A stretch of DNA of 64,000 bases from Prevotella sp. tf2-5 (GTDB lineage: Bacteria > Bacteroidota > Bacteroidia > Bacteroidales > Bacteroidaceae). The notes under the pieces were generated by a model, which saw only the letters and a list, made by a program, of their open reading frames with translations, did no database searches and had not been told where the DNA came from. The stretch covers positions 62,001 through 126,000 of the forward strand of contig NZ_FOWK01000009.1 of NCBI RefSeq assembly GCF_900115435.1. The letters are read 5' to 3'. Below, one piece after another: positions 1 through 64,000 of this stretch. The position numbers and the translations under genes were made by a program. Numbering within the stretch: the first letter of the stretch is position 1; the number at the start of each line of letters is the position of its first letter.

Positions 1-2
1 AA

Positions 3-1130
3 CTGAATCACAAGGAGTCTGACAAGGAAATAACACTCTCCATTCCAGAGTTGAGAATCAAGAAAACCTTCAAGACGAATGCTGAAGGAATAGTTCATAG
101 CTCACAATTCACAGTCCATAGTCCCCAACTCAAACTATGGTCTCCGGAGTCCCCTATATTATATAAGGTGGAGATCCAGATGGGTGATGAGGTCATCCGT
201 GACGAGATAGGCTTCCGTACCATAGAGACACGTGGTAAGCAGATACTACTCAACGGCAAACCTGTCTATCTGCGTGGTATCAGTATCCATGAGGAGAAAG
301 CCTATGGCGGCGGACGTGCCAACTCCACTGCCGATGCCCATACCTTACTCTCATGGGCGAAGGAGTTAGGATGTAACTTCGTGCGCCTTGCACATTATCC
401 ACATAATGAGTATGCGGTCCGTGAGGCAGAGCGTATGGGACTGTTGGTGTGGTCGGAGATACCTGTCTACTGGACCATCGCATGGACGAATCCGCAGACC
501 TATCAAAATGCGGAGCGGCAGTTGACGGATATGATCCGTCGTGATCAGAATCGTGCCAATGTCATCATCTGGTCTATCGCCAATGAGACACCTCATAGTG
601 CGGAGCGTGACACTTTCCTCAGCCGGCTTGCCACGAAGGCACGCTCATTAGACAATACACGTCTGATATCGATGGCGATGGAGGTCACCTCAGCTTCCAA
701 CTATAAGAACCGCCTACAGGACAATATGAACGAGTATGTCGACGTCATCTCTTTCAACGAGTATATCGGCTGGTATCGGGATGTCAACGACGCATCGAAG
801 ATGGAGTGGGAGATACCTTACGACAAACCTGTCATCATCAGTGAGTTCGGTGGTGGTGCGAAATATGGGCTGCATGGAGCCAAGAACCAACGGTGGACGG
901 AGGAGTTTCAGGAGAACCTCTATCGTGAGAATATCGCTATGCTGGAGAAGATTGACGGACTGGCTGGCACTACCCCCTGGATTCTGAAGGACTTCCGTTC
1001 GCCCCGTCGTGTCCTCAATGGCATTCAGGACTACTACAACCGTAAGGGTCTCTTCTCTGACCAAGGGGAGAAGAAAAAGGCTTTCTATGTCCTGAGGGAT
1101 TGGTATGAGAAGAAAAGAGGGCAAAAGTAA
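3..1130 (+). CDS. Glycoside hydrolase family 2 enzyme, 5' end cut by the window
   Basis: C-terminal part of a GH2 beta-glycosidase (beta-galactosidase/beta-glucuronidase type). The frame is open to the left edge, so the TTG at 51 is not the start; the residues before it look like the end of the immunoglobulin-like sandwich domain. A TIM barrel follows, beginning near VYLRGISIHEEKAYGGGRAN, with the family pattern LGCNFVRLAHYPHNE. The acid/base Glu is in IANET (codon 585-587) and the nucleophile Glu in IISEFGGGA (codon 843-845). No CBM follows the barrel. Substrate cannot be told from this part. Odd: bases 93-134, in the sandwich-domain linker, are six heptamers of one degenerate type that encode an SSQFTVHSPQ-like stretch. 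The family is certain; the exact specificity is not. Confidence 0.9.
   Translation: MNHKESDKEITLSIPELRIKKTFKTNAEGIVHSSQFTVHSPQLKLWSPESPILYKVEIQMGDEVIRDEIGFRTIETRGKQILLNGKPVYLRGISIHEEKAYGGGRANSTADAHTLLSWAKELGCNFVRLAHYPHNEYAVREAERMGLLVWSEIPVYWTIAWTNPQTYQNAERQLTDMIRRDQNRANVIIWSIANETPHSAERDTFLSRLATKARSLDNTRLISMAMEVTSASNYKNRLQDNMNEYVDVISFNEYIGWYRDVNDASKMEWEIPYDKPVIISEFGGGAKYGLHGAKNQRWTEEFQENLYRENIAMLEKIDGLAGTTPWILKDFRSPRRVLNGIQDYYNRKGLFSDQGEKKKAFYVLRDWYEKKRGQK
93..134 (+). repeat. Degenerate heptamer array inside the GH2 gene
   Basis: Six consecutive 7-mers: gttcata, gctcaca, attcaca, gtccata, gtcccca, actcaaa. Total 42 bp, so it keeps frame. It belongs to the same style of 7-bp-period repeat seen at 20041-20075, 54206-54278, 55867-55894 and in the 36.9-37.5 kb intergenic region. 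Confidence 0.75.
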
Positions 1131-1165
1131 GATACTGTTTATATTAGAAGAAACAAGACAAAAAG

Positions 1166-3160
1166 ATGAGACACTGCTTATATATAGGGATGTTACTGTT
1201 GTTGCTGAGTGCCTGCGCTCGCCATCATTCCGGTCGCACGGACATGGCGCTGATAGACAGTCTGACGAGTGTGGTTTACAGTATGATGGATGACCAGCCG
1301 GAGCAGGCAATGGCGTTAGTTGACAGTCTGGAGCGGGAGGGCATCTACTCATCCGTTATGGCAAACTGCCGCCGGGCGCAGATAGCCTCCGAACAGTACG
1401 AGCCCAGCAAGTCGGAAGCCTATGCCCTGCGTGCACTGAACGACAAGCGTCTGAAGGATGAGAAGACAGAGATAACCTATTTTATATATAATCTCCTCAT
1501 CAATTCCGCCTCTAATGTGGGGAATACCGAGCAGGCGCTGAAGTACGCCACCGAGGCTGTCCGCATAGCACATAGCGACAGCAGCAGGGCGTCGAAGCTC
1601 TATCTTCCTGACTTCCTGACGAGTATAGGCAGTTGTCAGTTTAAGTTGAACCGCAATCACGAGGGTAATGAGAACTATGAGCGAGCATGGCTCGGCAACG
1701 AGGAACTCCTGAAGAATGCCAAGAGCTTCACATGGTTCTATCCAGCCTTCATGCTGGCTGTCTCCGCCATTAACGACAATGCCGCCACTGACAGCCTTGA
1801 TGTCGCCATGCGGTGGTTGCCCAGACTGCAGAATATTTATCAGCGGACCATCACTGCCGAGGATATCCCTGACCATGTGAAAGACAACTGTACCGCCGAG
1901 ATGGAGATGACGTTAGCCCGACTGTATGTCCTTCTCGGTCAACGACGGGAGGCGGAACAGCATTATAAGGCGTTTCTCGCCACCAACTTCGCTAAGTGCT
2001 CGGCAGGTCAGAAATACTCCGCCTCTTATCTGGAGAAGACAGGTCGGTGGGCAGAGCTGGCACAATGTGTTGATCTGTCGGAAGCATATTATGTGGAGAA
2101 TCACTCGCAGTACACCCATGAGTATCTGAACACGGTGCTTGCCCGTAAGTTCAAGGCACAGATGCAACTCCACCAGCATGAAGCCGCACTGAATACTGCC
2201 GCCAGTCTGATAGCGATGCTGGACACAGTACAGGAGTTGGAGAACCGTGATGACGCCGCGAAACTTGCCGTGGTCTACGAGACTCAGGAGAAGGAGCAGA
2301 AGATAGCCCAGCAGGAGGCTGACCTGACGAAACAGCGGCTCATAGCCATCATCGTGGCTTTTGCCCTGACTGTCGTCTTCCTTGTGATGTATGTCGTTTT
2401 CCGTCGTCAGGCTGCCCGCCGTCTGGCATTGGTGTCTGCCCAGAAGGAGCGCATCGAGTCGGAGCTGCGCATTGCCCGTGAGATCCAGATGTCAATGGTG
2501 CCTAATGACTTCCCCCAGCTTGATGGACTAGACCTTTACGCTCAGATGACACCTGCCCGTGAGGTGGGAGGTGATCTGTACGACTACATCATACAGGACG
2601 GCTATCTGTTCTTCTGTGTGGGTGATGTCAGCGGCAAGGGTGTTCCTTCCTCTCTCTTTATGGCACAGACGCTGCGACTGTTCAGGGCGTTTGCCAAGCG
2701 TCGCTATGCGCCTGCTGAGATAGCCACCCGCATCAATGACGAGTTGACGGATCATAACGAGAACGGTATGTTCGTGACCATGTTTATTGGTAAAATCAAT
2801 TTGCGGACGGGCAGTCTGGAGTTCTGCAACTGTGGTCACAATCCTCCTCTGCTGTCTGGACAGGTGATGGAGGTCAAACCCAACGTGCCTATCGGTCTGT
2901 GGGAGAACTTCGTCTTCGAGGGTGAGGAGCGTGAGAACGTGAAGGGCTGTCGCCTGTTTGTATATACCGACGGATTAAACGAGGCGGAGAATCCCTTCCA
3001 GGAGCAGTTCGGCGAGGACCGCCTGACGTCAGCCCTGCGTAGTCATCCGGAAGGAACGTCACGCCAGTTGATAGAGTATCTGTTCGCCCAGGTGGCTCTT
3101 TTCCGTCAGGGAGCAGAGCCTAACGACGACCTGACGATGCTCTGTCTCAACATCCTATAA
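1166..3160 (+). CDS. SpoIIE-family PP2C phosphatase lipoprotein with TPR-like sensor region
   Basis: 664 aa. Starts with a lipoprotein signal (lipobox LLSAC), then about 360 residues of helical TPR-like repeats. One membrane helix lies near residues 391-413 (IAIIVAFALTVVFLVMYVVF). A short coiled linker with the REIQMSMVP motif follows, then a SpoIIE/PP2C domain from about residue 453 to the end. The metal-binding patterns REVGGDLYDY, GDVSGKGVPSS and the closing NDDLTML are present, so it should be an active Ser/Thr phosphatase, probably acting on an anti-sigma-factor antagonist or another phosphoprotein. A lipid-anchored periplasmic TPR region plus cytoplasmic phosphatase suggests envelope sensing; this is inference. 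It begins 36 bp after the GH2 gene and may be cotranscribed. No partner-switch kinase is in the window. Confidence 0.85.
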   Translation: MRHCLYIGMLLLLLSACARHHSGRTDMALIDSLTSVVYSMMDDQPEQAMALVDSLEREGIYSSVMANCRRAQIASEQYEPSKSEAYALRALNDKRLKDEKTEITYFIYNLLINSASNVGNTEQALKYATEAVRIAHSDSSRASKLYLPDFLTSIGSCQFKLNRNHEGNENYERAWLGNEELLKNAKSFTWFYPAFMLAVSAINDNAATDSLDVAMRWLPRLQNIYQRTITAEDIPDHVKDNCTAEMEMTLARLYVLLGQRREAEQHYKAFLATNFAKCSAGQKYSASYLEKTGRWAELAQCVDLSEAYYVENHSQYTHEYLNTVLARKFKAQMQLHQHEAALNTAASLIAMLDTVQELENRDDAAKLAVVYETQEKEQKIAQQEADLTKQRLIAIIVAFALTVVFLVMYVVFRRQAARRLALVSAQKERIESELRIAREIQMSMVPNDFPQLDGLDLYAQMTPAREVGGDLYDYIIQDGYLFFCVGDVSGKGVPSSLFMAQTLRLFRAFAKRRYAPAEIATRINDELTDHNENGMFVTMFIGKINLRTGSLEFCNCGHNPPLLSGQVMEVKPNVPIGLWENFVFEGEERENVKGCRLFVYTDGLNEAENPFQEQFGEDRLTSALRSHPEGTSRQLIEYLFAQVALFRQGAEPNDDLTMLCLNIL

Positions 3161-3185
3161 TACATTGAACTTTACTAAAGTATCT

Positions 3186-3251
3186 GTAACAGGGGTAAAG
3201 TGCCTTTGTAACAGGGGTAAACAGCCTGGGAAACAGGGAGAAAGGTAGCTC
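3186..3251. repeat. 22-bp-period array, three units
   Basis: Units begin at 3186, 3208 and 3230. Each opens with a close variant of gtaacaggggtaaa and then diverges over about 8 bases. It lies between two convergent genes. Confidence 0.75.
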
Positions 3252-3285
3252 CTTTTGAGTTTTTGACGGGCGGTCAATTTATTCA

Positions 3286-3351
3286 TAGCGCCCGCTACAA
3301 ATATTTGTAGCGGGTGGCAAAAATATCCGTAGCGGTCGCTAAAAACCTTTT
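3286..3351. repeat. Second 22-bp-period array, three units
   Basis: Units begin at 3286, 3308 and 3330, each opening with tagcg and a variant of the following bases. Units 1 and 2 together form the palindrome at 3291-3314. The sequence differs from the array at 3186 but the period is identical. Confidence 0.75.
3291..3314. terminator. Perfect 24-bp palindrome between convergent genes, possible bidirectional terminator
   Basis: cccgctacaaat is followed directly by its exact reverse complement. It sits between the SpoIIE phosphatase (+) and the GH51 gene (-). There is no clear T-tract, and it is part of a 22-bp-period array, so a terminator role is only a suggestion. Confidence 0.4.
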
Positions 3352-3373
3352 TTGACCACTTCCTTCCTCTTTT

Positions 3374-4969
3374 TTACTTGAGCGAGAGTACAATGATACT
3401 CTTGGCAGGAACCTTCAGGGTAAGGATACCCTTCTTCAGTTTGGCATCCTTGAACTCCTTTGGAGCCACGATGTCCGGATGCTGGAAGTCGTTGAAGTCG
3501 GCAACGTTCTTCGAGGTGAGGATACGACCGCTGACCGTCTTTGCCTCCATACCGTTCAACTGGATCTCGATGGTCTTATCCTGGTCGAGACTGACATTGG
3601 TGAGAGAGAGTACGACACTGCCGTCCTTCGTCTTTGCCGCAGAGGCGGAGAGAAGAGGGCAGGGGCGATAGCCTGCATCCTTGGCACCTTCCTTCTCCTT
3701 GAAATATGCCTTGCTCACCTGTATGATCTCACTCTCGATGTCGATAGGAAGATAGGTGGCCTCCTGGAACGGGGTGTACATCTCGAAGACATGATAGGTC
3801 GGGGTGAGTACCATATGGCCAGTACCTTCCTGGTCGGTGAGGATCATCGACTGGAGTACGTTGACGACCTGTGCGATATTCGCCATCTTCACACGGTCGG
3901 TATGACGATGGAAGACATTGAGCGACAAGGCAGCGACGAAAGCGTCACGCAGGGCGTTCTGCTGATAGAGGTGTCCGGAGATTGTCCCAGGCTCCTCGTC
4001 CCACCATGTTCCCCACTCATCGACGAGCAGTCCTATCGTATTCTTTGGGTCTTTCTCATTCATGATAGCCTTGTGCTTCTTGATGACTTCCTCAATCTCC
4101 AGACACTTACCCAAAGCCCAGTAGTACTGGTCGGTATTGAAATTGATGGCAGAGCCTTTCGAGCCATCCCAGCCAGAGCATGTGTAGTAATGCAGACTGA
4201 TACCCTGCATGCGGTTGCCGATATTCTCCATCAGAACCTTTGTCCAGTCATAGTCATAGTCGCTGGCACCTGAGGCGATGCGGTAGAGTTTGTTACTCCC
4301 CTGGTCACGCAGGTAAGTGTTATACTTACGGAATAAGTCGGAATAGTATTGGGGTGTCATGTTACCGCCACAGCCCCATGCCTCGTTACCGATACCGAAG
4401 TACTTCACGTGCCAAGCCTTGTCACGTCCGTTCTGACGACGCAGACGAGCCATCGGCGTATCACCGTCACTGGTCATATACTCCACCCACTGGGCCATCT
4501 CCTTGACGGTACCGCTACCTACATTACCACTGATGTAAGGCTCACAACCGAGCATCTCACAGAGATTCAGGAACTCATGGGTACCGAAGGAGTTATCCTC
4601 GATAGTACCACCCCAGTTGTTGTTACGCAGAGAGGGACGTTGACTCTGAGGACCGATGCCGTCCATCCAGTGATAGTCGTCGGCGAAGCAGCCGCCGGGC
4701 CATCGCATCACAGGAATCCTTAAAGCTTTCAATGCCTCGAAGACATCCTTGCGATAGCCGTTGATGTTGGGGATAGGGGAGTCTTTTCCCACCCAGAGAC
4801 CGCCATAGATACATGAGCCCAGGTGCTCAGAGAACTGTCCGTAAATCTCACGGTTGATCTTCGCACCAGGCTGGTCGGCATGTAAGGTCGCCTTGACAGC
4901 GTCAGCCGCTGATGCGGAAAGAGTCATCGCAGAGGCAATGACCATCATTGTCAGTAACTTTTTCATCAT
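3374..4969 (-). CDS. Secreted alpha-N-arabinofuranosidase, GH51
   Basis: 531 aa, with a signal peptide (start MMKKLLTMM, cleavage probably after LSASA), so it acts in the periplasm or outside. It removes terminal alpha-L-arabinofuranosyl residues from arabinan or arabinoxylan oligosaccharides. GH51 marks: REIYGQFSEHLG near residue 40, MRWPGGCFADDYHW, acid/base Glu about residue 196 in GIGNEAWGCGG, nucleophile Glu about residue 318 in LLVDEWGTWWDEEPG, and a C-terminal beta-sandwich. Length is normal for the family. It is the last gene of the arabinose operon, 22 bp after the DUF4421 gene, so it probably feeds arabinose to the transporter and isomerase upstream. Confidence 0.93.
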   Translation of the reverse strand: MMKKLLTMMVIASAMTLSASAADAVKATLHADQPGAKINREIYGQFSEHLGSCIYGGLWVGKDSPIPNINGYRKDVFEALKALRIPVMRWPGGCFADDYHWMDGIGPQSQRPSLRNNNWGGTIEDNSFGTHEFLNLCEMLGCEPYISGNVGSGTVKEMAQWVEYMTSDGDTPMARLRRQNGRDKAWHVKYFGIGNEAWGCGGNMTPQYYSDLFRKYNTYLRDQGSNKLYRIASGASDYDYDWTKVLMENIGNRMQGISLHYYTCSGWDGSKGSAINFNTDQYYWALGKCLEIEEVIKKHKAIMNEKDPKNTIGLLVDEWGTWWDEEPGTISGHLYQQNALRDAFVAALSLNVFHRHTDRVKMANIAQVVNVLQSMILTDQEGTGHMVLTPTYHVFEMYTPFQEATYLPIDIESEIIQVSKAYFKEKEGAKDAGYRPCPLLSASAAKTKDGSVVLSLTNVSLDQDKTIEIQLNGMEAKTVSGRILTSKNVADFNDFQHPDIVAPKEFKDAKLKKGILTLKVPAKSIIVLSLK

Positions 4970-4991
4970 TTTAGTTATTGTTGTTGTAGGT

Positions 4992-6212
4992 TTAAAATCT
5001 TATACCGAATTGGGTGTTGACATACCAGTCGTACATCTTCACATTCGTATTGTCGTGGTTATAGGTGAAACGGTGTACCTGTCCATAGACATTCACAAAG
5101 AAATTCTTGGTATTATAGGTAATACCGGCGCGTCCGTTGATATTCAGTTTCCAGCGGGTCTTCTTGATTTCCTCACCCGTCTCCCACAGTTCGACATCAT
5201 TCTGCCAGGATAAGTCTTTTTCATCTATAGGCATGGGTTTCTTCGCCTTACCATTCGACCATTGATGTGTCTCAGCATTCCATGTGCCATAATCCTCTAT
5301 ATTATCAGACGATTCCATGAACTCGTAATTGCTGTCATACTTGGTCACCTTCACACGGTTATAGACACTGATGGTTGGCATAATCATGATGTTGAATAAC
5401 CATCCTCTGGCTGGAACCCAGTTGTAGCCGTAACCGACACCGATATTTGCCTGCTGGACCTTGATTTTACCGATATTGTTGGCTGCAGCGACGAACTCAC
5501 CGTTCAACTTGTCAGAGTAATCAAGAGACGACTGGTACCAAGAGAGTCCTAAGAGCAGGGAACCTGCTGAGCGTCGCTGGATGACGGACTGATTGTAGGC
5601 AGCGTCCTGCGAATAGTGTTTCCCATTGAATACATAATAACCGTCGATAAAAACGGAACGGACCCAGATGGGAGCGTAGCTCTGATAGGGCACCCCTTTC
5701 TCATCCATCTCTGCATCATAAAATCTTGCATGGGCATCAAGTTTGATGTCCTGTGTCTTAAAACGTCGCAGACTGAAGATGAGTCCGTAGTTGGTACCTG
5801 TTGAGCTCACCGTCCAGTAGCGTCCCGCATTCCTGATTAAAGGGAAGGAATAGCCGATACCTAATCCACGATAACCGACCCATACCCCCAGGTATGTAGC
5901 CAGTGGTGGATTGATATGCATGGACCATGATAATTGAGTCGCGTCTTTCCATATCTCTGAATTGATACTGTTGAAATCGAAATCGGAATTCATTCTTACG
6001 GATACCTCGTTGATTTTAGGATAGACGACGACACGCCAAGGCTTTTTAGGTACCTCAATATAATTGGGGTCAGCCTTGTTCTCCCAGAGGGAGTCAATAT
6101 AATTCATGCCCTTCCGCAGATTGCGGGAGAGCCATGAATCCTTTTGGGCATGAATGCCTAGTGCCGTGAAGGCACTAAGCATCATGACAGATATGATCCG
6201 TTTACCAATCAT
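4992..6212 (-). CDS. DUF4421 family protein, probable outer-membrane beta-barrel
   Basis: 406 aa with a signal peptide (cleavage near ALGIHAQ). The rest is rich in alternating aromatic/polar strands (LGIGYSFPLIRNAGRYW, NYGLIFSLRRF), ends in an aromatic strand (QFGIRF) and matches the DUF4421 type of Bacteroidetes. Function is not known. Its ATG overlaps the araB stop by 4 bp, so it is translationally coupled to the arabinose genes. A role in the outer membrane during arabinoside uptake is possible but is only inferred from position. Confidence 0.75.
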   Translation of the reverse strand: MIGKRIISVMMLSAFTALGIHAQKDSWLSRNLRKGMNYIDSLWENKADPNYIEVPKKPWRVVVYPKINEVSVRMNSDFDFNSINSEIWKDATQLSWSMHINPPLATYLGVWVGYRGLGIGYSFPLIRNAGRYWTVSSTGTNYGLIFSLRRFKTQDIKLDAHARFYDAEMDEKGVPYQSYAPIWVRSVFIDGYYVFNGKHYSQDAAYNQSVIQRRSAGSLLLGLSWYQSSLDYSDKLNGEFVAAANNIGKIKVQQANIGVGYGYNWVPARGWLFNIMIMPTISVYNRVKVTKYDSNYEFMESSDNIEDYGTWNAETHQWSNGKAKKPMPIDEKDLSWQNDVELWETGEEIKKTRWKLNINGRAGITYNTKNFFVNVYGQVHRFTYNHDNTNVKMYDWYVNTQFGIRF

Positions 6213-7810
6213 TTCTTATGGTCAACGGCACTTTGTTCTACGGGCAGACAACGTTTGTAGTTCTCGGTATATTTCTCAAAGCCGGCAACATCCTCGGCAA
6301 TGGGGGCAACTGATGTTCCCTTGTTGCCTGCGAAGACAACCTGCTCCAGATAATCCTCGAGAGACAGATGTTGTGGGTTGCGGGTCTGGAATGCCGACAA
6401 CAGGGCGATACCCCATGCGCCACCCTCACCGGCAGTCTCCATAACGGAGATGGGGGTGTTGAGTGCGGCGGCGAGGAAACGCTGTCCTACGCCTTTGGTC
6501 TTGAAGAGACCACCATGTCCTGTGAGACGGTCCACCTTGATCTTCTCCTCTTTAAGAAGGATGTCATTACCGATCTTCAGTACGACGATGGAAGAATAGA
6601 GCTCAGCACGCATGACATTGGCAAGGGTGAAATTGTCATCAGGACTGCGGAGGATCATCGGGCGACCTTCTGCAATACCTGTCACGGGCTCACCAGAGAT
6701 ATAGTTGTAGGCGACGAGACCACCACAGTCGGGGTCACCGAGGAGAGCATGGGTATACAATACCTGATAAACCAGGTGCTTCTCCTGTACTTTGTCAATC
6801 AGTTGCTCGTAGTCACGGAACATCTTCACCCAGTTGTTGAGCTCACTGGTGCAGTTGTTACAGTGTACCATTGCCACGAGAGAACCATCAGGTGTCGTCA
6901 CCATGTCAATCATCTCATAAGGCTTGCTCAGTGGTTTCTCCAAGACGATCATTGAGAAGGAGGAGGTACCGGCGCTGACATTTCCTGTGCGCTGCTTGAC
7001 GGCATTGGTTGCCACCATACCTGTTCCGGCATCACCCTCTGGAGGACAGACAGGGATACCTGCATTCAGGTGTCCGCTGGTGTCAATCATCGAGGCACCT
7101 TTGGGTGTCAGGAAACCAGCATCCTCTCCTGCACTCAGTGACTTAGGAAGGATGTCTGACAGTTTCCAGGGGTAGTTCTTCGAACTTACCAGCTCATCGA
7201 ACTTTTTGACCATTTCCGCATCGTAAGACTTGGTGGCGGGGTCAACGGGAATCATACCAGAGGCGTCACCGACACCAAGGACAAACTGACCTGTTACCTG
7301 CCAATGGATATATCCTGCCAATGTGGTGAGGAACCTGATGTCTTTGACATGCTTCTCGTTGTCAAGGATACACTGGTAGAGATGACTAATGCTCCAACGG
7401 AGGGGGATGTTATAGTTGAAGAGCTTGCTGAGCTCGGCAGCAGCCTTGCCAGTGTTCGTATTACGCCAGGTACGGAAAGGCACCAGGATCTGCTGGTTCT
7501 CATCAAAAGCCATATAGCCGTGCATCATAGCGGAGAAACCAATGCCGGCAAGGTTTGTGATCTCACATTCGTATTGGTTCTTCACACTTCTCCGAAGGTC
7601 AGCATAGCAGTCCTGGAGTCCCTGCCAGATGTCATCAATGGAGTAAGTCCACAGTCCGTCAACGAGTTGGTTCTCCCACTCGTGAGCTCCCTGTGCGATG
7701 GGTTTGTTCTGCTCGTCGATGAGGACGGCCTTGATACGGGTAGAGCCAAACTCGATACCGAGAGTCGCCTTACCAGCTTCTATCGTTTGTTTTGCTTGTT
7801 TGATATCCAT
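6209..7810 (-). CDS. araB: FGGY-family carbohydrate kinase, probable L-ribulokinase
   Basis: 533 aa, cytoplasmic. The N-terminal FGGY domain begins with GIEFGSTRIKAVLID (ATP/sugar-binding fold). The C-terminal domain carries GLFKTKGVGQRFLAAAL and AGEGGAWGIALLSAF. It is predicted to phosphorylate L-ribulose to L-ribulose 5-phosphate, the second step after AraA. This type is distant from enterobacterial AraB and can be mistaken for a xylulokinase, but the araA-araD-araR context settles the likely substrate. Three bases separate it from araA upstream and it overlaps the next gene by 4 bp. Confidence 0.85.
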   Translation of the reverse strand: MDIKQAKQTIEAGKATLGIEFGSTRIKAVLIDEQNKPIAQGAHEWENQLVDGLWTYSIDDIWQGLQDCYADLRRSVKNQYECEITNLAGIGFSAMMHGYMAFDENQQILVPFRTWRNTNTGKAAAELSKLFNYNIPLRWSISHLYQCILDNEKHVKDIRFLTTLAGYIHWQVTGQFVLGVGDASGMIPVDPATKSYDAEMVKKFDELVSSKNYPWKLSDILPKSLSAGEDAGFLTPKGASMIDTSGHLNAGIPVCPPEGDAGTGMVATNAVKQRTGNVSAGTSSFSMIVLEKPLSKPYEMIDMVTTPDGSLVAMVHCNNCTSELNNWVKMFRDYEQLIDKVQEKHLVYQVLYTHALLGDPDCGGLVAYNYISGEPVTGIAEGRPMILRSPDDNFTLANVMRAELYSSIVVLKIGNDILLKEEKIKVDRLTGHGGLFKTKGVGQRFLAAALNTPISVMETAGEGGAWGIALLSAFQTRNPQHLSLEDYLEQVVFAGNKGTSVAPIAEDVAGFEKYTENYKRCLPVEQSAVDHKK

Positions 7811-7813
7811 AGT

Positions 7814-9355
7814 TTAACGCAATGCTTTGTTTAACATATAGTATACTTCGTTGCTTTGCAACTGTTGCTTGAACTCGTAGGTCTTCGTGTCCTTGTTGAT
7901 CTTGACATACTCGATACCAAGAATCTCGGCGAAGTCCTCCCAGTACTCCTCGGTGATATCATAGGAGAAAGCACTGTGGTGTGTACCACCAGCGAGGATC
8001 CATGCGCCGGCGCCAATCTCGAAGGTCGGCTGTGGAACCCACAAAGCGGAGGCGACAGGCAGGTTAGGCATGGGTTTCGGCTCGATGCACTCTACTTCCT
8101 GAGAGATCAGGCGGAAGCGGTTGCCGAGGTCAACCACTGTAGCCTTGATGCCACGTCCTACTTTGGAAGTGAATACCAGACGGGCGGTCTGTTGCTTGCG
8201 GATACCAATTCCGAGGAAGTGAACCTCCAGTTTGGGTTTGTCGACAGCGATCAGCGGACAAACCTCGAGCATGTGGCTCTGCAGACAAGAGCTGCGGTCG
8301 CCGGCGAAGTTGAGGGTGTAGTCCTCCAGGAACGAGCAACCAGTAGGCAGTCCCTGTGAGATGACCCAAAGGGTGCGATAGAGACAAGCGGTCTTCCAGT
8401 CGCCCTCTGCACCAAAACCAATACCCTCAGCCATCAGACGCTGGGAGGCAAGACCCGGAATCTGGTCGAAACCACAGAAGTCTGGCTGGTTGATATCAGC
8501 ATCACCAAGGTCATCGAAATTGGTGGTAAACGCGGTGGCTCCCTCGTCTTTCAGGACACGGCGAAGGGCTATCTCTGCACGGGCGGCATTACGGACTTTC
8601 TGCCAGTAAACCTCCTCGCCACTCTCGTCAATCTTAATGGTATATTCTTTCTTATAGACTTCCACGAGCTCGTCAACCTCCTTGTCGGTGACCTTCTTCC
8701 AGTAGTCCATCATGGAACTGACGGGGTAGTAGTCGACATGATAGCCGAGACGCTGCTCGAACTCCACACGGTCACCATCCGTGACGGCAACATTGTTCAT
8801 GTTCATACCGAACATCAGACAGCGTACGTTCTTGGCATCGGCAACACCGGCGGCGACACGTGCCCAGACGGCAATCTGTTTCTGGGCAGCGGCATCCTTC
8901 CAATAGCCGCAAACAACCTTACGGGGAACACGCATACGAGTACAGATATGTCCGAACTCGATATCACCATGAGCACTCTGGTTGAGGTTCATAAAGTCCA
9001 TATCCATCGTCTCCCAGGGGATCTCCGCATTGTACTGGGTGTGGAAATGAAGCAACGGCTTCTGTAAGTCTTGCAGACCCTTGATCCACATCTTAGCAGG
9101 TGAGAAGGTGTGCATCCATGTGATGATACCCACACACTTCTCGTCGTTATTGGCAGCTTTCATGACATCTTCCACCTCTTTCGAGCTGTTTGCCGTTCCT
9201 TTATATACTACCTTAATAGGGATGATACCGCTGTTGTTCAGACCTTCTACCATCTCCTTGGAGTGACCGTCCACCTGTACGACAGCGTCACCTCCGTATA
9301 ACAGCTGGGCACCAGTTACCCACCATATCTCATAATTATTAAATGCTTTTGTCAT
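7814..9355 (-). CDS. araA: L-arabinose isomerase
   Basis: 513 aa, the usual family length. It interconverts L-arabinose and L-ribulose in the cytoplasm and needs a divalent metal. Family patterns are present: YEIWWVTGAQLLYGG at the N-terminus, MHTFSPAKMWIKGL near residue 81, EGIGFGAEGDWKTACL, HMLEVCP, and GAWILAGGTHHSAFS near the C-terminus (His metal ligand). It is the first catabolic step for arabinose imported by the symporter encoded upstream, and sits 30 bp after araD in the same operon. Confidence 0.97.
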   Translation of the reverse strand: MTKAFNNYEIWWVTGAQLLYGGDAVVQVDGHSKEMVEGLNNSGIIPIKVVYKGTANSSKEVEDVMKAANNDEKCVGIITWMHTFSPAKMWIKGLQDLQKPLLHFHTQYNAEIPWETMDMDFMNLNQSAHGDIEFGHICTRMRVPRKVVCGYWKDAAAQKQIAVWARVAAGVADAKNVRCLMFGMNMNNVAVTDGDRVEFEQRLGYHVDYYPVSSMMDYWKKVTDKEVDELVEVYKKEYTIKIDESGEEVYWQKVRNAARAEIALRRVLKDEGATAFTTNFDDLGDADINQPDFCGFDQIPGLASQRLMAEGIGFGAEGDWKTACLYRTLWVISQGLPTGCSFLEDYTLNFAGDRSSCLQSHMLEVCPLIAVDKPKLEVHFLGIGIRKQQTARLVFTSKVGRGIKATVVDLGNRFRLISQEVECIEPKPMPNLPVASALWVPQPTFEIGAGAWILAGGTHHSAFSYDITEEYWEDFAEILGIEYVKINKDTKTYEFKQQLQSNEVYYMLNKALR

Positions 9356-9385
9356 TGTTTTGTTAGTTACTTTTGGTTTTATTGT

Positions 9386-10084
9386 TTATTTTTTCTTCTG
9401 TCCATAGTAGGCGTTAGGTCCGTGCTTGCGAGAGAAATGCTTCTCGATGAGCAGGGGATTCATAGTCGTGTCCGGATTGACCGAGAAGGAGACAAATGCC
9501 ATCTTGGCAACCTGTTCCATGACGACAGCGTTATAAACGGCATTGTCAGGATCTTTTCCCCAAGAGAAAGGACCATGGTTCTTGACCAATACACCGGGGG
9601 TGTGGACGGGATTGATATTACCTGCCTCGATGCGGTTGACAATGACCACACCAGTGTTGTACTCATATTCCGCCATCTGGTCTTTTGTCATATCGAAAGT
9701 ACAGGGAATCTCATCATGGAAATAGTCAGCATGGGTAGTACCGATATTGGGAATGTCCTTGCCAGCCTGTGCCCATGCTGTCGCATAGGTAGAGTGGGTG
9801 TGTACCACACCACCGATTTCAGGGAATGACCTGTATAATACTAAATGGGTGGGGGTGTCGGACGAGGGATTCAGGTCTCCCTCTACAACCTGACCTGTCT
9901 GCAGGTCGACAACGACCATGTCGGATGCTTTCATCACGTCATATTCAACACCTGAAGGCTTGATGACTACTAAGCCTTTCTCACGATCAATACCAGATAC
10001 ATTGCCCCATGTGTAAATCACAAGATTGTGTTTCACGAGGTCAAGATTGGCACGAAATACTTTTTCTTTCAGTTCTTCTAACAT
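9386..10084 (-). CDS. araD: L-ribulose-5-phosphate 4-epimerase
   Basis: 232 aa. Converts L-ribulose 5-phosphate to D-xylulose 5-phosphate, the last step into the pentose phosphate pathway. The class II aldolase fold has zinc histidines in VVHTHSTYA and a further His in [10 protein letters not shown]; the GTTHADYF loop is present. I chose the ATG at 10084 (MLEELKEK) because the longer frame to 10174 would run into the araR coding region and adds 30 residues that the family lacks. The gap to araR is 4 bp. Confidence 0.95.
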
Positions 10085-10088
10085 AATA

Positions 10089-10766
10089 TTATAATTTAAA
10101 GTTGGGATCTTCGTCGTATACTCTTCTGTTAAAGCGATAGAGGAAAGCACCGCGTTTGGAGTTTGTCTTGTCAATCAACTCCGTCTTCTCAATAAAATCC
10201 ATTTCCTTGACGCGCTTACGGAAATTACGCTTGTCAAGTTCCTCGCCGTTGACAGCCTCGTAGAGACGCTGCAACTGGGTGAGGGTGAAAAGACTGGGAA
10301 GCAGACGGAAACCGACAGGCTCTGTCTTGATTTTTTCTCTCATCATCATACGGGCTTTGTTGACCATTTCACGATGGTCGGAATAGAGCGGAGGCATTTC
10401 CTCTATATTCACCCATTCTACACCATGCTCTTGAAGTAAATGGCTGTCATAGTTCTTTACGTTGATCAGTGCATAATAGGCGATGGAAATGACACGCTCT
10501 CCAGGGTCACGGTCGATGTCTCCGAAAGCACCGACCTGTCGCATATAGATATTACGCATTCCTGTCAGTTCGAAGAGGGTTCGGTTGGCAGCGTCATCAA
10601 CACTCTCGTCGATGTGAACGAAGCCTCCGTAAAGACTCCATTCATCTCGACCAGGATCCATCTTACGCTTGCCAATCAGTATCTTCAGCTTGCCTTCGTC
10701 AAAACCGAAGATGATACAGTCGACAGACACGTATATCTTTTGATATTCTAAATAGAAAGATGTCAT
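10089..10766 (-). CDS. araR: NUDIX-fold transcriptional repressor of arabinose use (AraR type)
   Basis: 225 aa. An N-terminal NUDIX domain is followed by a winged helix from about residue 145 ([14 protein letters not shown] to [10 protein letters not shown]). The NUDIX box is degenerate: in GX5EX7REUXEEXGU the run reads R-T-L-F-E-L-T-G-M, so two of the catalytic acidic positions are lost. That fits a sugar-sensing regulator and not a hydrolase. The Bacteroides AraR, which responds to L-arabinose and controls arabinose genes, has this build. Position inside the ara operon (8 bp after the symporter, 4 bp before araD) points to autoregulation. I could not pick out the operator with confidence. 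Confidence 0.88.
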
Positions 10767-10774
10767 CTCTTATC

Positions 10775-12454
10775 TTACCAGAAATAGATATAGAAAGCGG
10801 CAGTAAAGCCAAGGATAATGATGGTGTGGATGATATCCCATTTGTTCCAACTGGCACGGGTAGCGGCAATCTGCTCAGGGGTAGAGGTACCGAATACCAG
10901 ACCTTGGATCTTCTTCTCGTCAGGAGCCTCGGTGCAGAGGGAGACGATGATGACAATCAGACAGCAGACAACCAGCATGACTCCACAGAAATAGAGCCAG
11001 TTGAAGTCGTAGAATACTGCCTTGAACCAGTTGTCGGCAGCATCTGTTACATTACTGTAGTAAACCTTGGCACCCAGACGGGTCAGACCGATGATGATAC
11101 CTGAGAGCAGTCCCCACATACCACCTTTGGCGGAGGCACGCTTCCAGCAAATACCCAGCAGGAAGGCTGAGGCGATACCAGGAGCCAGTACCGACTGTAC
11201 ATCTTGCAAATAGTTGTAAAGTACATCACCAACAGAACGCATGATAGGGATCCACAAGATACCAAGAATCACGATGACCACTGTAGCCACCTGACCGATA
11301 CGGACAAGCTGCTTCTCAGGGGTCTCAGGCTTCAGACGCTTCCAGAAGTCGATGGTGAACAACATCGCTGAACTATTGAACAGGGAAGCCAGTGATGACA
11401 TCAGGGCGGCAAGGATACCGCAGACAACGAGACCTTTCACACCGGCAGGCAGAATCTTTGCCACAAGGGTGGGGAAGGCAGCATCAGGAGTTGACAGTGT
11501 AAATACCTCACCATTGGGGAGTGTGATACCCTTGGTAGACATCGCATAGGCTATCATGCCAGGGATAAGGAACAGGAATACGGGACAGAGCTTCAGATAG
11601 GCACCGAAGATAGTACCACGACGACTCTCTTTCTCGTCCTTACCAGAAAGGACACGCTGGACAATAAACTGGTCTGTACACCAGTACCAGAATCCAATGA
11701 CAGCGGAGCCTACCAATGCTCCCAACCAAGGATACTGCGGATCGCGCAGATCACGCATCAGGTTGGTCATGTGGTCGCCATACTCGTTGACGGTCTGGAT
11801 GGAGCATGTTGCCATCATCTCATCCCATCCACCGAGTGCTCTCAGTCCTAATACCAGGATGATGAGTGAGCCTAATAATAAAATAGGTGTCTGGAGCACA
11901 GAGGTGTAGAGCACACTCTTCATACCACCGAATACGGTATAAAGGGCGGTGATAAGCACCAGACCGATAGCGGCAATCCAGAAGAAATCAATACCCCAGA
12001 GCTCCTTGATGCCAAAGACCTGCTGGAATACGAGTCCGCCAGCATATACTGTTACGGCAACCTTGGTCAGCACATAAGAGATGAGCGAGATGACACTCAG
12101 GATGGTACGTGACTCTTTGTTGAAACGACGCTCAAGGAACTCAGGCATCGTATACACCATGGAGCGGGTGTAGAAAGGTACGAAGACCCAGCCCAGAATC
12201 AGGATCATCCAACCCTGGATCTCCCAGTGTGCCATCGCCATACCTGACGAAGCACCGGCACCAGCCAGTCCAATGAGGTGTTCTGAACCTATATTCGACG
12301 CAAAGATGGATGCACCAATCGCAATCCATGTTGCATCTTTACCACCCAGGAAATAATCTGCCGAGTTGTCGTTCTTCTGTGAAACGACCCATACTACAAT
12401 ACCAATCAGCGCACAGCAGAAAACGCCAATGACAATCCAGTCTAATAATGCCAT
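10775..12454 (-). CDS. araP: Sodium:solute symporter, probable L-arabinose importer
   Basis: 559 aa, SSS family (SGLT-like) with about 13-14 membrane helices. It begins MALLDWIVIGVFCCALIG and carries the SSS stretch IGSEHLIGLAGAGASSGMAM and the sugar-transporter pattern GGMKSVLYTSVLQTPILL. It would import arabinose across the inner membrane with Na+. Substrate is inferred from position just upstream of araR-araD-araA-araB. The last strand is a hydrophobic C-terminal helix. Length is normal. Confidence 0.88.
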   Translation of the reverse strand: MALLDWIVIGVFCCALIGIVVWVVSQKNDNSADYFLGGKDATWIAIGASIFASNIGSEHLIGLAGAGASSGMAMAHWEIQGWMILILGWVFVPFYTRSMVYTMPEFLERRFNKESRTILSVISLISYVLTKVAVTVYAGGLVFQQVFGIKELWGIDFFWIAAIGLVLITALYTVFGGMKSVLYTSVLQTPILLLGSLIILVLGLRALGGWDEMMATCSIQTVNEYGDHMTNLMRDLRDPQYPWLGALVGSAVIGFWYWCTDQFIVQRVLSGKDEKESRRGTIFGAYLKLCPVFLFLIPGMIAYAMSTKGITLPNGEVFTLSTPDAAFPTLVAKILPAGVKGLVVCGILAALMSSLASLFNSSAMLFTIDFWKRLKPETPEKQLVRIGQVATVVIVILGILWIPIMRSVGDVLYNYLQDVQSVLAPGIASAFLLGICWKRASAKGGMWGLLSGIIIGLTRLGAKVYYSNVTDAADNWFKAVFYDFNWLYFCGVMLVVCCLIVIIVSLCTEAPDEKKIQGLVFGTSTPEQIAATRASWNKWDIIHTIIILGFTAAFYIYFW

Positions 12455-12488
12455 ATTATTTACTATTTTCTATGTTATGATTTGTTAT

Positions 12489-13667
12489 TTATTTCACAGA
12501 GAACTTATAAGCGGCGTGGCTATAGTATTTCTCTCCAGGGTTCAGCACAGGCTGTGCCCAGTCTTTCTGGTTAGGACTGTCAGGATATTTCTGACTCTCC
12601 AGACATACGCTGACATGTTTGGGATACTTGAGTCCGTGTTTGCGGATAATCTCAGCATCACGACCAACACCTTGGAAATTTCCGGAATATACTTGAACAC
12701 CGGGCTCATTGGTGAACATCTCCATGAAGATGCCTGTCTTGGGGGAATAGAGGCTGGCACATACTTGTGTATCATCTCCCTTTCCGTCTTTATAGGTGTT
12801 TAAGCAGAAGTTATGGTCATAACCTGTAGCATTCTGAATCTGATCGAAAGATGATTGAATACTGTCGCCAAGGGCGTGAGGAGTACGGAAATCCATTGGT
12901 GTGCCCTCTACAGACTTGATCTCTCCTGTCGGGATATAAAGCTTGGTGCTGGGTGTGAAATTGTCTGCATTCACATACAATATCATGTCATATCCTGGCT
13001 GTGTGAAATCACCGCTCAGATTATAGTAGTTGTGGTTGGTCTGATTGATGATGGTTGGCTTGTCTGTCTCTGCCTCCCATGTCATATCTAATGTGTTGTC
13101 GGATGTCACTTTATACGTGGTGACAGCTGTCACCTTACCTGGGAAACCGTTCTCACCGTCTTCTGCCACAATGGTCAGTTTCAGGATAGAGTCACCAATC
13201 TGCTCTGCGTCATATACCTGATTCATCCAACCTGTTGTCCCACCGCCATGAAGACAGTTGGGACCATCGTTTTTCTTTAACTGGTAGGTGGAGTCGTTCA
13301 GTGTAAACTTACCATCCTTGATACGATTAGCATAACGACCAACAGAAGAACCATAGTCTGAGGGTGAGTTCAAAGTATCTGCATATTGGGCAATATTGTC
13401 AAAGCCCAATACCACATCCGTAGGCTTACCGTCTTTGTCTGGTACCACCAAACTGACGACTCGTCCACCGTAATTGGTGATACAGACTTCCATACCATTT
13501 TGGTTCTTTAGCGTGTAAAGCTTTACAGGCTTCTCGTTGATGATAGTGTCAAATTTTGCTGGATCAAGACCAGATAATGTCAATGTTGACTCGGTCTTCG
13601 AACCACATGCGGAGAATATGGTCAATGCGATACCACATCCCATCATAGTTTTCATTAGTTTCTTCAT
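12489..13667 (-). CDS. Lipoprotein aldose 1-epimerase (mutarotase)
   Basis: 392 aa. The signal ends in a lipobox (LTIFSACGSK), so this copy is lipid-anchored in the envelope and probably works in the periplasm, unlike the second mutarotase at 16338. The GalM fold is clear: NYGGRVVSLVVPDKDG, SSVGRYANRI, GPNCLHGG, NQTNHNYYNLSG (catalytic His) and the C-terminal Glu region EPGVQVYSG. It interconverts alpha and beta anomers of aldoses. It is the first gene of the arabinose operon (34 bp before the symporter), so it may prepare sugar anomers for uptake. Confidence 0.9.
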   Translation of the reverse strand: MKKLMKTMMGCGIALTIFSACGSKTESTLTLSGLDPAKFDTIINEKPVKLYTLKNQNGMEVCITNYGGRVVSLVVPDKDGKPTDVVLGFDNIAQYADTLNSPSDYGSSVGRYANRIKDGKFTLNDSTYQLKKNDGPNCLHGGGTTGWMNQVYDAEQIGDSILKLTIVAEDGENGFPGKVTAVTTYKVTSDNTLDMTWEAETDKPTIINQTNHNYYNLSGDFTQPGYDMILYVNADNFTPSTKLYIPTGEIKSVEGTPMDFRTPHALGDSIQSSFDQIQNATGYDHNFCLNTYKDGKGDDTQVCASLYSPKTGIFMEMFTNEPGVQVYSGNFQGVGRDAEIIRKHGLKYPKHVSVCLESQKYPDSPNQKDWAQPVLNPGEKYYSHAAYKFSVK

Positions 13668-13749
13668 TGTTAGTATGTTTTAGATATTATATATGTTAGT
13701 AATTTGTGTGTAAAGTTACTACTTATTTTTGATATAACAATGAAAAGAA

Positions 13750-13784
13750 ATAGCCTAAAGTGTTATTTTTACACTTTAGGCTAT
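13750..13784 (-). terminator. Strong hairpin terminator downstream of galK
   Basis: 14-bp perfect stem (atagcctaaagtgt and its complement at 13771-13784) with a 7-nt loop. Read on the minus strand it is followed by TTTCTTTTC. It separates the galactose operon from the arabinose operon. Confidence 0.85.
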
Positions 13785-13814
13785 ATATTTAACCTTTATT
13801 AGCGAATCAGCTAT

Positions 13815-14981
13815 TTAACAAAGCTTACGGGAGCCATCTCCAATGACCACGTCATAAACCTTTGGTTCATGTCCGTATTTAGCATTGAATTTCTGCTTGG
13901 CATCAGCGATAAACTGTTTATAAAGGTCGTTACGTACTAAGTTAATGGTGCAACCACCAAAACCGCCGCCCATGATACGTGAACCAGTAACACCGTTCTC
14001 TTTTGCGATGTCATTCAGGAAGTCAAGCTCCTCGCAAGAGACTTCATAGTCTTTTGAGAGTCCCTCATGGGTCTTATACATCATTTCTCCTACTTTCTCG
14101 TAGTCACCCTCGTTCAGAGCATCACAGACAGCGAGGACACGGTCTTTCTCACCCAGGACGAACTTAGCGCGTTTGTAATCCTCGTCACCAACTTCTGCCT
14201 TCACTTCCTCTAACTGCTCCCAAGTACAGTCGCGTAAGGTCTCATACTTACCTTCTGGATGTTTGGCGGCAATATGCTTAACAACATTCTCGCAGGAGTT
14301 GCGGCGATCGTTGTATGGGGAGCCTGCCAGCTGATGCTTTACAACAGAGTCAAGTAATACCAGACGGTAGCCGTCGGGCTTGAAGGGGAAATACTCAAAC
14401 TCGCGGGAGCGGCAGTCAAGGCGCATCAGACAACCTGCCTTTCCGAATACAGAGGCGAACTGGTCCATGATGCCACAGTTTACACCGCAATAGTTATGCT
14501 CTGTTGCCTGTCCTGCAAGAACCATATCCCATTGGCTGACTTTGTTGTCACCGAAGAGGTCGTTCAGACCACAGGCGAAACAACTCTCCATAGCGGCAGA
14601 GGATGACATTCCCGCACCAAGAGGTACGTCACCGGCAAAGGCAATATTAAAACCTTTTACGGGAACTCCTAATTTCTTCATCTCCAAGGAGATACCATAG
14701 ATGTAACGTGCCCATGAAGCCTTTGGCCCATTAGGGTCGGAGAGCTTGAAGTCCACACGGTCTTTGAGGTCAATGGCATATGCCATCACTGTATCTTCAG
14801 TCCCGTTAGGACGCATCTCTGCCATGATACCCTTATCTACGGCACCAGGGAATACAAACCCACCATTATAGTCAGTGTGCTCACCAATCAGGTTGATACG
14901 ACCCGGTGAGGCATATACATTTCCTGTTTTACCATCAAAATGCTTGATAAAACGGCTTCTTACAAATTCAATATCCATCAT
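13815..14981 (-). CDS. galK: Galactokinase
   Basis: 388 aa, GHMP kinase. Phosphorylates alpha-D-galactose to galactose 1-phosphate (Leloir pathway). Three signature motifs are visible: the galactokinase signature GRINLIGEHTDYNGG near residue 27, the ATP-binding GDVPLGAGMSSSAAMESC, and MGGGFGGCTINLV near the C-terminus. Two adjacent Met codons (MMDIEF) can start it. It is the last gene of a mutarotase-permease-galK operon; galT and galE are not in the window. Confidence 0.97.
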   Translation of the reverse strand: MMDIEFVRSRFIKHFDGKTGNVYASPGRINLIGEHTDYNGGFVFPGAVDKGIMAEMRPNGTEDTVMAYAIDLKDRVDFKLSDPNGPKASWARYIYGISLEMKKLGVPVKGFNIAFAGDVPLGAGMSSSAAMESCFACGLNDLFGDNKVSQWDMVLAGQATEHNYCGVNCGIMDQFASVFGKAGCLMRLDCRSREFEYFPFKPDGYRLVLLDSVVKHQLAGSPYNDRRNSCENVVKHIAAKHPEGKYETLRDCTWEQLEEVKAEVGDEDYKRAKFVLGEKDRVLAVCDALNEGDYEKVGEMMYKTHEGLSKDYEVSCEELDFLNDIAKENGVTGSRIMGGGFGGCTINLVRNDLYKQFIADAKQKFNAKYGHEPKVYDVVIGDGSRKLC

Positions 14982-14994
14982 AATAATTTTTGTT

Positions 14995-16305
14995 TTAATC
15001 CACAGGAATGTCCTTATTCACATTCTTTGAGCCAATAAGAGCGTACCAGAACATATACGCCATAGCCAGAAGGGGTACGAAATAACTAATCATATAGCCA
15101 GTATTGTCGGCAATATAGTTCTGAATCAATGGAAGTACGCCACCACCGACAACCATCATCATGAAGATACCAGAGGCTTGTGCGGTGTACTTACCTAATC
15201 CTTCTGTGGCAAGATTAAAGATAGAAGCCCACATAATGGAGGTACACAGACCGCAGAGAACCAGCAGCATAGCACTGACAGGAACCTCTGTCATTTCGAA
15301 TGAAGAGCCAGTGAACAAAGGCATTGATGTCATGACGGTCTTAGGAATGAAGATTGCCAAAAGGATCAGGATCATTCCCATACCATTGGTCACCGTCATC
15401 ATGGTCTTTGATGAAACCTTATCAGCGATGAAACTGGAGCACAGACGACCGACTAGCATCAGGAGCCAATAGGTTCCTGCAACGAAACCACCGATGGCAG
15501 CAGCGTTAGCAAGTAATCCCGCGCCTTTTTCTGTGGTGTCAGCGATATAGAAATTCAGTGTTCCAGGAATACCGACCTCTACACCAACATATAAGAAGAT
15601 AGCAATGACTCCCAGTGTGCAGTGGCGGAACGACCATGGGGTGTGCTCGAACGTTGTGGCAGCGGTAACCCTACCCATCTCTGGATCTTTGATGGGGATA
15701 AGTGCCAGTGCGATAAACGCGGAAGCAAAGACAGCCATCGCAATATACAGAACAAGGTTGATTTGTACAAAGTCTGTTTCCTTGGTCACTGTACCAATCA
15801 GGGCACCTACCAGCATGGGGGTCAGTGTTCCTGAGAGTGAGTTCAGCGTACCGCCCATCAGGTTCAACTGGTTACCGCGGTTACCACCGCCACCCAGCAG
15901 GTTCAACATGGGATTGACGACGGTATTCAGTAAGCAGACGGAAAGACCTGATACAAACGCACCCAACAGGTAAATGGTGTTGTCCTGATAACCTTCCAGT
16001 GCCTCGAAACCAGAAATCCACTGGATGGTAACACCGATGAAACCTACCAAAATACCAAGAAGAGCCGTCTTCTTATAGCCGATGCGTGTCAGCATCTTAC
16101 CTGCAGGGATACCCATGAACAGATAGGCGAAGAAATTCATAAAGTTACCTAACATGGCAAGCATGTTAGAGCCACCTACCTCAGGGTCGTTTTTCATCAC
16201 GACACCGATGGGCGCTGCCAGATTGGTGACGAACGCAATCATGGCATAGAGGAACATCATTGTGATAATGGCAATGATACTTCCATTCTGTTTTTGATTA
16301 CTCAT
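14995..16305 (-). CDS. MFS sugar permease (FucP/GluP-like), probable galactose importer
   Basis: 436 aa with about 12 membrane helices, major facilitator superfamily, FHS type. Marks include the helix 1-2 region (NLAAPIGVVMKNDPEVGG and FMGIPAGKMLTRIGYKKTALLG) and the motif LNLLGGGGNRGNQLNLMGG. Placed between mutarotase and galK with 13-32 bp gaps, so galactose or glucose/galactose is the likely substrate; that is inferred from context. Confidence 0.85.
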   Translation of the reverse strand: MSNQKQNGSIIAIITMMFLYAMIAFVTNLAAPIGVVMKNDPEVGGSNMLAMLGNFMNFFAYLFMGIPAGKMLTRIGYKKTALLGILVGFIGVTIQWISGFEALEGYQDNTIYLLGAFVSGLSVCLLNTVVNPMLNLLGGGGNRGNQLNLMGGTLNSLSGTLTPMLVGALIGTVTKETDFVQINLVLYIAMAVFASAFIALALIPIKDPEMGRVTAATTFEHTPWSFRHCTLGVIAIFLYVGVEVGIPGTLNFYIADTTEKGAGLLANAAAIGGFVAGTYWLLMLVGRLCSSFIADKVSSKTMMTVTNGMGMILILLAIFIPKTVMTSMPLFTGSSFEMTEVPVSAMLLVLCGLCTSIMWASIFNLATEGLGKYTAQASGIFMMMVVGGGVLPLIQNYIADNTGYMISYFVPLLAMAYMFWYALIGSKNVNKDIPVD

Positions 16306-16337
16306 ATTTATATATACTAATTAATGGTTATGGTCCT

Positions 16338-17426
16338 TTATTCCACGCCAAACTTATATACTGTCTTCTGCTTGTATTGCTGACCAGGATTAAGGACTAC
16401 AGATGGGAAGTAGGGACGGTTTGGTGTATCGGGGAAGTGCTGTGCTTCCAGACATACCGCGCTTCTGAATGGGAAGGTGCATCCGTTGGCACCCTTATAG
16501 CCACTGGCGTAGTTTGCCGTGTAGAGCTGCAGACCCGGTTCTGTGGTGTAACACTCCATCGTACGACCGCTCTTTGGTTCGGTGATCTTGGCGGCAAAGC
16601 TCAGTTCTCCCTCTTCACGCTTGTTGAGTACATAGTTATGGTCAAAGCCTTTTCCGAACTTAATTTGCTCGTTATCGGCATTGATGTCCTGACCAAAAGA
16701 CTTCGGGGTACGGAAATCGAATGGGGTACCCTCTACCTTCAGGATCTCACCTGTTGGAATAGCTGTAGCGTCAGTAGGAAGATAGAAGTCTGCATTGATC
16801 TCGCAAATCTGGTCCTCGATAGTGGGAGTAGGATCTGCAGTACCTGCCAAGCTGAAGAAAGCGTGATGTGTCAGGTTGACAATAGTCTTTTTATTAGTGG
16901 TGGCAAGATATTCAATCACCAACTCGTTCTCGTCAGTGAAGGTAAACTCTACTGTAACATCCAATTCACCAGTAAATCCTTCCTCACCATAAGAGGATTT
17001 GCGATGCAAAGCCAGGGAGCGAGGTCCCATCTGACGGGCGTCCCATACTTTGGCATTGAATCCCACAGTACCACCGTGCAGGTGGTTTGGACCATCGTTC
17101 AGTGCTAATTGATAGTCTTTGCCATTCAGTGTGAATTGTCCCTTGCAGATACGGTTGCCCCAACGACCGATCAACGTGGAAAGATAAGGCTCTTTGCCAC
17201 TGGTGAGTTGTTGGATACTACCATGTCCCTGGATGACGTTAGCGACCTTACCATCTTTGTCTGGTACCATAATAGCACAAATGGCACCTCCATAGTTAGA
17301 GATAGCCACTTCATAGCCCTTGCGGTTACGCAGGATGTACAAGTCTGTTTTCTTACCATTGATAGTGGTCTGAAAATCTTTACGGTTCAGACCACACAAA
17401 TTCGCATTTTCGGTTGTGTTCGCCAT
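16338..17426 (-). CDS. galM: Aldose 1-epimerase, cytoplasmic (galactose mutarotase)
   Basis: 362 aa without a signal peptide, so it should work in the cytoplasm. GalM marks: NYGGAICAIMVPDKDG, TLIGRWGNRI, GPNHLHGGTVGFN, NLTHHAFFSL (catalytic His), GFDHNYVLN and EPGLQLYTANYASG. Converts beta- to alpha-galactose for GalK. It heads the galactose operon. The paralogue at 12489 is a lipoprotein, giving one enzyme per side of the inner membrane. Confidence 0.93.
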   Translation of the reverse strand: MANTTENANLCGLNRKDFQTTINGKKTDLYILRNRKGYEVAISNYGGAICAIMVPDKDGKVANVIQGHGSIQQLTSGKEPYLSTLIGRWGNRICKGQFTLNGKDYQLALNDGPNHLHGGTVGFNAKVWDARQMGPRSLALHRKSSYGEEGFTGELDVTVEFTFTDENELVIEYLATTNKKTIVNLTHHAFFSLAGTADPTPTIEDQICEINADFYLPTDATAIPTGEILKVEGTPFDFRTPKSFGQDINADNEQIKFGKGFDHNYVLNKREEGELSFAAKITEPKSGRTMECYTTEPGLQLYTANYASGYKGANGCTFPFRSAVCLEAQHFPDTPNRPYFPSVVLNPGQQYKQKTVYKFGVE

Positions 17427-17537
17427 AATTGATTGTTTTTAGTTACATATATGTATCTAACATGCAAAGTAACCAAAAAAAAACGAATTTAACGAAAGAA
17501 ACGAGGAAAAAAACGTTTAATGGAGTGTTAAAAACAA

Positions 17538-18854
17538 CTAAATGCACTTTTTCAGGAAATCGCCCACCAGATAGCTGCTGCCTCCAATGAAGATGAAATC
17601 CTTGAGGGTTGCTGCCTCTTTGGCAGCTCTATATGCTTCAACCACAGTGGGATAACACTCTCCAGATAGTCCGTGCTGGGCAGCCATCGTCTTTACGACA
17701 CTTCCATTAATGGCGCGTTTGGTGGCAGCCTGTGTGAAATAGTAACAAGCGTCTTTGGGTAACATATCCAGCACCTGATTGATATCTTTGTCCTCCACCA
17801 TGCCAAACACGATATGGCGTTTGGCACACTCCACTTGTGCTATCTGTTGGCTCAGGTATGTCCATCCTCCGACATTGTGTCCAGTGTCACAGATAGTCAA
17901 TGGGGCTTCGCTGACAACTTGCCAGCGACCAGTCAGTCCCGTCAGTTTACAGACATGAGCCAGAGCGTCAGCCAATTCCTTCCTGAATTGCTCATGACTC
18001 TGTGGTGTGGAGCATGCGGACAGGAATCCTTTCCGGGACAACACCTTCAATACCGCAAAAACAGTATTCAGGTTCTTCTCCTGGTAGATACCTCCTAGTT
18101 CTCCTTCTATCTCTCCCCAATGACGGGTGGTATAGTGCATCTTGCCATTTGCAAGGGGAGTCGCATTGAGAACCTCTGGGTTGTCATCAGCGAATAAGAT
18201 GTCACTACCTGTCTCCTGGGCTTTCTTCTCAAAGACAGGACGTGTCTCCTCATGGGTCTCGCCAATGACTACGGGGACACCTTTCTTAATAATACCAGCT
18301 TTCTCTGAGGCAATCTTCGCAAGGGTGTCGCCCAAGAACTGGGTATGGTCAAAACTGATATTCGTGATGACAGAGACGAGGGGGGTAATGATATTCGTAC
18401 AATCAAGTCGTCCACCCAGTCCGACCTCTATGACGGCGACATCTATCTTCTTGTCGGCAAAGTATTTAAAGGCAAGTGCCGTTGTCACCTCAAAGAAAGA
18501 AGGGGAGAGGGGCTCAAAAAAGCCACGCTCCTGTTCTACGAAGTTTATCACATATTCCTCAGGAATCATCTCCCCGTTGACACGGATACGCTCCCTGAAG
18601 TCCACCAGGTGGGGGGAAGTATACAGTCCCACACGATAGCCACATTCCTGTAAGAAGGCGGCAAGGGTATGGGAAACAGAACCTTTTCCGTTGGTTCCAC
18701 CCACATGGATGGTAGCATATTGCTGATGCGGATGTCCGAAATGCTCGTCCAATGTCCATGTATTACTCAAGCCCTCCTTATATCCTGTTGCCCCTTGTCG
18801 TTCGAACATGGGCATTTGGTGATAAAGATATTCGCAGGTCTCTTGGTAATTCAT
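17538..18854 (-). CDS. folC: Folylpolyglutamate synthase / dihydrofolate synthase
   Basis: 438 aa. Adds glutamate to dihydropteroate and to folates. Mur-ligase fold: P-loop HVGGTNGKGSVSHTLAAFL near residue 50, GLYTSPHLVDFRERI, EVGLGGRLDCTNII, the later NISFDHTQFLG, and a C-terminal domain beginning near GRWQVV with CDTGHNVGG. It follows dnaJ by 12 bp, so it is probably cotranscribed with grpE-dnaJ. Confidence 0.95.
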   Translation of the reverse strand: MNYQETCEYLYHQMPMFERQGATGYKEGLSNTWTLDEHFGHPHQQYATIHVGGTNGKGSVSHTLAAFLQECGYRVGLYTSPHLVDFRERIRVNGEMIPEEYVINFVEQERGFFEPLSPSFFEVTTALAFKYFADKKIDVAVIEVGLGGRLDCTNIITPLVSVITNISFDHTQFLGDTLAKIASEKAGIIKKGVPVVIGETHEETRPVFEKKAQETGSDILFADDNPEVLNATPLANGKMHYTTRHWGEIEGELGGIYQEKNLNTVFAVLKVLSRKGFLSACSTPQSHEQFRKELADALAHVCKLTGLTGRWQVVSEAPLTICDTGHNVGGWTYLSQQIAQVECAKRHIVFGMVEDKDINQVLDMLPKDACYYFTQAATKRAINGSVVKTMAAQHGLSGECYPTVVEAYRAAKEAATLKDFIFIGGSSYLVGDFLKKCI

Positions 18855-18866
18855 GGTGAAAGCGGA

Positions 18867-20021
18867 TTAATTGAAATAGTTCTTGAAACGCTGGAAGATA
18901 GAGCGCTTGGTAGCGGCGTCTCCTTGGAAATGATCGCTGTGCTTGAAACGCTCAATAGCTTCCTTCTCCTCACGACTTAAAGTTTTCGGGACATAGACAC
19001 TGACATTGACGACCAGGTCACCGTTACCACGGCCATAACCCTGTACGGCAGGTAGTCCCTTACCTCTCAGTCGGAGCGTCTTACCAGGCTGTGTGCCCGG
19101 CTCCATCTTGACTCTCAGCTTAGTACCTTGTATGGTAGGTATCTCTACGTCGCCACCCAGTGCGGCTGTCGGGAAATCGAGTAGCAAGTTATAAATAAGG
19201 TCGTTGTCATCACGGATGAAACGCTCGTCCTCTATCTCTTCGACAAACACCTGGATGTCACCATTGATACCTTTGTTGTGTCCGGCGTTTCCTTTGCCTG
19301 GAACATTGATAATCATACCCTCTGCCACACCTGCGGGAATCTTGATCTCAACGACTTCCTCACCTTTCTCAACACCAGTACCGCCGCACTGACGACATTT
19401 GTTCTTGATCACATGACCGGAACCGTTACAGTTGGGACAGGTGCCTTGAGTCTGCATCATTCCGAAGATGCTCTGTGTGGTATGGGTGATCACACCGCTT
19501 CCGTGACATGTCGGACAGATCTCTGTGCCACTGCCATCTTCCGCACCAGTACCATGACAGTGAGAGCAGGGGATGTCCTTGCGGACCTTGAACTTCTTGG
19601 TGACACCAGTGGAGATCTCCTCAAGGGTAAGACGAACCTTCAGGCGAAGATCACTACCACGATGCTGCTGAGGACCACGATGGGAACTGCCGCCAAAGCC
19701 GCCGAAACCTGCTCGACCGCCAAAGATATCGCCGAACATCGAGAAGATGTCGTCCATATTCATACTGGTGGCATTGAATCCTCCGAAACCGCCTTGCGGT
19801 CCGTTGAATCCAAACTGGTCGTATTGCTGACGCTTCTGTGGGTCGTGCAATACGTCATATGCCTCGGCTGCCTCCTTGAATTTCTCTTCAGCTTCCTTGT
19901 TGCCGGGATTGCGGTCGGGGTGATATTTGATGGCGATGGTGCGATACGCCTTCTTGATCTGGTCTTCTGTAGCGTTCTTATCAACGCCAAGCACCTCGTA
20001 ATAGTCTCTTTTTTGTGCCAT
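18867..20021 (-). CDS. dnaJ: Chaperone DnaJ
   Basis: 384 aa, type I J-protein, co-chaperone of DnaK. J domain at residues 5-67 with HPD in [10 protein letters not shown]; Gly/Phe-rich region [10 protein letters not shown] to [10 protein letters not shown]; zinc domain with four CxxCxGxG repeats ([32 protein letters not shown]); then the C-terminal substrate-binding domains. Encoded 51 bp after grpE; that gap holds a heptamer array. Confidence 0.98.
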
Positions 20022-20040
20022 AGATTACGTTTACTTCTTA

Positions 20041-20075
20041 CATCTTACATCAGACATCTTACATCAGACATCTTA
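20041..20075. repeat. Alternating heptamer array between grpE and dnaJ
   Basis: catctta, catcaga, catctta, catcaga, catctta in exact 7-bp phase. The last unit contains the grpE stop codon. Confidence 0.75.
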
Positions 20076-20663
20076 CTGTCCTACTGCCACTTTGGCGTGG
20101 CGAATTACTTTTTCGTTTAACTGATAACCTGTCTGCAGACAGTCAATCACCTTGCCTTTCTTGTCGTCACCCATTCCAGGTACCATAGCGACAGCCTCAT
20201 GCAAGTCGGTATCGAAATCTGCATTCTCAGTCTCTATCTTCTTTACACCCAGTCCTTCGAGTGCCTTCATGAACTTATGATAGATGAGTTCCATCCCTTC
20301 ACGAAGCACGGCGGGGTCGTCTGTCTTCTCTCCATTCTCCATCGCACGCTCCATATCGTCGATGACGGGCAGGATGGCGCTGACAGCTTTCTCGCCGCCA
20401 TTCAGGATCAGTTCGGCCTTCTCTTTCAGGGTGCGCTTGCGGTAGTTGTCAAACTCAGCGGTCTTATAGAGTATCTGTGTCTTCAACTGCTCGATCTCCT
20501 CCTGTGCAGCCTCTAAAGGGTCTTTCTCCTCGGAGTTCTCGGAGTTCTCGGAGCTCTCGGAGCTCTCAGAGTTCTCGGAGTTCTCAGAGTTCTCGGAGTT
20601 CTCAGAGTTCTTTAAATTCTCAATCTCTTCCTCTTCCAGATGATTCTTTTCTTCTTCTTTCAT
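20073..20663 (-). CDS. grpE: Nucleotide exchange factor GrpE with an acidic ENS-repeat N-terminus
   Basis: 196 aa. DnaK nucleotide exchange factor. The long N-terminal helix (ELKTQILYKTAEFDNYRKRT) and the beta domain with HEAVAMVPG and GYQLNEKVIRHAKVAVGQ are typical. The first 60 or so residues are disordered and unusual: about nine tandem ENS/ESS triplets coded by a near-perfect 9-bp repeat. GrpE tails are often acidic, but this one looks like recent repeat growth. First gene of grpE-dnaJ-folC; no CIRCE element or hrcA was seen upstream. Confidence 0.95.
   Translation of the reverse strand: MKEEEKNHLEEEEIENLKNSENSENSENSENSESSESSENSENSEEKDPLEAAQEEIEQLKTQILYKTAEFDNYRKRTLKEKAELILNGGEKAVSAILPVIDDMERAMENGEKTDDPAVLREGMELIYHKFMKALEGLGVKKIETENADFDTDLHEAVAMVPGMGDDKKGKVIDCLQTGYQLNEKVIRHAKVAVGQ
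20532..20612 (-). repeat. Nine tandem 9-bp units coding (ENS)n in grpE
   Basis: Units are ggagttctc, agagttctc or ggagctctc in strict 9-bp phase; read on the minus strand they give Glu-Asn-Ser or Glu-Ser-Ser. The same unit occurs four times in an unrelated gene at 56937-56972. Confidence 0.9.
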
Positions 20664-20708
20664 AGCTTAATATTATTTATAGGTTATACAGCAAATTCCG
20701 TGCCATGA

Positions 20709-22407
<1,699 letters not shown>

Positions 22408-22468
22408 TAAAAATTGATATTGTTAGTTACATCCCTTACCAGTCCCATGACATATTTGCTTCTATATT

Positions 22469-22534
22469 CATTTAAAGCCTTTAATTAATTCGTTTGGAGG
22501 CTTTAATCACCTCGTTTGAAGCCTTTATTTATCG
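22469..22534. repeat. 22-bp-period array, three units
   Basis: Units begin at 22469, 22491 and 22513; shared core is approximately cgtttgnagnctttaat. Intergenic. Confidence 0.75.
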
Positions 22535-22551
22535 GCGTTTCAGCCACATCA

Positions 22552-22665
22552 GGTGATTTAAGTGATTCTATAATACACGAATTTATATATATAGCAAAAA
22601 TAATTATGGGGATAATTAATTTAGTAATATATAGATTTACAAAAAATACAATCACTTAAATCACT
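22552..22665. repeat. Inverted repeat around an AT-rich centre
   Basis: ggtgatttaagtgatt (22552-22567) and aatcacttaaatcact (22650-22665) pair at 15 of 16 positions, with 82 AT-rich bases between them. Confidence 0.7.
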
Positions 22666-22773
22666 TTTTTATTAAAAAAGCGATGCAAATCACTCATTAT
22701 CAACAAGTTTCGAAGTTTCTGCATTTATCGTTTTAGATGACCTCATAAATTAAAATCGGGACGATTCTTGCTC

Positions 22774-22805
22774 TGCTCACAAGGGGATTAGTTCCCATGT
22801 GAGCA
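22774..22805. repeat. REP-like palindrome, variant of the 26784/29796/29910 repeat
   Basis: tgctcaca and its complement tgtgagca flank an inner hairpin ggggattagttccc. Layout and outer arm match the three gggacagtccc-type repeats further on, but the inner arm differs. Confidence 0.55.
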
Positions 22806-22876
22806 CAGATCATGCGGATTCATATGTCACTTACCCGTCCTATGACATATTCTCACAATCCTCATGTGAGGTTTAC

Positions 22877-23290
22877 TTACGATTCCCTGATGAATACATA
22901 ATGGAATGAAGTTCCGTTGCTGGCAGTTCCATTCCACGTCATCTTATCGCCACTAATAGTTACTGTTACCACGAATGTGTCACCATTTTCACTCTTTGCT
23001 GTAATAGAGTTACCCTTTATGGTGTAAGTACCAGAATAGCCAAAAGTAGATGCTGTGGAAGTATATGTCCCATTATTATTAATTGTAATCTGTTTGCCCA
23101 CCATCAATCCATCAACTGAAGCACCACGAGCACTATCCGTACTCGAAGTACACATCCACGTGCCAACAGCTTTCGTTACCAGTTCATTTCCTCTAGACCC
23201 GTCATCTGAGTCATCACCACCGCATGATACCAACATCAGTGACATCATCACTACGATCATCAACTTACTCCAAATAGTTTCGTTCTTCAT
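22877..23290 (-). CDS. Small lipocalin-like lipoprotein
   Basis: 137 aa. Signal peptide with lipobox LMLVSCGGDD, followed by an Asp-rich tether, so probably exported beyond the inner membrane. The rest looks like a small beta-barrel: GTWMCTSSTDS at the start, alternating strands with NNNGTYTSTASTFGYSGTYTIKGNSI, then DKMTWNGTASNG. This pattern is common in lipocalin-like proteins of Bacteroidetes. Function unknown. It has its own promoter and stands alone. Confidence 0.75.
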   Translation of the reverse strand: MKNETIWSKLMIVVMMSLMLVSCGGDDSDDGSRGNELVTKAVGTWMCTSSTDSARGASVDGLMVGKQITINNNGTYTSTASTFGYSGTYTIKGNSITAKSENGDTFVVTVTISGDKMTWNGTASNGTSFHYVFIRES

Positions 23291-23324
23291 AGCTATAATT
23301 TTTTTTGAATTAAGTTTCTACCTG

Positions 23325-23356
23325 CAAAGATACGATTAAATTAGGAGAAAACCAAA
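23325..23356 (-). promoter_or_regulatory. Promoter of the lipocalin-like gene
   Basis: Minus-strand TATCTTTG (23325-23332) with TTTG (23353-23356) 20 bp upstream. Nearly the same sequence is used at phoH. Confidence 0.8.
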
Positions 23357-23377
23357 CTTTCTTCGCTTATTTTTCAA

Positions 23378-23515
23378 ATGCCAGGAACCAGTAACTATGG
23401 CATTTATAAGAAGTTGAGAGCTCAGTCTTCCTTTACTCGTCAATCAATGGCTAATACATGTCCTCGGTATGAACTGAATCAGGAACTTATGAATCATCCA
23501 CTTTCTGAACTATAG
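23378..23515 (+). other. Possible 45-aa open frame or gene remnant
   Basis: An ATG-initiated frame (MPGTSNYGIYKKLRAQSS to NHPLSEL) between two minus-strand genes. No promoter or family is recognised. It may be a remnant or chance. Confidence 0.2.
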
Positions 23516-23561
23516 AGAGAAGTATCAGAAATACCTATGTATAAATCTCAGAAGTCTGCAA

Positions 23562-26372
23562 TTATTCCTTATAATGATTCAAATAATCTTTCTTTGAGAT
23601 CATATTACTACACCCACTCCTATTTGGCTTATAATTAGTGCAACCTAAGAATGGATCACTGCCATTTTTACCCTGCTTGACAATCATATAGCCATCACGA
23701 CATTTATCACATTTCATAATTGGCAGAATACCACCTTTTAAGTCGTTTGTCATAAAGTCGCATATCTCTGGTTCGTTAGAACATATCCAAAGTTTTAATC
23801 CGTATGCTTTCTTATAACGTAATTGTAATGGATAGCCACAGATAGGACAACGCTTATCTATTGGATTCTTTGTTTCTTCCATTACAAGATCGCCATTGAC
23901 TGTAACATTAGGATAATCAAATAATATTTCCGTTACAAATTCTGATGGATGCTCTTGGGGAGTTACAATATAAACACGATTCTTTGTCCTTGTCAAAGCA
24001 ACATAGAATAATCTTCGCTCTTCTGCATACTCTATGGAATGGTCGTCTTTTATTACATATTTTAGTACTGGATCCTCTTCAACCTGTGAAGGAAAACCAT
24101 ATACTTCATTTCGAGCATTAATAATTATTACATTGTCATATCCCAATCCTTTAGCACGGTGAACCGTCATAAATTCTATTGGCTGATGTGGAAAAGCATT
24201 TGATATCACATTACCTGTTTTCTCATCATACATAAAATCTGCTGATTTTCCTAAATTATACGCATCAAAGCCATATCTTCCTAGAAGTAATATAGAAGAT
24301 TGAGGATTCTCTATAACAATCTGTTTAATAATGTTCTCTACTGTTTTTCCTATTAAAAAATACTTACCTCCTTTACCTTCGTATTCCTGTCTAGGAACTT
24401 CCTCTGTATATGTTTCTATCACAATCGGATTTTGAATGTGTTTGGAAGAAATAAGAGCCTTTTTTATTTGAGATGAGTTCTTTTGGATAAAACCACCAGC
24501 AATATCTATGACTTCCTGAGCATTTCGATATGTTTTTGTGATACTTAATTCCAGTCCATATCCAAATGTCTCTTTAAAATGAGTAAATAAAGTAATGTCT
24601 GATCCTGCATACGCATAAATAGATTGCCAATCATCACCCACAGCAATTATCTTTGCATTGCAAAGTTTGCTCAATTCTTTTGTCAGGTTAAAACGTTGTC
24701 GGGAAATATCTTGATATTCATCCACTATTATGTATTTGAAATCGAGTTTTTTCCCCTTTATTTGCTCTTCCTTGATAATTTTTGTCGAGTCATTGATCAT
24801 GTCCTCAAAGTCAACGGCATTTTTTTCTTTTAGTCTTTTAGCATACTCATGATAGCATTGTTCGCATACGTCTAAAAACAATTTTGTCCTAACATTCGAA
24901 GAACGAGATTTAAAGCGATAGAATTCATCAACCGTGTATCCATTAGTTTTAAAATTCTGAATAAAAGTACAGATTAATTTTACCAATTTAGCTATATACC
25001 TGTTTTCTTCTGTACTTATTATTTTATCAAAGACTTCTCTTGAAGGCCTTGGGACAAGAGAGAATCCATGATCAATCAGTAATTCTTTCAGATGTTCTAA
25101 CACATCTCTTCCATCGTTATACTTTGAATATGTGTAAATTAAATCTGTATGATGTGTCTGATGTAAGGCTATTTTATCTTTTATTGCCCTATTGTATTTA
25201 TCTAATTCTTCTTGCGTATATCTATTATTCCGCCCATCTTCAGTGATACCAAAGTGTTCAATATAGGCAACTTTTTCACCTTGCGTTATAGTAAAATCTG
25301 GAGTGTACGGTTTGTGAGAACGTAAAATGTTGTATGGATAAGGTTTTTCATATACATACTCTATGTTGTTCATGAAAAGAAAATTAGCAATACGAACCTC
25401 TTGAGAAGAACGTAATGTTTCACGAACAATACTAACACACCTACCTGTTCTTTGGCTGATTATCTTTTCCGTGTACTCATCTATACTACCTTTCATTGTA
25501 GAAAAGTCTGCCTTTACCACATAATTAAAAAACGCATTAAGATCATCTCCTTCATAAGGAGCATCAAAATAGCTACCAAAAAATAGAATTAGTTTATCAA
25601 CCAGCTCCGGATTCTCTAATATGTTCCCTTTTAGATAATTGCTGACTACATTAAACATAAAGCCACCATCAACAACTAACTTCCTTTCTTCTTCTTGTCT
25701 ACGAACTATAGCGTATCCTGTTTTATGGAATGTAGTTACAGGACAGTCTATTTTCAGCGCTTTGTTAATCTTTGAACGCAATTCCCCAACAGCTTTGTTT
25801 GTAAAAGAGATAACTAGGATTTGTTCAGGAAGTATATGTTTCTTTTCAACTAGATATTTAACCTTTGCAGCTACAGTGGTAGTCTTACCAGCACCTGCAC
25901 CAGCAATAACCAATGTGTAATCTTCATCTGAGAGCACAACTTTTCTCTGTTCATCATCCAGAAGGACATTGGGGTCTACTCTTTTAAGAATATTATCTAA
26001 ATACTCTTTTTCAGAAATGAGATGAGATGAGACGAATTTGTCGTTATGCTCTTTAATAGTAGTTGAGCTATTTTTATTCAGCAAATCTCCATATGTAGCA
26101 ATAAAGTCGTCTATTCGCTTTGTTTCCACATGATTTTGTGAACAATAATAATCTAAAGTTTTTGAGTTCTTTAAAGTACAGAAATGATTATAAATATCAA
26201 AATTTTCTTCCAACAGGAACTGATAGTCTCTTCTTGCAAGAAATGAATTTTTATCTAATAGACTCTTCAGGTTGTTTTCAAATTTAGCAAGTTTCATTAA
26301 TTCTGGAATACTCTCTATCCCAGAATTATTTCTTATGTGTTTAAATCCAAAAAGTTTGTCAAGTAAAGACAT
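23562..26372 (-). CDS. UvrD/HelD-like superfamily 1 helicase with nuclease-like insert and C-terminal zinc ribbons
   Basis: 936 aa from the ATG at 26372 (MSLLDKLFGFKHI); a frame 25 codons longer lacks support. Walker A VIAGAGAGKTTTVAAK near residue 154; motif II IIVDEYQDIS; motif III VGDDWQSIYAYAGSD; motif V MTVHRAKGLGYD; motif VI RRLFYVALTRTKNRVY. Between motifs I and II lies an insert (residues about 340-420) with KPYTPDFTI and VAYIEHFGI, like the PD-(D/E)xK-type element of helicase IV proteins. The end has two cysteine clusters, CPICGYPLQL...ICSNEPEIC and CDKCRDGYM...GCTNYKPNRSGC, as in topoisomerase zinc ribbons. Probably 3'-5' DNA unwinding in repair or defence. The gene is far more AT-rich than its neighbours, which suggests transfer. 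Confidence 0.88.
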   Translation of the reverse strand: MSLLDKLFGFKHIRNNSGIESIPELMKLAKFENNLKSLLDKNSFLARRDYQFLLEENFDIYNHFCTLKNSKTLDYYCSQNHVETKRIDDFIATYGDLLNKNSSTTIKEHNDKFVSSHLISEKEYLDNILKRVDPNVLLDDEQRKVVLSDEDYTLVIAGAGAGKTTTVAAKVKYLVEKKHILPEQILVISFTNKAVGELRSKINKALKIDCPVTTFHKTGYAIVRRQEEERKLVVDGGFMFNVVSNYLKGNILENPELVDKLILFFGSYFDAPYEGDDLNAFFNYVVKADFSTMKGSIDEYTEKIISQRTGRCVSIVRETLRSSQEVRIANFLFMNNIEYVYEKPYPYNILRSHKPYTPDFTITQGEKVAYIEHFGITEDGRNNRYTQEELDKYNRAIKDKIALHQTHHTDLIYTYSKYNDGRDVLEHLKELLIDHGFSLVPRPSREVFDKIISTEENRYIAKLVKLICTFIQNFKTNGYTVDEFYRFKSRSSNVRTKLFLDVCEQCYHEYAKRLKEKNAVDFEDMINDSTKIIKEEQIKGKKLDFKYIIVDEYQDISRQRFNLTKELSKLCNAKIIAVGDDWQSIYAYAGSDITLFTHFKETFGYGLELSITKTYRNAQEVIDIAGGFIQKNSSQIKKALISSKHIQNPIVIETYTEEVPRQEYEGKGGKYFLIGKTVENIIKQIVIENPQSSILLLGRYGFDAYNLGKSADFMYDEKTGNVISNAFPHQPIEFMTVHRAKGLGYDNVIIINARNEVYGFPSQVEEDPVLKYVIKDDHSIEYAEERRLFYVALTRTKNRVYIVTPQEHPSEFVTEILFDYPNVTVNGDLVMEETKNPIDKRCPICGYPLQLRYKKAYGLKLWICSNEPEICDFMTNDLKGGILPIMKCDKCRDGYMIVKQGKNGSDPFLGCTNYKPNRSGCSNMISKKDYLNHYKE

Positions 26373-26556
26373 TCGATTTTCATTTGAATGCAAAAATAGC
26401 ATATTCCTTTGAAAATTCCAAATAATTACAACTTTTATTGCATTCAAAATTAATAAATGTCATATTGATTATGCCAGTCGTCTCTCCAACAAAAACAAAA
26501 ACCCTGCTATTCCTGCTACAATGTGGTTGAGATGCCGATGTATAAAGGGCGGAGCC

Positions 26557-26586
26557 TGTAGCACGATTGGGATTTATCGTGCTACA
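26557..26586. terminator. 11-bp perfect hairpin
   Basis: tgtagcacgat, 8-nt loop, then the exact complement. No T-tract follows directly. It could end transcription of the minus-strand operon at 26784, but its units are part of the local repeats. Confidence 0.4.
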
Positions 26587-26634
26587 ATGGTGCTACAATC
26601 CCACTACCTGACAGCGACTGTTTTTTGAGCGGTT

Positions 26635-26704
26635 TGCTTTCGGCTATAGGCGTTCAGTTGTTTGGCTGGAGCCGTTCAGTCGTTTGGCTATAGCCGAACG
26701 GTTG
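26635..26704. repeat. 22-bp-period array, three units plus a fragment
   Basis: Units begin at 26635, 26657, 26679 and 26701; shared core is like tttggctatagccgttca, itself partly palindromic. Confidence 0.75.
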
Positions 26705-26780
26705 AAAGAGCGTACCTAACTCCCTCGAAGGTAGGCACTAACACCCCATTACCAGTAACCTTTTACCCTTACGCAAGGCA

Positions 26781-27824
26781 TCAGGAGCACAAAGGGACAG
26801 TCCCCCTGTGAGCATGTTGTACCAAGGAACGGAGCTTCTCGAATACGCGGCGGACGTCTGCCGTGCTTTCGGATTCTTTTTCCTTCACCCATCGTTCCTG
26901 CACTTCGCTCTGACGGACGTTGGTGACGAAATCGGACACTTCCTCGTGCGTGAGGCGGCGTACGGTGCAGCCTTCATTGCTCAGTTGCTGAAGCATCTGC
27001 TCGTAACTCTCATCCATCGTCTTGCCCATCGCCTTGTAGGTCTTGCTTGCCGCACGCTCGATGGCTCGCTTGTCCTTCGGGGGCAGGGCATTCCATCGGT
27101 CGAGGTTCATCGCCACTAAATAGATGTGCCCTAACCAAAGTTCCTGCGACACCAACAGGTGAGGGGCGGCACGGTGGGCACCGATGTCCCATCCGCTGTC
27201 TATGTTCACCATGATGCCGTCGATGGCTCCGGAGCGCAGCGAATCGGAAACTCGCTCTCCCCAGGGGATGCGTTTGTTCGTTGCTCCTGCATTCTCCAGA
27301 TAACTGATGTGCCAGAAACTGGCAGTTCGCCACGTCTGCTCTTTCAGCGCATTGAGGTCTGCCATCGGCTCTCGGCTATAGAAGCCCACGGGATAGCCCG
27401 TAGCTACGAGCACGGGGTGGATGCCCGCATGGTGCAGCTCCTCTGTCAGTTCGGGAATCGTCTTGTAGGCTTTGCGGATAAGTGCGACCTGTGCCTCGCC
27501 CGAGGGTCCTGCCAGGAAACTCTTGAACAACTGGTGGAGTGGCATCCGCTGGCTATCGTATTCGGGTACTACCGTAGCCATGTCGGCTTTCGTGCCTTCG
27601 CGCACCGTCTCGTAGGCATCATAGCTCGATGAAAGTTCGCCGTTCCAATGGTGGTCAATGCGGATGCGCCCCTTGCTTTCCTGCTCTACAAGGCGGAAGA
27701 ACTGCCGAGTTACCTGCGTCCGCATGTTGCCCATCGGCTCGTGGTCTGTGAAAGTCAGCGTCTGCGCTCCCACGAACATCGGGACGCAAAGCATCATTAG
27801 AAATATAATTTTATTCAAATCCAT
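26781..27824 (-). CDS. TRAP transporter solute-binding protein (DctP family), orphan
   Basis: 347 aa with a signal peptide ending near FVGAQ. DctP fold: EPMGNMRTQVTRQFFRLVEQ, RIRIDHHWNGELSSS, TKADMATVVPEYDSQ, and the substrate-binding Arg region WRTASFWHISYLENAGA. It would bind an organic acid in the periplasm. No DctQ/DctM membrane subunit is in the window, so it may have another partner or role. Its last 10 or so residues (AHRGTVPLCS) are coded by a dispersed palindromic repeat, so the natural C-terminus was probably replaced. Last gene of a four-gene operon, 16 bp after the aspartyl protease. Confidence 0.85.
   Translation of the reverse strand: MDLNKIIFLMMLCVPMFVGAQTLTFTDHEPMGNMRTQVTRQFFRLVEQESKGRIRIDHHWNGELSSSYDAYETVREGTKADMATVVPEYDSQRMPLHQLFKSFLAGPSGEAQVALIRKAYKTIPELTEELHHAGIHPVLVATGYPVGFYSREPMADLNALKEQTWRTASFWHISYLENAGATNKRIPWGERVSDSLRSGAIDGIMVNIDSGWDIGAHRAAPHLLVSQELWLGHIYLVAMNLDRWNALPPKDKRAIERAASKTYKAMGKTMDESYEQMLQQLSNEGCTVRRLTHEEVSDFVTNVRQSEVQERWVKEKESESTADVRRVFEKLRSLVQHAHRGTVPLCS
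26784..26814. repeat. 31-bp palindromic repeat, copy 1, overlapping the dctP-like 3' end
   Basis: A 31-bp repeat starting ggagcacaaagggacag and ending cctgtgagca; its core gggac-a-gtccc is palindromic. Identical copies are at 29796 and 29910. Confidence 0.9.
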
Positions 27825-27840
27825 CTTTATAAATAGGAAT

Positions 27841-28659
27841 TTACTTGTCTAAAACGACCTCTAAAGTTTGACGCTTATAATTTAATACAACTGCGTTACC
27901 TCCGAACGAATATGCATTCAGTACCCCATCGTCATGCTGACCATTAAAGAAATCATGAGTAAATTCATACTTGCCTATTTTGAAGTGAACATTTCTGGTC
28001 AGTTCGGCTTCCACCATTTGTAGGCTGTGTATCTCGTCCGCACTTTCTTTTCTGACGGTTTCCGTTGGCCCTGCATCAAAGCCTTTGGGAAATTTACAGT
28101 GTCTACTCCCTGTATCAAAGAGGAAACTAAGCTTATCTTTTCCAATGACACCTTTAAGTCTAATTGCATTCACATGCTTTTTTTTAGGGTAATAATTCCA
28201 GTGAATGACAGTTCCTGTTGGTTTCCGTTTGGTGTCACATAGCTCAACAGAATTGTTTTTCAAATCAAATTTCCAGACTCCTTTTATAAGGATATTCCCA
28301 CCTATGATGAACCGTGGAGCATAGTCTAAAAACTTTCCCGACAAATCCATTACCATGCAATACACTTTGCGATAAGTAATACCGCAAAAACTCAAAGAGT
28401 CAAGAACAATGTAGTTCCTTTTCTTTCTGTATCCTAGTTTGTTATATTCATTTTCCTTAATGTTGAAGGTTTCTGTGGCATAAGCAGAATCAATGACACA
28501 AAATGAGCATCCTGTATCCACCATGGATTTTACTGACTGTGTTTGTGCTCCTCTTGATAAAGATATGTTACTGTATATCCATGATTCAACAAACTTCACC
28601 TGTGGCATTGCCCTCAGACAGGACATAATGCAAAACACCAATACCAAAAGATATTTCAT
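27841..28659 (-). CDS. Secreted retropepsin-like aspartyl protease with two DTG motifs
   Basis: 272 aa with a signal peptide (MKYLLVLVFCIMSCLRA). Two aspartyl-protease-like halves: SMVDTGCSFCVIDS near residue 46 and LSFLFDTGSRHCKF near residue 170. Retropepsin-type proteins usually have one DTG per chain and dimerise, so this looks like a fused pair forming one active site, as in pepsins. GGN and related strands (IIGGNILIKG, FGGNAVVL) fit the flap and closing regions. Substrate unknown. In an operon between the O-acetyltransferase (16 bp) and the DctP-like gene (16 bp). Confidence 0.75.
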   Translation of the reverse strand: MKYLLVLVFCIMSCLRAMPQVKFVESWIYSNISLSRGAQTQSVKSMVDTGCSFCVIDSAYATETFNIKENEYNKLGYRKKRNYIVLDSLSFCGITYRKVYCMVMDLSGKFLDYAPRFIIGGNILIKGVWKFDLKNNSVELCDTKRKPTGTVIHWNYYPKKKHVNAIRLKGVIGKDKLSFLFDTGSRHCKFPKGFDAGPTETVRKESADEIHSLQMVEAELTRNVHFKIGKYEFTHDFFNGQHDDGVLNAYSFGGNAVVLNYKRQTLEVVLDK

Positions 28660-28675
28660 ATTGCTAAATTCCGAT

Positions 28676-29254
28676 TTATCTGTCTTTTATCTCTATCTTT
28701 TTTATCACCTTGGCTGGCACACCGCCAACAATCGTATTCGGTTCAACATCTTTTGTCACGACAGCACCTGCAGCTACTACGGCACCATCACCGATAGTAA
28801 CGCCTGCAAGCACAGTGGCATTGGCTCCAATCCAGACGTTCTTGCCGATGTGGATAGGGGCATAGCTCATACTCTGGCGGTTGGCTGGATTGAGATCATG
28901 GTTGATGGTAGCCAGCACGACGTTGTGACCGATGAGTGCACCTTCGTCAATGGTGATACCACCCTGATCCTGAAACTTGCAGCCCATGTTGATGAAGACC
29001 CGCTCGCCAACGACAGTGTTCTTACCGCAGTCGGTATGGAATGGTGGAAACACGCCTACCGACTTGGGGACCTCACGTCCCCAAAGCTGTTCCAACAAAT
29101 CGTGCAACTGCTCTGGAGTATGATACTTTCCGTTAATCTCAGCCGTTATCTGCAAAGCCTCTTGTGACAGCTTATGAAACATCATGTGGACTTCACCGCC
29201 TCCAATGACGGGTTTGCCCGATGCCATGTAATCACGAAATTCTTGTATTGTCAT
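28676..29254 (-). CDS. Sugar O-acetyltransferase, LacA/Maa type
   Basis: 192 aa. Left-handed beta-helix of hexapeptide repeats: [54 protein letters not shown]. The N-terminal helical part and the catalytic His region ([10 protein letters not shown]) match maltose/galactoside acetyltransferases, which move acetyl from acetyl-CoA to a sugar. Forms trimers in known members. The real acceptor is unknown. 12 bp after the MmcQ-like gene. Confidence 0.9.
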
Positions 29255-29266
29255 TGTTCTTTATTT

Positions 29267-29653
29267 TCATTTTGCTACTTCTAAATCTATATACTTCGCC
29301 CGAATAGCCTTTGGAAGTTTCGATGCAATGAGTTGGTATGACTCTTTAATCAACCCTTCTACTATTGCTTCGTCCATTTCTTCGTAATAAACGTCGCTCC
29401 AGTGCGTCTTGTTCCAATGGTAGGCTGGCGTCACGGCAGAGAATTGTTCTCTAAGTTCGATATTCCTGTTTGGTGACAGTTTCAAGGCAATTCTTGAAAC
29501 TCCGTCCTTCATATCATACCTGCCACCGCCTAACCATAGGCAGACGAATATCTTTCCTTCCAAGCGGAAATTAAGGATGTCTTCACCAAACGCCTGGTCT
29601 TCGGTCACTCCTGGGAGTGACAACGTGTACTCTCTGATCTGCTCAATGTTCAT
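29267..29653 (-). CDS. MmcQ/YjbR family protein
   Basis: 128 aa. Starts MNIEQIREYTLSLPGVTEDQAFGEDILNFR and has the MmcQ/YjbR pattern WNKTHWSDVYYEEMDE and a C-terminal helix. The fold (CyaY-like) is seen in small DNA-binding or regulatory proteins; the molecular role is not settled. First gene of the operon that runs to the DctP-like gene; minus-strand TACCTTTG at 29676-29683 is a likely -7 box. Confidence 0.85.
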   Translation of the reverse strand: MNIEQIREYTLSLPGVTEDQAFGEDILNFRLEGKIFVCLWLGGGRYDMKDGVSRIALKLSPNRNIELREQFSAVTPAYHWNKTHWSDVYYEEMDEAIVEGLIKESYQLIASKLPKAIRAKYIDLEVAK

Positions 29654-29795
29654 ACCGACATACTTGTTTCGGGTACAAAGGTACTGCTTTTTTTCCGCAT
29701 TACTTTTATTTTGTTACTATTTCTAATTATTTTGAGTATTACGAATCTAACAGGTGCTCTCCAAGTTTCATTGTCAACCCAAGTTTGCATATATG

Positions 29796-30023
29796 GGAGC
29801 ACAAAGGGACAGTCCCCCTGTGAGCAGGGAAAGACATTAGGCAATATTTTGAACAGAATCCTAATGGCGTGGAAATAATGATATTAAAAGGAAGTCGACA
29901 AATAATTATGGAGCACAAAGGGACAGTCCCCCTGTGAGCAGGGAAAGACATTAGGCAATATTTTGAACAGAATCCTAATGGCGTGGAAATAATGATATTA
30001 AAAGGAAGTCGACAAATAATTAT
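29796..30023. repeat. Perfect 114-bp tandem duplication, each unit opening with the 31-bp palindromic repeat
   Basis: Unit 1 is 29796-29909, unit 2 is 29910-30023; I find no difference between them. Each begins with the same 31 bp as at 26784-26814. 114 bp is 38 codons, so the frame of the remnant is kept. Confidence 0.92.
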
Positions 30024-30087
30024 TAAGCGAAAATATGCTCTTAAAGTAGATTTCGTTAAGACATTCATGATGCGATATAATAAATAG
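29824..30087 (+). pseudogene. 3' remnant of an unknown gene, partly duplicated
   Basis: From 29938 a 49-codon frame reads AGKDIRQYFEQNPNGVEIMI and continues through IIIKRKYALKVDFV to RYNK with a stop at 30085-30087, just before a hairpin. The first duplicate carries the same frame but ends in TGA inside the next palindromic repeat. There is no start; the 5' part is gone or was replaced by the repeat. Family not recognised. Confidence 0.5.
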
Positions 30088-30088
30088 A

Positions 30089-30110
30089 AAAGCCGCTAAA
30101 TCGCGGCTTT
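30089..30110. terminator. 8-bp hairpin terminator
   Basis: aaagccgc, loop taaatc, gcggcttt. Directly follows the stop of the remnant frame, which supports the view that a real gene once ended here. Confidence 0.6.
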
Positions 30111-30257
30111 CAAATGGGCAGGGGCGGTGAAGTCTTACCCTCTCGGGATTCTACCCGGATAGCCAAAACATTGTTTTGACATTGCAAAGATATGAAATTA
30201 TCTGATTACTTCCAAATAAAATAGTACTTTTTTTACTTTTTCCTCCCCCTCAATGAA

Positions 30258-30464
30258 TCATTCAGTCATCGACGAAGTCGCTTGACAGAGCAAGAAACCC
30301 AGCTTTCTTGTCATAAAAGAGATCAAGAGATGTACTCCTAATTCATTTAGGGCAGCATCGCGAATTGCGATGGTGCTTATGAGGCCCGAGCCATCATCAT
30401 TGTTTTCCAAGTGAGACAGGTACAAGTCCCTGAGTGTCTGCCGATTATGCAGGTTGCAATCCAC
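30258..30464 (-). other. Doubtful 68-aa open frame
   Basis: GTG-initiated frame (DCNLHNRQTLRDLYLSHLE) with no recognised family or clear promoter. Composition is protein-like, so it could be a remnant. Confidence 0.2.
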
Positions 30465-30515
30465 AGACTGCTAAAGATTTTTGCTCAAATTAAGAATTGT
30501 TTGCAAAAAAAGTTG

Positions 30516-30523
30516 TACCTTTG
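30516..30523 (+). promoter_or_regulatory. -7 box of the barrel-S41-S37 operon
   Basis: TACCTTTG, followed by gc. No good TTTG at the ideal distance upstream (TTTG at 30500-30503 is 12 bp away). Confidence 0.55.
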
Positions 30524-30580
30524 CAGGCGTTTTTAAAAAAGATAAGCAAATAAAAAAGACACTAATAAAATGATTTGCAA

Positions 30581-31237
30581 ATGAAAAGGACATTAACAAT
30601 GCTTGCGCTCATGCTGCCTATGATGGCGTTTGCCCAATGGCGCGTGGGTGTCAACTGTGGTGCAGACATGAACCACTTCATTATCGACAAACAGTATCAG
30701 ACCGACTATCAGTACAAGGACCGCTGGGGTGTCACCATGGGTGTCATGGGACAGTACGACATCACCGACTGGGTCGGAGTACGCGTAGAGTTGGACTGGA
30801 CACAGAAGAACTACCGCCAGAAGCGCGAGAACCTGCAAATCTGCGACTACAAGTACGTCAACAACTACCTGCAGTTGCCCGTCATGGGCTCGTTCAGTTT
30901 TGGCGGTGAGAAGCTGCGCGGCTTCTGCAACCTCGGTATCTACACAGGCTACTGGCTGAACAGCAACCGCAAGGGTACAGACTTCAACACCCTCACTGAG
31001 ACGAATTACGACTTCAGTGAGAAGGTGGAGTTCATGGATGAGCGCGACCGTCGCTGGGACTTCGGTTTCGTGGGCGGTGCCGGTGTGGAGTACCGCTTTG
31101 CCAGCCACTGGGCAGCCCAGGTGGAGCTGCGCTACTACTACAGCACGGTAAGCACCGTGAAGGTGAACGACCTGGTCAAAGACTATCGCTACAACTCAAC
31201 GATGGCCTTGCAAGCCGGCATTTGGTACAGATTTTAA
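30581..31237 (+). CDS. Small outer-membrane beta-barrel protein (porin/PorT-like)
   Basis: 218 aa from the ATG at 30581 (MKRTLTMLALMLPMMAFAQ), a signal peptide cut after AFA. The rest has about eight amphipathic strands (RVGVNCGADMNHF, WGVTMGVMGQYDITDW, VEYRFASHWAAQVELRYYY) and ends on an aromatic residue (ALQAGIWYRF), the outer-membrane insertion signal. PorT-like OmpA-size barrel; no known ligand. First gene of an operon with two peptidase lipoproteins (11-bp gap to the next). Confidence 0.85.
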   Translation: MKRTLTMLALMLPMMAFAQWRVGVNCGADMNHFIIDKQYQTDYQYKDRWGVTMGVMGQYDITDWVGVRVELDWTQKNYRQKRENLQICDYKYVNNYLQLPVMGSFSFGGEKLRGFCNLGIYTGYWLNSNRKGTDFNTLTETNYDFSEKVEFMDERDRRWDFGFVGGAGVEYRFASHWAAQVELRYYYSTVSTVKVNDLVKDYRYNSTMALQAGIWYRF

Positions 31238-31248
31238 GTGAAAAGACA

Positions 31249-32796
31249 ATGAAAAACAGAATCATGATATTAGGAGCACTGATGTTGACACTGGGTATCA
31301 CATCGTGCCACAAGGACAGTGACGTCGTGCTGAACTACGCCTACAACGACGAAATGGCCTTCAACAAGGCTAAAGACAGTTATGCCGAGAAGTTTAAAGT
31401 ATTCTGGCATGGTATGAACAGCACCTACTCGCTTTGGGACTATGAGAAAGAGTGCGGTCTGGACTGGGACGAGTACTACAACGTGATGTTGCCGAAGTTC
31501 GAGAAGCTCGACGAGCTAGGCGGGGTTAGCGACGAGGACTTGGAAAAACTGATGGAAGAGATGGTTGCCCCGCTGCACGACGGCCACCTGAGTGTTGAGT
31601 TCTATAACCATAAGACTGGCAGTTTTGTGCGTGCAGAACCAAGTATGCTTCGCAATATGTCACGTCCGGACTTCGCACTCATGTCATTTACCCCCAACCT
31701 GAAGCCCTACGTCAACAATACCAAGTATAAGTTGAAGGACTGGAAAGAGACCAACACGTATGCCTCGGCACAGTTGTACTACGTGATGAACACGCCAGGT
31801 ATCGGCTATCAGTGGGCAGTTGCTAAGCAGAAAGAGCTGTCGAGCAAGGAGAATCCTACGGAGATGGAGGCCACCACACTGGCCTACCTGAACAGCTTCA
31901 TCAAAAACATGGCAATCCTGCAAATAGAGGGTGTCTCGGATAAATCCATTCAGATGTACAACAACCTTGTTTCGATGTATAGCTTCCTGAACGTTCCGTT
32001 CCTGGAGCCAATCAACCCAGAGCTCGTCGAGGGCGGTATCGACATCAAGTACGCTTTGTTCGAGGACAACATCGCCTACCTGTACATCAGCGACTTCTCC
32101 CTGACCACCTACCTGAATGACCTCTATTTCGAAAAGTACTTCAGCGGCTCCAAGCACGACACCGAGGTCGCCACCAGGGTAAAAGACGTCTATAACGCAT
32201 GGTTCGGAGCCATCCAGCGCCTGCATAAGCAGAAGCAGCTGAAGGGCGTTGTCATCGACCTGCGCTCCAACGGCGGCGGTATCGTCTACGATTCCAATTA
32301 CGTGCTGGGCAGCCTGGCTCCCCAAGGCGGCATCCAGTATGGCTATGCACGCTTCAAACGTGGCGCCGGCCGCTACGACTATTCACCCTTCATGCCGCAG
32401 TCGGCTTCGACGATGGCTGATGAACATGAGATCATCGACGATGTTCCCATCACCATCCTCATCAACTGCTGGTCGGTCAGCATGTCTGAAACGACGTCGC
32501 TGTGCGCCAAGCAGCTACCCAATGCCCGTTTGATTGGTACGCGCTCGTGGGGCGGACTCTGTGCACTGACTGGACAGGAAGAGTTCACCGTCAACTACAC
32601 CGGTCACATCGGCGTGAAGCGTCAGACTCCCGTTTACGTCTACCTCCCCATGGTTGCTATCCATGATATGAACAAGAAAGTGCTGGAGGGCTACGGTGTC
32701 GAGCCTGACATCGAGGTAAGCCTCGACGCCAAGCACTTGGATGAGTACGACACCCAGCTGGAACGTGCCCTGGACTACATTCGCACGGGAAATTAA
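31249..32796 (+). CDS. S41-family peptidase lipoprotein
   Basis: 515 aa from the ATG at 31249. Lipobox LGITSCHKD. An N-terminal helical domain is followed by the C-terminal processing peptidase fold: KGVVIDLRSNGGGIVYDSN, then the catalytic Ser region NCWSVSMSETTSLCAKQLPN and IGTRSWGGLCALTG. It has no obvious PDZ domain. S41 enzymes use a Ser/Lys dyad and cleave C-terminal parts of proteins or peptides. The operon with a barrel and an S37-like peptidase suggests cell-surface peptide use. Confidence 0.87.
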   Translation: MKNRIMILGALMLTLGITSCHKDSDVVLNYAYNDEMAFNKAKDSYAEKFKVFWHGMNSTYSLWDYEKECGLDWDEYYNVMLPKFEKLDELGGVSDEDLEKLMEEMVAPLHDGHLSVEFYNHKTGSFVRAEPSMLRNMSRPDFALMSFTPNLKPYVNNTKYKLKDWKETNTYASAQLYYVMNTPGIGYQWAVAKQKELSSKENPTEMEATTLAYLNSFIKNMAILQIEGVSDKSIQMYNNLVSMYSFLNVPFLEPINPELVEGGIDIKYALFEDNIAYLYISDFSLTTYLNDLYFEKYFSGSKHDTEVATRVKDVYNAWFGAIQRLHKQKQLKGVVIDLRSNGGGIVYDSNYVLGSLAPQGGIQYGYARFKRGAGRYDYSPFMPQSASTMADEHEIIDDVPITILINCWSVSMSETTSLCAKQLPNARLIGTRSWGGLCALTGQEEFTVNYTGHIGVKRQTPVYVYLPMVAIHDMNKKVLEGYGVEPDIEVSLDAKHLDEYDTQLERALDYIRTGN

Positions 32797-32827
32797 AGTA
32801 GTATTGAAGAATAAAAAGTATTGAACT

Positions 32828-34531
32828 ATGAAACAAATCAGATATTACATGCTGGCCGCACTGGCCACGATGATGCTTGTCGGCTGTACAGAGGACAACA
32901 ACATGGATGCTATTCCTCAGCCCGTCCCTGCGGGCATTCCTGAAACCGACGAAGTGATTAAAGCCTTGTCGGACATTCCTGGAGTCACCAATGTCAGACT
33001 CGTCGACGAAGAGAATACCGACGACTACAGCGGAGCCGGAGAGACTGAAAGCCTGGAGGCTAACCGCAGAGCCGGCGCAACAGCCAGTGCACCCTGCTAC
33101 GCGTTCAGCTTCGAACAGCCCATCGACCACAACAGACCCGAGCTGGGCACCTATCTCCAAGCCTGTCGGCTCAGGTACAAAGGTGCGGAGAAGAATGTCG
33201 TCGTGCTGACTCACGGCTATAACATGGAGTACTACGACACCGACCTGGCAACCCAGCTGGATGCCAACCAACTGAATATTGAGCACCGTTACTTTGGAGA
33301 GTCGCTGCCCGAGCCCGTCGACAACCTCGACTTGACCTACCTGAACTCCAATCAGCAGGCCCGCGACATTCACAACATTGTCAGCGCCCTGAAGGAAAAC
33401 CTCTTCAAGACCGGCAAGTGGGCCAGCACAGGTACCAGCAAAGACGGCATCACCACCGCCCTGCAGGCCTACTGGAGCGACTACTACAAATGGACTGACT
33501 TCGACGTGTATGTTCCCTTCTGCGCACCCTTCATGATCGGCACCGACTACACTGACGGCACCCACAGCTGTAACGACATCACGCCGGGTACCTACCTGAA
33601 AGACATATGCGGCTACGGCTACGAAGCCGGCTCGAAAGAAGCCATCGCCTACGAGCGCCTGAGAAAGATTCCTCAGCTGATATGCACCAACGCGAAGATT
33701 CGCGCAGCAGCCAACAAGGCCGTCTATCAGGCAGACCCTGCATCATATCAAAAGATTCTTGAGCAGTACAACGCCAAGAGCCCAATGAGCACAGGCGACC
33801 AGACCAAAGACGTGACGGCGTTCACCCTCTATACCTATTATGACGCATTGTTCTCCAAGTTCTCGTATGTACAATTCTACACGTGGGCCGATATTGTTCC
33901 CGACTTGAAGCCCCTGGAGGACGGCACGGCAACGGAAGACGAGTGGACCTTCTTCATGCAGTTCATCGTCATGGACGACAAGGCGCTGGACAAATACCTC
34001 GCCGACCAGCAGAAGGAGAAGACTTCCCAAGCCATGAGAGGCGCCACCAAAGAAGAAGAGCAGTGGGACTACCTGCGATTCCGTCGCGAGTCGCCCAGAG
34101 CTCCCTACAACATCCAGGCCTTCACGGAGCTGGGAGCTGCCGACAACGACTACTCCATAGCCAATACTCCAGGAAGCATTCTGACACCTGCTGACTGCGA
34201 GAAAGTCAACTACATGTTCTCCACCCAGGCCCTATACGAACAGTGTGGAAAGGCAGGCATCTACAAGCAGGATGGAGGCTACCTGATGAAAGACTTCCGT
34301 AAGTGGGCGGAGACTGAGAACACGCAACCCATCATCTTTGTCTATGCCTACAACGACCCCTGGACGGGTGGCGGCATCGACGACGAGACTGTTTCGCAGA
34401 ACGATATGTTAGTAAAGGTTGTTGACGGATTAGCCACACACACTGACGTGTTCCTGCACCGCGAATTCTACACGAAAGACTCCGAGACCAAAATCGTCAA
34501 CGCGCTCAACAAGTTCCTGAAACTGAAATAA
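32828..34531 (+). CDS. S37 (PS-10)-like serine peptidase lipoprotein
   Basis: 567 aa. Lipobox MLVGCTEDN. Alpha/beta hydrolase of the S37 tripeptidyl-aminopeptidase kind: FEQPIDHNRPELGTYLQ, VVVLTHGYNMEYY, NIEHRYFGESLPEP and the nucleophile elbow STGTSKDGITTALQ. In most members the elbow reads GxSKGG; here it is GTSKDG. A late Asp (YNDPWTGGG) and His-containing end fit the triad. Likely removes short peptides from N-termini at the cell surface. Third gene of the operon; a strong terminator follows at 34561. Confidence 0.82.
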   Translation: MKQIRYYMLAALATMMLVGCTEDNNMDAIPQPVPAGIPETDEVIKALSDIPGVTNVRLVDEENTDDYSGAGETESLEANRRAGATASAPCYAFSFEQPIDHNRPELGTYLQACRLRYKGAEKNVVVLTHGYNMEYYDTDLATQLDANQLNIEHRYFGESLPEPVDNLDLTYLNSNQQARDIHNIVSALKENLFKTGKWASTGTSKDGITTALQAYWSDYYKWTDFDVYVPFCAPFMIGTDYTDGTHSCNDITPGTYLKDICGYGYEAGSKEAIAYERLRKIPQLICTNAKIRAAANKAVYQADPASYQKILEQYNAKSPMSTGDQTKDVTAFTLYTYYDALFSKFSYVQFYTWADIVPDLKPLEDGTATEDEWTFFMQFIVMDDKALDKYLADQQKEKTSQAMRGATKEEEQWDYLRFRRESPRAPYNIQAFTELGAADNDYSIANTPGSILTPADCEKVNYMFSTQALYEQCGKAGIYKQDGGYLMKDFRKWAETENTQPIIFVYAYNDPWTGGGIDDETVSQNDMLVKVVDGLATHTDVFLHREFYTKDSETKIVNALNKFLKLK

Positions 34532-34560
34532 AAGGAGACGTCAGACGACAACACAAAAAA

Positions 34561-34594
34561 AACAAGCCTGCTCATTCCAGCGGGCTTGTTTTTT
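34561..34594. terminator. Strong bidirectional rho-independent terminator
   Basis: aacaagcctgc, 8-nt loop, gcgggcttgtt (11-bp stem with one G-T pair), with T-runs on both strands. Lies between the S37 gene (+) and the M13 gene (-). Confidence 0.92.
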
Positions 34595-34596
34595 GC

Positions 34597-34722
34597 TTAC
34601 AGCGCATCAAACGTTCCCTCGTCGGGATTCATCTGGAAGTCATCCAGCGGAATGTCTATCGTCTCTTCCCACAAATCTTTTCTTTCCAATTTACCAAATG
34701 TATGATCTGCGTTCCACGGGCA
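34597..34722 (-). pseudogene. 3' fragment of an unknown gene between M13 peptidase and terminator
   Basis: A minus-strand frame different from the M13 frame reads CPWNADHTFGKLERKDLWEE, then TIDIPLDDFQMNPDEGTFDAL and stops at 34597-34599, 2 bp before the terminator T-run. The wording is protein-like and acidic, but there is no usable ATG near its beginning and it runs into the M13 coding end. It looks like the tail of a lost gene. Confidence 0.35.
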
Positions 34723-36577
34723 GGTATAACAGGTGGTTCCGATTGACGTTGTATAGGTTGTACCACATGTCGGTATTCATCACCACACCATTGACTCTAA
34801 GGCGGCCATGGGCGTGCACGTCGTCATGCTTGAGGATTTCGAACGTATTACTACCATACTGGATGCACCAAAGGTGGGCATAGGACTCATAGAACTTGCG
34901 GAGCTGCTCGTTGCGTGTCTCACCGGTGAAGCCCTGCTGGTCGAGGCGCTCCTGGTAGGCGTCGAGGGCAGTGAGGAAACCACCCAGGTCGGCAATGTTC
35001 TCACCGAGTGTGCGCACACCGTCACAGTAGACCAGCGGATCGCGCTCGGGGTCGAGCTCCAGGAGGTTGAAGGTGCGGACGAGGGTCTCGCTGCGCTCCT
35101 TGAAATTCATCTTGTCGGCAACGGTCCACCAGTTCTTGCGCTCGCCATACTTGTCCCACTCGGAGCCGTTGTTGTCGAAACCGTGGGTGAACTCATGGCC
35201 GATGATGGTGAAGACGGCATAGTAGCAGGCCTCGCTGACGTCGCCTGTGGGCATGAGGGGCGGCAGGAGCATGGCGGGGTAGATGGAGATGGAGTTGTCG
35301 GAGAGCATATAGAGGGCGTTGACCAGTGTGAGGTCGGAGGGGATGGGTTCCTCGTCGGGACCTTGCATGGAGCTCATAATCCTGACAGCGAAGAGGTCGT
35401 CGGTGCCCACGAGCTTGGCCGTCAGTCGGGCATTAGCAGCCTTCAGCCGATGCAGAGCCTCTACCATGGTCTTGCAGTCGGCGAGTGCGGGGAGACACTC
35501 CTTGTGCCAAGTGTCGGGGTAGCCGACGCACATGTGGCAGTTGTTGAGCTTGTCGATGGCATTGTTCTTGGTGGTCTCGCTCATCCAGTCGACGCGAGCG
35601 ATGCGCTTGCGGAGGGATGCCTGGATTTCCTTGGTGATGTTGACGAACTTGTCCTTCAGGCTCTGCGGCATGTATTTCTGCTGCACGTGGTAGGACATGA
35701 GGTAGTTCAGCTCCATTCGGGCATCAATGCGCAGCGACTTCAGCGTGGCCTGGTCCTTGGCAGGCAGTGTCTTGTTGAACTCGGCCAGTCCAGCCTCGTC
35801 GGCAAAGGCCTTATAAGTCAGAAAGGCGCTCTGCATGACATGATAGAGGTCGTCGACGCTGTGGCTGTCCCAGTAGATGTTCCAGCGCAGGATTTCTACT
35901 TCGGACATCTGCAGCATGGCAGGGTCTATACCCATTCCCTCGGCAACGAGTGTGAGTGCCGTCTCGCCATTTTCCCCCCTGGTGGTTGACAGGCTGCGGC
36001 GTGGCTGTGACTTCATGCGCTCTATGTTCTCCTGGGTGTTGATTCTGTACGCTGACATGGGCAGGATGGTGAGTTTCAGCCTGTCCTTGTCCCAGATAGG
36101 GGTGGCCTGTACGACGTCGATACCGTCCATGAACATCTTGCCGAGGGTGCGGTAAGCCTCTTCCTTGGTGGCGGGCTTCTTATATTTCGCAGCCAATGCG
36201 GTGATGTAGTCGCGTGACTCCTTGGAGTAGTCGTGCATGTGGTCTGAGAGGGTGAAGAAGCGGCCGATGTCGGGAACGGTCTTCTTCAACTCCTGTACCC
36301 TCACTTCCATGGCTTCCTTGGCGGCATAGATTCCGCCGATGTTCTTGCTCAGGTCGTCGGGGATGGGGTTTTCCTTCAGCCACGTGCCGTTACAGTAGTC
36401 GAAAAAACTGTCGCCGGGCTTCACCGAAAGGTCCTTGTTGGCTAAATAGTCGTCAGGATAATGATACGGATCTGTCGCCGACGACGCCTCACCATCATCC
36501 TTCGAACAGGCGGTAAACAAACTCAAACTGCTGAAAGCTAAAAAGGTAATAAATACCCAAAGATTATTGCCCTTCAT
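34691..36577 (-). CDS. M13-family zinc metallopeptidase (PepO-like) lipoprotein
   Basis: 628 aa. Lipobox LSLFTACSKDD. Neprilysin-type architecture: long helical N-terminal domain from DYCNGTWLKENPIPDD (M13 N-terminal mark), zinc site IIGHEFTHGFDNNGSEWDK near residue 463 and the third ligand Glu in LGENIADLGG. The chain ends in SYIW, as M13 proteins usually end in a Trp. Cuts peptides of up to about 40 residues in the periplasm or at the surface. It stands alone, convergent with the S37 operon. Confidence 0.93.
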   Translation of the reverse strand: MKGNNLWVFITFLAFSSLSLFTACSKDDGEASSATDPYHYPDDYLANKDLSVKPGDSFFDYCNGTWLKENPIPDDLSKNIGGIYAAKEAMEVRVQELKKTVPDIGRFFTLSDHMHDYSKESRDYITALAAKYKKPATKEEAYRTLGKMFMDGIDVVQATPIWDKDRLKLTILPMSAYRINTQENIERMKSQPRRSLSTTRGENGETALTLVAEGMGIDPAMLQMSEVEILRWNIYWDSHSVDDLYHVMQSAFLTYKAFADEAGLAEFNKTLPAKDQATLKSLRIDARMELNYLMSYHVQQKYMPQSLKDKFVNITKEIQASLRKRIARVDWMSETTKNNAIDKLNNCHMCVGYPDTWHKECLPALADCKTMVEALHRLKAANARLTAKLVGTDDLFAVRIMSSMQGPDEEPIPSDLTLVNALYMLSDNSISIYPAMLLPPLMPTGDVSEACYYAVFTIIGHEFTHGFDNNGSEWDKYGERKNWWTVADKMNFKERSETLVRTFNLLELDPERDPLVYCDGVRTLGENIADLGGFLTALDAYQERLDQQGFTGETRNEQLRKFYESYAHLWCIQYGSNTFEILKHDDVHAHGRLRVNGVVMNTDMWYNLYNVNRNHLLYLPVERRSYIW

Positions 36578-36789
36578 ATACTTATAAATTATACATTTTA
36601 ATTTCCATCAATTGTGCAAAGGTAGTCATTTCTTCTGAAATAAATGAATATATTCTTTATTATCTACAAAGTTTCCCATCGTCTCTCTTTTCCTGACTTC
36701 GGCGATGCGTCACCCTGTTCGCGCGTGCGCCTGTTAGTTTAATTTTGCTTCTTGTTGAGGATGGCCCTGATGTCGAAGAGAGGATTCGC

Positions 36790-36863
36790 AAAAACTACTC
36801 CCGTCCCGAAACGCCCTGTACATGAGTATTTCAGAAGGAAACGGGAGAAGGGGAGTAGTTTTT
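36790..36863. repeat. 13-bp inverted repeat with 48-bp interior
   Basis: aaaaactactccc and gggagtagttttt are exact complements. The interior has ccgtcccg and cgggag that can also pair. Confidence 0.7.
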
Positions 36864-36888
36864 TGAAATCCTTGAATTTCTATCAGTA

Positions 36889-37457
36889 CACAGTTTACAG
36901 ATTGAATAACAGTTAACAAATAACAGTTCCGATTTTCTGATTCGGTTGGCAATGATTGATTTCAGATTTCAGATTTCAGTAAGTCAAAACGTTGAATGCT
37001 ATGACAAATGACGGATGACAGTTAGTGAAAGTCAACCTTTCTAGTAAAAGCGTCAACGATTCCCAGGGTAGGGTGTCAACTTCTTCAGTATGGTAATGCA
37101 GTCTCAGTCTCAGAATCTCAGTTTTTTAAAGCGAACGAACGAACAGTTGAACAGTTATTCCATTTGCCCAAAAATGTTGACCACTAATTTTATTATATAT
37201 ATATTATTTATAATATATATATAATAATATAATATATAGACTTTTATGTATGTTCCTACTTTAGTAAACTGTTCGCTGTTCGTTCGTTCGCTTACTGAGA
37301 CACTGAGACTGAGATTGTTTCCCTCTTTTTCGCTAACTGTTATTTGTTATTTGTTTGAAAATCCGGTCAAATGATAAACTGTCATTTGTCATTTGTCATA
37401 GATCACTTACTGAAATCTGAAATCTGAAATCGCAAACTGTAATCTGTAATCTGTAAT
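36889..37457. repeat. Long mirrored repeat of six heptamer-type modules
   Basis: Left modules in order: ttacagatt (36893), aacagttaacaaataacag (36907), gatttcagatttcagattt-type (36958), gacaaatgacggatgacag (37002), cagtctcagtctcag (37099), gcgaacgaacgaacag (37131). Right of the AT centre come their complements: ctgttcgttcgttcgc (37269), ctgagacactgagactgag (37295), ctgttatttgttatttg (37337), ctgtcatttgtcatttg (37379), ctgaaatctgaaatctg (37410), ctgtaatctgtaatctg (37437). The order is mirrored except that one module is displaced. Confidence 0.85.
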
Positions 37458-37465
37458 GCGAGAGA

Positions 37466-37553
37466 TTCCAGTATTTGCGATGGCTTGTTCCAGTATCTCC
37501 TTCACCTTGTTCCAGTATCTGTTATAGGGTGTTCCAATATCTGTTATACCCCC
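37466..37553. repeat. 22-bp-period array, four units
   Basis: Units begin at 37466, 37488, 37510 and 37532, each opening ttccagtatctg or a close variant and then diverging. Confidence 0.8.
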
Positions 37554-37595
37554 ATAGTAATGCCTAATATCACTCATAAGTTTGTAGTATCAAAA

Positions 37596-37627
37596 TTTGG
37601 TGGCTGGTGAAAAATGTAGTACCTTTG
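37596..37627 (+). promoter_or_regulatory. Promoter of the RluA-family gene
   Basis: TTTG (37596-37599), 20-bp spacer, TACCTTTG (37620-37627), 27 bp before the ATG. Confidence 0.8.
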
Positions 37628-37654
37628 CAGTCAGAATAGGAATGTAGAGAAGCT

Positions 37655-38548
37655 ATGAGGTATAACCCATATAACCAGCAAGGCGAATATGACCATTTTG
37701 TCGTCAGCGAGGAACAGCCGTTATTGGAGTTCTTGTTAGAAAATGTCAAGCAGAGTCGTAACAAGATCAAGTTGACACTGCAGGGCAGGGGAATCCGTGT
37801 GAACGGCAAGACAGTGAGTCAGTTTGACTTCCTGCTGAAACCGGGTATGAAGGTCGCTGTCAGTAAGACCAAGCGTAACCAGACACAGTTCAAGAGCCGT
37901 TGGTTGAAAATCGTGTATGAGGACCGTTGGATCATTGTTGTTGAGAAGCATGAGGGAATCCTGTCCATGGCAGCTGGTCATTCCTCGTTGAATGTCAAGA
38001 CGATCCTGGACGACTATTTCAAGAAGTCACGTCAGAAATGCACGGCTCATGTGGTGCATCGCTTAGACCGTGACACGTCAGGACTGATGGTCTATGCGAA
38101 GGACATGGATACGGAGCAGGCGTTGGAGCATTACTGGCATGATATCGTGTATGACCGTCGTTATGTCGCCGTGTTGAGTGGGGAGGTGGAACAGGACGAG
38201 GGAACCATCGCCAACTGGCTGAAGGACAACAAGGCGTATGTGACATACTCTTCACCTGTTGATAATGGGGGAAAATATGCGGTGACTCATTTCCATGTCC
38301 TTGACCGTACTACGGACCACTCGCTGGTGGAGTTCAAGTTAGAGACGGGCCGTAAGAACCAGATCCGAGTGCATGCCGCTGATATGGGACATCCAGTATG
38401 TGGTGACGTGAAATACGGAGATGGAAACGACCCGATACACCGTCTCTGTCTGCATGCTTTCCTGTTGTGCATGGAGCATCCGGTGACCCATGAGCGGATG
38501 GAGTTCGAGACCCCCATCCCCGTAGCATTCAGACAACTGTTTAAATAG
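37655..38548 (+). CDS. RluA-family rRNA/tRNA pseudouridine synthase
   Basis: 297 aa. N-terminal S4 RNA-binding domain (GRGIRVNGKTVSQFDFLLKPG near residue 50) and a catalytic domain with VHRLDRDTSGLMVYAKD; the Asp in HRLDRDTSG is the catalytic residue. GRKNQIRVHAADMGHPVCGD closes the active site. Isomerises uridine to pseudouridine in structural RNA; which site (RluC- or RluD-like) cannot be fixed. Own promoter; a small membrane-protein gene follows 10 bp later. Confidence 0.93.
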   Translation: MRYNPYNQQGEYDHFVVSEEQPLLEFLLENVKQSRNKIKLTLQGRGIRVNGKTVSQFDFLLKPGMKVAVSKTKRNQTQFKSRWLKIVYEDRWIIVVEKHEGILSMAAGHSSLNVKTILDDYFKKSRQKCTAHVVHRLDRDTSGLMVYAKDMDTEQALEHYWHDIVYDRRYVAVLSGEVEQDEGTIANWLKDNKAYVTYSSPVDNGGKYAVTHFHVLDRTTDHSLVEFKLETGRKNQIRVHAADMGHPVCGDVKYGDGNDPIHRLCLHAFLLCMEHPVTHERMEFETPIPVAFRQLFK

Positions 38549-38558
38549 AATTGAAGTG

Positions 38559-38735
38559 ATGGAGAATTTGACCTATTATATCGTATTGCTGCTGATGGTG
38601 GTCATCGGCTTTGTGGTGGTGAAGAAGATCGCGGGCTGTCTCTTGAAGTCCGTCTTTACCATCATCCTCATAGCCATTATGGTGGCGTTGTGGTATTTCT
38701 TCCTCAGAGAAGGAGCAACCCCGCCGACACTGTAA
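38559..38735 (+). CDS. 58-aa membrane protein
   Basis: ATG at 38559. Two hydrophobic segments: YYIVLLLMVVIGFVVV and SVFTIILIAIMVALWYFFL, with KK and K between them, so a small helical hairpin in the inner membrane. 10 bp after the pseudouridine synthase and in the same direction, so probably cotranscribed. Its last 32 bp overlap the 3' end of menA on the other strand. Function unknown. Confidence 0.65.
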   Translation: MENLTYYIVLLLMVVIGFVVVKKIAGCLLKSVFTIILIAIMVALWYFFLREGATPPTL

Positions 38736-39615
38736 GTCCGTAGACGAGGATGTTGCGAGCTGTCTCAGCCAGACACTCATTGAGTTGTTTGCCCTGATGG
38801 ATACGTCTCATCTTCAGCCATGTGAAGAAATGGAGCATGAGATAGATGAAAGGAAGGATGAAGGCAAGGACATGCTGGTTCATCCAGAACACACCTCCCA
38901 TCAGACAGGCAGCGACCCCTAATCCCAGATAAAGATACTCCGTATAGTGCTCACCGATGCGGACCACCAGTGTTATCTTCCCGTCCCTCTTGTCATTGTC
39001 ACGGTCACGATAGTTGTTGACTATCAGTAATGCGTCAATGACTAAGCCACAGGCGACAGAGGCTACGAAGACCTCTGTGGTAACCAGGTGCAGTTGCACA
39101 TAGTAGGTGACACAGACGGGTACGATACCGAAGAACAACAAGACCAGTACATCCCCCATGCCGATATAGGAGAGGTGAGTGGTATAGAGAAAACAGAATA
39201 CCACACAGAGCAGTCCGACGAATATCATCTCCAACCCGCCGTAATAGATCAGGGGAAGTCCGATGACACAAGCGGCACAGGTCGTGGAGGCTATCGCACG
39301 TTTCATGGCATCCGTGGTGACCCAGCCCTGTGTACAGGCACGCAAGGGACCCAGTCGTGTCTCAGCATCATCATTCCCTTTGGCATAGTCGAAGAAGTCG
39401 TTGATGAAATTAGCGTCAATCTGCATCACGACGGCAAAGAGCATGCAGAGAGCTGCCGCCGTCCAACTGAACACGTCACCCTCATACTGTTTAGCGTCCA
39501 TATATGCCAGAGAGAGTCCTATAAGCACAGGTACAGCGGCGCCAGAGAGGGTCTTGGGACGGGCTGCCAGGATCCATGCACGGAGGGAGTTCTGTTTGAT
39601 GATCGTATCGCTCAT
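38704..39615 (-). CDS. menA: 1,4-dihydroxy-2-naphthoate polyprenyltransferase
   Basis: 303 aa from the ATG at 39615 (MSDTIIKQNS), just downstream of its promoter. UbiA superfamily membrane protein with about nine helices. First Asp-rich motif in NDFFDYAKGNDD, second in NNYRDRDNDKRDGK. Joins DHNA to a polyprenyl diphosphate to give demethylmenaquinone; MenG/UbiE, the next enzyme, is at 51289. Convergent overlap with the 58-aa gene by 32 bp. Confidence 0.93.
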   Translation of the reverse strand: MSDTIIKQNSLRAWILAARPKTLSGAAVPVLIGLSLAYMDAKQYEGDVFSWTAAALCMLFAVVMQIDANFINDFFDYAKGNDDAETRLGPLRACTQGWVTTDAMKRAIASTTCAACVIGLPLIYYGGLEMIFVGLLCVVFCFLYTTHLSYIGMGDVLVLLFFGIVPVCVTYYVQLHLVTTEVFVASVACGLVIDALLIVNNYRDRDNDKRDGKITLVVRIGEHYTEYLYLGLGVAACLMGGVFWMNQHVLAFILPFIYLMLHFFTWLKMRRIHQGKQLNECLAETARNILVYGLTVSAGLLLL

Positions 39616-39639
39616 AAATACTTTTTTACTTGATTCTTC

Positions 39640-39674
39640 TTGCAAAAGTACGGAATAATACGTATATTTGCAAA
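39640..39674. promoter_or_regulatory. Interlocked divergent promoters of menA and the HD-domain gene
   Basis: Plus: TTG (39640-39642), 20 bp, TATATTTG (39663-39670). Minus: TTTG (39671-39674), 20 bp, TACTTTTG (39643-39650). Each -33 box directly abuts the -7 box of the other promoter. Confidence 0.8.
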
Positions 39675-39692
39675 AATTTTCACTGTTTTCTG

Positions 39693-40334
39693 ATGATAAA
39701 CAATACGGCAAGTCTCGATTTGGTGGAGTTCGTGGAGACACAGATACTACCGCGCTATGCAGAGTTTGACAAGGCTCACAACCTGAGTCATGTCACTCGT
39801 GTCATCCGTAATTCCATTGCGTTGGCACGTCAAACAGGTGCTGACATGAATATGGTATATGTCGTCGCTGCCTATCATGACTTGGGACTCAGTGGTCCTC
39901 GCGCGATCCATCATCTGACAAGTGGTAAGATACTGATGCAGGATGCCCGACTGAAACGCTGGTTCTCGCCAGAGCAAATCAAAATGATGAAGGAAGCGGT
40001 GGAGGACCATCGTGCCTCAGCCTCTCATGCTCCTCGCAGTATCTATGGGAAAATAGTGGCGGAGGCGGATCGTGACCTTGCCCCGGAGACCGTTATCCGT
40101 CGCACCGTCCAGTTTGGTCTTGCCAATTACCCTGAGATGGACAGGGAAGGACACTGGAGGCGGTTCTGTCAGCACATGGCGGAGAAATACTCCGTTAACG
40201 GATATATCCGTCTTTGGATTCATGGTTCAGAAAGCGAGCGTAACCTGAACCAGTTACGCTCGCTTATTGTCAATCCTACTGAGATGCGGAAAGTCTTCGA
40301 TAAGATATTCCTGGAAGAATCAGGAACGCTTTAG
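39693..40334 (+). CDS. HD-domain phosphohydrolase
   Basis: 213 aa from the ATG at 39693 (MINNTASLD). HD motif in VVAAYHDLGL, with an upstream His (NLSHVTRVIR) and later HHLTSGKIL and EDHRASASH, so a metal-dependent phosphohydrolase of the YedJ/YqeK-like kind. Substrate unknown, probably a nucleotide. Own promoter, interlocked with that of menA. Convergent with the Porin_10 gene. Confidence 0.82.
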   Translation: MINNTASLDLVEFVETQILPRYAEFDKAHNLSHVTRVIRNSIALARQTGADMNMVYVVAAYHDLGLSGPRAIHHLTSGKILMQDARLKRWFSPEQIKMMKEAVEDHRASASHAPRSIYGKIVAEADRDLAPETVIRRTVQFGLANYPEMDREGHWRRFCQHMAEKYSVNGYIRLWIHGSESERNLNQLRSLIVNPTEMRKVFDKIFLEESGTL

Positions 40335-40348
40335 CTCCTCCAGGGATA

Positions 40349-42697
40349 TTAGTTATAGAAATTCCAAGAGACTCCGAAGCGCAGCACGTTACCATTCATA
40401 GGATAGTGAGGAGCCAGGAACATCATCTTATTACCTGATGAGTTATTGACATGACTCATCATCACGAAGAAGCGGGCTCGCTTCAAGTGGAAGTTAGCAT
40501 AGACATCCACAAAGGGATAGCCTCCCAGTTCCACACGGCTGTTCTCATTCTTCTGAATGGCAAACTGTCCTAGTTGCGGGACATAGTCTGGCGCATAATA
40601 TTTCGTGAAGTAATATGCGTCGGTACCCAGTTCCACACTCAGCACCTTCGCAATCTTGAACTTCAGATAGAGGTTCGTGAAGATGTTCATGGTGGGGAGC
40701 GGGAGCACGTCCTTGTTGGTGGAATTCTGGTAGGTTAACACATTCTCCCAGTTAAGGATACCCACTCTGAAGTCCTGACGGAGTTGTGCCGTAAACACAT
40801 TGATATTACCACCCTCCTGAAAGACACCAGCCGTCAAACCACTGCGTCCATTGGTTTCCGTCATGGCATAGCTCATACCGAAATAGGTGTAGTTCTGTAT
40901 TCCGTCAACGGCGATACGCAGTTGGGTGTGGGTCTTGGGATAAGAAAAGAGTCCTTCGATATGGGTATGGGTCTCCTTGGAAAAGTCGGGGTCGTCCCAC
41001 CAAAGATGCTTGGAGTGGAATTGTCTTTGGAAGAATACGGGATTGAGACGGTGGAAATATGCTTTGGCAGCCAGTCGTACCGTATCACCGAATAAGGGGA
41101 AGTTCAGGTCTGTGCCGAAATTCACTTTGAGGGCACCGGCATCCGCACCAACGATCCAAGCCTCTAATGCAAGGTTATAATGAAGGGTCTTTCCTTGTGT
41201 CTTGGAGATCTGTCCACCAACACTCACATGTCCCTCTGACCATTTGTTCATGTGATAGATGTCGCCATCATCATTCAAGTCAGGCATTTGGAACTTGCGG
41301 TGGTCATAGCTGATGAATCCTTTGAGTCCAGCCTTTGCCCATTTGTTGAAACCTTCGAGGAGGGCGATGGCAAAGGTGTTCTTGATAGACAGGTATTTGG
41401 TCTTGTCATAAATGGAGTCATTACTATATTTCCCCTCGTCACTGTAATTATAATAGGTGTTCAGATAATAGTCGTCAGGGGTGTTGTACGCCTGGTAGAT
41501 ACGGCTATGACTGTTGATGTCGAGGGTGTGGATGAAACTGGTGACAGGGACGTACACCCGTTTCATCGTGGCATCGATAGAGTCCTGGTGAGCCTGGGCA
41601 GCCAACAGACTGTCCATCTTTTCTTGAGACTCCACTTTGATACGGGTGGAGTCTGCCATCTGTGGCTTCTCCCCGCTTTTGGGGAGGTCTCCGGCTATGC
41701 GGGCATTCTCTGGACGACCGCTGGGCATGTTTTGGGAAATCCTCTCTCCCCGGCGTCCAGGTGCCGCGTCTTTCTCCTTGTTCTCCCGCTCCTGTTTCTC
41801 TTTCGCAGAGGCAGCGGCAAACTGTCGTGCCTTGATCTCCGCCTCTGTCATTTTCACCTTACGGTAGAAACCGAGGTTATAACGGTGGGAGAGGAAGAAA
41901 TGGATGGAGTTGTTACGGTTCCAGTTCTTGGAGAGCACGGTAGGTATCTCCTCCTCACTGAACTGGTCGTCGAAACTCTCGGGATGGGTGATATAGTTGT
42001 CGTTGGTGATACCTCCGTTCTCCGCCATCTTACGATGGTAGGTGGAGAAAAGGGTATGCATCTGATAACGGTCTCCGATATAAGAGGCGAAGAAGGAAGC
42101 CCTGAAATGGGAGTTGCTTTGGTTCTGGTAATATCCTCGGGCATAATGATAGTCCAGGTCGAATCCCATACCTAACCGCTTGTTGGCATTGATGGCAAAT
42201 TTAGCGTCGATATGGTCCTCACCGTTCTGCTTATTACCACAGTTGTCGTAACTGATATTGGTATAGGGTGAAAGGGTATTGACAAACAGGAATTCGTCAG
42301 GCTCTTTCGTCGTATAGTCGTATGGCTGGGTGAAGAAAAAATCACTGGTGATCTTGCGGTCGATAAAGATACGGCTCAGCCGGGGGGTATAGTTACTACC
42401 TGTCGTGTTATATTCCCCATAGACACCCGTGTTGAAGATCGTGTTCGGATAGAGGTGGGGCATGGTGTCCAATGCCGCAGGTATGACATCTCCAAAGCGA
42501 CGGTCAACCGTCCATACATGAACGCTACGAGGTATCTCCTTGTTCTTGACAGAGTCGCGGCGGTTGGGGTTGAAATTACCATTGCTCTCGTCCCGCTGGG
42601 TAATCCTGCCGTTCTCGTCGATCTGATTATAAACTTGTGCATGCATAGCGGTTGCCATGCATGCCAGGGTGATCAGTGTATATAACTGTTTCTTCAA
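40349..42697 (-). CDS. Putative porin (Porin_10 family)
   Basis: 782 aa. Signal peptide (KKQLYTLITLACMATAMHA), then a large barrel with many aromatic strands (YGEYNTTGSNYTPRLSR, NANKRLGMGFDLDYHYARGYYQ) ending in LRFGVSWNFYN. A charged Ala/Lys/Glu-rich loop near residues 290-375 (KEKQERENKEKDAAPGRR) is probably outside the barrel. The only start that gives a full signal peptide is TTG at 42697, which overlaps the stop of the small gene upstream (TTGA), so translation is probably coupled. Function: outer-membrane channel, ligand unknown. Confidence 0.82.
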   Translation of the reverse strand: MKKQLYTLITLACMATAMHAQVYNQIDENGRITQRDESNGNFNPNRRDSVKNKEIPRSVHVWTVDRRFGDVIPAALDTMPHLYPNTIFNTGVYGEYNTTGSNYTPRLSRIFIDRKITSDFFFTQPYDYTTKEPDEFLFVNTLSPYTNISYDNCGNKQNGEDHIDAKFAINANKRLGMGFDLDYHYARGYYQNQSNSHFRASFFASYIGDRYQMHTLFSTYHRKMAENGGITNDNYITHPESFDDQFSEEEIPTVLSKNWNRNNSIHFFLSHRYNLGFYRKVKMTEAEIKARQFAAASAKEKQERENKEKDAAPGRRGERISQNMPSGRPENARIAGDLPKSGEKPQMADSTRIKVESQEKMDSLLAAQAHQDSIDATMKRVYVPVTSFIHTLDINSHSRIYQAYNTPDDYYLNTYYNYSDEGKYSNDSIYDKTKYLSIKNTFAIALLEGFNKWAKAGLKGFISYDHRKFQMPDLNDDGDIYHMNKWSEGHVSVGGQISKTQGKTLHYNLALEAWIVGADAGALKVNFGTDLNFPLFGDTVRLAAKAYFHRLNPVFFQRQFHSKHLWWDDPDFSKETHTHIEGLFSYPKTHTQLRIAVDGIQNYTYFGMSYAMTETNGRSGLTAGVFQEGGNINVFTAQLRQDFRVGILNWENVLTYQNSTNKDVLPLPTMNIFTNLYLKFKIAKVLSVELGTDAYYFTKYYAPDYVPQLGQFAIQKNENSRVELGGYPFVDVYANFHLKRARFFVMMSHVNNSSGNKMMFLAPHYPMNGNVLRFGVSWNFYN

Positions 42698-42867
42698 TTT
42701 CTGTCTTCCAGTTTAAGAAGGCGTACCACGACCTCAATAAACTTGAATGCCATGGCGCCGATAATAATATAGGTACCAGTCTCCCGCTGTCCCATGTAAT
42801 ATAGGATCATACCGACAGCAGCCCCAATGACAAATATCGTATTGAGGATGTTACGTAGGAGTCTCAT
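42694..42867 (-). CDS. 57-aa membrane protein coupled to both neighbours
   Basis: ATG at 42867 overlaps the DUF4468 stop by 4 bp, and its TGA at 42694-42696 overlaps the TTG start of the porin gene. Reads MRLLRNILNTIFVIGAAVGM, then YYMGQRETGTYIIIGAMAFK, then a charged tail RLLKLEDRN: two short helices. Too short for most gene callers. The tight double overlap argues that it is translated. Function unknown. Confidence 0.75.
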   Translation of the reverse strand: MRLLRNILNTIFVIGAAVGMILYYMGQRETGTYIIIGAMAFKFIEVVVRLLKLEDRN

Positions 42868-43490
42868 CGGAGTAAGTCCTCAATCTTGTTGAACAGATAG
42901 TCCTTGCGGTCAATGGTCTTGCGACGGAACTTACCTGTGATGGGCAGCAATTTGGTGTTCTTCTTGTTGACAGCCTCCTCGTCAGTAATCCATTCCTCTG
43001 CTTTATAACGCTGAGGCTTACGCTCCTCCTCATAGAAATATTTGATATGTGACATCTCTACGGTGACTTTCCCGTTCTGGCAAACGGCTTTCAAGACATA
43101 ATAGAAACGTGTGCGGTCAAGGGAGATGGCGTTGCTTTGGAACACCAGCCACTCCTCGTAACTGGCACCGAGCTCGTAGTCGGTGGTGTCAGCCTTTACG
43201 ATCTTGCTGTTAAGCTGGTTGGGCTCACGGGTGACGTCTTGAAAGAACTTGCCGATGATATTGTATATGTCGAAGGCAGACTTGCCGGGAGCCTCGAAAG
43301 TCTTACTGAAGACGACCTTTCCGTCAACTACAGGAACTGCCCCTTTCAGGTATTTCTGGTTGGGATTCGGCTTTACCACAACGACTTTCTCTACCGTCTC
43401 TTTCTTTGTCTCAGTTTGTTCCCAGGTGTTTTGGGCAAATCCCGTCATTGGTATGCTTATCAGGAGCATAGACCATACAAAATGTTTCAT
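42864..43490 (-). CDS. DUF4468 protein, secreted, TBP-like fold
   Basis: 208 aa from the ATG at 43490 (MKHFVWSMLL), signal peptide cut near TGFAQ. DUF4468 marks: VFSKTFEAPGKSAFDIYNII and the strand WLVFQSNAISLDRTRFYYVLK, followed by VTVEMSHIKYFYEE. The family is restricted to Bacteroidetes and has no known activity. First gene of a coupled trio with the 57-aa membrane protein and the Porin_10 gene. Confidence 0.8.
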   Translation of the reverse strand: MKHFVWSMLLISIPMTGFAQNTWEQTETKKETVEKVVVVKPNPNQKYLKGAVPVVDGKVVFSKTFEAPGKSAFDIYNIIGKFFQDVTREPNQLNSKIVKADTTDYELGASYEEWLVFQSNAISLDRTRFYYVLKAVCQNGKVTVEMSHIKYFYEEERKPQRYKAEEWITDEEAVNKKNTKLLPITGKFRRKTIDRKDYLFNKIEDLLR

Positions 43491-43567
43491 AGCTATTGTC
43501 TGTTTATAATTATTTTGGATGCAAAAATACAAAATAATGACAGAACAGCCTAATAAATTATGATAAT

Positions 43568-45598
43568 TTATTTTAATTCCAGCTCTTTCTGTAGACGAAT
43601 AATCTCATCACGGTACTGGGCAGCCTGGAGGAAATCGAGTTTTTTGGCAGCTTCTTTCATCAGTCGTGTCGTCTCCGCAATACTCTTCTCCAGTTGTGGA
43701 CGGGTCATGCGCTGTACGATAGGATCGGCGGCAAAGGCTCCTTGCTCCATCGGACTGATATAAGCGGTCTGTGCTTGTCTCCTGGTTTCCTCTTCCCCGG
43801 CAAACTGTCGGAGATCGCTTTGCTTGAGGGCTTTCTCTATCTGCTTAGGGGTGATATGATGCTCCTCATTATAAAGCATCTGTTTCTGACGTCGCCGTGC
43901 TGTCTCGTCGATAGTGAGTTGCATGGATGCCGTGATCGTATCGGCATACATAATCACTTTTCCGTTAATATTACGTGCCGCACGTCCTGCCGTCTGGGTC
44001 AGTGAGCGGTGGGAACGGAGGAATCCTTCTTTGTCCGCATCCAGTATCGCCACCAATGATACTTCCGGCAAGTCGAGTCCCTCACGTAACAGGTTGACAC
44101 CCACCAGTACGTCATACACCCCGTTTCGCAAGTTCTCCAGGATCTTCACACGGTCCAAAGTCGTCACCTCACTATGAATATAAGCTGTCTGGATGTCATG
44201 ATTCTGCAGGTATTCACTCAACTCCTCTGCCATCCGCTTGGTGAGGGTGGTCACCAGTACACGCTCTTTCCGAAGCACACGTGTTTGTATCTCGTCCATC
44301 AGGTCGTCAATCTGGTTCTCCGTAGGACGCACCTCTATCTCTGGGTCAAGAAGACCGGTGGGTCGGATGAGCTGTTCCACGACAATGCCTTCTGACTCGT
44401 TTAACTCATAATCAGCAGGTGTGGCACTGACATAAATGACCTGATTCGTCATCTGTTGAAACTCCTCAAATGTCAACGGCCGGTTGTCAAATGCGGCAGG
44501 CAGGCGGAACCCGAATTCCACCAGGTTGGTCTTCCTGGCACGGTCACCTCCGTACATCGCTCCAATCTGTGGGACACTAACGTGGCTCTCGTCAATGAAC
44601 ATGAGATAATCGTCCGGGAAGAAGTCAAGCAGACAGTATGGGCGCTCGCCAGCTTGTCTGCCATCAAAATACCGGGAATAGTTCTCGATACCAGAGCAAT
44701 GTCCCAGTTCCTTGATCATCTCCATGTCATACTCCACACGTTCTTTGATGCGCTGTGCCTTGATACCGTCACCCAGTTCCTCGAAGAATGCTACTTGCTT
44801 CACCAGGTCGTCCTGTATCTGCCGGATGGCGATATTTGTCTGTTCCTGTGAGGTCATGAAAAGATTGGCAGGGTAGAGCTTATACTCCTCAAAGGAAGAG
44901 AGACGGTCCATCGTGACCGCATCCAGTTCTTCTATACCATCAATCTCGTCATCCCAGAAGGTGATGCGTAGGATCACCTCATTATATGCCATCGCGATAT
45001 CCACCGTGTCACCTTTCACACGGAAACATCCTCGCTTTAACTCAAGGTCGTTCCTGACATAGAGCGCGGCTACTAATTTTCTTAACAAAGTATTACGGTC
45101 GATGATCTGTCCTTTATGAACCTCAATGACATTCTCATGAAGGGCGACAGGACTTCCCATTCCGTAAATACAACTAACTGATGATACAACGACAACGTCT
45201 TTTCTTCCTGATAACAAAGCACTTACCGCACGGAGTCTCAGTCTGTCTATCTCCTCGTTGATGGCAAGGTCTTTCTCAATATAGGTGTCGGTCGTCGGCA
45301 GGTAAGCCTCTGGCTGGTAGTAGTCATAATAACTGACATAATACTCTACCGCATTATCGGGAAAGAAACCCTTCATCTCCTCATATAACTGGGCGGCAAG
45401 GGTCTTGTTGTGGGAGAGGATAAGGGTAGGGCGATTGATCTTCGCAATAACATTTGCCATCGTAAAGGTCTTTCCAGAGCCTGTCACTCCCAGCAGCACC
45501 TGGGCTCTGTCTCCTCTTCTTACTCCGTCCGTCAGTTGACGGATAGCCTCAGGCTGGTCACCTGTCGGCTTGTATTTTGATGTCAGTTGAAAGTTCAT
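43568..45598 (-). CDS. uvrB: Excinuclease ABC subunit B
   Basis: 676 aa. Damage-verification helicase of nucleotide excision repair, works with UvrA and UvrC. Walker A GVTGSGKTFTMANVIAK near residue 35, the beta-hairpin YYDYYQPEAYLPTTDTYIEK, Walker B LMFIDESHV, motif VI region QTAGRAARN, and the C-terminal UVR domain (KKLDFLQAAQYRDEIIRL). I chose the ATG at 45598: a longer frame reaches past the promoter. The promoter is so close that the mRNA may have nearly no leader. Confidence 0.97.
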   Translation of the reverse strand: MNFQLTSKYKPTGDQPEAIRQLTDGVRRGDRAQVLLGVTGSGKTFTMANVIAKINRPTLILSHNKTLAAQLYEEMKGFFPDNAVEYYVSYYDYYQPEAYLPTTDTYIEKDLAINEEIDRLRLRAVSALLSGRKDVVVVSSVSCIYGMGSPVALHENVIEVHKGQIIDRNTLLRKLVAALYVRNDLELKRGCFRVKGDTVDIAMAYNEVILRITFWDDEIDGIEELDAVTMDRLSSFEEYKLYPANLFMTSQEQTNIAIRQIQDDLVKQVAFFEELGDGIKAQRIKERVEYDMEMIKELGHCSGIENYSRYFDGRQAGERPYCLLDFFPDDYLMFIDESHVSVPQIGAMYGGDRARKTNLVEFGFRLPAAFDNRPLTFEEFQQMTNQVIYVSATPADYELNESEGIVVEQLIRPTGLLDPEIEVRPTENQIDDLMDEIQTRVLRKERVLVTTLTKRMAEELSEYLQNHDIQTAYIHSEVTTLDRVKILENLRNGVYDVLVGVNLLREGLDLPEVSLVAILDADKEGFLRSHRSLTQTAGRAARNINGKVIMYADTITASMQLTIDETARRRQKQMLYNEEHHITPKQIEKALKQSDLRQFAGEEETRRQAQTAYISPMEQGAFAADPIVQRMTRPQLEKSIAETTRLMKEAAKKLDFLQAAQYRDEIIRLQKELELK

Positions 45599-45605
45599 AT
45601 CCTGC

Positions 45606-45636
45606 AAAGGTACGAATAAACGGGTAAAAAACAAAA
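45606..45636 (-). promoter_or_regulatory. Promoter of uvrB
   Basis: Minus-strand TACCTTTG (45606-45613), 19-bp spacer, TTTG (45633-45636). The ATG is 8 bases from the -7 box edge. Confidence 0.85.
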
Positions 45637-45693
45637 TTTCTTCGTAACAAACGTTATAATCCTACGATAATTGCTAAAAATCGTTCGTTTTCC

Positions 45694-45724
45694 TTTGTTA
45701 TTAACGGGAAAATGACTAATTTTG
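45694..45724 (+). promoter_or_regulatory. Promoter of bamD-rpoZ
   Basis: TTTG (45694-45697), 19-bp spacer, TAATTTTG (45717-45724), 21 bp before the ATG at 45746. Confidence 0.88.
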
Positions 45725-45745
45725 CACGTCAAATTTGATTATAGG

Positions 45746-46573
45746 ATGAATAAAGGCAATATCTTGACGCTCTGTATGGCTGTTCTTCTGAGCAGTTGTG
45801 CCTCTGAGTTTAATAGGGTCTACAAGAATGCGGATAATGACTATAAGTATGAGTACGCTAAGCAGTGCTTTGCTATGGGTAAATTCCAGCAGGCTAGTTC
45901 GTTGCTACAGGATTTGGTGATGATCCAGAAGGGAAGGGATAATGCCCAGGAATGTTTGTATTTGTTAGGCATGTCCCAATACTGTAACAGAGATTATGAG
46001 TCAGCAAGTACTACTTTCAAGAAGTATTATGCCAGTTATCCGAAAGGCAATTTCTCCGAGCAGGCTTCCTTCTATGTGGGACAGTCTCTCTATAGGAGTG
46101 CTCCTGAGCCCCGCCTTGACCAGACTCCGACCATTGGCGCCATCAATGCTTATCAGCAGTTCCTGGATTTGTATCCTGATTCAGAATTACGTCCTATCGC
46201 ACAGCAGCGTCTGTTTGAGTTGCAGGACAACTTAGTACAAAAGGAGTTCCTCTCTGCCCAGCTGTATTACAACCTGGGAGGATATTTCGGAAATATCAAT
46301 GCCAATACGGAAAGTAACTATGAGGCATGTATCATCACGGCTCAGAACGCTCTGAAGAATTACCCTTATACAAAGATCCGCGAGAAGTTCTCCGTGTTGA
46401 TCATGAAGAGTAAGTTCTATTTGGCGGAGAACAGCTCCGAGGAAAGGAAGCTCGAGCGTTACCGTGAGGCAGAGGATGAGTGTTATGGATTCCTGAACGA
46501 GTATCCTGAGTCTAAGGAGAAAGAAACAGCGGAGAAGTTTATCATTAAATGTAAGAAAATAACAAAAGATTAG
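45746..46573 (+). CDS. bamD: Outer-membrane assembly lipoprotein BamD
   Basis: 275 aa from the ATG at 45746. Lipobox LLSSCASEFN. TPR repeats through the body (YEYAKQCFAMGKFQQASSLLQ, YYASYPKGNFSEQASFYVGQ, YQQFLDLYPDSELRPIAQQR). Periplasmic lipoprotein of the BAM complex that folds outer-membrane barrels. In Bacteroidetes it is followed by the omega-like RNA polymerase gene, as here (3-bp gap). Confidence 0.93.
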   Translation: MNKGNILTLCMAVLLSSCASEFNRVYKNADNDYKYEYAKQCFAMGKFQQASSLLQDLVMIQKGRDNAQECLYLLGMSQYCNRDYESASTTFKKYYASYPKGNFSEQASFYVGQSLYRSAPEPRLDQTPTIGAINAYQQFLDLYPDSELRPIAQQRLFELQDNLVQKEFLSAQLYYNLGGYFGNINANTESNYEACIITAQNALKNYPYTKIREKFSVLIMKSKFYLAENSSEERKLERYREAEDECYGFLNEYPESKEKETAEKFIIKCKKITKD

Positions 46574-46576
46574 AAT

Positions 46577-46924
46577 ATGGATTATAAGAAGTCAAAAGCA
46601 CCAGTAAACACAGTGACACGTAATATCATGGATCTCTGTGAGGAAACTGGTAACATCTATGAGAGTGTTGCAATCATTTCTAAGCGTGCCAACCAGATCA
46701 GTGTCCAGATTAAGGAGGACCTGAGCAAGAAGCTGGCAGAGTTCGCCTCTTATAATGACTCTTTGGAAGAGGTATTTGAGAATCGTGAGCAGATAGAGAT
46801 TTCCCGTTATTATGAGAAACTTCCAAAACCTTCTCTTCTGGCAACACAGGAGTTCGTGGAGGGTAAGGTCTATTGGCGTGACCCTGCTCGTGAGCAGTCT
46901 ATGATGCAGGAGGAGCGTCTCTGA
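46577..46924 (+). CDS. rpoZ: RNA polymerase omega subunit (RpoZ-like)
   Basis: 115 aa. Matches the Bacteroidetes RpoZ form: the N-terminal ITRN-like TVTRNIMDLCEETGNIYESV and SKRANQISVQIKEDL, then an acidic tail. Stabilises the beta-prime subunit of RNA polymerase. Between bamD and DUF4293, a conserved order. Confidence 0.88.
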   Translation: MDYKKSKAPVNTVTRNIMDLCEETGNIYESVAIISKRANQISVQIKEDLSKKLAEFASYNDSLEEVFENREQIEISRYYEKLPKPSLLATQEFVEGKVYWRDPAREQSMMQEERL

Positions 46925-46932
46925 TAAAGATT

Positions 46933-47385
46933 ATGATACAACGTAAGCAAACGATATTCCTCTTCCTTGCCGTCGTCTTTGGTGTACTTTCTTTATGTAT
47001 GCAGTTGGCAACGGTGTCTTTTGAGGGACTTACCACTTACCGGATATTCAGTCTCTGGGCATTAGGACAGAATAACACCAGCAGTTTTATTCCATGTCCT
47101 TTGTTTATACTGATGCTCTTATCCACGACACTGAGTGCATGCACGATATTCCTTTATAAGCGTCGCCCTTTGCAAGCTCGCTTGTGTATGGTCAACATCT
47201 TCATCATGGTGTTGTGGTATGTCTCCATGATTGTGGTCAGTAAGCAGCTGGCGCCAGATGCGGCCAATTTCCGTTTGGAGATAGCATCCTCGTTCCCGGC
47301 AGTCATCGCGATTCTGCTTTTTATGGCTCGCAAGGGAGTTCTTGCTGATGAACGGTTGGTGCGGGCAGCAGACAGGATCAGATAG
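46933..47385 (+). CDS. DUF4293 membrane protein
   Basis: 150 aa with four hydrophobic helices (TIFLFLAVVFGVLSLCM, PLFILMLLSTTLSACTIFL, MVNIFIMVLWYVSMIVV, SFPAVIAILLFMA). It begins MIQRKQTIFLFLA as is usual for DUF4293, with arginines between the helices. Function unknown; last gene of bamD-rpoZ-DUF4293, followed by a terminator. Confidence 0.88.
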   Translation: MIQRKQTIFLFLAVVFGVLSLCMQLATVSFEGLTTYRIFSLWALGQNNTSSFIPCPLFILMLLSTTLSACTIFLYKRRPLQARLCMVNIFIMVLWYVSMIVVSKQLAPDAANFRLEIASSFPAVIAILLFMARKGVLADERLVRAADRIR

Positions 47386-47421
47386 GTATCAAATAATCAA
47401 CGAATAATTTCATAACGACAA

Positions 47422-47449
47422 AGGCACCCTCCCAATTGGGAAGGTGCCT
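47422..47449. terminator. Hairpin terminator between convergent operons
   Basis: aggcacc (47422-47428) pairs with ggtgcct (47443-47449), with an inner tccc/ggga pair; a T-rich run follows on the plus strand. Confidence 0.85.
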
Positions 47450-47472
47450 CTTTGTTTACTAGAAACTCTTTG

Positions 47473-48654
47473 TTAGTATTCGAAGGTGCCGAACTCACTC
47501 TGGATGGTCAGGCTCTTCTTACCTTCCTCGATGTGTCCGATAACCTGTGCGTCGATATTGAATGACTTCGACAGGGCGATGACTTTCTCTGCCACCTCAG
47601 GACGGACGTATATCTCCATGCGGTGTCCCATGTTGAATACCTGATACATCTCCTTCCAGTCGGTGCCGGAGCACTCATGGATGGCATGGAAGAGGGGAGG
47701 TACTGGGAACATGTTGTCCTTGATGACACGACAGTTGTCGTTGACGAAATGCAGCACCTTTGTCTGGGCTCCACCAGTACAATGCACCATACCGTGAATC
47801 TCAGGACGCAGCTCGTCGAGCAGTTTCTTGATGACGGGAGCATAGGTGCGGGTGGGGGAGAGAACGAGTTGTCCCATATTGGGGAGGGCAGCGTACTCCG
47901 AGTCCTCAGAGTACTTCGAGAGCAGTTCATATTTCCCGCTATACACTAATTCCTCTGGTACGGCATGGTCAAAGCTCTCAGGATATTTCTCTGCCAGATA
48001 TTTCGCGAAGACATCATGACGGGCGGAGGTGAGTCCGTTAGAACCCATACCACCGTTGTAACGTTTCTCGTAGGTAGCCTGTCCGGTGGAGGAGAGTCCG
48101 ACGATGACATCCCCTGGACGGATATTGGCATTGTCGATGACATCACTGCGTTTCATGCGACAGGTGACGGTAGAGTCAACGATGATCGTACGTACCAGGT
48201 CACCCACATCGGCAGTCTCACCACCTGTGGGATAGATACCAATACCCATCTCACGGAGTTCAGCAAGCAACTCATCCGTCCCGTTGATGATGGCACTGAT
48301 GACCTCACCAGGAATCAGCATCTTGTTACGTCCGATGGTACTCGATACAAGGATATTATCTACGGCACCCACACAGAGCAGGTCATCGGTGTTCATCACG
48401 ATGGCATCTTGTGCGATACCCTTCCATACGGAGAGGTCACCTGTCTCCTTCCAGTACATATAGGCAAGGCTCGACTTCGTACCGGCTCCGTCGGCATGCA
48501 TGATGTTACAGTATTCCGGGTCACCGCCCAGGATGTCAGGGATAATCTTACAGAAAGCCTGTGGGAAGATTCCCTTGTCGATGTTCTTGATGGCGTTATG
48601 AACGTCTTCTTTGGCGGCACTGACACCGCGCATCATATAACGATTGTCTGTCAT
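47473..48654 (-). CDS. purM: Phosphoribosylformylglycinamidine cyclo-ligase (AIR synthase)
   Basis: 393 aa. Forms aminoimidazole ribotide from FGAM with ATP in purine synthesis. PurM fold: HADGAGTKSSLAYMY, GIAQDAIVMNTDDLLCVGA, IYPTGGETADVGDLVRT, VVESS-like late strand and HCTGGAQTKVLHF. Bacteroidetes members are longer than E. coli PurM, as this one is. Last gene of a seven-gene run that also contains purC. Confidence 0.92.
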   Translation of the reverse strand: MTDNRYMMRGVSAAKEDVHNAIKNIDKGIFPQAFCKIIPDILGGDPEYCNIMHADGAGTKSSLAYMYWKETGDLSVWKGIAQDAIVMNTDDLLCVGAVDNILVSSTIGRNKMLIPGEVISAIINGTDELLAELREMGIGIYPTGGETADVGDLVRTIIVDSTVTCRMKRSDVIDNANIRPGDVIVGLSSTGQATYEKRYNGGMGSNGLTSARHDVFAKYLAEKYPESFDHAVPEELVYSGKYELLSKYSEDSEYAALPNMGQLVLSPTRTYAPVIKKLLDELRPEIHGMVHCTGGAQTKVLHFVNDNCRVIKDNMFPVPPLFHAIHECSGTDWKEMYQVFNMGHRMEIYVRPEVAEKVIALSKSFNIDAQVIGHIEEGKKSLTIQSEFGTFEY

Positions 48655-48657
48655 ATC

Positions 48658-49245
48658 TTAGAATTTAACTTGTGGTGCTTTCTCTGCTCCTGCCTCAGCC
48701 TCAAACTTGTCCATCTTGGCGAATCCGAAGATACCGGCGAAGATGTTCTTGGGGAAAGAGCGAATCTCGACATTATAACCCTGAACAGCCTGGTTATACT
48801 TGTTGCGAGCCTCGTTGATGCGGTTCTCCGTACCTTCAAGTTGTACCTGTAAATCACGGAAGTTCTCGTTAGCCTTCAGGTCAGGATAGTTCTCCTGAAT
48901 AGCAATCAGACGACCGAGGGCACTGCCCAGTTCTCCCTGAGCCTGCTGGAACTCCTTCATCTTCTCTGGAGTCATGTTCTCCGGGTCGAGGGTGATCTGT
49001 GTCGCCTTGCTGCGTGCTGCCACCACATCCTCCAGTGTCTGCTTCTCATGAGCAGCATAGCCCTTGACGGTCTCCACGAGGTTAGGAATCAGATCGGCAC
49101 GACGCTGATAGGCAGACTGTACGTTAGACAGTGCCGTTGTTGCGGTTTCCTGCACCTGTACCATAGAGTTGTAAGCACTTGCAGCCCATGCGCCAAGGAT
49201 GACGACCACTGCGATAATTGCGATAAGTCCTTTACTGATTTTCAT
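48658..49245 (-). CDS. LemA family protein
   Basis: 195 aa from the ATG at 49245 (MKISKGLIAIIAVVVILGAW); a longer frame is in low-complexity sequence of the next gene. One N-terminal membrane helix, then the long helical bundle with YNSMVQVQETATTALSNVQS, QRRADLIPNLVETVKGYAAHE and the conserved NYPDLKANENFRDLQVQLEGTENRI. Exact role unknown; often beside a TPM-domain protein, as here, which suggests a membrane quality-control pair. Confidence 0.93.
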   Translation of the reverse strand: MKISKGLIAIIAVVVILGAWAASAYNSMVQVQETATTALSNVQSAYQRRADLIPNLVETVKGYAAHEKQTLEDVVAARSKATQITLDPENMTPEKMKEFQQAQGELGSALGRLIAIQENYPDLKANENFRDLQVQLEGTENRINEARNKYNQAVQGYNVEIRSFPKNIFAGIFGFAKMDKFEAEAGAEKAPQVKF

Positions 49246-49270
49246 AATTCTTTTATTTTTGTTTATTTCG

Positions 49271-49302
49271 TTATTCCGACATTCCGTGATTCCGACATTC
49301 CG
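49271..49302. repeat. 8-bp-period array between lemA and the TPM gene
   Basis: attccg recurs at 49273, 49281, 49289 and 49297, with two changing bases between. Same style as the heptamer arrays but one base longer. Confidence 0.7.
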
Positions 49303-49310
49303 ACTGGGGC

Positions 49311-50522
49311 TCACCATCGTGACGTAGCACCTCCACCACCGAAGGAGCCTCCTCCGAAACTGCCTCCACTGAAGCCTCCACCTCCCCACGAGCTGTGTCC
49401 GCCTCCGCTGGAACCTCCCCAACTGCCACCGCCAGACGAGTTGTAATCGTAGAAGGGGTTTGAGCGTAGAGAGGCAACACCTAATACAGCAAGCCACTGG
49501 TACTTACGGTTGAGATGCATGAAGAAGGCTATCCATGCTATCATGAAGAGCATGTAAAGCCCCGTCGTGGCGATAATCTCATTGTCTATCTCATCACTTT
49601 GACTGGTCAGTGACGACATCTCCGGCAGTTCTTTCTTCTGCATGGTGGCATAGATTGCTTCAGTCAGATAGTACATCGCACTGTCGGGCATCTCGGCACG
49701 CATGGCTGGTACGACATATTGTTGTTGCAACCGGTGGCACTCCGCATCCGTCAGGTCTGCCTCCAGACTCCTGCCTGGTGACATATTGATGCTGTGGTCC
49801 TGATACCCCACAACAACGACCAGTCCCCGGTCGTTTCTTCCCACTCCGTATTTGTTTCCCACATCCTGTGCAAAGCGGAAAGGATCGTCATTCTCGATAT
49901 GGTTGACGACGATGACGACACTCTCAATACCCAGTTCTGTGTCCAGACGTTTCAGTGTCACGTTCATCTGGTCTACCGTGTTCTGTGCCAGCACATGATC
50001 CGGGTTCGACACATACTGGTTGGCATCCTTCAGATGCGGTATGGGGATGTTCTCCGCATTCCAATACCGCTCCTCGGTACTGCTGCTGACAGTTGATACG
50101 GCAGGCTCGTCTTCCTCAAAAGGCATGGAGAAGGAGCAACAGCTGAACGCACCCATCATACCAATGGTGAATATCCATCCCCATATATTCCGAGCCTTGC
50201 ACCATGCTGGGTTCATCTGTTCCCAGACCCTTGTCATCTGCCTGCGCTTGCCCTGATACTCCCTTTCCAGAGCCTGATAGCGTTTGGAATACTGACGCCT
50301 GATGCTTGAGACATTCCAGAAAGACTGTTGTTTCTTCTCCATCTTATAGGAATTCTCCAGTGCGATGATGGCGTCATTATATTGATAGGTGAGGGCGTTG
50401 AGGTCTGACGACTTCTTCATCAGGGCATTCTTCGGGGTATAGTCATACTTGCGTGTGACCGTATAGCCTCCCCCTAACAGGAGGATGATGAATCCGAGGA
50501 AATAGAAGAAAGTCGTCGTCAT
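49311..50522 (-). CDS. TPM-domain membrane protein with glycine-rich tail
   Basis: 403 aa. N-terminal helix (FFYFLGFIILLLGGG), a coiled stretch, a second helix near residue 115, then a TPM domain (VDQMNVTLKRLDTELGIESVV, NDRGLVVVVGYQDHSINMSPG) and another helix near residue 325. The C-terminus is Gly/Ser-rich (GGSWGGSSGGGHSSWGGGG), typical of TPM proteins beside LemA. No proven enzyme activity for this form. 65 bp before lemA; first shares the run with aroE. Confidence 0.85.
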   Translation of the reverse strand: MTTTFFYFLGFIILLLGGGYTVTRKYDYTPKNALMKKSSDLNALTYQYNDAIIALENSYKMEKKQQSFWNVSSIRRQYSKRYQALEREYQGKRRQMTRVWEQMNPAWCKARNIWGWIFTIGMMGAFSCCSFSMPFEEDEPAVSTVSSSTEERYWNAENIPIPHLKDANQYVSNPDHVLAQNTVDQMNVTLKRLDTELGIESVVIVVNHIENDDPFRFAQDVGNKYGVGRNDRGLVVVVGYQDHSINMSPGRSLEADLTDAECHRLQQQYVVPAMRAEMPDSAMYYLTEAIYATMQKKELPEMSSLTSQSDEIDNEIIATTGLYMLFMIAWIAFFMHLNRKYQWLAVLGVASLRSNPFYDYNSSGGGSWGGSSGGGHSSWGGGGFSGGSFGGGSFGGGGATSRW

Positions 50523-50528
50523 AGCGGA

Positions 50529-51275
50529 TTATTTCTCGTGCCAGAACTCCCATGAGGCGAAAGCCTGCAACAAGAGCATCTCCAGTCCGTTCTTTACATT
50601 GGCTCCATATTCGGCACCCCGTTTCATGAACAGTGTCTCGTCAGGATTATAGATAAGGTCGTAAAGGATGGTGTGACTGTCCATTGCCTCATACGGCAGG
50701 TCGGGACATACCTCGGTCTTGGGGTACATACCCAGAGGGGTACAGTTGACAATCACGTTATACTCTTTCACCACCTCCGGCGTGATACTCTGATACTGAA
50801 TCGTATCCGGACGCTCATAACGGCTGACGAAGACAGTCTCTAGTCCGAGACTGCGCAGTCCGTAGTCTATCGCCTTCGAGGCTCCGCCCGTTCCGAGGAT
50901 AAGCGCCTTTTGGTGCCATTTCTTATCAAGCATCGGCTCAATGCTCTTGGTAAAACCGATGACATCCGAGTTATAGCCCTTCAGCTCCGTCTTATTGCCA
51001 CGATGGGTGACACGGATGACATTGACGGCTCCGATGGCACGTGCCTCCGGAGCGATGCTGTCCAGGAAGGGTATCACTTTCTCCTTATAGGGGATGGTGA
51101 CATTGAGCCCTTTCAGTTCGGGGTTAGAGCCCAGCACTTCGGGGAGTGCGTCGATATTGGGGATCTCATAGTTCTCATACACGGCATCGATGCCTTCATC
51201 CTGAAACCTCTGGTTGAAGTAACTGATGGAGAACGAGTGTCCCAACGGGTAACCGATTAGTCCGTACTTATCCAT
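50529..51275 (-). CDS. aroE: Shikimate dehydrogenase
   Basis: 248 aa. Reduces 3-dehydroshikimate with NADPH in the aromatic amino acid pathway. Substrate-binding N-terminal domain with YGLIGYPLGHSFSISYFN and the catalytic Lys in NVTIPYKEKVI; NADP-binding GTGGASKAIDYGL; NCTPLGMYP. Slightly short for the family (usually about 270). Confidence 0.95.
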   Translation of the reverse strand: MDKYGLIGYPLGHSFSISYFNQRFQDEGIDAVYENYEIPNIDALPEVLGSNPELKGLNVTIPYKEKVIPFLDSIAPEARAIGAVNVIRVTHRGNKTELKGYNSDVIGFTKSIEPMLDKKWHQKALILGTGGASKAIDYGLRSLGLETVFVSRYERPDTIQYQSITPEVVKEYNVIVNCTPLGMYPKTEVCPDLPYEAMDSHTILYDLIYNPDETLFMKRGAEYGANVKNGLEMLLLQAFASWEFWHEK

Positions 51276-51288
51276 AATTCTTTTCCAT

Positions 51289-52023
51289 TTATTTTGTTGC
51301 GAAATACATCGTGCAGATACCGAACGTCAGTCGTTTGAACTGTGCGGTCTGAAAACCAGCCTTCCTCAGTATCTCCACCATCTGCTCTCCCTGCGGGAAT
51401 GCCTCGATGGTCTTGGTGAGATACGAATAGGCGGCAGTGTCCTTGGAGATGAGTCTGCCATAGACGGGCAGTACCGTGTGGGCATAGATGTGGAAGAGTT
51501 GTTTCATGGGGAAAGACACCGGTGATGTCAGTTCGACAATACTCAAATGTCCTCCCTCCCTCAATACCCTGCACATCTCCTGCAGCCCTTTGTCGAGGTC
51601 GGCGAAGTTGCGGATGCCGAAGGCTGCCGTGACAGCGTCGAAGGTATTGTCAGGGTAGGAGAGCGCCGTACAGTCTTCTTTCTCAAACGAGATGACATCC
51701 TGCAAGCCCTGTCTCCTCACTTTCTCCCTGCCGATATTCATCATACCTTCCGAGATATCCGCTCCGATAAGTCGCTGAGGCTTGAGCATCTCTGCGGCAA
51801 GGATGGCGAAGTCACCCGTTCCTGTTGCGATATCAAGCATCGTCTGTGGCTGGTAGGGCTGGAGTTGCTGGATAGCCTTCTTACGCCACCCACGGTCTAT
51901 GTCCCATGAGAGACGATGGTTCAGCGTGTCGTAGGTAGGGGCGATGTTATCAAACATCTGCTCCACCTGCGTAGCCTTGCTGCCCTCATGATAGGGCTTG
52001 ATCGTCTCTTGCTGGTAACTCAT
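51289..52023 (-). CDS. ubiE: Demethylmenaquinone methyltransferase
   Basis: 244 aa. SAM-dependent methylation that completes menaquinone (MenG role; the organism has MenA at 38704). Marks: [23 protein letters not shown] site [15 protein letters not shown], and [22 protein letters not shown]. Placed 13 bp before aroE. Confidence 0.95.
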
Positions 52024-52065
52024 TTCAGTTGTTCTAGTTATTCAAGATTATCTAGAGTTTCTAGT

Positions 52066-53013
52066 TTATCTAGTCTTCAAATACTCGCTGACATTCTTCT
52101 CGATACGGGCGGCGATATCGTCATTGTCGCTTGCCTTCTCGAACTTCTCTCCGATGATATGCTCGTAGAGCTCGATATAACGGTCTGAGACGCTCTCTGC
52201 ATACTCGTCGGTAATCTCAGGCATCACCTGTCCGGGCTCGTTCATGAAATCATGCTCGATGAGCCATTGGCGCACGAACTCCTTCGAGAGCTGCTTCTGG
52301 GGCTCACCCTTGGCGAGCTTCTCCTCATAACCGTCGGCATAGAAATAACGACTGGAGTCCGGGGTGTGAATCTCGTCGATGAGATACACCTTACCATCGC
52401 GCTTGCCGAACTCATATTTCGTATCCACGAGGATGAGTCCGCGCTTGGCGGCAATCTCCTGTCCACGAGCGAAAATCTTGCGGGTATAGTCCTCCATCAC
52501 GGCATAGTCCTCTGCCGATACGAGTCCCTGGGCGATAATCTCCTCTTTCGAGATATTCATGTCATGACCCTCGTCAGCCTTGGTCGTCGGGGTGATGATA
52601 GGCTCAGGGAAACGCTCGTTCTCCTTCATACCGTCAGGCAGTTTCACACCGCACAGCTCACGGCAACCGTTCTTGTACTCACGCCATGCCGAGCCTGTCA
52701 GGATGCTGCGGATAATCATCTCCACACGGAAACCCTCGCACTTCAGACCTACTGTCACCATCGGATCGGGGGTGGCGAGCTTCCAGTTCGGACAGATGTC
52801 CGTAGTGGCATCCAGGAACTTAGCGGCAATCTGGTTGAGCACCTGTCCCTTAAAGGGGATACCCTTCGGCAGAATCACGTCGAAAGCCGAGATGCGGTCG
52901 GTAGCCACCATCACCATCAGGTCGTCGTTGATGTTATACACGTCACGGACTTTTCCGTGATACACACTCTTTTGTCCTTCAAAATTGAAGTCAGTCTTTG
53001 TTAATGCTTTCAT
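52066..53013 (-). CDS. purC: SAICAR synthase
   Basis: 315 aa from the ATG at 53013 ([11 protein letters not shown]). Joins CAIR and aspartate in purine synthesis. Marks: [65 protein letters not shown] and [13 protein letters not shown]. Its start lies 23 bp inside the phoH end, so the two are coupled. A run of ctagtt-like short repeats follows it (52024-52077). Confidence 0.96.
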
Positions 53014-53968
53014 TGTTATCTTTGTTTTGTTTCTCTTTGTCAAAGCGTTCGTAGGCATTCACGATACGTGTTACCAGTTTGTGGCGCACGATGTCCTTGC
53101 GTCCCAGTTCCACCACACCGATGCCCTCTACGTCCTTCAGGATGCGCAGCGCCTCCACCAGTCCTGAGAGCTGAGTCTTCGGCAGGTCTATCTGCGTCAT
53201 GTCACCCGTGATGATCATCTTCGTGTTCCATCCCATACGGGTCAGGAACATCCTGATCTGCTGCGGAGTGGTGTTCTGTGCCTCGTCGAGAATGACCACG
53301 GCGTCACTCAGCGTTCTGCCTCGCATGAAGGCGAGAGGGGCTATCTGGATGATATGTTTCTCCATCATCTCCTGCAACTTCATCTGTGGCAGCATGTCCT
53401 CCAGTGCGTCGTACAGCGGTTGCAGATACGGGTCAATCTTATCCTTCATATCACCGGGGAGGAATCCCAGCTTCTCACCAGCCTCTACGGCAGGGCGCGA
53501 GAGGATGATCTTCTTCGCCGTCTTCTCCTTCAGAGCCTTTACGGCAAGGGCGATGGAGAGGTAGGTCTTTCCCGTTCCGGCAGGCCCTACGGCAAACACC
53601 ATGTCGTTCTGCTCGTAGGCATCGATGAGCCGCTGCTGGTTCTCCGAGCGTGCCTTGATAGGTCGCCCCGACATGGTATAGCATACGACACCCTCCGGCA
53701 CCTCGTCCTTCGTGCGATGTCCCTTCACGATGTCCAGGATGTCCTCCTCGTTCAGCGCATTAAACCGCAACACGTGCTGGCGCAGTTTCTCGGCACTCTC
53801 CTCGAAGGCAGCCATCTGCTCCTCGTCACCCAGGATGCGGATGACATTGTCTCGTGCCACGATGCGCAGCTTTGGATACAGAGCCCGCAACATCTGCAAA
53901 TGCCCGTTCCCTGTCCCGTAGAACACGACAGGGTCAATATCCTCTAATACAATATGTTTCTCTATCAT
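52991..53968 (-). CDS. PhoH-family ATPase
   Basis: 325 aa from the ATG at 53968 ([10 protein letters not shown]). N-terminal KH-like part, then the PhoH ATPase with Walker [18 protein letters not shown] near residue 130 and Walker [36 protein letters not shown] follows. PhoH/YbeZ-type proteins act with YbeY in ribosome and RNA metabolism. Heads the phoH-purC-ubiE-aroE-TPM-lemA-purM run. Confidence 0.94.
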
Positions 53969-53979
53969 AATAATGGTTG

Positions 53980-54011
53980 CAAAGATACGAATAAGTGAGA
54001 AGAAAACCAAA
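53980..54011 (-). promoter_or_regulatory. Promoter of phoH
   Basis: Minus-strand TATCTTTG (53980-53987), 20-bp spacer, TTTG (54008-54011). A 7-bp hairpin (54042-54058) lies upstream. Confidence 0.83.
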
Positions 54012-54118
54012 TTTTATTTGGGTTTTCTCGAACTGAAGTATCTTTGGTGAAACCAAAGTTACGAATATTTTGGGAGAAATTCGTTTTTCCGCGAGAAAAT
54101 TTGTACCTTCGCAGCCAA

Positions 54119-54874
54119 ATGAAGATAACGAAGAATAAATATTTGCTTGGATTCGCCGTGGCAGTGGTGCTTTTAGCCATTATTAGGGCGGTATTTCCAG
54201 GGGTTGACAATAGTCAGCAGACAACAGATAATAGTCAACAGACGGAAATTGACAGTCAAGAAACGTCAACAGATAACGCTCCCTTGTCAATTGCCAACAG
54301 TCGACATACTATTTTTACAGGCAAAAAGCACCGCATTTTAGGTGTCCATAATTATAAGGAGTCGTTTCCTGACAGTCAGGCAGTGCAGATCGTAGCCGCG
54401 GAGAAATGGGGGGTGCGTCCCGTCAAGAACCGTGAGGATGCGGAAAAGCGTATGAAGGAGTTGGTGTATGTGGGGGCAAGTCCGTACTATCATATCGACC
54501 CGTTGTACAGCAGTATTCCGTATCTGGTGCCTCGTGCCGCTGTGTTACTGCAGGACATCGGTCAGGCATTCTACGACAGCCTGTATGTGAAGGGTGTCCC
54601 CTTCAACCAGTTGATAGTTACCAGTGTGCTGCGTACGGAAAACGATGTAGTAAAACTGCGCCGAAGAAACGGCAACGCAACGGAGCGCAGTTGTCATCTC
54701 TTCGGCACGACTTTTGATATTTGCTATAACCGGTATCACCCTGTTACTCAACCTGTTCGTGACGACACGTTAAAGTGGGTGTTGTGCGAGGTGCTGAGGG
54801 ATATGCGTGAACAGGGACGCTGTTATATCAAGTATGAGGTGAAGCAAGGTTGCTTCCACATGACCGTTAGGTAA
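54119..54874 (+). CDS. DUF5715 protein, M15-peptidase-like
   Basis: 251 aa from the ATG at 54119. An N-terminal membrane anchor (YLLGFAVAVVLLAIIRAVF) is followed by a Gln/Asn/Asp/Ser-rich linker coded by a heptamer array, and then the DUF5715 domain. The end has SVLRTENDVVKLRRRNGNAT, SCHLFGTTFDICYNRY (like the SxHxxGxxxD zinc site of VanY/M15 peptidases) and a closing KQGCFHMTV, so a D-Ala-D-Ala-type carboxypeptidase activity on peptidoglycan is possible. Activity is inferred. A -7-like TACCTTCG lies about 10 bp upstream of the start. Confidence 0.78.
   Translation: MKITKNKYLLGFAVAVVLLAIIRAVFPGVDNSQQTTDNSQQTEIDSQETSTDNAPLSIANSRHTIFTGKKHRILGVHNYKESFPDSQAVQIVAAEKWGVRPVKNREDAEKRMKELVYVGASPYYHIDPLYSSIPYLVPRAAVLLQDIGQAFYDSLYVKGVPFNQLIVTSVLRTENDVVKLRRRNGNATERSCHLFGTTFDICYNRYHPVTQPVRDDTLKWVLCEVLRDMREQGRCYIKYEVKQGCFHMTVR
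54206..54278 (+). repeat. Heptamer array coding the DUF5715 linker
   Basis: gacaata, gtcagca, gacaaca, gataata, gtcaaca, gacggaa, attgaca, gtcaaga in strict 7-bp phase, then a phase slip and gtcaaca, gataacg. Confidence 0.8.
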
Positions 54875-54889
54875 AAGCCTCACCCCCAA

Positions 54890-54910
54890 CCCCTCTCCTT
54901 CTGAGAGGGG
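54890..54910. terminator. 8-bp hairpin between convergent genes
   Basis: cccctctc, loop cttct, gagagggg. Follows cacccccaac, a wording found in dispersed palindromes of many bacteria. No T-run, so terminator status is moderate. Confidence 0.5.
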
Positions 54911-54915
54911 AGTGA

Positions 54916-56259
54916 TTATCTTGACATGAGGAACGCCTTGAAGTCTTCGAAGTTCTTACTGAGTTCAACACTTTGTTTCTGACCTCTCATGAAAGCGGCA
55001 AGGCGTTCAGGTATCTCAACGTCACCACCGATGATGCGGTCTACAGTCTCCTTGAACTTAGCAGGGTGGGCAGTCTCGCAGAACACTCCGACCTCACCAT
55101 CTTTCAGTCCTTCCTGTAAGGCACGATAGCCACAGGCACCATGTGGGTCGAGGGTATAGCCCGTCTCCTGATAACACTGGCGCATGGTCTCCTCAATCTG
55201 TGCGTCACTATAGGTGGCACCACTGATCAGGCTGCTGATGCGCTCGTGGCTCTTGCCGTAGAGGTCGTAGATACGGGCGAAGTTAGAAGGGTCGCCCACA
55301 TCCATCGCATTGGCAAGGGTCTGCACGGAAGGTTTCGGCTCGTACTTTCCTGTCTGCAGATACTTATAGAAGATATCGTTGGCATTATTGGCAGCAATGA
55401 AACGCTTGATGGGCAGTCCCATGGCATGTCCGAACAGAGCGGAACAGATATTTCCGAAATTACCAGATGGCACACACATCACGAGGTCTTCCTCAATATT
55501 TACATTATTACATTTTCCAGTTTTTACATTTTCCTTCATGCGGGCATAGGCATTGAAATAATAGAATGCCTGTGGCAAGAAACGGGCGACATTGATGCTG
55601 TTGGCAGAGGTGAGTCTCATGTGCTTGTTCAGTTCCTCGTCCATAAAGGCGTTCTTCACCAGTGCCTGACAGTCGTCGAAGACACCGTCCACCTCCACGG
55701 CAGTGATGTTCTTGCCAAGGGTGGTAAACTGGCTCTCCTGAATCTTGCTGACCTTTCCCTTAGGATAGAGCACATAGACGTGGATGCCGTCCACTCCGAG
55801 GAAGCCGTTGGCAACAGCACTTCCCGTATCGCCGCTGGTGGCTACGAGGACGTTGACCTCTTTGTCCTCCTGACTCCTGTCTCCTGACTTCTTGATAAAA
55901 TACTGCAACAGTCTTGCCATGAACCTGGCACCCACATCCTTGAAGGCGAGGGTAGGACCATGAAAGAGTTCCAGCGTGTAGATATTATCTTTCACCTTCA
56001 CTACGGGGCAGTCGAACGACAGTGTGTCATAGACAATCTTCTTCAGTGCCTCTGCCTCTACATCCTCACCGAAGAAAGCATCGGCAACGGTATAGGCTAT
56101 CTCCTGGAAACTCTTCGTCTCGATGGTGTCGAAGAACTCTTTGGGCAGTTGTTTGATACGTTCGGGCATGTAGAGTCCCCGATCTTCTGCCAGTCCTTTC
56201 ACGACGGCTTTCTGCAGGTCGGCAATGGGTGCCTTCCCATTTGTGCTATAGTATTTCAT
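54916..56259 (-). CDS. thrC: Threonine synthase
   Basis: 447 aa. Turns O-phosphohomoserine into threonine with PLP. PLP lysine region GPTLAFKDVGARFMARLL; phosphate-binding VATSGDTGSAVANGFLG; CVPSGNFGNICSALFGHAMG. Two short-repeat stretches lie in coding loops: 55867-55894 (four heptamers, coding KKSGDRSQE) and about 55499-55533 (atgtaa-like, coding VKTGKCNNVN). Both keep frame. The ATG overlaps the kinase stop by 4 bp. Confidence 0.96.
   Translation of the reverse strand: MKYYSTNGKAPIADLQKAVVKGLAEDRGLYMPERIKQLPKEFFDTIETKSFQEIAYTVADAFFGEDVEAEALKKIVYDTLSFDCPVVKVKDNIYTLELFHGPTLAFKDVGARFMARLLQYFIKKSGDRSQEDKEVNVLVATSGDTGSAVANGFLGVDGIHVYVLYPKGKVSKIQESQFTTLGKNITAVEVDGVFDDCQALVKNAFMDEELNKHMRLTSANSINVARFLPQAFYYFNAYARMKENVKTGKCNNVNIEEDLVMCVPSGNFGNICSALFGHAMGLPIKRFIAANNANDIFYKYLQTGKYEPKPSVQTLANAMDVGDPSNFARIYDLYGKSHERISSLISGATYSDAQIEETMRQCYQETGYTLDPHGACGYRALQEGLKDGEVGVFCETAHPAKFKETVDRIIGGDVEIPERLAAFMRGQKQSVELSKNFEDFKAFLMSR
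55867..55894 (-). repeat. Heptamer array inside thrC
   Basis: ctcctga, ctcctgt, ctcctga, cttcttg in 7-bp phase. It codes a surface-type loop, GDRSQED. Confidence 0.7.
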
Positions 56260-57500
56260 ATCTTCATAAATTCGTTCATAAATTCATTTAATCTCAGCAG
56301 ACCGTAGGAACCATTGACACATGAAACTTCGTCATACTCTTGTACGTCATCGGGCTCAATGCCACGATGCCATATCAGGAACGGAACGGGCTGACCGACG
56401 TGGATGCGCTGCTCAACAGGTGTCAAATGGTCGGGGAGTACAGCGATACAGACATCATCCTGCCAGTCCTTCACCTCATGATAGATAGGGGCAATAAGTC
56501 GTTGGTCAAGATACTCGATGGTCTTGAGTTTCAAATCAAGGTCACCATCATGACCAGCCTCGTCACTTGCCTCCACATGAACAAAGACGAAATCGTCTTG
56601 TCGGAGTGCGTCAATAGCAGCCAGTGCCTTTCCTTCGTAGTTGGTATCAGCGAGTCCTGTGGCACCAGGAACTTTGATGATACGCAGACCAGCGTATTTG
56701 CCAATGCCTTGGATCAGGTCGACAGCCGAGATAACAGCACCACTCTTGATCTCAGGATATTGCTGCATCAGTGTCTCCATGGACGGACGATAACCTCCGC
56801 TCCACGGCCAGATACTATTTGCCTGTCGTTCACCCTTGGCAGCCTTTGCAAGATTGTAAGGGTGTTTGGCAAGAAGTTCCTGTGATCTCAGGATGAGGTC
56901 ATTGATGAGGTCGGCAGTTTGTTGAGGGGTGAGACGGGAGTTCTCAGAGTTCTCAGAGTTCTCGGAGTTCTCTGGTTTTACAAGTAATGGTCTCCACTCC
57001 TCATTCGGATGGTCATGGGGTGGGGCACAAACGATGTGCTTGTTACCTCCCTTGATGACCAATAGGTGACGATATTGAATACCGGTAATGAACCTCACAC
57101 GGTCACTGCCTAAGTGTTCGTTGAGATACTCAATGAGAACACGGGCATCATCTGTCTCTAAGTTGCCACCATTATGCGTGATAATTTTTCCATCCTCAAT
57201 GGTGATGATATTACAGCGGATGGCGAAATCGTCATCAGCCATCTCATAACCGATAGAGGCAGCCTCCAAGGGACCACGCCCTTCATACACTTTATTTAAG
57301 TCATAGCCAAGAATAGCGGTGTTAGCCACCTCACTACCGGGAGGAAACCCTTCAGGTACAGTCACTAATCGTCCACAACGACCTTCCTTTGCCAGTTGGT
57401 CCATCATCGGCTTATGGGCATATTGCAGCAACGTCTTTCCACCGAGTCGCTCGACGGGAAGATCTGCCATACCATCTCCTAAAATTATTACTCGTTTCAC
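56256..57500 (-). CDS. Proposed homoserine kinase, phosphoglycerate-mutase-like
   Basis: 414 aa, alkaline-phosphatase superfamily, close to archaeal-type cofactor-independent phosphoglycerate mutase (ApgM). Metal and nucleophile regions: VIILGDGMADLP, GFPPGSEVANTAILGYD (Ser), HVEASDEAGHDGD, AVLPDHLTPVEQR. Between thrA and thrC, with no ordinary thrB in sight, it most likely phosphorylates homoserine; the family has been proposed for that role. An internal linker contains NSENSENSENSRL, coded by the same 9-bp unit as in grpE. Overlaps thrC by 4 bp. Confidence 0.85.
   Translation of the reverse strand: MKRVIILGDGMADLPVERLGGKTLLQYAHKPMMDQLAKEGRCGRLVTVPEGFPPGSEVANTAILGYDLNKVYEGRGPLEAASIGYEMADDDFAIRCNIITIEDGKIITHNGGNLETDDARVLIEYLNEHLGSDRVRFITGIQYRHLLVIKGGNKHIVCAPPHDHPNEEWRPLLVKPENSENSENSENSRLTPQQTADLINDLILRSQELLAKHPYNLAKAAKGERQANSIWPWSGGYRPSMETLMQQYPEIKSGAVISAVDLIQGIGKYAGLRIIKVPGATGLADTNYEGKALAAIDALRQDDFVFVHVEASDEAGHDGDLDLKLKTIEYLDQRLIAPIYHEVKDWQDDVCIAVLPDHLTPVEQRIHVGQPVPFLIWHRGIEPDDVQEYDEVSCVNGSYGLLRLNEFMNEFMKI
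56937..56972 (-). repeat. Four tandem 9-bp units coding (ENS)n in the kinase gene
   Basis: ggagttctc, agagttctc, agagttctc, ggagttctc. Unit identical to the grpE repeat at 20532. Confidence 0.9.
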
Positions 57501-57597
57501 TTCGTAATGATTTTACAATTTAATAATTATAAAATGTAAAAATTACAGTTTGGCATTCTTACATTTTTAAATTATATCATTTTTACATTGTCAATCG

Positions 57598-60075
57598 CTA
57601 AATATTAGCGATTGACATGATGTTGGCGAAGACACCAGCGGCAGTCACAGCGGCACCGGCTCCATAACCCTGGATCAGCATCGGGTACTCCTTGTAACGC
57701 TCAGTGGTGAGCAATACGATGTTGTTAGAACCTTCCAGTCCATAGAAAGGATGACCATAAGGAACTTCCTTCAGTGCGACGCTCGTCTTGAAATTCGATG
57801 GGTCGTTCTCGTCGGCTTCCATCGTTGCGACGAAACGCCAGCGCTTATTCTCGGCTTCCAGTCTCTGACGGCGAGTCTCGAAGTCAGCATCGAGTTCCGG
57901 CAGTTTAGCCCAGAAGTCATCGAGACTTCCCTCAAAGTAACTGTCAGGAACGAAGAGGTGTTTCTCCACGTCAGCCTGTTCCACTTTATAACCAGCCTCA
58001 CGGGTGAGGATCACCAGTTTACGGATCACGTCCGTACCACTGAGGTCTATACGTGGGTCAGGCTCAGAGTAACGCTGCTCCTTGGCACGACGTACCGTCT
58101 CAGAGAAAGGAACGTCTGCTGCTATCTCGTTGAAGATGAAGTTCAGCGTACCACTCAGGATTGCCTCAATCTTCAGAATCTTATCACCAGAATTACAGAG
58201 GTCATTGATGGTACCGATAATCGGCAAACCAGCACCTACGTTCGTCTCATAGCGGAACCAGACACCACGATCACGGGCCGTCTGTTTCAGTTTCAGATAA
58301 CTGTCGTAGTCACTGGAGGCGGCAATCTTATTGGCAGCCACCACGGATATATTATGCTCCAAGAATGTCTGATAGAGTTGTGCGATCTGACGACTTGCCG
58401 TACAATCGACGAAGACGCTGTTGAAGATGTTCATCTTGATAATCTCCTCACGCATGTGCTCTGTGTCTGCCTTGAATCCTGCACGCAGGATCTTCTCATA
58501 GTTGTCAAGGTCAATACCATCGCGATCCAGTACGAAGTTGTCCACATCGGAGATACCCACCACATTCAGTTTCAATCGTCTTGACTGCATGAGGAACTGC
58601 TGCTGGGTACGAATCTGTTCGAGCAGCATACCCCCCACGGTACCAATACCACAGATGAAGATGTTCAACACCTTGTATTCTGACAGGAAGAACGAGTCGT
58701 GCAGTACGTTGAGTGACTTGCGCAGGAACTTGCCGTCCACTACGAATGAGATATTCGTCTCAGAGGCACCCTGAGCACAGGCGATCACACTGATACCAGA
58801 ACGTCCGAGGGTACCGAAGAGTTTACCAGCGATACCTGGTGTCTGTTTCATATTCTCACCCACGATAGCGATGGTAGCAAGACCGCTCTCCACCTGCATG
58901 GGGAACATGGCACCCGTCTCAATCTCCTTGGCGAACTCAGCGTTGAGTACTTCTGCAGCGGCAGCGGCATCCTCGTCACGTACACCAATAGAGGTGGAGT
59001 TCTCAGAAGAAGCCTGTGATACCATAAACACAGAGATGCCTTTATTGGCAAGGGTGGTGAAGATACGGCGGTTCACACCGATGACACCCACCATCGACAG
59101 ACCAGTGACAGTAATCAAAGAAGTACCCTTGATACTGGAGATACCCTTGATAGGTTTCTGGTCGTCGTCAATCTTTGCCTTGATAAGTGTTCCCGGATGC
59201 TCGGGATTGAAAGTGTTCTTGACCCTGATAGGGATATTCTTGACACAGACAGGGTATATCGTCGGGGGATAGATGACCTTCGCACCGAAGTTACAAAGCT
59301 CCATCGCCTCGATATAAGAAAGCTCATTGATGGTATAGGCTGTCTTGATGACTTTCGGGTCGGCAGTCATGAAACCGTCCACATCCGTCCATATCTCCAG
59401 ACATTCAGCATTCAATACAGCGGCTATGATAGAGGCGGTATAGTCTGAGCCACCACGTCCCAGGTTTGTTGTCTCATGGGTATCACGGTCGCGGGCAATG
59501 AAGCCAGGTACCACATACACCTTGTTTGTTGCGGTAGGGTCGCTACCTACTGAACTGAAAGACTCCTTTACCAGTTGTGTGGTCAGGTCAGCGTCAATCA
59601 CATGCTTGCCCTGTTTACGCTCTGTACGGATGAAGTCACGGGCATTCATACGGATACCGTTCTTCACCATGGCGGCGACGATGTGTGACGACAGACGCTC
59701 ACCATACGATACGATGGTGTCCTCTGTCTTCTTCGACAGGTCGTGAATGAGATACACACCATAGTAGATACTCTTCAACTGGTCGAAGAGCTGGTCTACA
59801 TTGTTGAATAAGTCTACGCGCTTTTTGTCATCGGAGATGATGGCATCAATCATCTGGTGGTGGCGTGTCACCATCGCGTCGAATTCCTCACGATAGCGGT
59901 CGTCGCCCTGTTTTGCCATCTGTGATGTGGCGATCAGTTTGTCGGTGATGCCGTCAAGTGCACTTACTACTACTACGACAGGTTGCGTCCGAGCCTCTGT
60001 CTCCACAATTTTCTTCAAGCTAAGAATGCTTTTTACGGAACCTACGGACGTTCCGCCGAATTTCATTACTTTCAT
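57598..60075 (-). CDS. thrA: Bifunctional aspartokinase / homoserine dehydrogenase
   Basis: 825 aa from the ATG at 60075 (MKVMKFGGTSVGS). Aspartokinase domain (FGGTSVGSVKS, LGRGGSDYTASIIAA), two ACT-type regulatory parts near residues 315-465 (SLITVTGLSMVGVIG, TIAIVGENMKQTPGIAG), then homoserine dehydrogenase with NAD-binding IFICGIGTVGGMLLEQI and catalytic region AILSGTLNFIFNE. First and third steps from aspartate to threonine. Probably inhibited by threonine, as in homologues. Heads thrA-kinase-thrC. Confidence 0.96.
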   Translation of the reverse strand: MKVMKFGGTSVGSVKSILSLKKIVETEARTQPVVVVVSALDGITDKLIATSQMAKQGDDRYREEFDAMVTRHHQMIDAIISDDKKRVDLFNNVDQLFDQLKSIYYGVYLIHDLSKKTEDTIVSYGERLSSHIVAAMVKNGIRMNARDFIRTERKQGKHVIDADLTTQLVKESFSSVGSDPTATNKVYVVPGFIARDRDTHETTNLGRGGSDYTASIIAAVLNAECLEIWTDVDGFMTADPKVIKTAYTINELSYIEAMELCNFGAKVIYPPTIYPVCVKNIPIRVKNTFNPEHPGTLIKAKIDDDQKPIKGISSIKGTSLITVTGLSMVGVIGVNRRIFTTLANKGISVFMVSQASSENSTSIGVRDEDAAAAAEVLNAEFAKEIETGAMFPMQVESGLATIAIVGENMKQTPGIAGKLFGTLGRSGISVIACAQGASETNISFVVDGKFLRKSLNVLHDSFFLSEYKVLNIFICGIGTVGGMLLEQIRTQQQFLMQSRRLKLNVVGISDVDNFVLDRDGIDLDNYEKILRAGFKADTEHMREEIIKMNIFNSVFVDCTASRQIAQLYQTFLEHNISVVAANKIAASSDYDSYLKLKQTARDRGVWFRYETNVGAGLPIIGTINDLCNSGDKILKIEAILSGTLNFIFNEIAADVPFSETVRRAKEQRYSEPDPRIDLSGTDVIRKLVILTREAGYKVEQADVEKHLFVPDSYFEGSLDDFWAKLPELDADFETRRQRLEAENKRWRFVATMEADENDPSNFKTSVALKEVPYGHPFYGLEGSNNIVLLTTERYKEYPMLIQGYGAGAAVTAAGVFANIMSIANI

Positions 60076-60141
60076 ATCTCTATGCAATTTATCTTGCCAG
60101 ACGGTACCCTTTAACAAGCAGGGCTTACTCCATTGGCGGTG

Positions 60142-60201
60142 CAAAGGTAATGAAAAATGTAATAATGTAATAATGTAAAAATGTAAAAAATGTAAAAATG
60201 C
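60142..60201. promoter_or_regulatory. -7 box of thrA next to an atgtaa-repeat array
   Basis: Minus-strand TACCTTTG at 60142-60149. The place where TTTG should lie is filled by repeats of aatgtaata/aatgtaaaa (60150-60199). Confidence 0.6.
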
Positions 60202-60219
60202 GAGTTTCCCCGCATTTTT
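60194..60219 (-). terminator. 9-bp hairpin terminator of the acyl-CoA ligase operon
   Basis: aaaaatgcg, 8-nt loop, cgcattttt; on the minus strand it ends in T-rich sequence. Confidence 0.75.
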
Positions 60220-60262
60220 ACTTATTAATTATTGCCTTTTATAATTTTCTAATTTTTACATT

Positions 60263-61924
60263 CTAACTATACAGGAAACGTTTGATACTACGCTTGGGGG
60301 TCTTGGCGAACTCCTCCGTGCGGATCTCTATTTCCGTAATCTTCTCATAGGCAGGCAACTGTTCGTTCAGTTGCTGACGGTTCTGTTCCATGATATTCTT
60401 GATATCCTCCTCGTTGAAGTTCATGTTCTTCGCCTCGTCATAGTCGGGATATACCAGTCCGACGAGTTTCGTGTCACGCTGTACCACAACACTCTCGACG
60501 ACCAGTGTCAGAGAGTTCAGCTTGTCCTCAATCTCCTCTGGGTAGATATTCTGTCCATTAGGACCTAACAGCATGTTCTTTGAACGTCCGTTAATAAACA
60601 CATTTCCGTCATAGTCCATCGTGCCGAGGTCACCAGTATGGTACCAGCCTTCCTCGTCGAGCGTCTCCTTGGTGGCTTCCTCGTTCTTATAGTAACCCAG
60701 CATCACATTAAGTCCCTTGGCGAGAATCTCACCAGGTTTATGGGCAGGGTCGCTGGAGTTAATCTTCACCTCCATGTGGTAGGCAGCCTGTCCACAGGAG
60801 CCCTGTGCGAAGGTCTGCCAGTCACGGTAACAGATAATCGGGGCACACTCTGTAGCGCCATAGCCGACAGTATAGGGGAACTCGATTTTCTTCAGGAAAG
60901 ACTCCACCTCCTGGTTGAAGGCAGCGCCACCGATGATCACCTCATAGAGCTCGCCGCCGAAAGCCTTCACCACCTCTTTGCAGATCATCTGTCGTACCTT
61001 CTTCGAGATGACAGGCATCGACAGCAGCAGTCTCATGCGGTTATTCTGTATCTTGGGGAATACCTTCTTACGGATAATCTTCTCGATGACCAGTGGTACG
61101 GCGATGATAATCTTCGGTTTGATCTCCGCAAAAGCCTGTGCGATGATGGCAGGTGAGGGGATGCGGTTGAGATAATATACATGACAGCCATGCAGGAACT
61201 CAAAGATAAACTCGAAAGCCATACCGTACATGTGTGCCATCGGGAGGATGGAGATGATACGGTCTCCCTTGTCGATAATCTTGCCTAACACATACTCCGC
61301 GAAGTCGTAGTTTGACCAGAGGGCACGATAGGGTACCATGACACCCTTCGAGAAACCTGTTGTGCCGGAGGTGTAGTTGATCATTGCCAGTTCCTCGCCA
61401 CTCTCCTCTATATAATAATGTACGTGTTCCTTACGGAAATATTTGGGGAATTTCTTGCCGTACAACTCATTCAGATGCTCTCGGGCATAGGTCAGCTTGT
61501 CCGTGCGTGACAGCATCAGCGAGTAGTCGGGGTTGTTGATGATACCCTCCAAATGTGGCATCTGTGTGGGGTCAATCTGTGTCGCTACATGATCACCTAC
61601 GAAGAGCAGCTTGGAATCCGAGTGGTTGACGATATTATGAATCTGGTCTGCCATGAACTCATGGAGGATAGGTACGGCGATAGCTCCGTAGGTCAGGGTG
61701 GCAAGGAAAGCCACAGCCCACTGACTGGAGTTACGTCCACAGAGGGCTATCTTGTCGCCCTTTACCACACCACAGTTCTCAAACAGGATGTGCAGTTTCT
61801 CTATCTTACGTGCCACGTCATGGAATTGCAGGGTGGCTCCTTTGTAGTCAGTCAGTGCATCGAGGTCCCAATTGTCGATGATGCTCTGCTGTATAAGTTG
61901 ATTAAAACTGGGTACGTTTTCCAT
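60263..61924 (-). CDS. Long-chain acyl-CoA ligase (AMP-binding enzyme), copy 2 of a tandem pair
   Basis: 553 aa. Activates fatty acids via acyl-AMP. P-loop YTSGTTGFSKGVMVPYRA near residue 190; A5 region VGYGATECAPIICYRD; A7 GWYHTGDLG; A10 Lys in TPKRSIKRFLYS. Membrane-associated in known members. It is close in sequence to the gene just upstream (same length, motif for motif), so the two arose by tandem duplication; only 11 bp separate them. Confidence 0.93.
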   Translation of the reverse strand: MENVPSFNQLIQQSIIDNWDLDALTDYKGATLQFHDVARKIEKLHILFENCGVVKGDKIALCGRNSSQWAVAFLATLTYGAIAVPILHEFMADQIHNIVNHSDSKLLFVGDHVATQIDPTQMPHLEGIINNPDYSLMLSRTDKLTYAREHLNELYGKKFPKYFRKEHVHYYIEESGEELAMINYTSGTTGFSKGVMVPYRALWSNYDFAEYVLGKIIDKGDRIISILPMAHMYGMAFEFIFEFLHGCHVYYLNRIPSPAIIAQAFAEIKPKIIIAVPLVIEKIIRKKVFPKIQNNRMRLLLSMPVISKKVRQMICKEVVKAFGGELYEVIIGGAAFNQEVESFLKKIEFPYTVGYGATECAPIICYRDWQTFAQGSCGQAAYHMEVKINSSDPAHKPGEILAKGLNVMLGYYKNEEATKETLDEEGWYHTGDLGTMDYDGNVFINGRSKNMLLGPNGQNIYPEEIEDKLNSLTLVVESVVVQRDTKLVGLVYPDYDEAKNMNFNEEDIKNIMEQNRQQLNEQLPAYEKITEIEIRTEEFAKTPKRSIKRFLYS

Positions 61925-61935
61925 ATCGATTACGG

Positions 61936-63594
61936 TTATTTGTATAAGTAACGTTTAATGCTCTTCTTCGGTGTTTTCTCGAACTCCTCCTCACGGAGCT
62001 CAATCATGTTGAGACGACTGTATGGTGGCAGTATCTCATTGAGTTGCTGACGGTTTTGTTCCATCACGTTCTGCAGGTCCTCCTCAGAGAATCCCATCTC
62101 CTTTGCCTCGTCCATATCAGGGTAAACCAATCCGACGAGATGCTCACCACGCTGTACGATGATACACTCACTGACCAGTGTCATGGAACCGAGCTTATCC
62201 TCGATCTCCTCCGGGTAGACGTTCTGTCCGTTGGCTCCCAACAGCATGTTCTTCGAGCGTCCACGGATAAACAGATGACCATCCCACGACATCGTGGCAA
62301 GGTCGCCGGTATGATACCAGCCGTCCTCGTCGAGTGCCTTACGGGTAGCCTCTTCGTTCTTGTAATAGCCCAGCATCACGTTGGTGCCTCGCGTCACAAT
62401 CTCCCCGGCAATCTCCTGTGGGTTGCTGGACAGGATCTTCACCTCCATATGGTCTACTGCTGTTCCACAGGAGCCAGACACAAAGTCATGGTAGTCGCTA
62501 TAGGTAATCAGTGGTGCACATTCTGTGGTGCCATAGCCGACAGTGATAGGAAACTCGATGTCCATCATGAATTTCTCGATCTCCTGGTTCAGAGGAGCAC
62601 CACCCACGATAACCTCATAAGCCTCACCACCAAAGGCGGCATATACCTCCTGACAGATACGCTCCTTCACTTTCTTGGAGACGACGGGCATCTGCAGCAG
62701 GATCTTCACGGCATTGCTCTGTATCTTTGGGAATACCCGTTTGCGGATAATCTTCTCGATAATCAAGGGAACGGCAACCACCAGATGGGGTCTTACCGTC
62801 TTGAAAGCCTCTGCGATAATAGCTGGGGAGGGTAGACGAGTCAGGAAAAACAGGTGGTAACCTGAGCAGAAGGGGAAGAGGAACTCAATAGCCTGTCCGT
62901 ACATATGTGCCATAGGCAGGATACTCAGCATACGACTGTATTTCGGTATCTGCATTCCTAAGCGTTTGATACAGAAATCCACGTTACCCCATAGAGCACG
63001 GTAGGGTATCATCACACCCTTCGAGAACCCAGTCGTACCACTCGTATAGTTGAGCATACACAACTCCTCTGGGTCGTCGACGTACCAGTTGATATGCTCA
63101 GCACGGAACGCCATGGGGTATTTCTCACCGAACAACAGGTTGAGGTGCTCACGGGCATCCATCAGTTTCTCGTTTCTGCAGGTGTGTAGGGAGAAGTCAG
63201 GAAGGTTGAAGATTCCCTCCAGTTCTGGCATCTCCTTCGGGTCGATGAGGTTGACCACATAGTCGCCTACGAATAACAACTTGGATTCGGAGTGGTTGAC
63301 GATATTATGTATCTGCTCTCCATTGAACTCATGGAGGATAGGCACGATGATGGCGCCATAGGTGAGGGTGGCGAGATAGGCTACAGCCCAATGGGCGGAG
63401 TTACGTCCACAAACGGCGATGCGGTCACCTTTCTCTATTCCCGCAGCCTCCATCATGATATGCAGTTTCTCTATCTTGCGGGCTACGTCGTGATACTGCA
63501 ACGTAGAACCTTTATAGTCTGTCAGCGCGTCGAGCAGCCAGTTCTCCTTAATCGTCTTAACGATATAGGAGTTGAAACTTGGTATGTCGTTCAT
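61936..63594 (-). CDS. Long-chain acyl-CoA ligase, copy 1 of the tandem pair
   Basis: 552 aa from the ATG at 63594 (MNDIPSFNSYIVKTI), aligned to the paralogue start MENVPSFNQ; a longer frame upstream crosses the promoter and has no homology. P-loop LNYTSGTTGFSKGVMIPYRALW, VGYGTTECAPLITYSD, GWYHTGDLATM, and ending TPKKSIKRYLYK. The two copies differ mostly in the middle domain, which may set chain-length preference. Confidence 0.93.
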   Translation of the reverse strand: MNDIPSFNSYIVKTIKENWLLDALTDYKGSTLQYHDVARKIEKLHIMMEAAGIEKGDRIAVCGRNSAHWAVAYLATLTYGAIIVPILHEFNGEQIHNIVNHSESKLLFVGDYVVNLIDPKEMPELEGIFNLPDFSLHTCRNEKLMDAREHLNLLFGEKYPMAFRAEHINWYVDDPEELCMLNYTSGTTGFSKGVMIPYRALWGNVDFCIKRLGMQIPKYSRMLSILPMAHMYGQAIEFLFPFCSGYHLFFLTRLPSPAIIAEAFKTVRPHLVVAVPLIIEKIIRKRVFPKIQSNAVKILLQMPVVSKKVKERICQEVYAAFGGEAYEVIVGGAPLNQEIEKFMMDIEFPITVGYGTTECAPLITYSDYHDFVSGSCGTAVDHMEVKILSSNPQEIAGEIVTRGTNVMLGYYKNEEATRKALDEDGWYHTGDLATMSWDGHLFIRGRSKNMLLGANGQNVYPEEIEDKLGSMTLVSECIIVQRGEHLVGLVYPDMDEAKEMGFSEEDLQNVMEQNRQQLNEILPPYSRLNMIELREEEFEKTPKKSIKRYLYK

Positions 63595-63605
63595 TGCACA
63601 ATCTT

Positions 63606-63660
63606 CAAAATTTTGTGCAAAGGTAATATCTTTCCTGCACATTCGCAAAAATTTTGTGCA
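63606..63660. promoter_or_regulatory. Promoter of the acyl-CoA ligase pair with a direct repeat
   Basis: Minus-strand TACCTTTG (63618-63625), 20-bp spacer, TTTG (63646-63649). aaaattttgtgca occurs at 63607-63619 and 63648-63660, once on each box, so it may be an operator. Confidence 0.7.
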
Positions 63661-63718
63661 GTTTTTTGAAGGTTCAGGTAAAAATATTACAAAAAAGGTA
63701 AAATGGGACAAATAATCC

Positions 63719-64000
63719 TCACAATCGTATGACCTCGTCGCATAATTCACTAACTGTTTTGCGATGGGTGATAAACAACATGGTCTTCTCCTTGCAGTTA
63801 GTGAAGAGTCGTTTGTATAGCTCTTGTTCCGTAGGTCCGTCGAGACTGCTGCTGATCTCGTCAAGCAACAGGATATTACCGGGACACAGCAGTCCACGGG
63901 CAATGGCGATGCGTTGGGCTTGTCCCTCACTGAGTCCCTTGCCCCGTTCTCCCAGCTCGGTACTGAGTCCTTGTGGCAGGTCATTGATGAAATCAGCGCA
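63719..64000 (-). CDS. ABC exporter ATPase domain, 5' end cut by the window
   Basis: Last 93 residues of an ABC transporter ATPase, open to the right edge. Shows the signature LSEGQAQRIAIARGLL, Walker B ILLLDEISSSLD and the H-loop FITHRKTV, and ends VIRL. This type is usually fused to six membrane helices (MsbA-like exporter), but that part is outside. Substrate unknown. It lies 124 bp upstream of the acyl-CoA ligases, same strand. Confidence 0.88.
   Translation of the reverse strand, partial: CADFINDLPQGLSTELGERGKGLSEGQAQRIAIARGLLCPGNILLLDEISSSLDGPTEQELYKRLFTNCKEKTMLFITHRKTVSELCDEVIRL

Follow-up and report, generated by a model that had tools for sequence, protein, structure and literature searches.

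A nested heptamer palindrome in Prevotella sp. tf2-5 as a probable gene-free stack of origin-type sites from mobile islands

Introduction

In the genome of Prevotella sp. tf2-5, a stretch of 64,000 nucleotides (the window) carries short runs of several heptamers on one side of an AT-rich centre and, as their complements, again on the other. The locus raises the question of what such a structure is and where its different heptamer codes come from. The preliminary description, made from the letters alone, had offered a very large cruciform or RNA hairpin, or a replication, segregation, or recombination site. No description of such palindromes was found in the openly accessible literature searched, a result that holds for that collection. 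Here, this unexplained giant palindrome is tied to Prevotella islands with a primase-like and predicted MCM-like replicase, and is read as, probably, a gene-free stack of origin-type palindromes derived from several families of chromosomal mobile islands.

Results

Architecture of the window structure

The structure is flanked by a peptidase M13 gene and a pseudouridine synthase gene, and no replicase gene lies beside it. The named sequences most closely related to the synthase belong to Prevotella assemblies from rumen and deer; hence, the genome is regarded as that of a rumen-type Prevotella. The arms of the palindrome reach out to 36890 and 37457, and every layer has its own heptamer code that is common to both arms (Table 1). 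Inverted-repeat analysis bears out the mirrored modules noticed earlier: all six types exist on both sides of the AT-rich palindrome and are complementary. The near-mirror order was also correctly described, with the ATAACAR layer situated outside the ATTTCAG and ATGACAR layers on the left, but inside both on the right. The ordering is far beyond chance, as had been claimed. RNA folding of 36880–37560 gives −241.9 kcal/mol (z −17.9) and DNA folding of the same segment gives z −11.9, with 0 of 20 shuffles as good in either case.

Table 1. Features of the window structure and its neighbouring genes, in window coordinates
Feature	Position	Strand	Evidence
Peptidase M13 gene	34691–36577	−	
Outermost ATTACAG-code (TA) layer, left arm, degenerate	36890–36903	+	Inverted repeat I17 with 37441–37454, 93%
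ATAACAR (AA) layer, left arm	36907–36930	+	I9, 90% (36908–36928 / 37335–37355)
ATTTCAG (TT) layer, left arm	36958–36984	+	I2, 27/27 bp; replicase tails L397 and L341, score 44
ATGACAR (GA) layer, left arm	36999–37023	+	I3, 92%; best replicase tail L207, score 36
Left spacer, three GTCAAC words 21 and 23 bp apart	37031–37098	+	Sequence, tokens
CTCAG (CT) layer, left arm	37099–37124	+	I6, 88% (37099–37122 / 37294–37317); weak match to replicase tail L340
Innermost GAACGAAC (GAAC) layer, left arm	37131–37158	+	I1; replicase tail L381, score 47
AT-rich palindromic core	37187–37230	.	I7, 95% complementary
Innermost GAACGAAC (GAAC) layer, right arm	37267–37291	−	Sequence and I1 partner
CTCAG (CT) layer, right arm	37294–37317	−	I6 partner
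ATAACAR (AA) layer, right arm, out of mirror order	37335–37355	−	I9 pair and token order
ATGACAR (GA) layer, right arm	37377–37401	−	I3 partner
ATTTCAG (TT) layer, right arm	37405–37431	−	I2 partner
Outermost ATTACAG-code (TA) layer, right arm	37434–37457	−	Complement of left arm; match to replicase tail L399, score 46
22-bp array (TTCCAGTATCT...), separate dispersed repeat	37466–37542	+	D1, spacing 22 and 22; separate copies elsewhere
Pseudouridine synthase gene	37655–38548	+	

The adjoining 22-bp array is likewise real. Short arrays with a 22-bp period, belonging to unrelated sequence families, are located at 3176–3238, 3286–3345, 22471–22531, and 26642–26696 in addition to this one. The window also contains GGGACAG hairpin-type repeats at 26788–26813, 29800–29825, and 29914–29939, which are found in L311 and other loci as well, and a perfect 114-bp tandem duplication at 29796–30023 contains the GGGACAG repeat.

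Copies within the genome and distribution among relatives

A blastn comparison of the element with its own genome recovers the module set elsewhere, with copies at 96%, 90%, 86%, 85%, 76%, and 75%, plus many partial ones. Because further copies, including the first four, exist in the same genome, the objection that the element might be an assembly artefact of one place does not hold. The motif ATNNCARATNNCAGTT occurs 28 times in the forward and 33 times in the reverse direction, compared with 0 and 1 for the pattern read backwards. Tokenising 19 loci of this genome yields 19 palindromes with both arms, together with halves at contig ends. The innermost code is identical in both arms in all 19, and five innermost codes are utilized: GAAC, CAAA, CGG, AT, and CT. 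The outer layers likewise switch in both arms together, between GA, sGA, or tGA, between CT or CA, and between AA or TAA; one-sided loss of a layer is observed in some copies (L023, L026, L027, L028, and L029), and the AA layer departs from the mirror order. Near-identical copies are situated at different places, for example L044 and L057, with 98% over 200 bp.

For the orthologous locus, 80 loci were retained. A blastn comparison covered 24 of them, and in the 11 relatives whose upstream DNA was inspected, the element is absent directly upstream of the pseudouridine synthase gene. In L232, an AT-core-like match is located approximately 1.9 kb upstream of the synthase gene. The neighbouring gene often differs between relatives, and therefore no clean empty site was obtained for the window element.

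Counting this genome each time, the motif ATNNCARATNNCARATNNCAGTT is present in 45 genomes of a 200-genome sample of the genus and in 17 of 201 genomes sampled across the family (6 of 30 genera). In the phylum sample it occurs in 2 of 247, namely this genome and one mixed-code match that is probably due to chance. Outside this genome, both arms have a common code in 51 of 51 pairs, compared with a permutation mean of 22.8 and a maximum of 32 in 10,000, where two elements are counted twice and the genomes are related. A further 19 forward arms are partnerless under the strict pattern, some having a degenerate partner, some being situated at contig ends, and some being half elements. The simple members span up to approximately 330 bp and consist of an array, a spacer, the AT palindrome, a spacer, and the complementary array. 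Several palindromes are located at contig ends, which may help explain fragmented Prevotella assemblies. An exact 25-mer found no match in the genome contig collection. A phage origin was considered and rejected: the viral contigs contain 41 three-unit matches, of which none has a second arm within 500 bases, and since the second arm is lacking and the units are mostly of mixed code, these matches are attributed to chance.

The island replicase and its tail array

Solo heptamer arrays are located inside the last codons of a gene for a large protein, here termed the replicase. Its relatives exist in 27 of 60 genus genomes searched, with up to 16 matches in one genome, and twenty stretches around them were fetched and added to the existing loci. 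Across the 60 genomes, 11 contain both replicase and heptamer pattern, 4 the pattern only, 16 the replicase only, and 29 neither (Fisher p 0.016, tallied by hand from two listings of related genomes). Three of the pattern-only genomes (G034, G035, and G064) have heptamer matches with no replicase at 1e-30; the fourth, G073, has mixed code and is probably a chance match. On plasmids and phages, no replicase match was found at 1e-10 in 72,556 and 50,697 records.

Of 21 replicase genes, 17 have an array of period 7–9 whose end falls in the interval from 52 nt ahead of the last codon to 13 nt past it; in one of the 17, the bases just after the last codons form the array. By this measure, no tail array is found in the remaining four (L385, L389, L395, and L396); L395 and L396 have an array past the stop codon, and L385, L389, and L396 possess a match between tail and own palindrome despite failing the array measure. 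Within the gene, the tail array is the highest-scoring stretch in 16 of these 17, the exception being L390. Arrays in the gene body upstream of the tail array occur in L390, where the array scores above the tail, and more weakly in L386, L389, and L397; those of L386 and L389 are nearly the same.

In the case of L340, Pfam assigns the replicase a BT4734-like primase domain (PF08800), which falls just under the cut-off in L341 and is absent by Pfam in L342 and L207. In NCBIfam there is a single sub-threshold match, to a CRISPR-associated primase-polymerase, and no sequence relative exists in the PDB at E 1. The model of the L380 replicase comprises 752 residues (mean pLDDT 79.8, pTM 0.52, from an alignment of 19 rows). 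Its ATPase part, approximately residues 334–675, aligns to MCM helicases with Z 14.3–15.8 in the rows shown and an rmsd mostly of 3.4–4.3 over approximately 245–282 residues. Furthermore, Foldseek gives eight matches at E 0.001 or better, all of them MCM subunits (best E 2.5e-5; TM 0.23–0.26 by query length). The model thus suggests an MCM-like fold for the ATPase. The predicted secondary structure of the C-terminus (residues 692–743) follows a winged-helix-like order of helix, strand, helix, helix, strand, and strand, in which the codons of the array would encode the wing. In the alignment, the wing is no more variable than the recognition helix, with majority fractions of 0.56 and 0.57.

Palindrome arms match the replicase tails

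Upstream of the replicase, palindromes were sought by an AT core and inverted arms, with the code left out of the detection. The detector was applied to 19 of 25 replicase loci, the six with little upstream DNA being left out. A palindrome is detected upstream in 11 of the 19, none with two, and in the other eight the core and arm detector finds none. In all 11, the arms match the tail of the replicase found at that locus, with scores of 30–59 compared with an off-diagonal mean of 21.2 (s.d. 10.1), and none of 20,000 permutations reaches the sum; related genomes among these loci are not independent observations. The own tail is strictly best in seven of the 11; in the remaining four, the code is the common GA type. 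For two of the eight loci missed by the detector, array k-mers reveal an inverted pair upstream (L390) and one arm at the contig start (L397). The codes matched by the detector or by k-mers include CT, GA, TA, GAAC, TATTCAG, TTCACAA, AATACAG, and TT, and the palindromes are situated 4.7–12 kb upstream of the replicase array. Palindrome and replicase of one island are thereby linked through their code.

The layers of the window structure can be compared with the same tails. The TA, TT, GA, and GAAC layers reach 46, 44, 36, and 47, compared with shuffled maxima of 24, 21, 24, and 25. The CT layer only equals its shuffled maximum (25, with tail L340, versus 25), no replicase tail matches the AA (ATAACAR) layer above the shuffled control (25 versus 28), and the CGG code has no replicase tail match. 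The TT-matching replicase L341 sits in this same genome, and within 3.7 kb upstream of it no AT-core palindrome was detected. Two replicases of this genome have 83% identity along most of their sequence, yet their codes differ, one being CT and the other TT.

Islands, cargo, and nesting of units

The islands are arranged in the order of an HU-like gene, the palindrome, the cargo genes, and the replicase with its tail array. When the islands are oriented with the replicase reading rightward, 9 of 13 have an HU-HIG cluster gene on the left side of the palindrome, pointing away from it; in six of the nine, one or two small ORFs (75–163 aa, perhaps spurious) are located between the two. A scan confirms PF18291 in three of the HU-like members. 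Three of the four palindromes without an HU-like gene (L381, L384, and L397) are at or near a contig end. A DUF5675-like gene, labelled from the sequence, follows the replicase in 5 of 18 loci. The cargo was scanned in part, and restriction or other anti-phage genes are found in six of the seven islands with scanned cargo. It includes EcoRII and a cytosine methylase (L340), a type IIG enzyme with specificity unit and an AAA ATPase (L381), a type III pair (L383), a GmrSD-type protein (L384), a DUF1016/YhcG nuclease (L393), a type I restriction subunit (L391, where no palindrome is detected), and an 820-aa protein with a GIY-YIG domain (L380). PADLOC was tried on 10 cargo proteins and has no match for two, the 820-aa protein of L380 and a 442-aa protein of L381.

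At the tadA–birA junction (genes named by eye), an island of approximately 8.8 kb exists in G105 and is absent from G007, where one alignment spans the joined flanks, and from G013, where the two flanks abut. The island of G105 (L342) is bounded by inverted terminator-like sequences recognised by eye, the right one having six further partial matches in the genome. The island of L207, with a GA-code replicase, encloses a gene (7875–9008) for a divergent Y1-like protein of 377 residues, with Y1_Tnp just below the cut-off, approximately 110 bp from the palindrome. In L344 and L345, from two genera, a CT-code palindrome is located directly upstream of a two-gene operon encoding a 438–439-aa protein and a CHC2 zinc finger protein (PF01807, scanned in L345); this operon is perhaps a second replicase type utilizing the same kind of site.

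The interior of the palindromes reveals how layers are combined. Beside the CTCAR/CACAR arm, the right spacer (TTCGGYC...) is of the same sequence type where the unit has its own core inside (L038 and, from another species, L085) and where the interior is occupied by another unit (L028, L032, L034, L037, and others). The core is thus replaced by an inner unit at some nesting junctions. This spacer is not seen in L022–L025 or L030: the A-type copies L022–L025 have merely a few bases at its position, and L030 contains the interior of an AT-code unit but CT arms, which indicates that codes can also change in place. IS-like inserts, named from the sequence by eye, also occur in the core, in L206 and in L031/L039. 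In L206 (G408:C17), an IS-like element with a transposase-like gene (by eye) occupies the AT core, and the arms are now 2.9 kb apart; this locus had been considered as a larger mobile unit with genes between its arms, which is rejected. Much of the way in which the codes are packed like Russian dolls follows from insertion into the AT core. Nesting does not account for the displaced AA layer, and the stack is imperfectly nested.

Discussion

Since four layers of the window structure match replicase tails, the structure is read as stacked island origins: it is probably a pile of origin-type palindromes, devoid of genes, that derive from several families of mobile islands in the chromosome. To judge from the codes, at least four, probably six, island families would have contributed their origins without island genes. 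The heptamers would act as iterons and the palindrome as a putative replication origin of the island, a role suggested by the enzyme type, the stem-loop of pRN1, and the origin architecture of phage P4. The earlier proposal of a replication, segregation, or recombination site thus survives in part: replication fits best, since the heptamers match replicase arrays, and the replication concerned is that of mobile islands, not of this chromosome. In the mechanism we propose, the C-terminal winged helix of the replicase would bind the heptamers of its own code in the palindrome and in the gene tail, the AT core would melt or extrude as a cruciform, the MCM-like ATPase would unwind the DNA, and the primase domain would prime synthesis. 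New palindromes would have entered the AT core of older ones, generating a concentric stack of codes, and the stack, with the island genes missing in the window, would have spread as a gene-free repeat. The stack possibly multiplied by a MITE-like route or through use in trans by replicases. Only 6 of the 143 genes flanking palindromes are HU-like; hence, the majority of the palindromes are orphans with MITE-like behaviour.

This behaviour leads to the rival that the element is a MITE-like transposon family moved by a hypothetical transposase, in which the arrays are the terminal inverted repeats and whose sequence the islands merely picked up. The copies are indeed short, gene-free, intergenic, and dispersed, with terminal inverted repeats, no coding capacity, and no clear orientation preference, and near-identical copies exist elsewhere (L044/L057, and the 96% copy in this genome). 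However, target-site duplication is not above shuffles in 49 flank pairs, whose boundaries are fuzzy, and capture by itself would not be expected to give 11 of 11 code matches between palindrome and tail; unsystematic inspection revealed no transposase with such ends, and the single large insert examined between arms is IS-like and lies in the core. This rival is therefore considered unlikely. An operator and promoter pair is improbable. Here the palindrome would control the HU-like gene on one side and the cargo operon on the other, and the tail array would act as another operator, with either a regulator or the replicase as its reader. This accords with the position of the palindrome in 9 of 13 islands, between the HU-like gene and cargo genes that mostly point away from it, but leaves the AT palindrome core and the array in the last replicase codons unexplained, and many orphan copies are beside unrelated genes, the largest recurring flanking family being five HU-like genes. 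A regulon, with the same code beside the same genes, finds no support: the 143 flanking genes present 74 5′ ends and 69 3′ ends and form 11 recurring gene groups, of which that family is the largest.

The very strong folding energy would suit a large structured non-coding RNA or a bidirectional terminator, as would an excess of G–U-type mismatches in the oriented copies of this genome (64 versus 32 of the other orientation, in copies that are related). In other genomes, however, the mismatch types number 36 and 26, the window has no Rfam match at threshold, and the neighbours are convergent in 12, divergent in 17, and tandem in 24 of 53 cases, with 12 more in which a neighbour is unknown. This rival is very improbable, and the RNA hairpin role suggested at the outset is unsupported, given the lack of a clear orientation preference toward genes and of a Rfam match at threshold in the window. 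A REPIN-type repeat moved by a Y1 (RAYT) transposase is scarcely tenable. Y1 genes do occur in 24 of 40 chosen genomes of the group, and the divergent Y1-like gene of L207 lies close to a palindrome, but an ATNNCAR array accompanies 0 of 20 Y1 stretches (L312 has a two-unit CCATCAG run), and at least six of 12 displayed Y1 genes are flanked instead by GGGGACAG-type repeats. The REPIN/RAYT reading is thereby largely refuted.

Within the reading as stacked island origins, a further idea is conceivable but doubtful: the tail iterons may serve at once as the DNA site and as the codons for the wing that would read this site, so that the code encodes its own reader. The wing peptides by code are LQMTDDSF for GA, SQISNLSY for CT, FQISDFSY for TT, and LQITDNSY or LQITDYSY for TA. 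If this were true, a single conversion event, with a palindrome arm as donor for the tail, would alter the site along with its reader, origin specificity would shift at one stroke and give rise to mutually compatible island families, and discarded origins would pile up as nested palindromes. If the reading as stacked origins is right, the heptamer codes serve as a genomic bar code that links island, origin, and fossil origins, and provide a tractable case for the diversification of replication specificity.

Comparison with known systems

Porphyromonas gingivalis belongs to the same order of bacteria as Prevotella. Its BrickBuilt MITE, with 19 intergenic copies per genome, contains tandem repeats inside an inverted-repeat element (PMC4596501), as observed here. 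In BrickBuilt, however, 23-bp direct repeats are located between short IS5-like ends, and the part of that report available to us describes neither heptamer arms nor a replicase partner (PMC4596501). REPIN/RAYT and TIRYT systems, which also occur in Bacteroidetes, combine intergenic palindromic repeats with a single-strand endonuclease partner, but in the available parts of these accounts both partner enzyme and repeat sequence differ from the heptamer palindromes (PMC6006769, PMC3733652), and the Y1 genes here carry other repeats. The GGGGACAG-type repeats at Y1 (RAYT-like) genes of this genome and its relatives resemble the GGGGWSAS ends given for TIRYT in the accessible portion of PMC3733652.

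In the case of pRN1, a stem-loop next to the primase–helicase gene is needed for replication, according to the part of the report at hand (PMC4234260). Like the islands, for which this derives partly from prediction, pRN1 unites an archaeo-eukaryotic primase, a helicase, and a winged helix in one protein, and its stem-loop is a cis-site conserved in shape, not in sequence, which resembles the island palindrome (PMC4234260, as far as available). The arrangement differs: the pRN1 stem-loop comprises approximately 100 nt directly downstream of the gene, with no heptamer arms described in the accessible text (PMC4234260), whereas the island palindrome is 4.7–12 kb upstream, and the array alone, as a second one, is situated at the 3′ end in the gene tail. 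The ATPase fold predicted for the island replicase is MCM-like, unlike that of pRN1. In phage P4, the origin is recognised by the alpha protein, two separated iteron sites exist, and a second origin is located inside the alpha gene. To our knowledge, P4 has no giant AT-core palindrome. The two matching arrays of each island, presumably recognised by the replicase, would correspond to the P4 iterons. Furthermore, in the available part of its account, P4 alpha combines primase and helicase activity in one protein (PMC8628076), as predicted for the island replicase.
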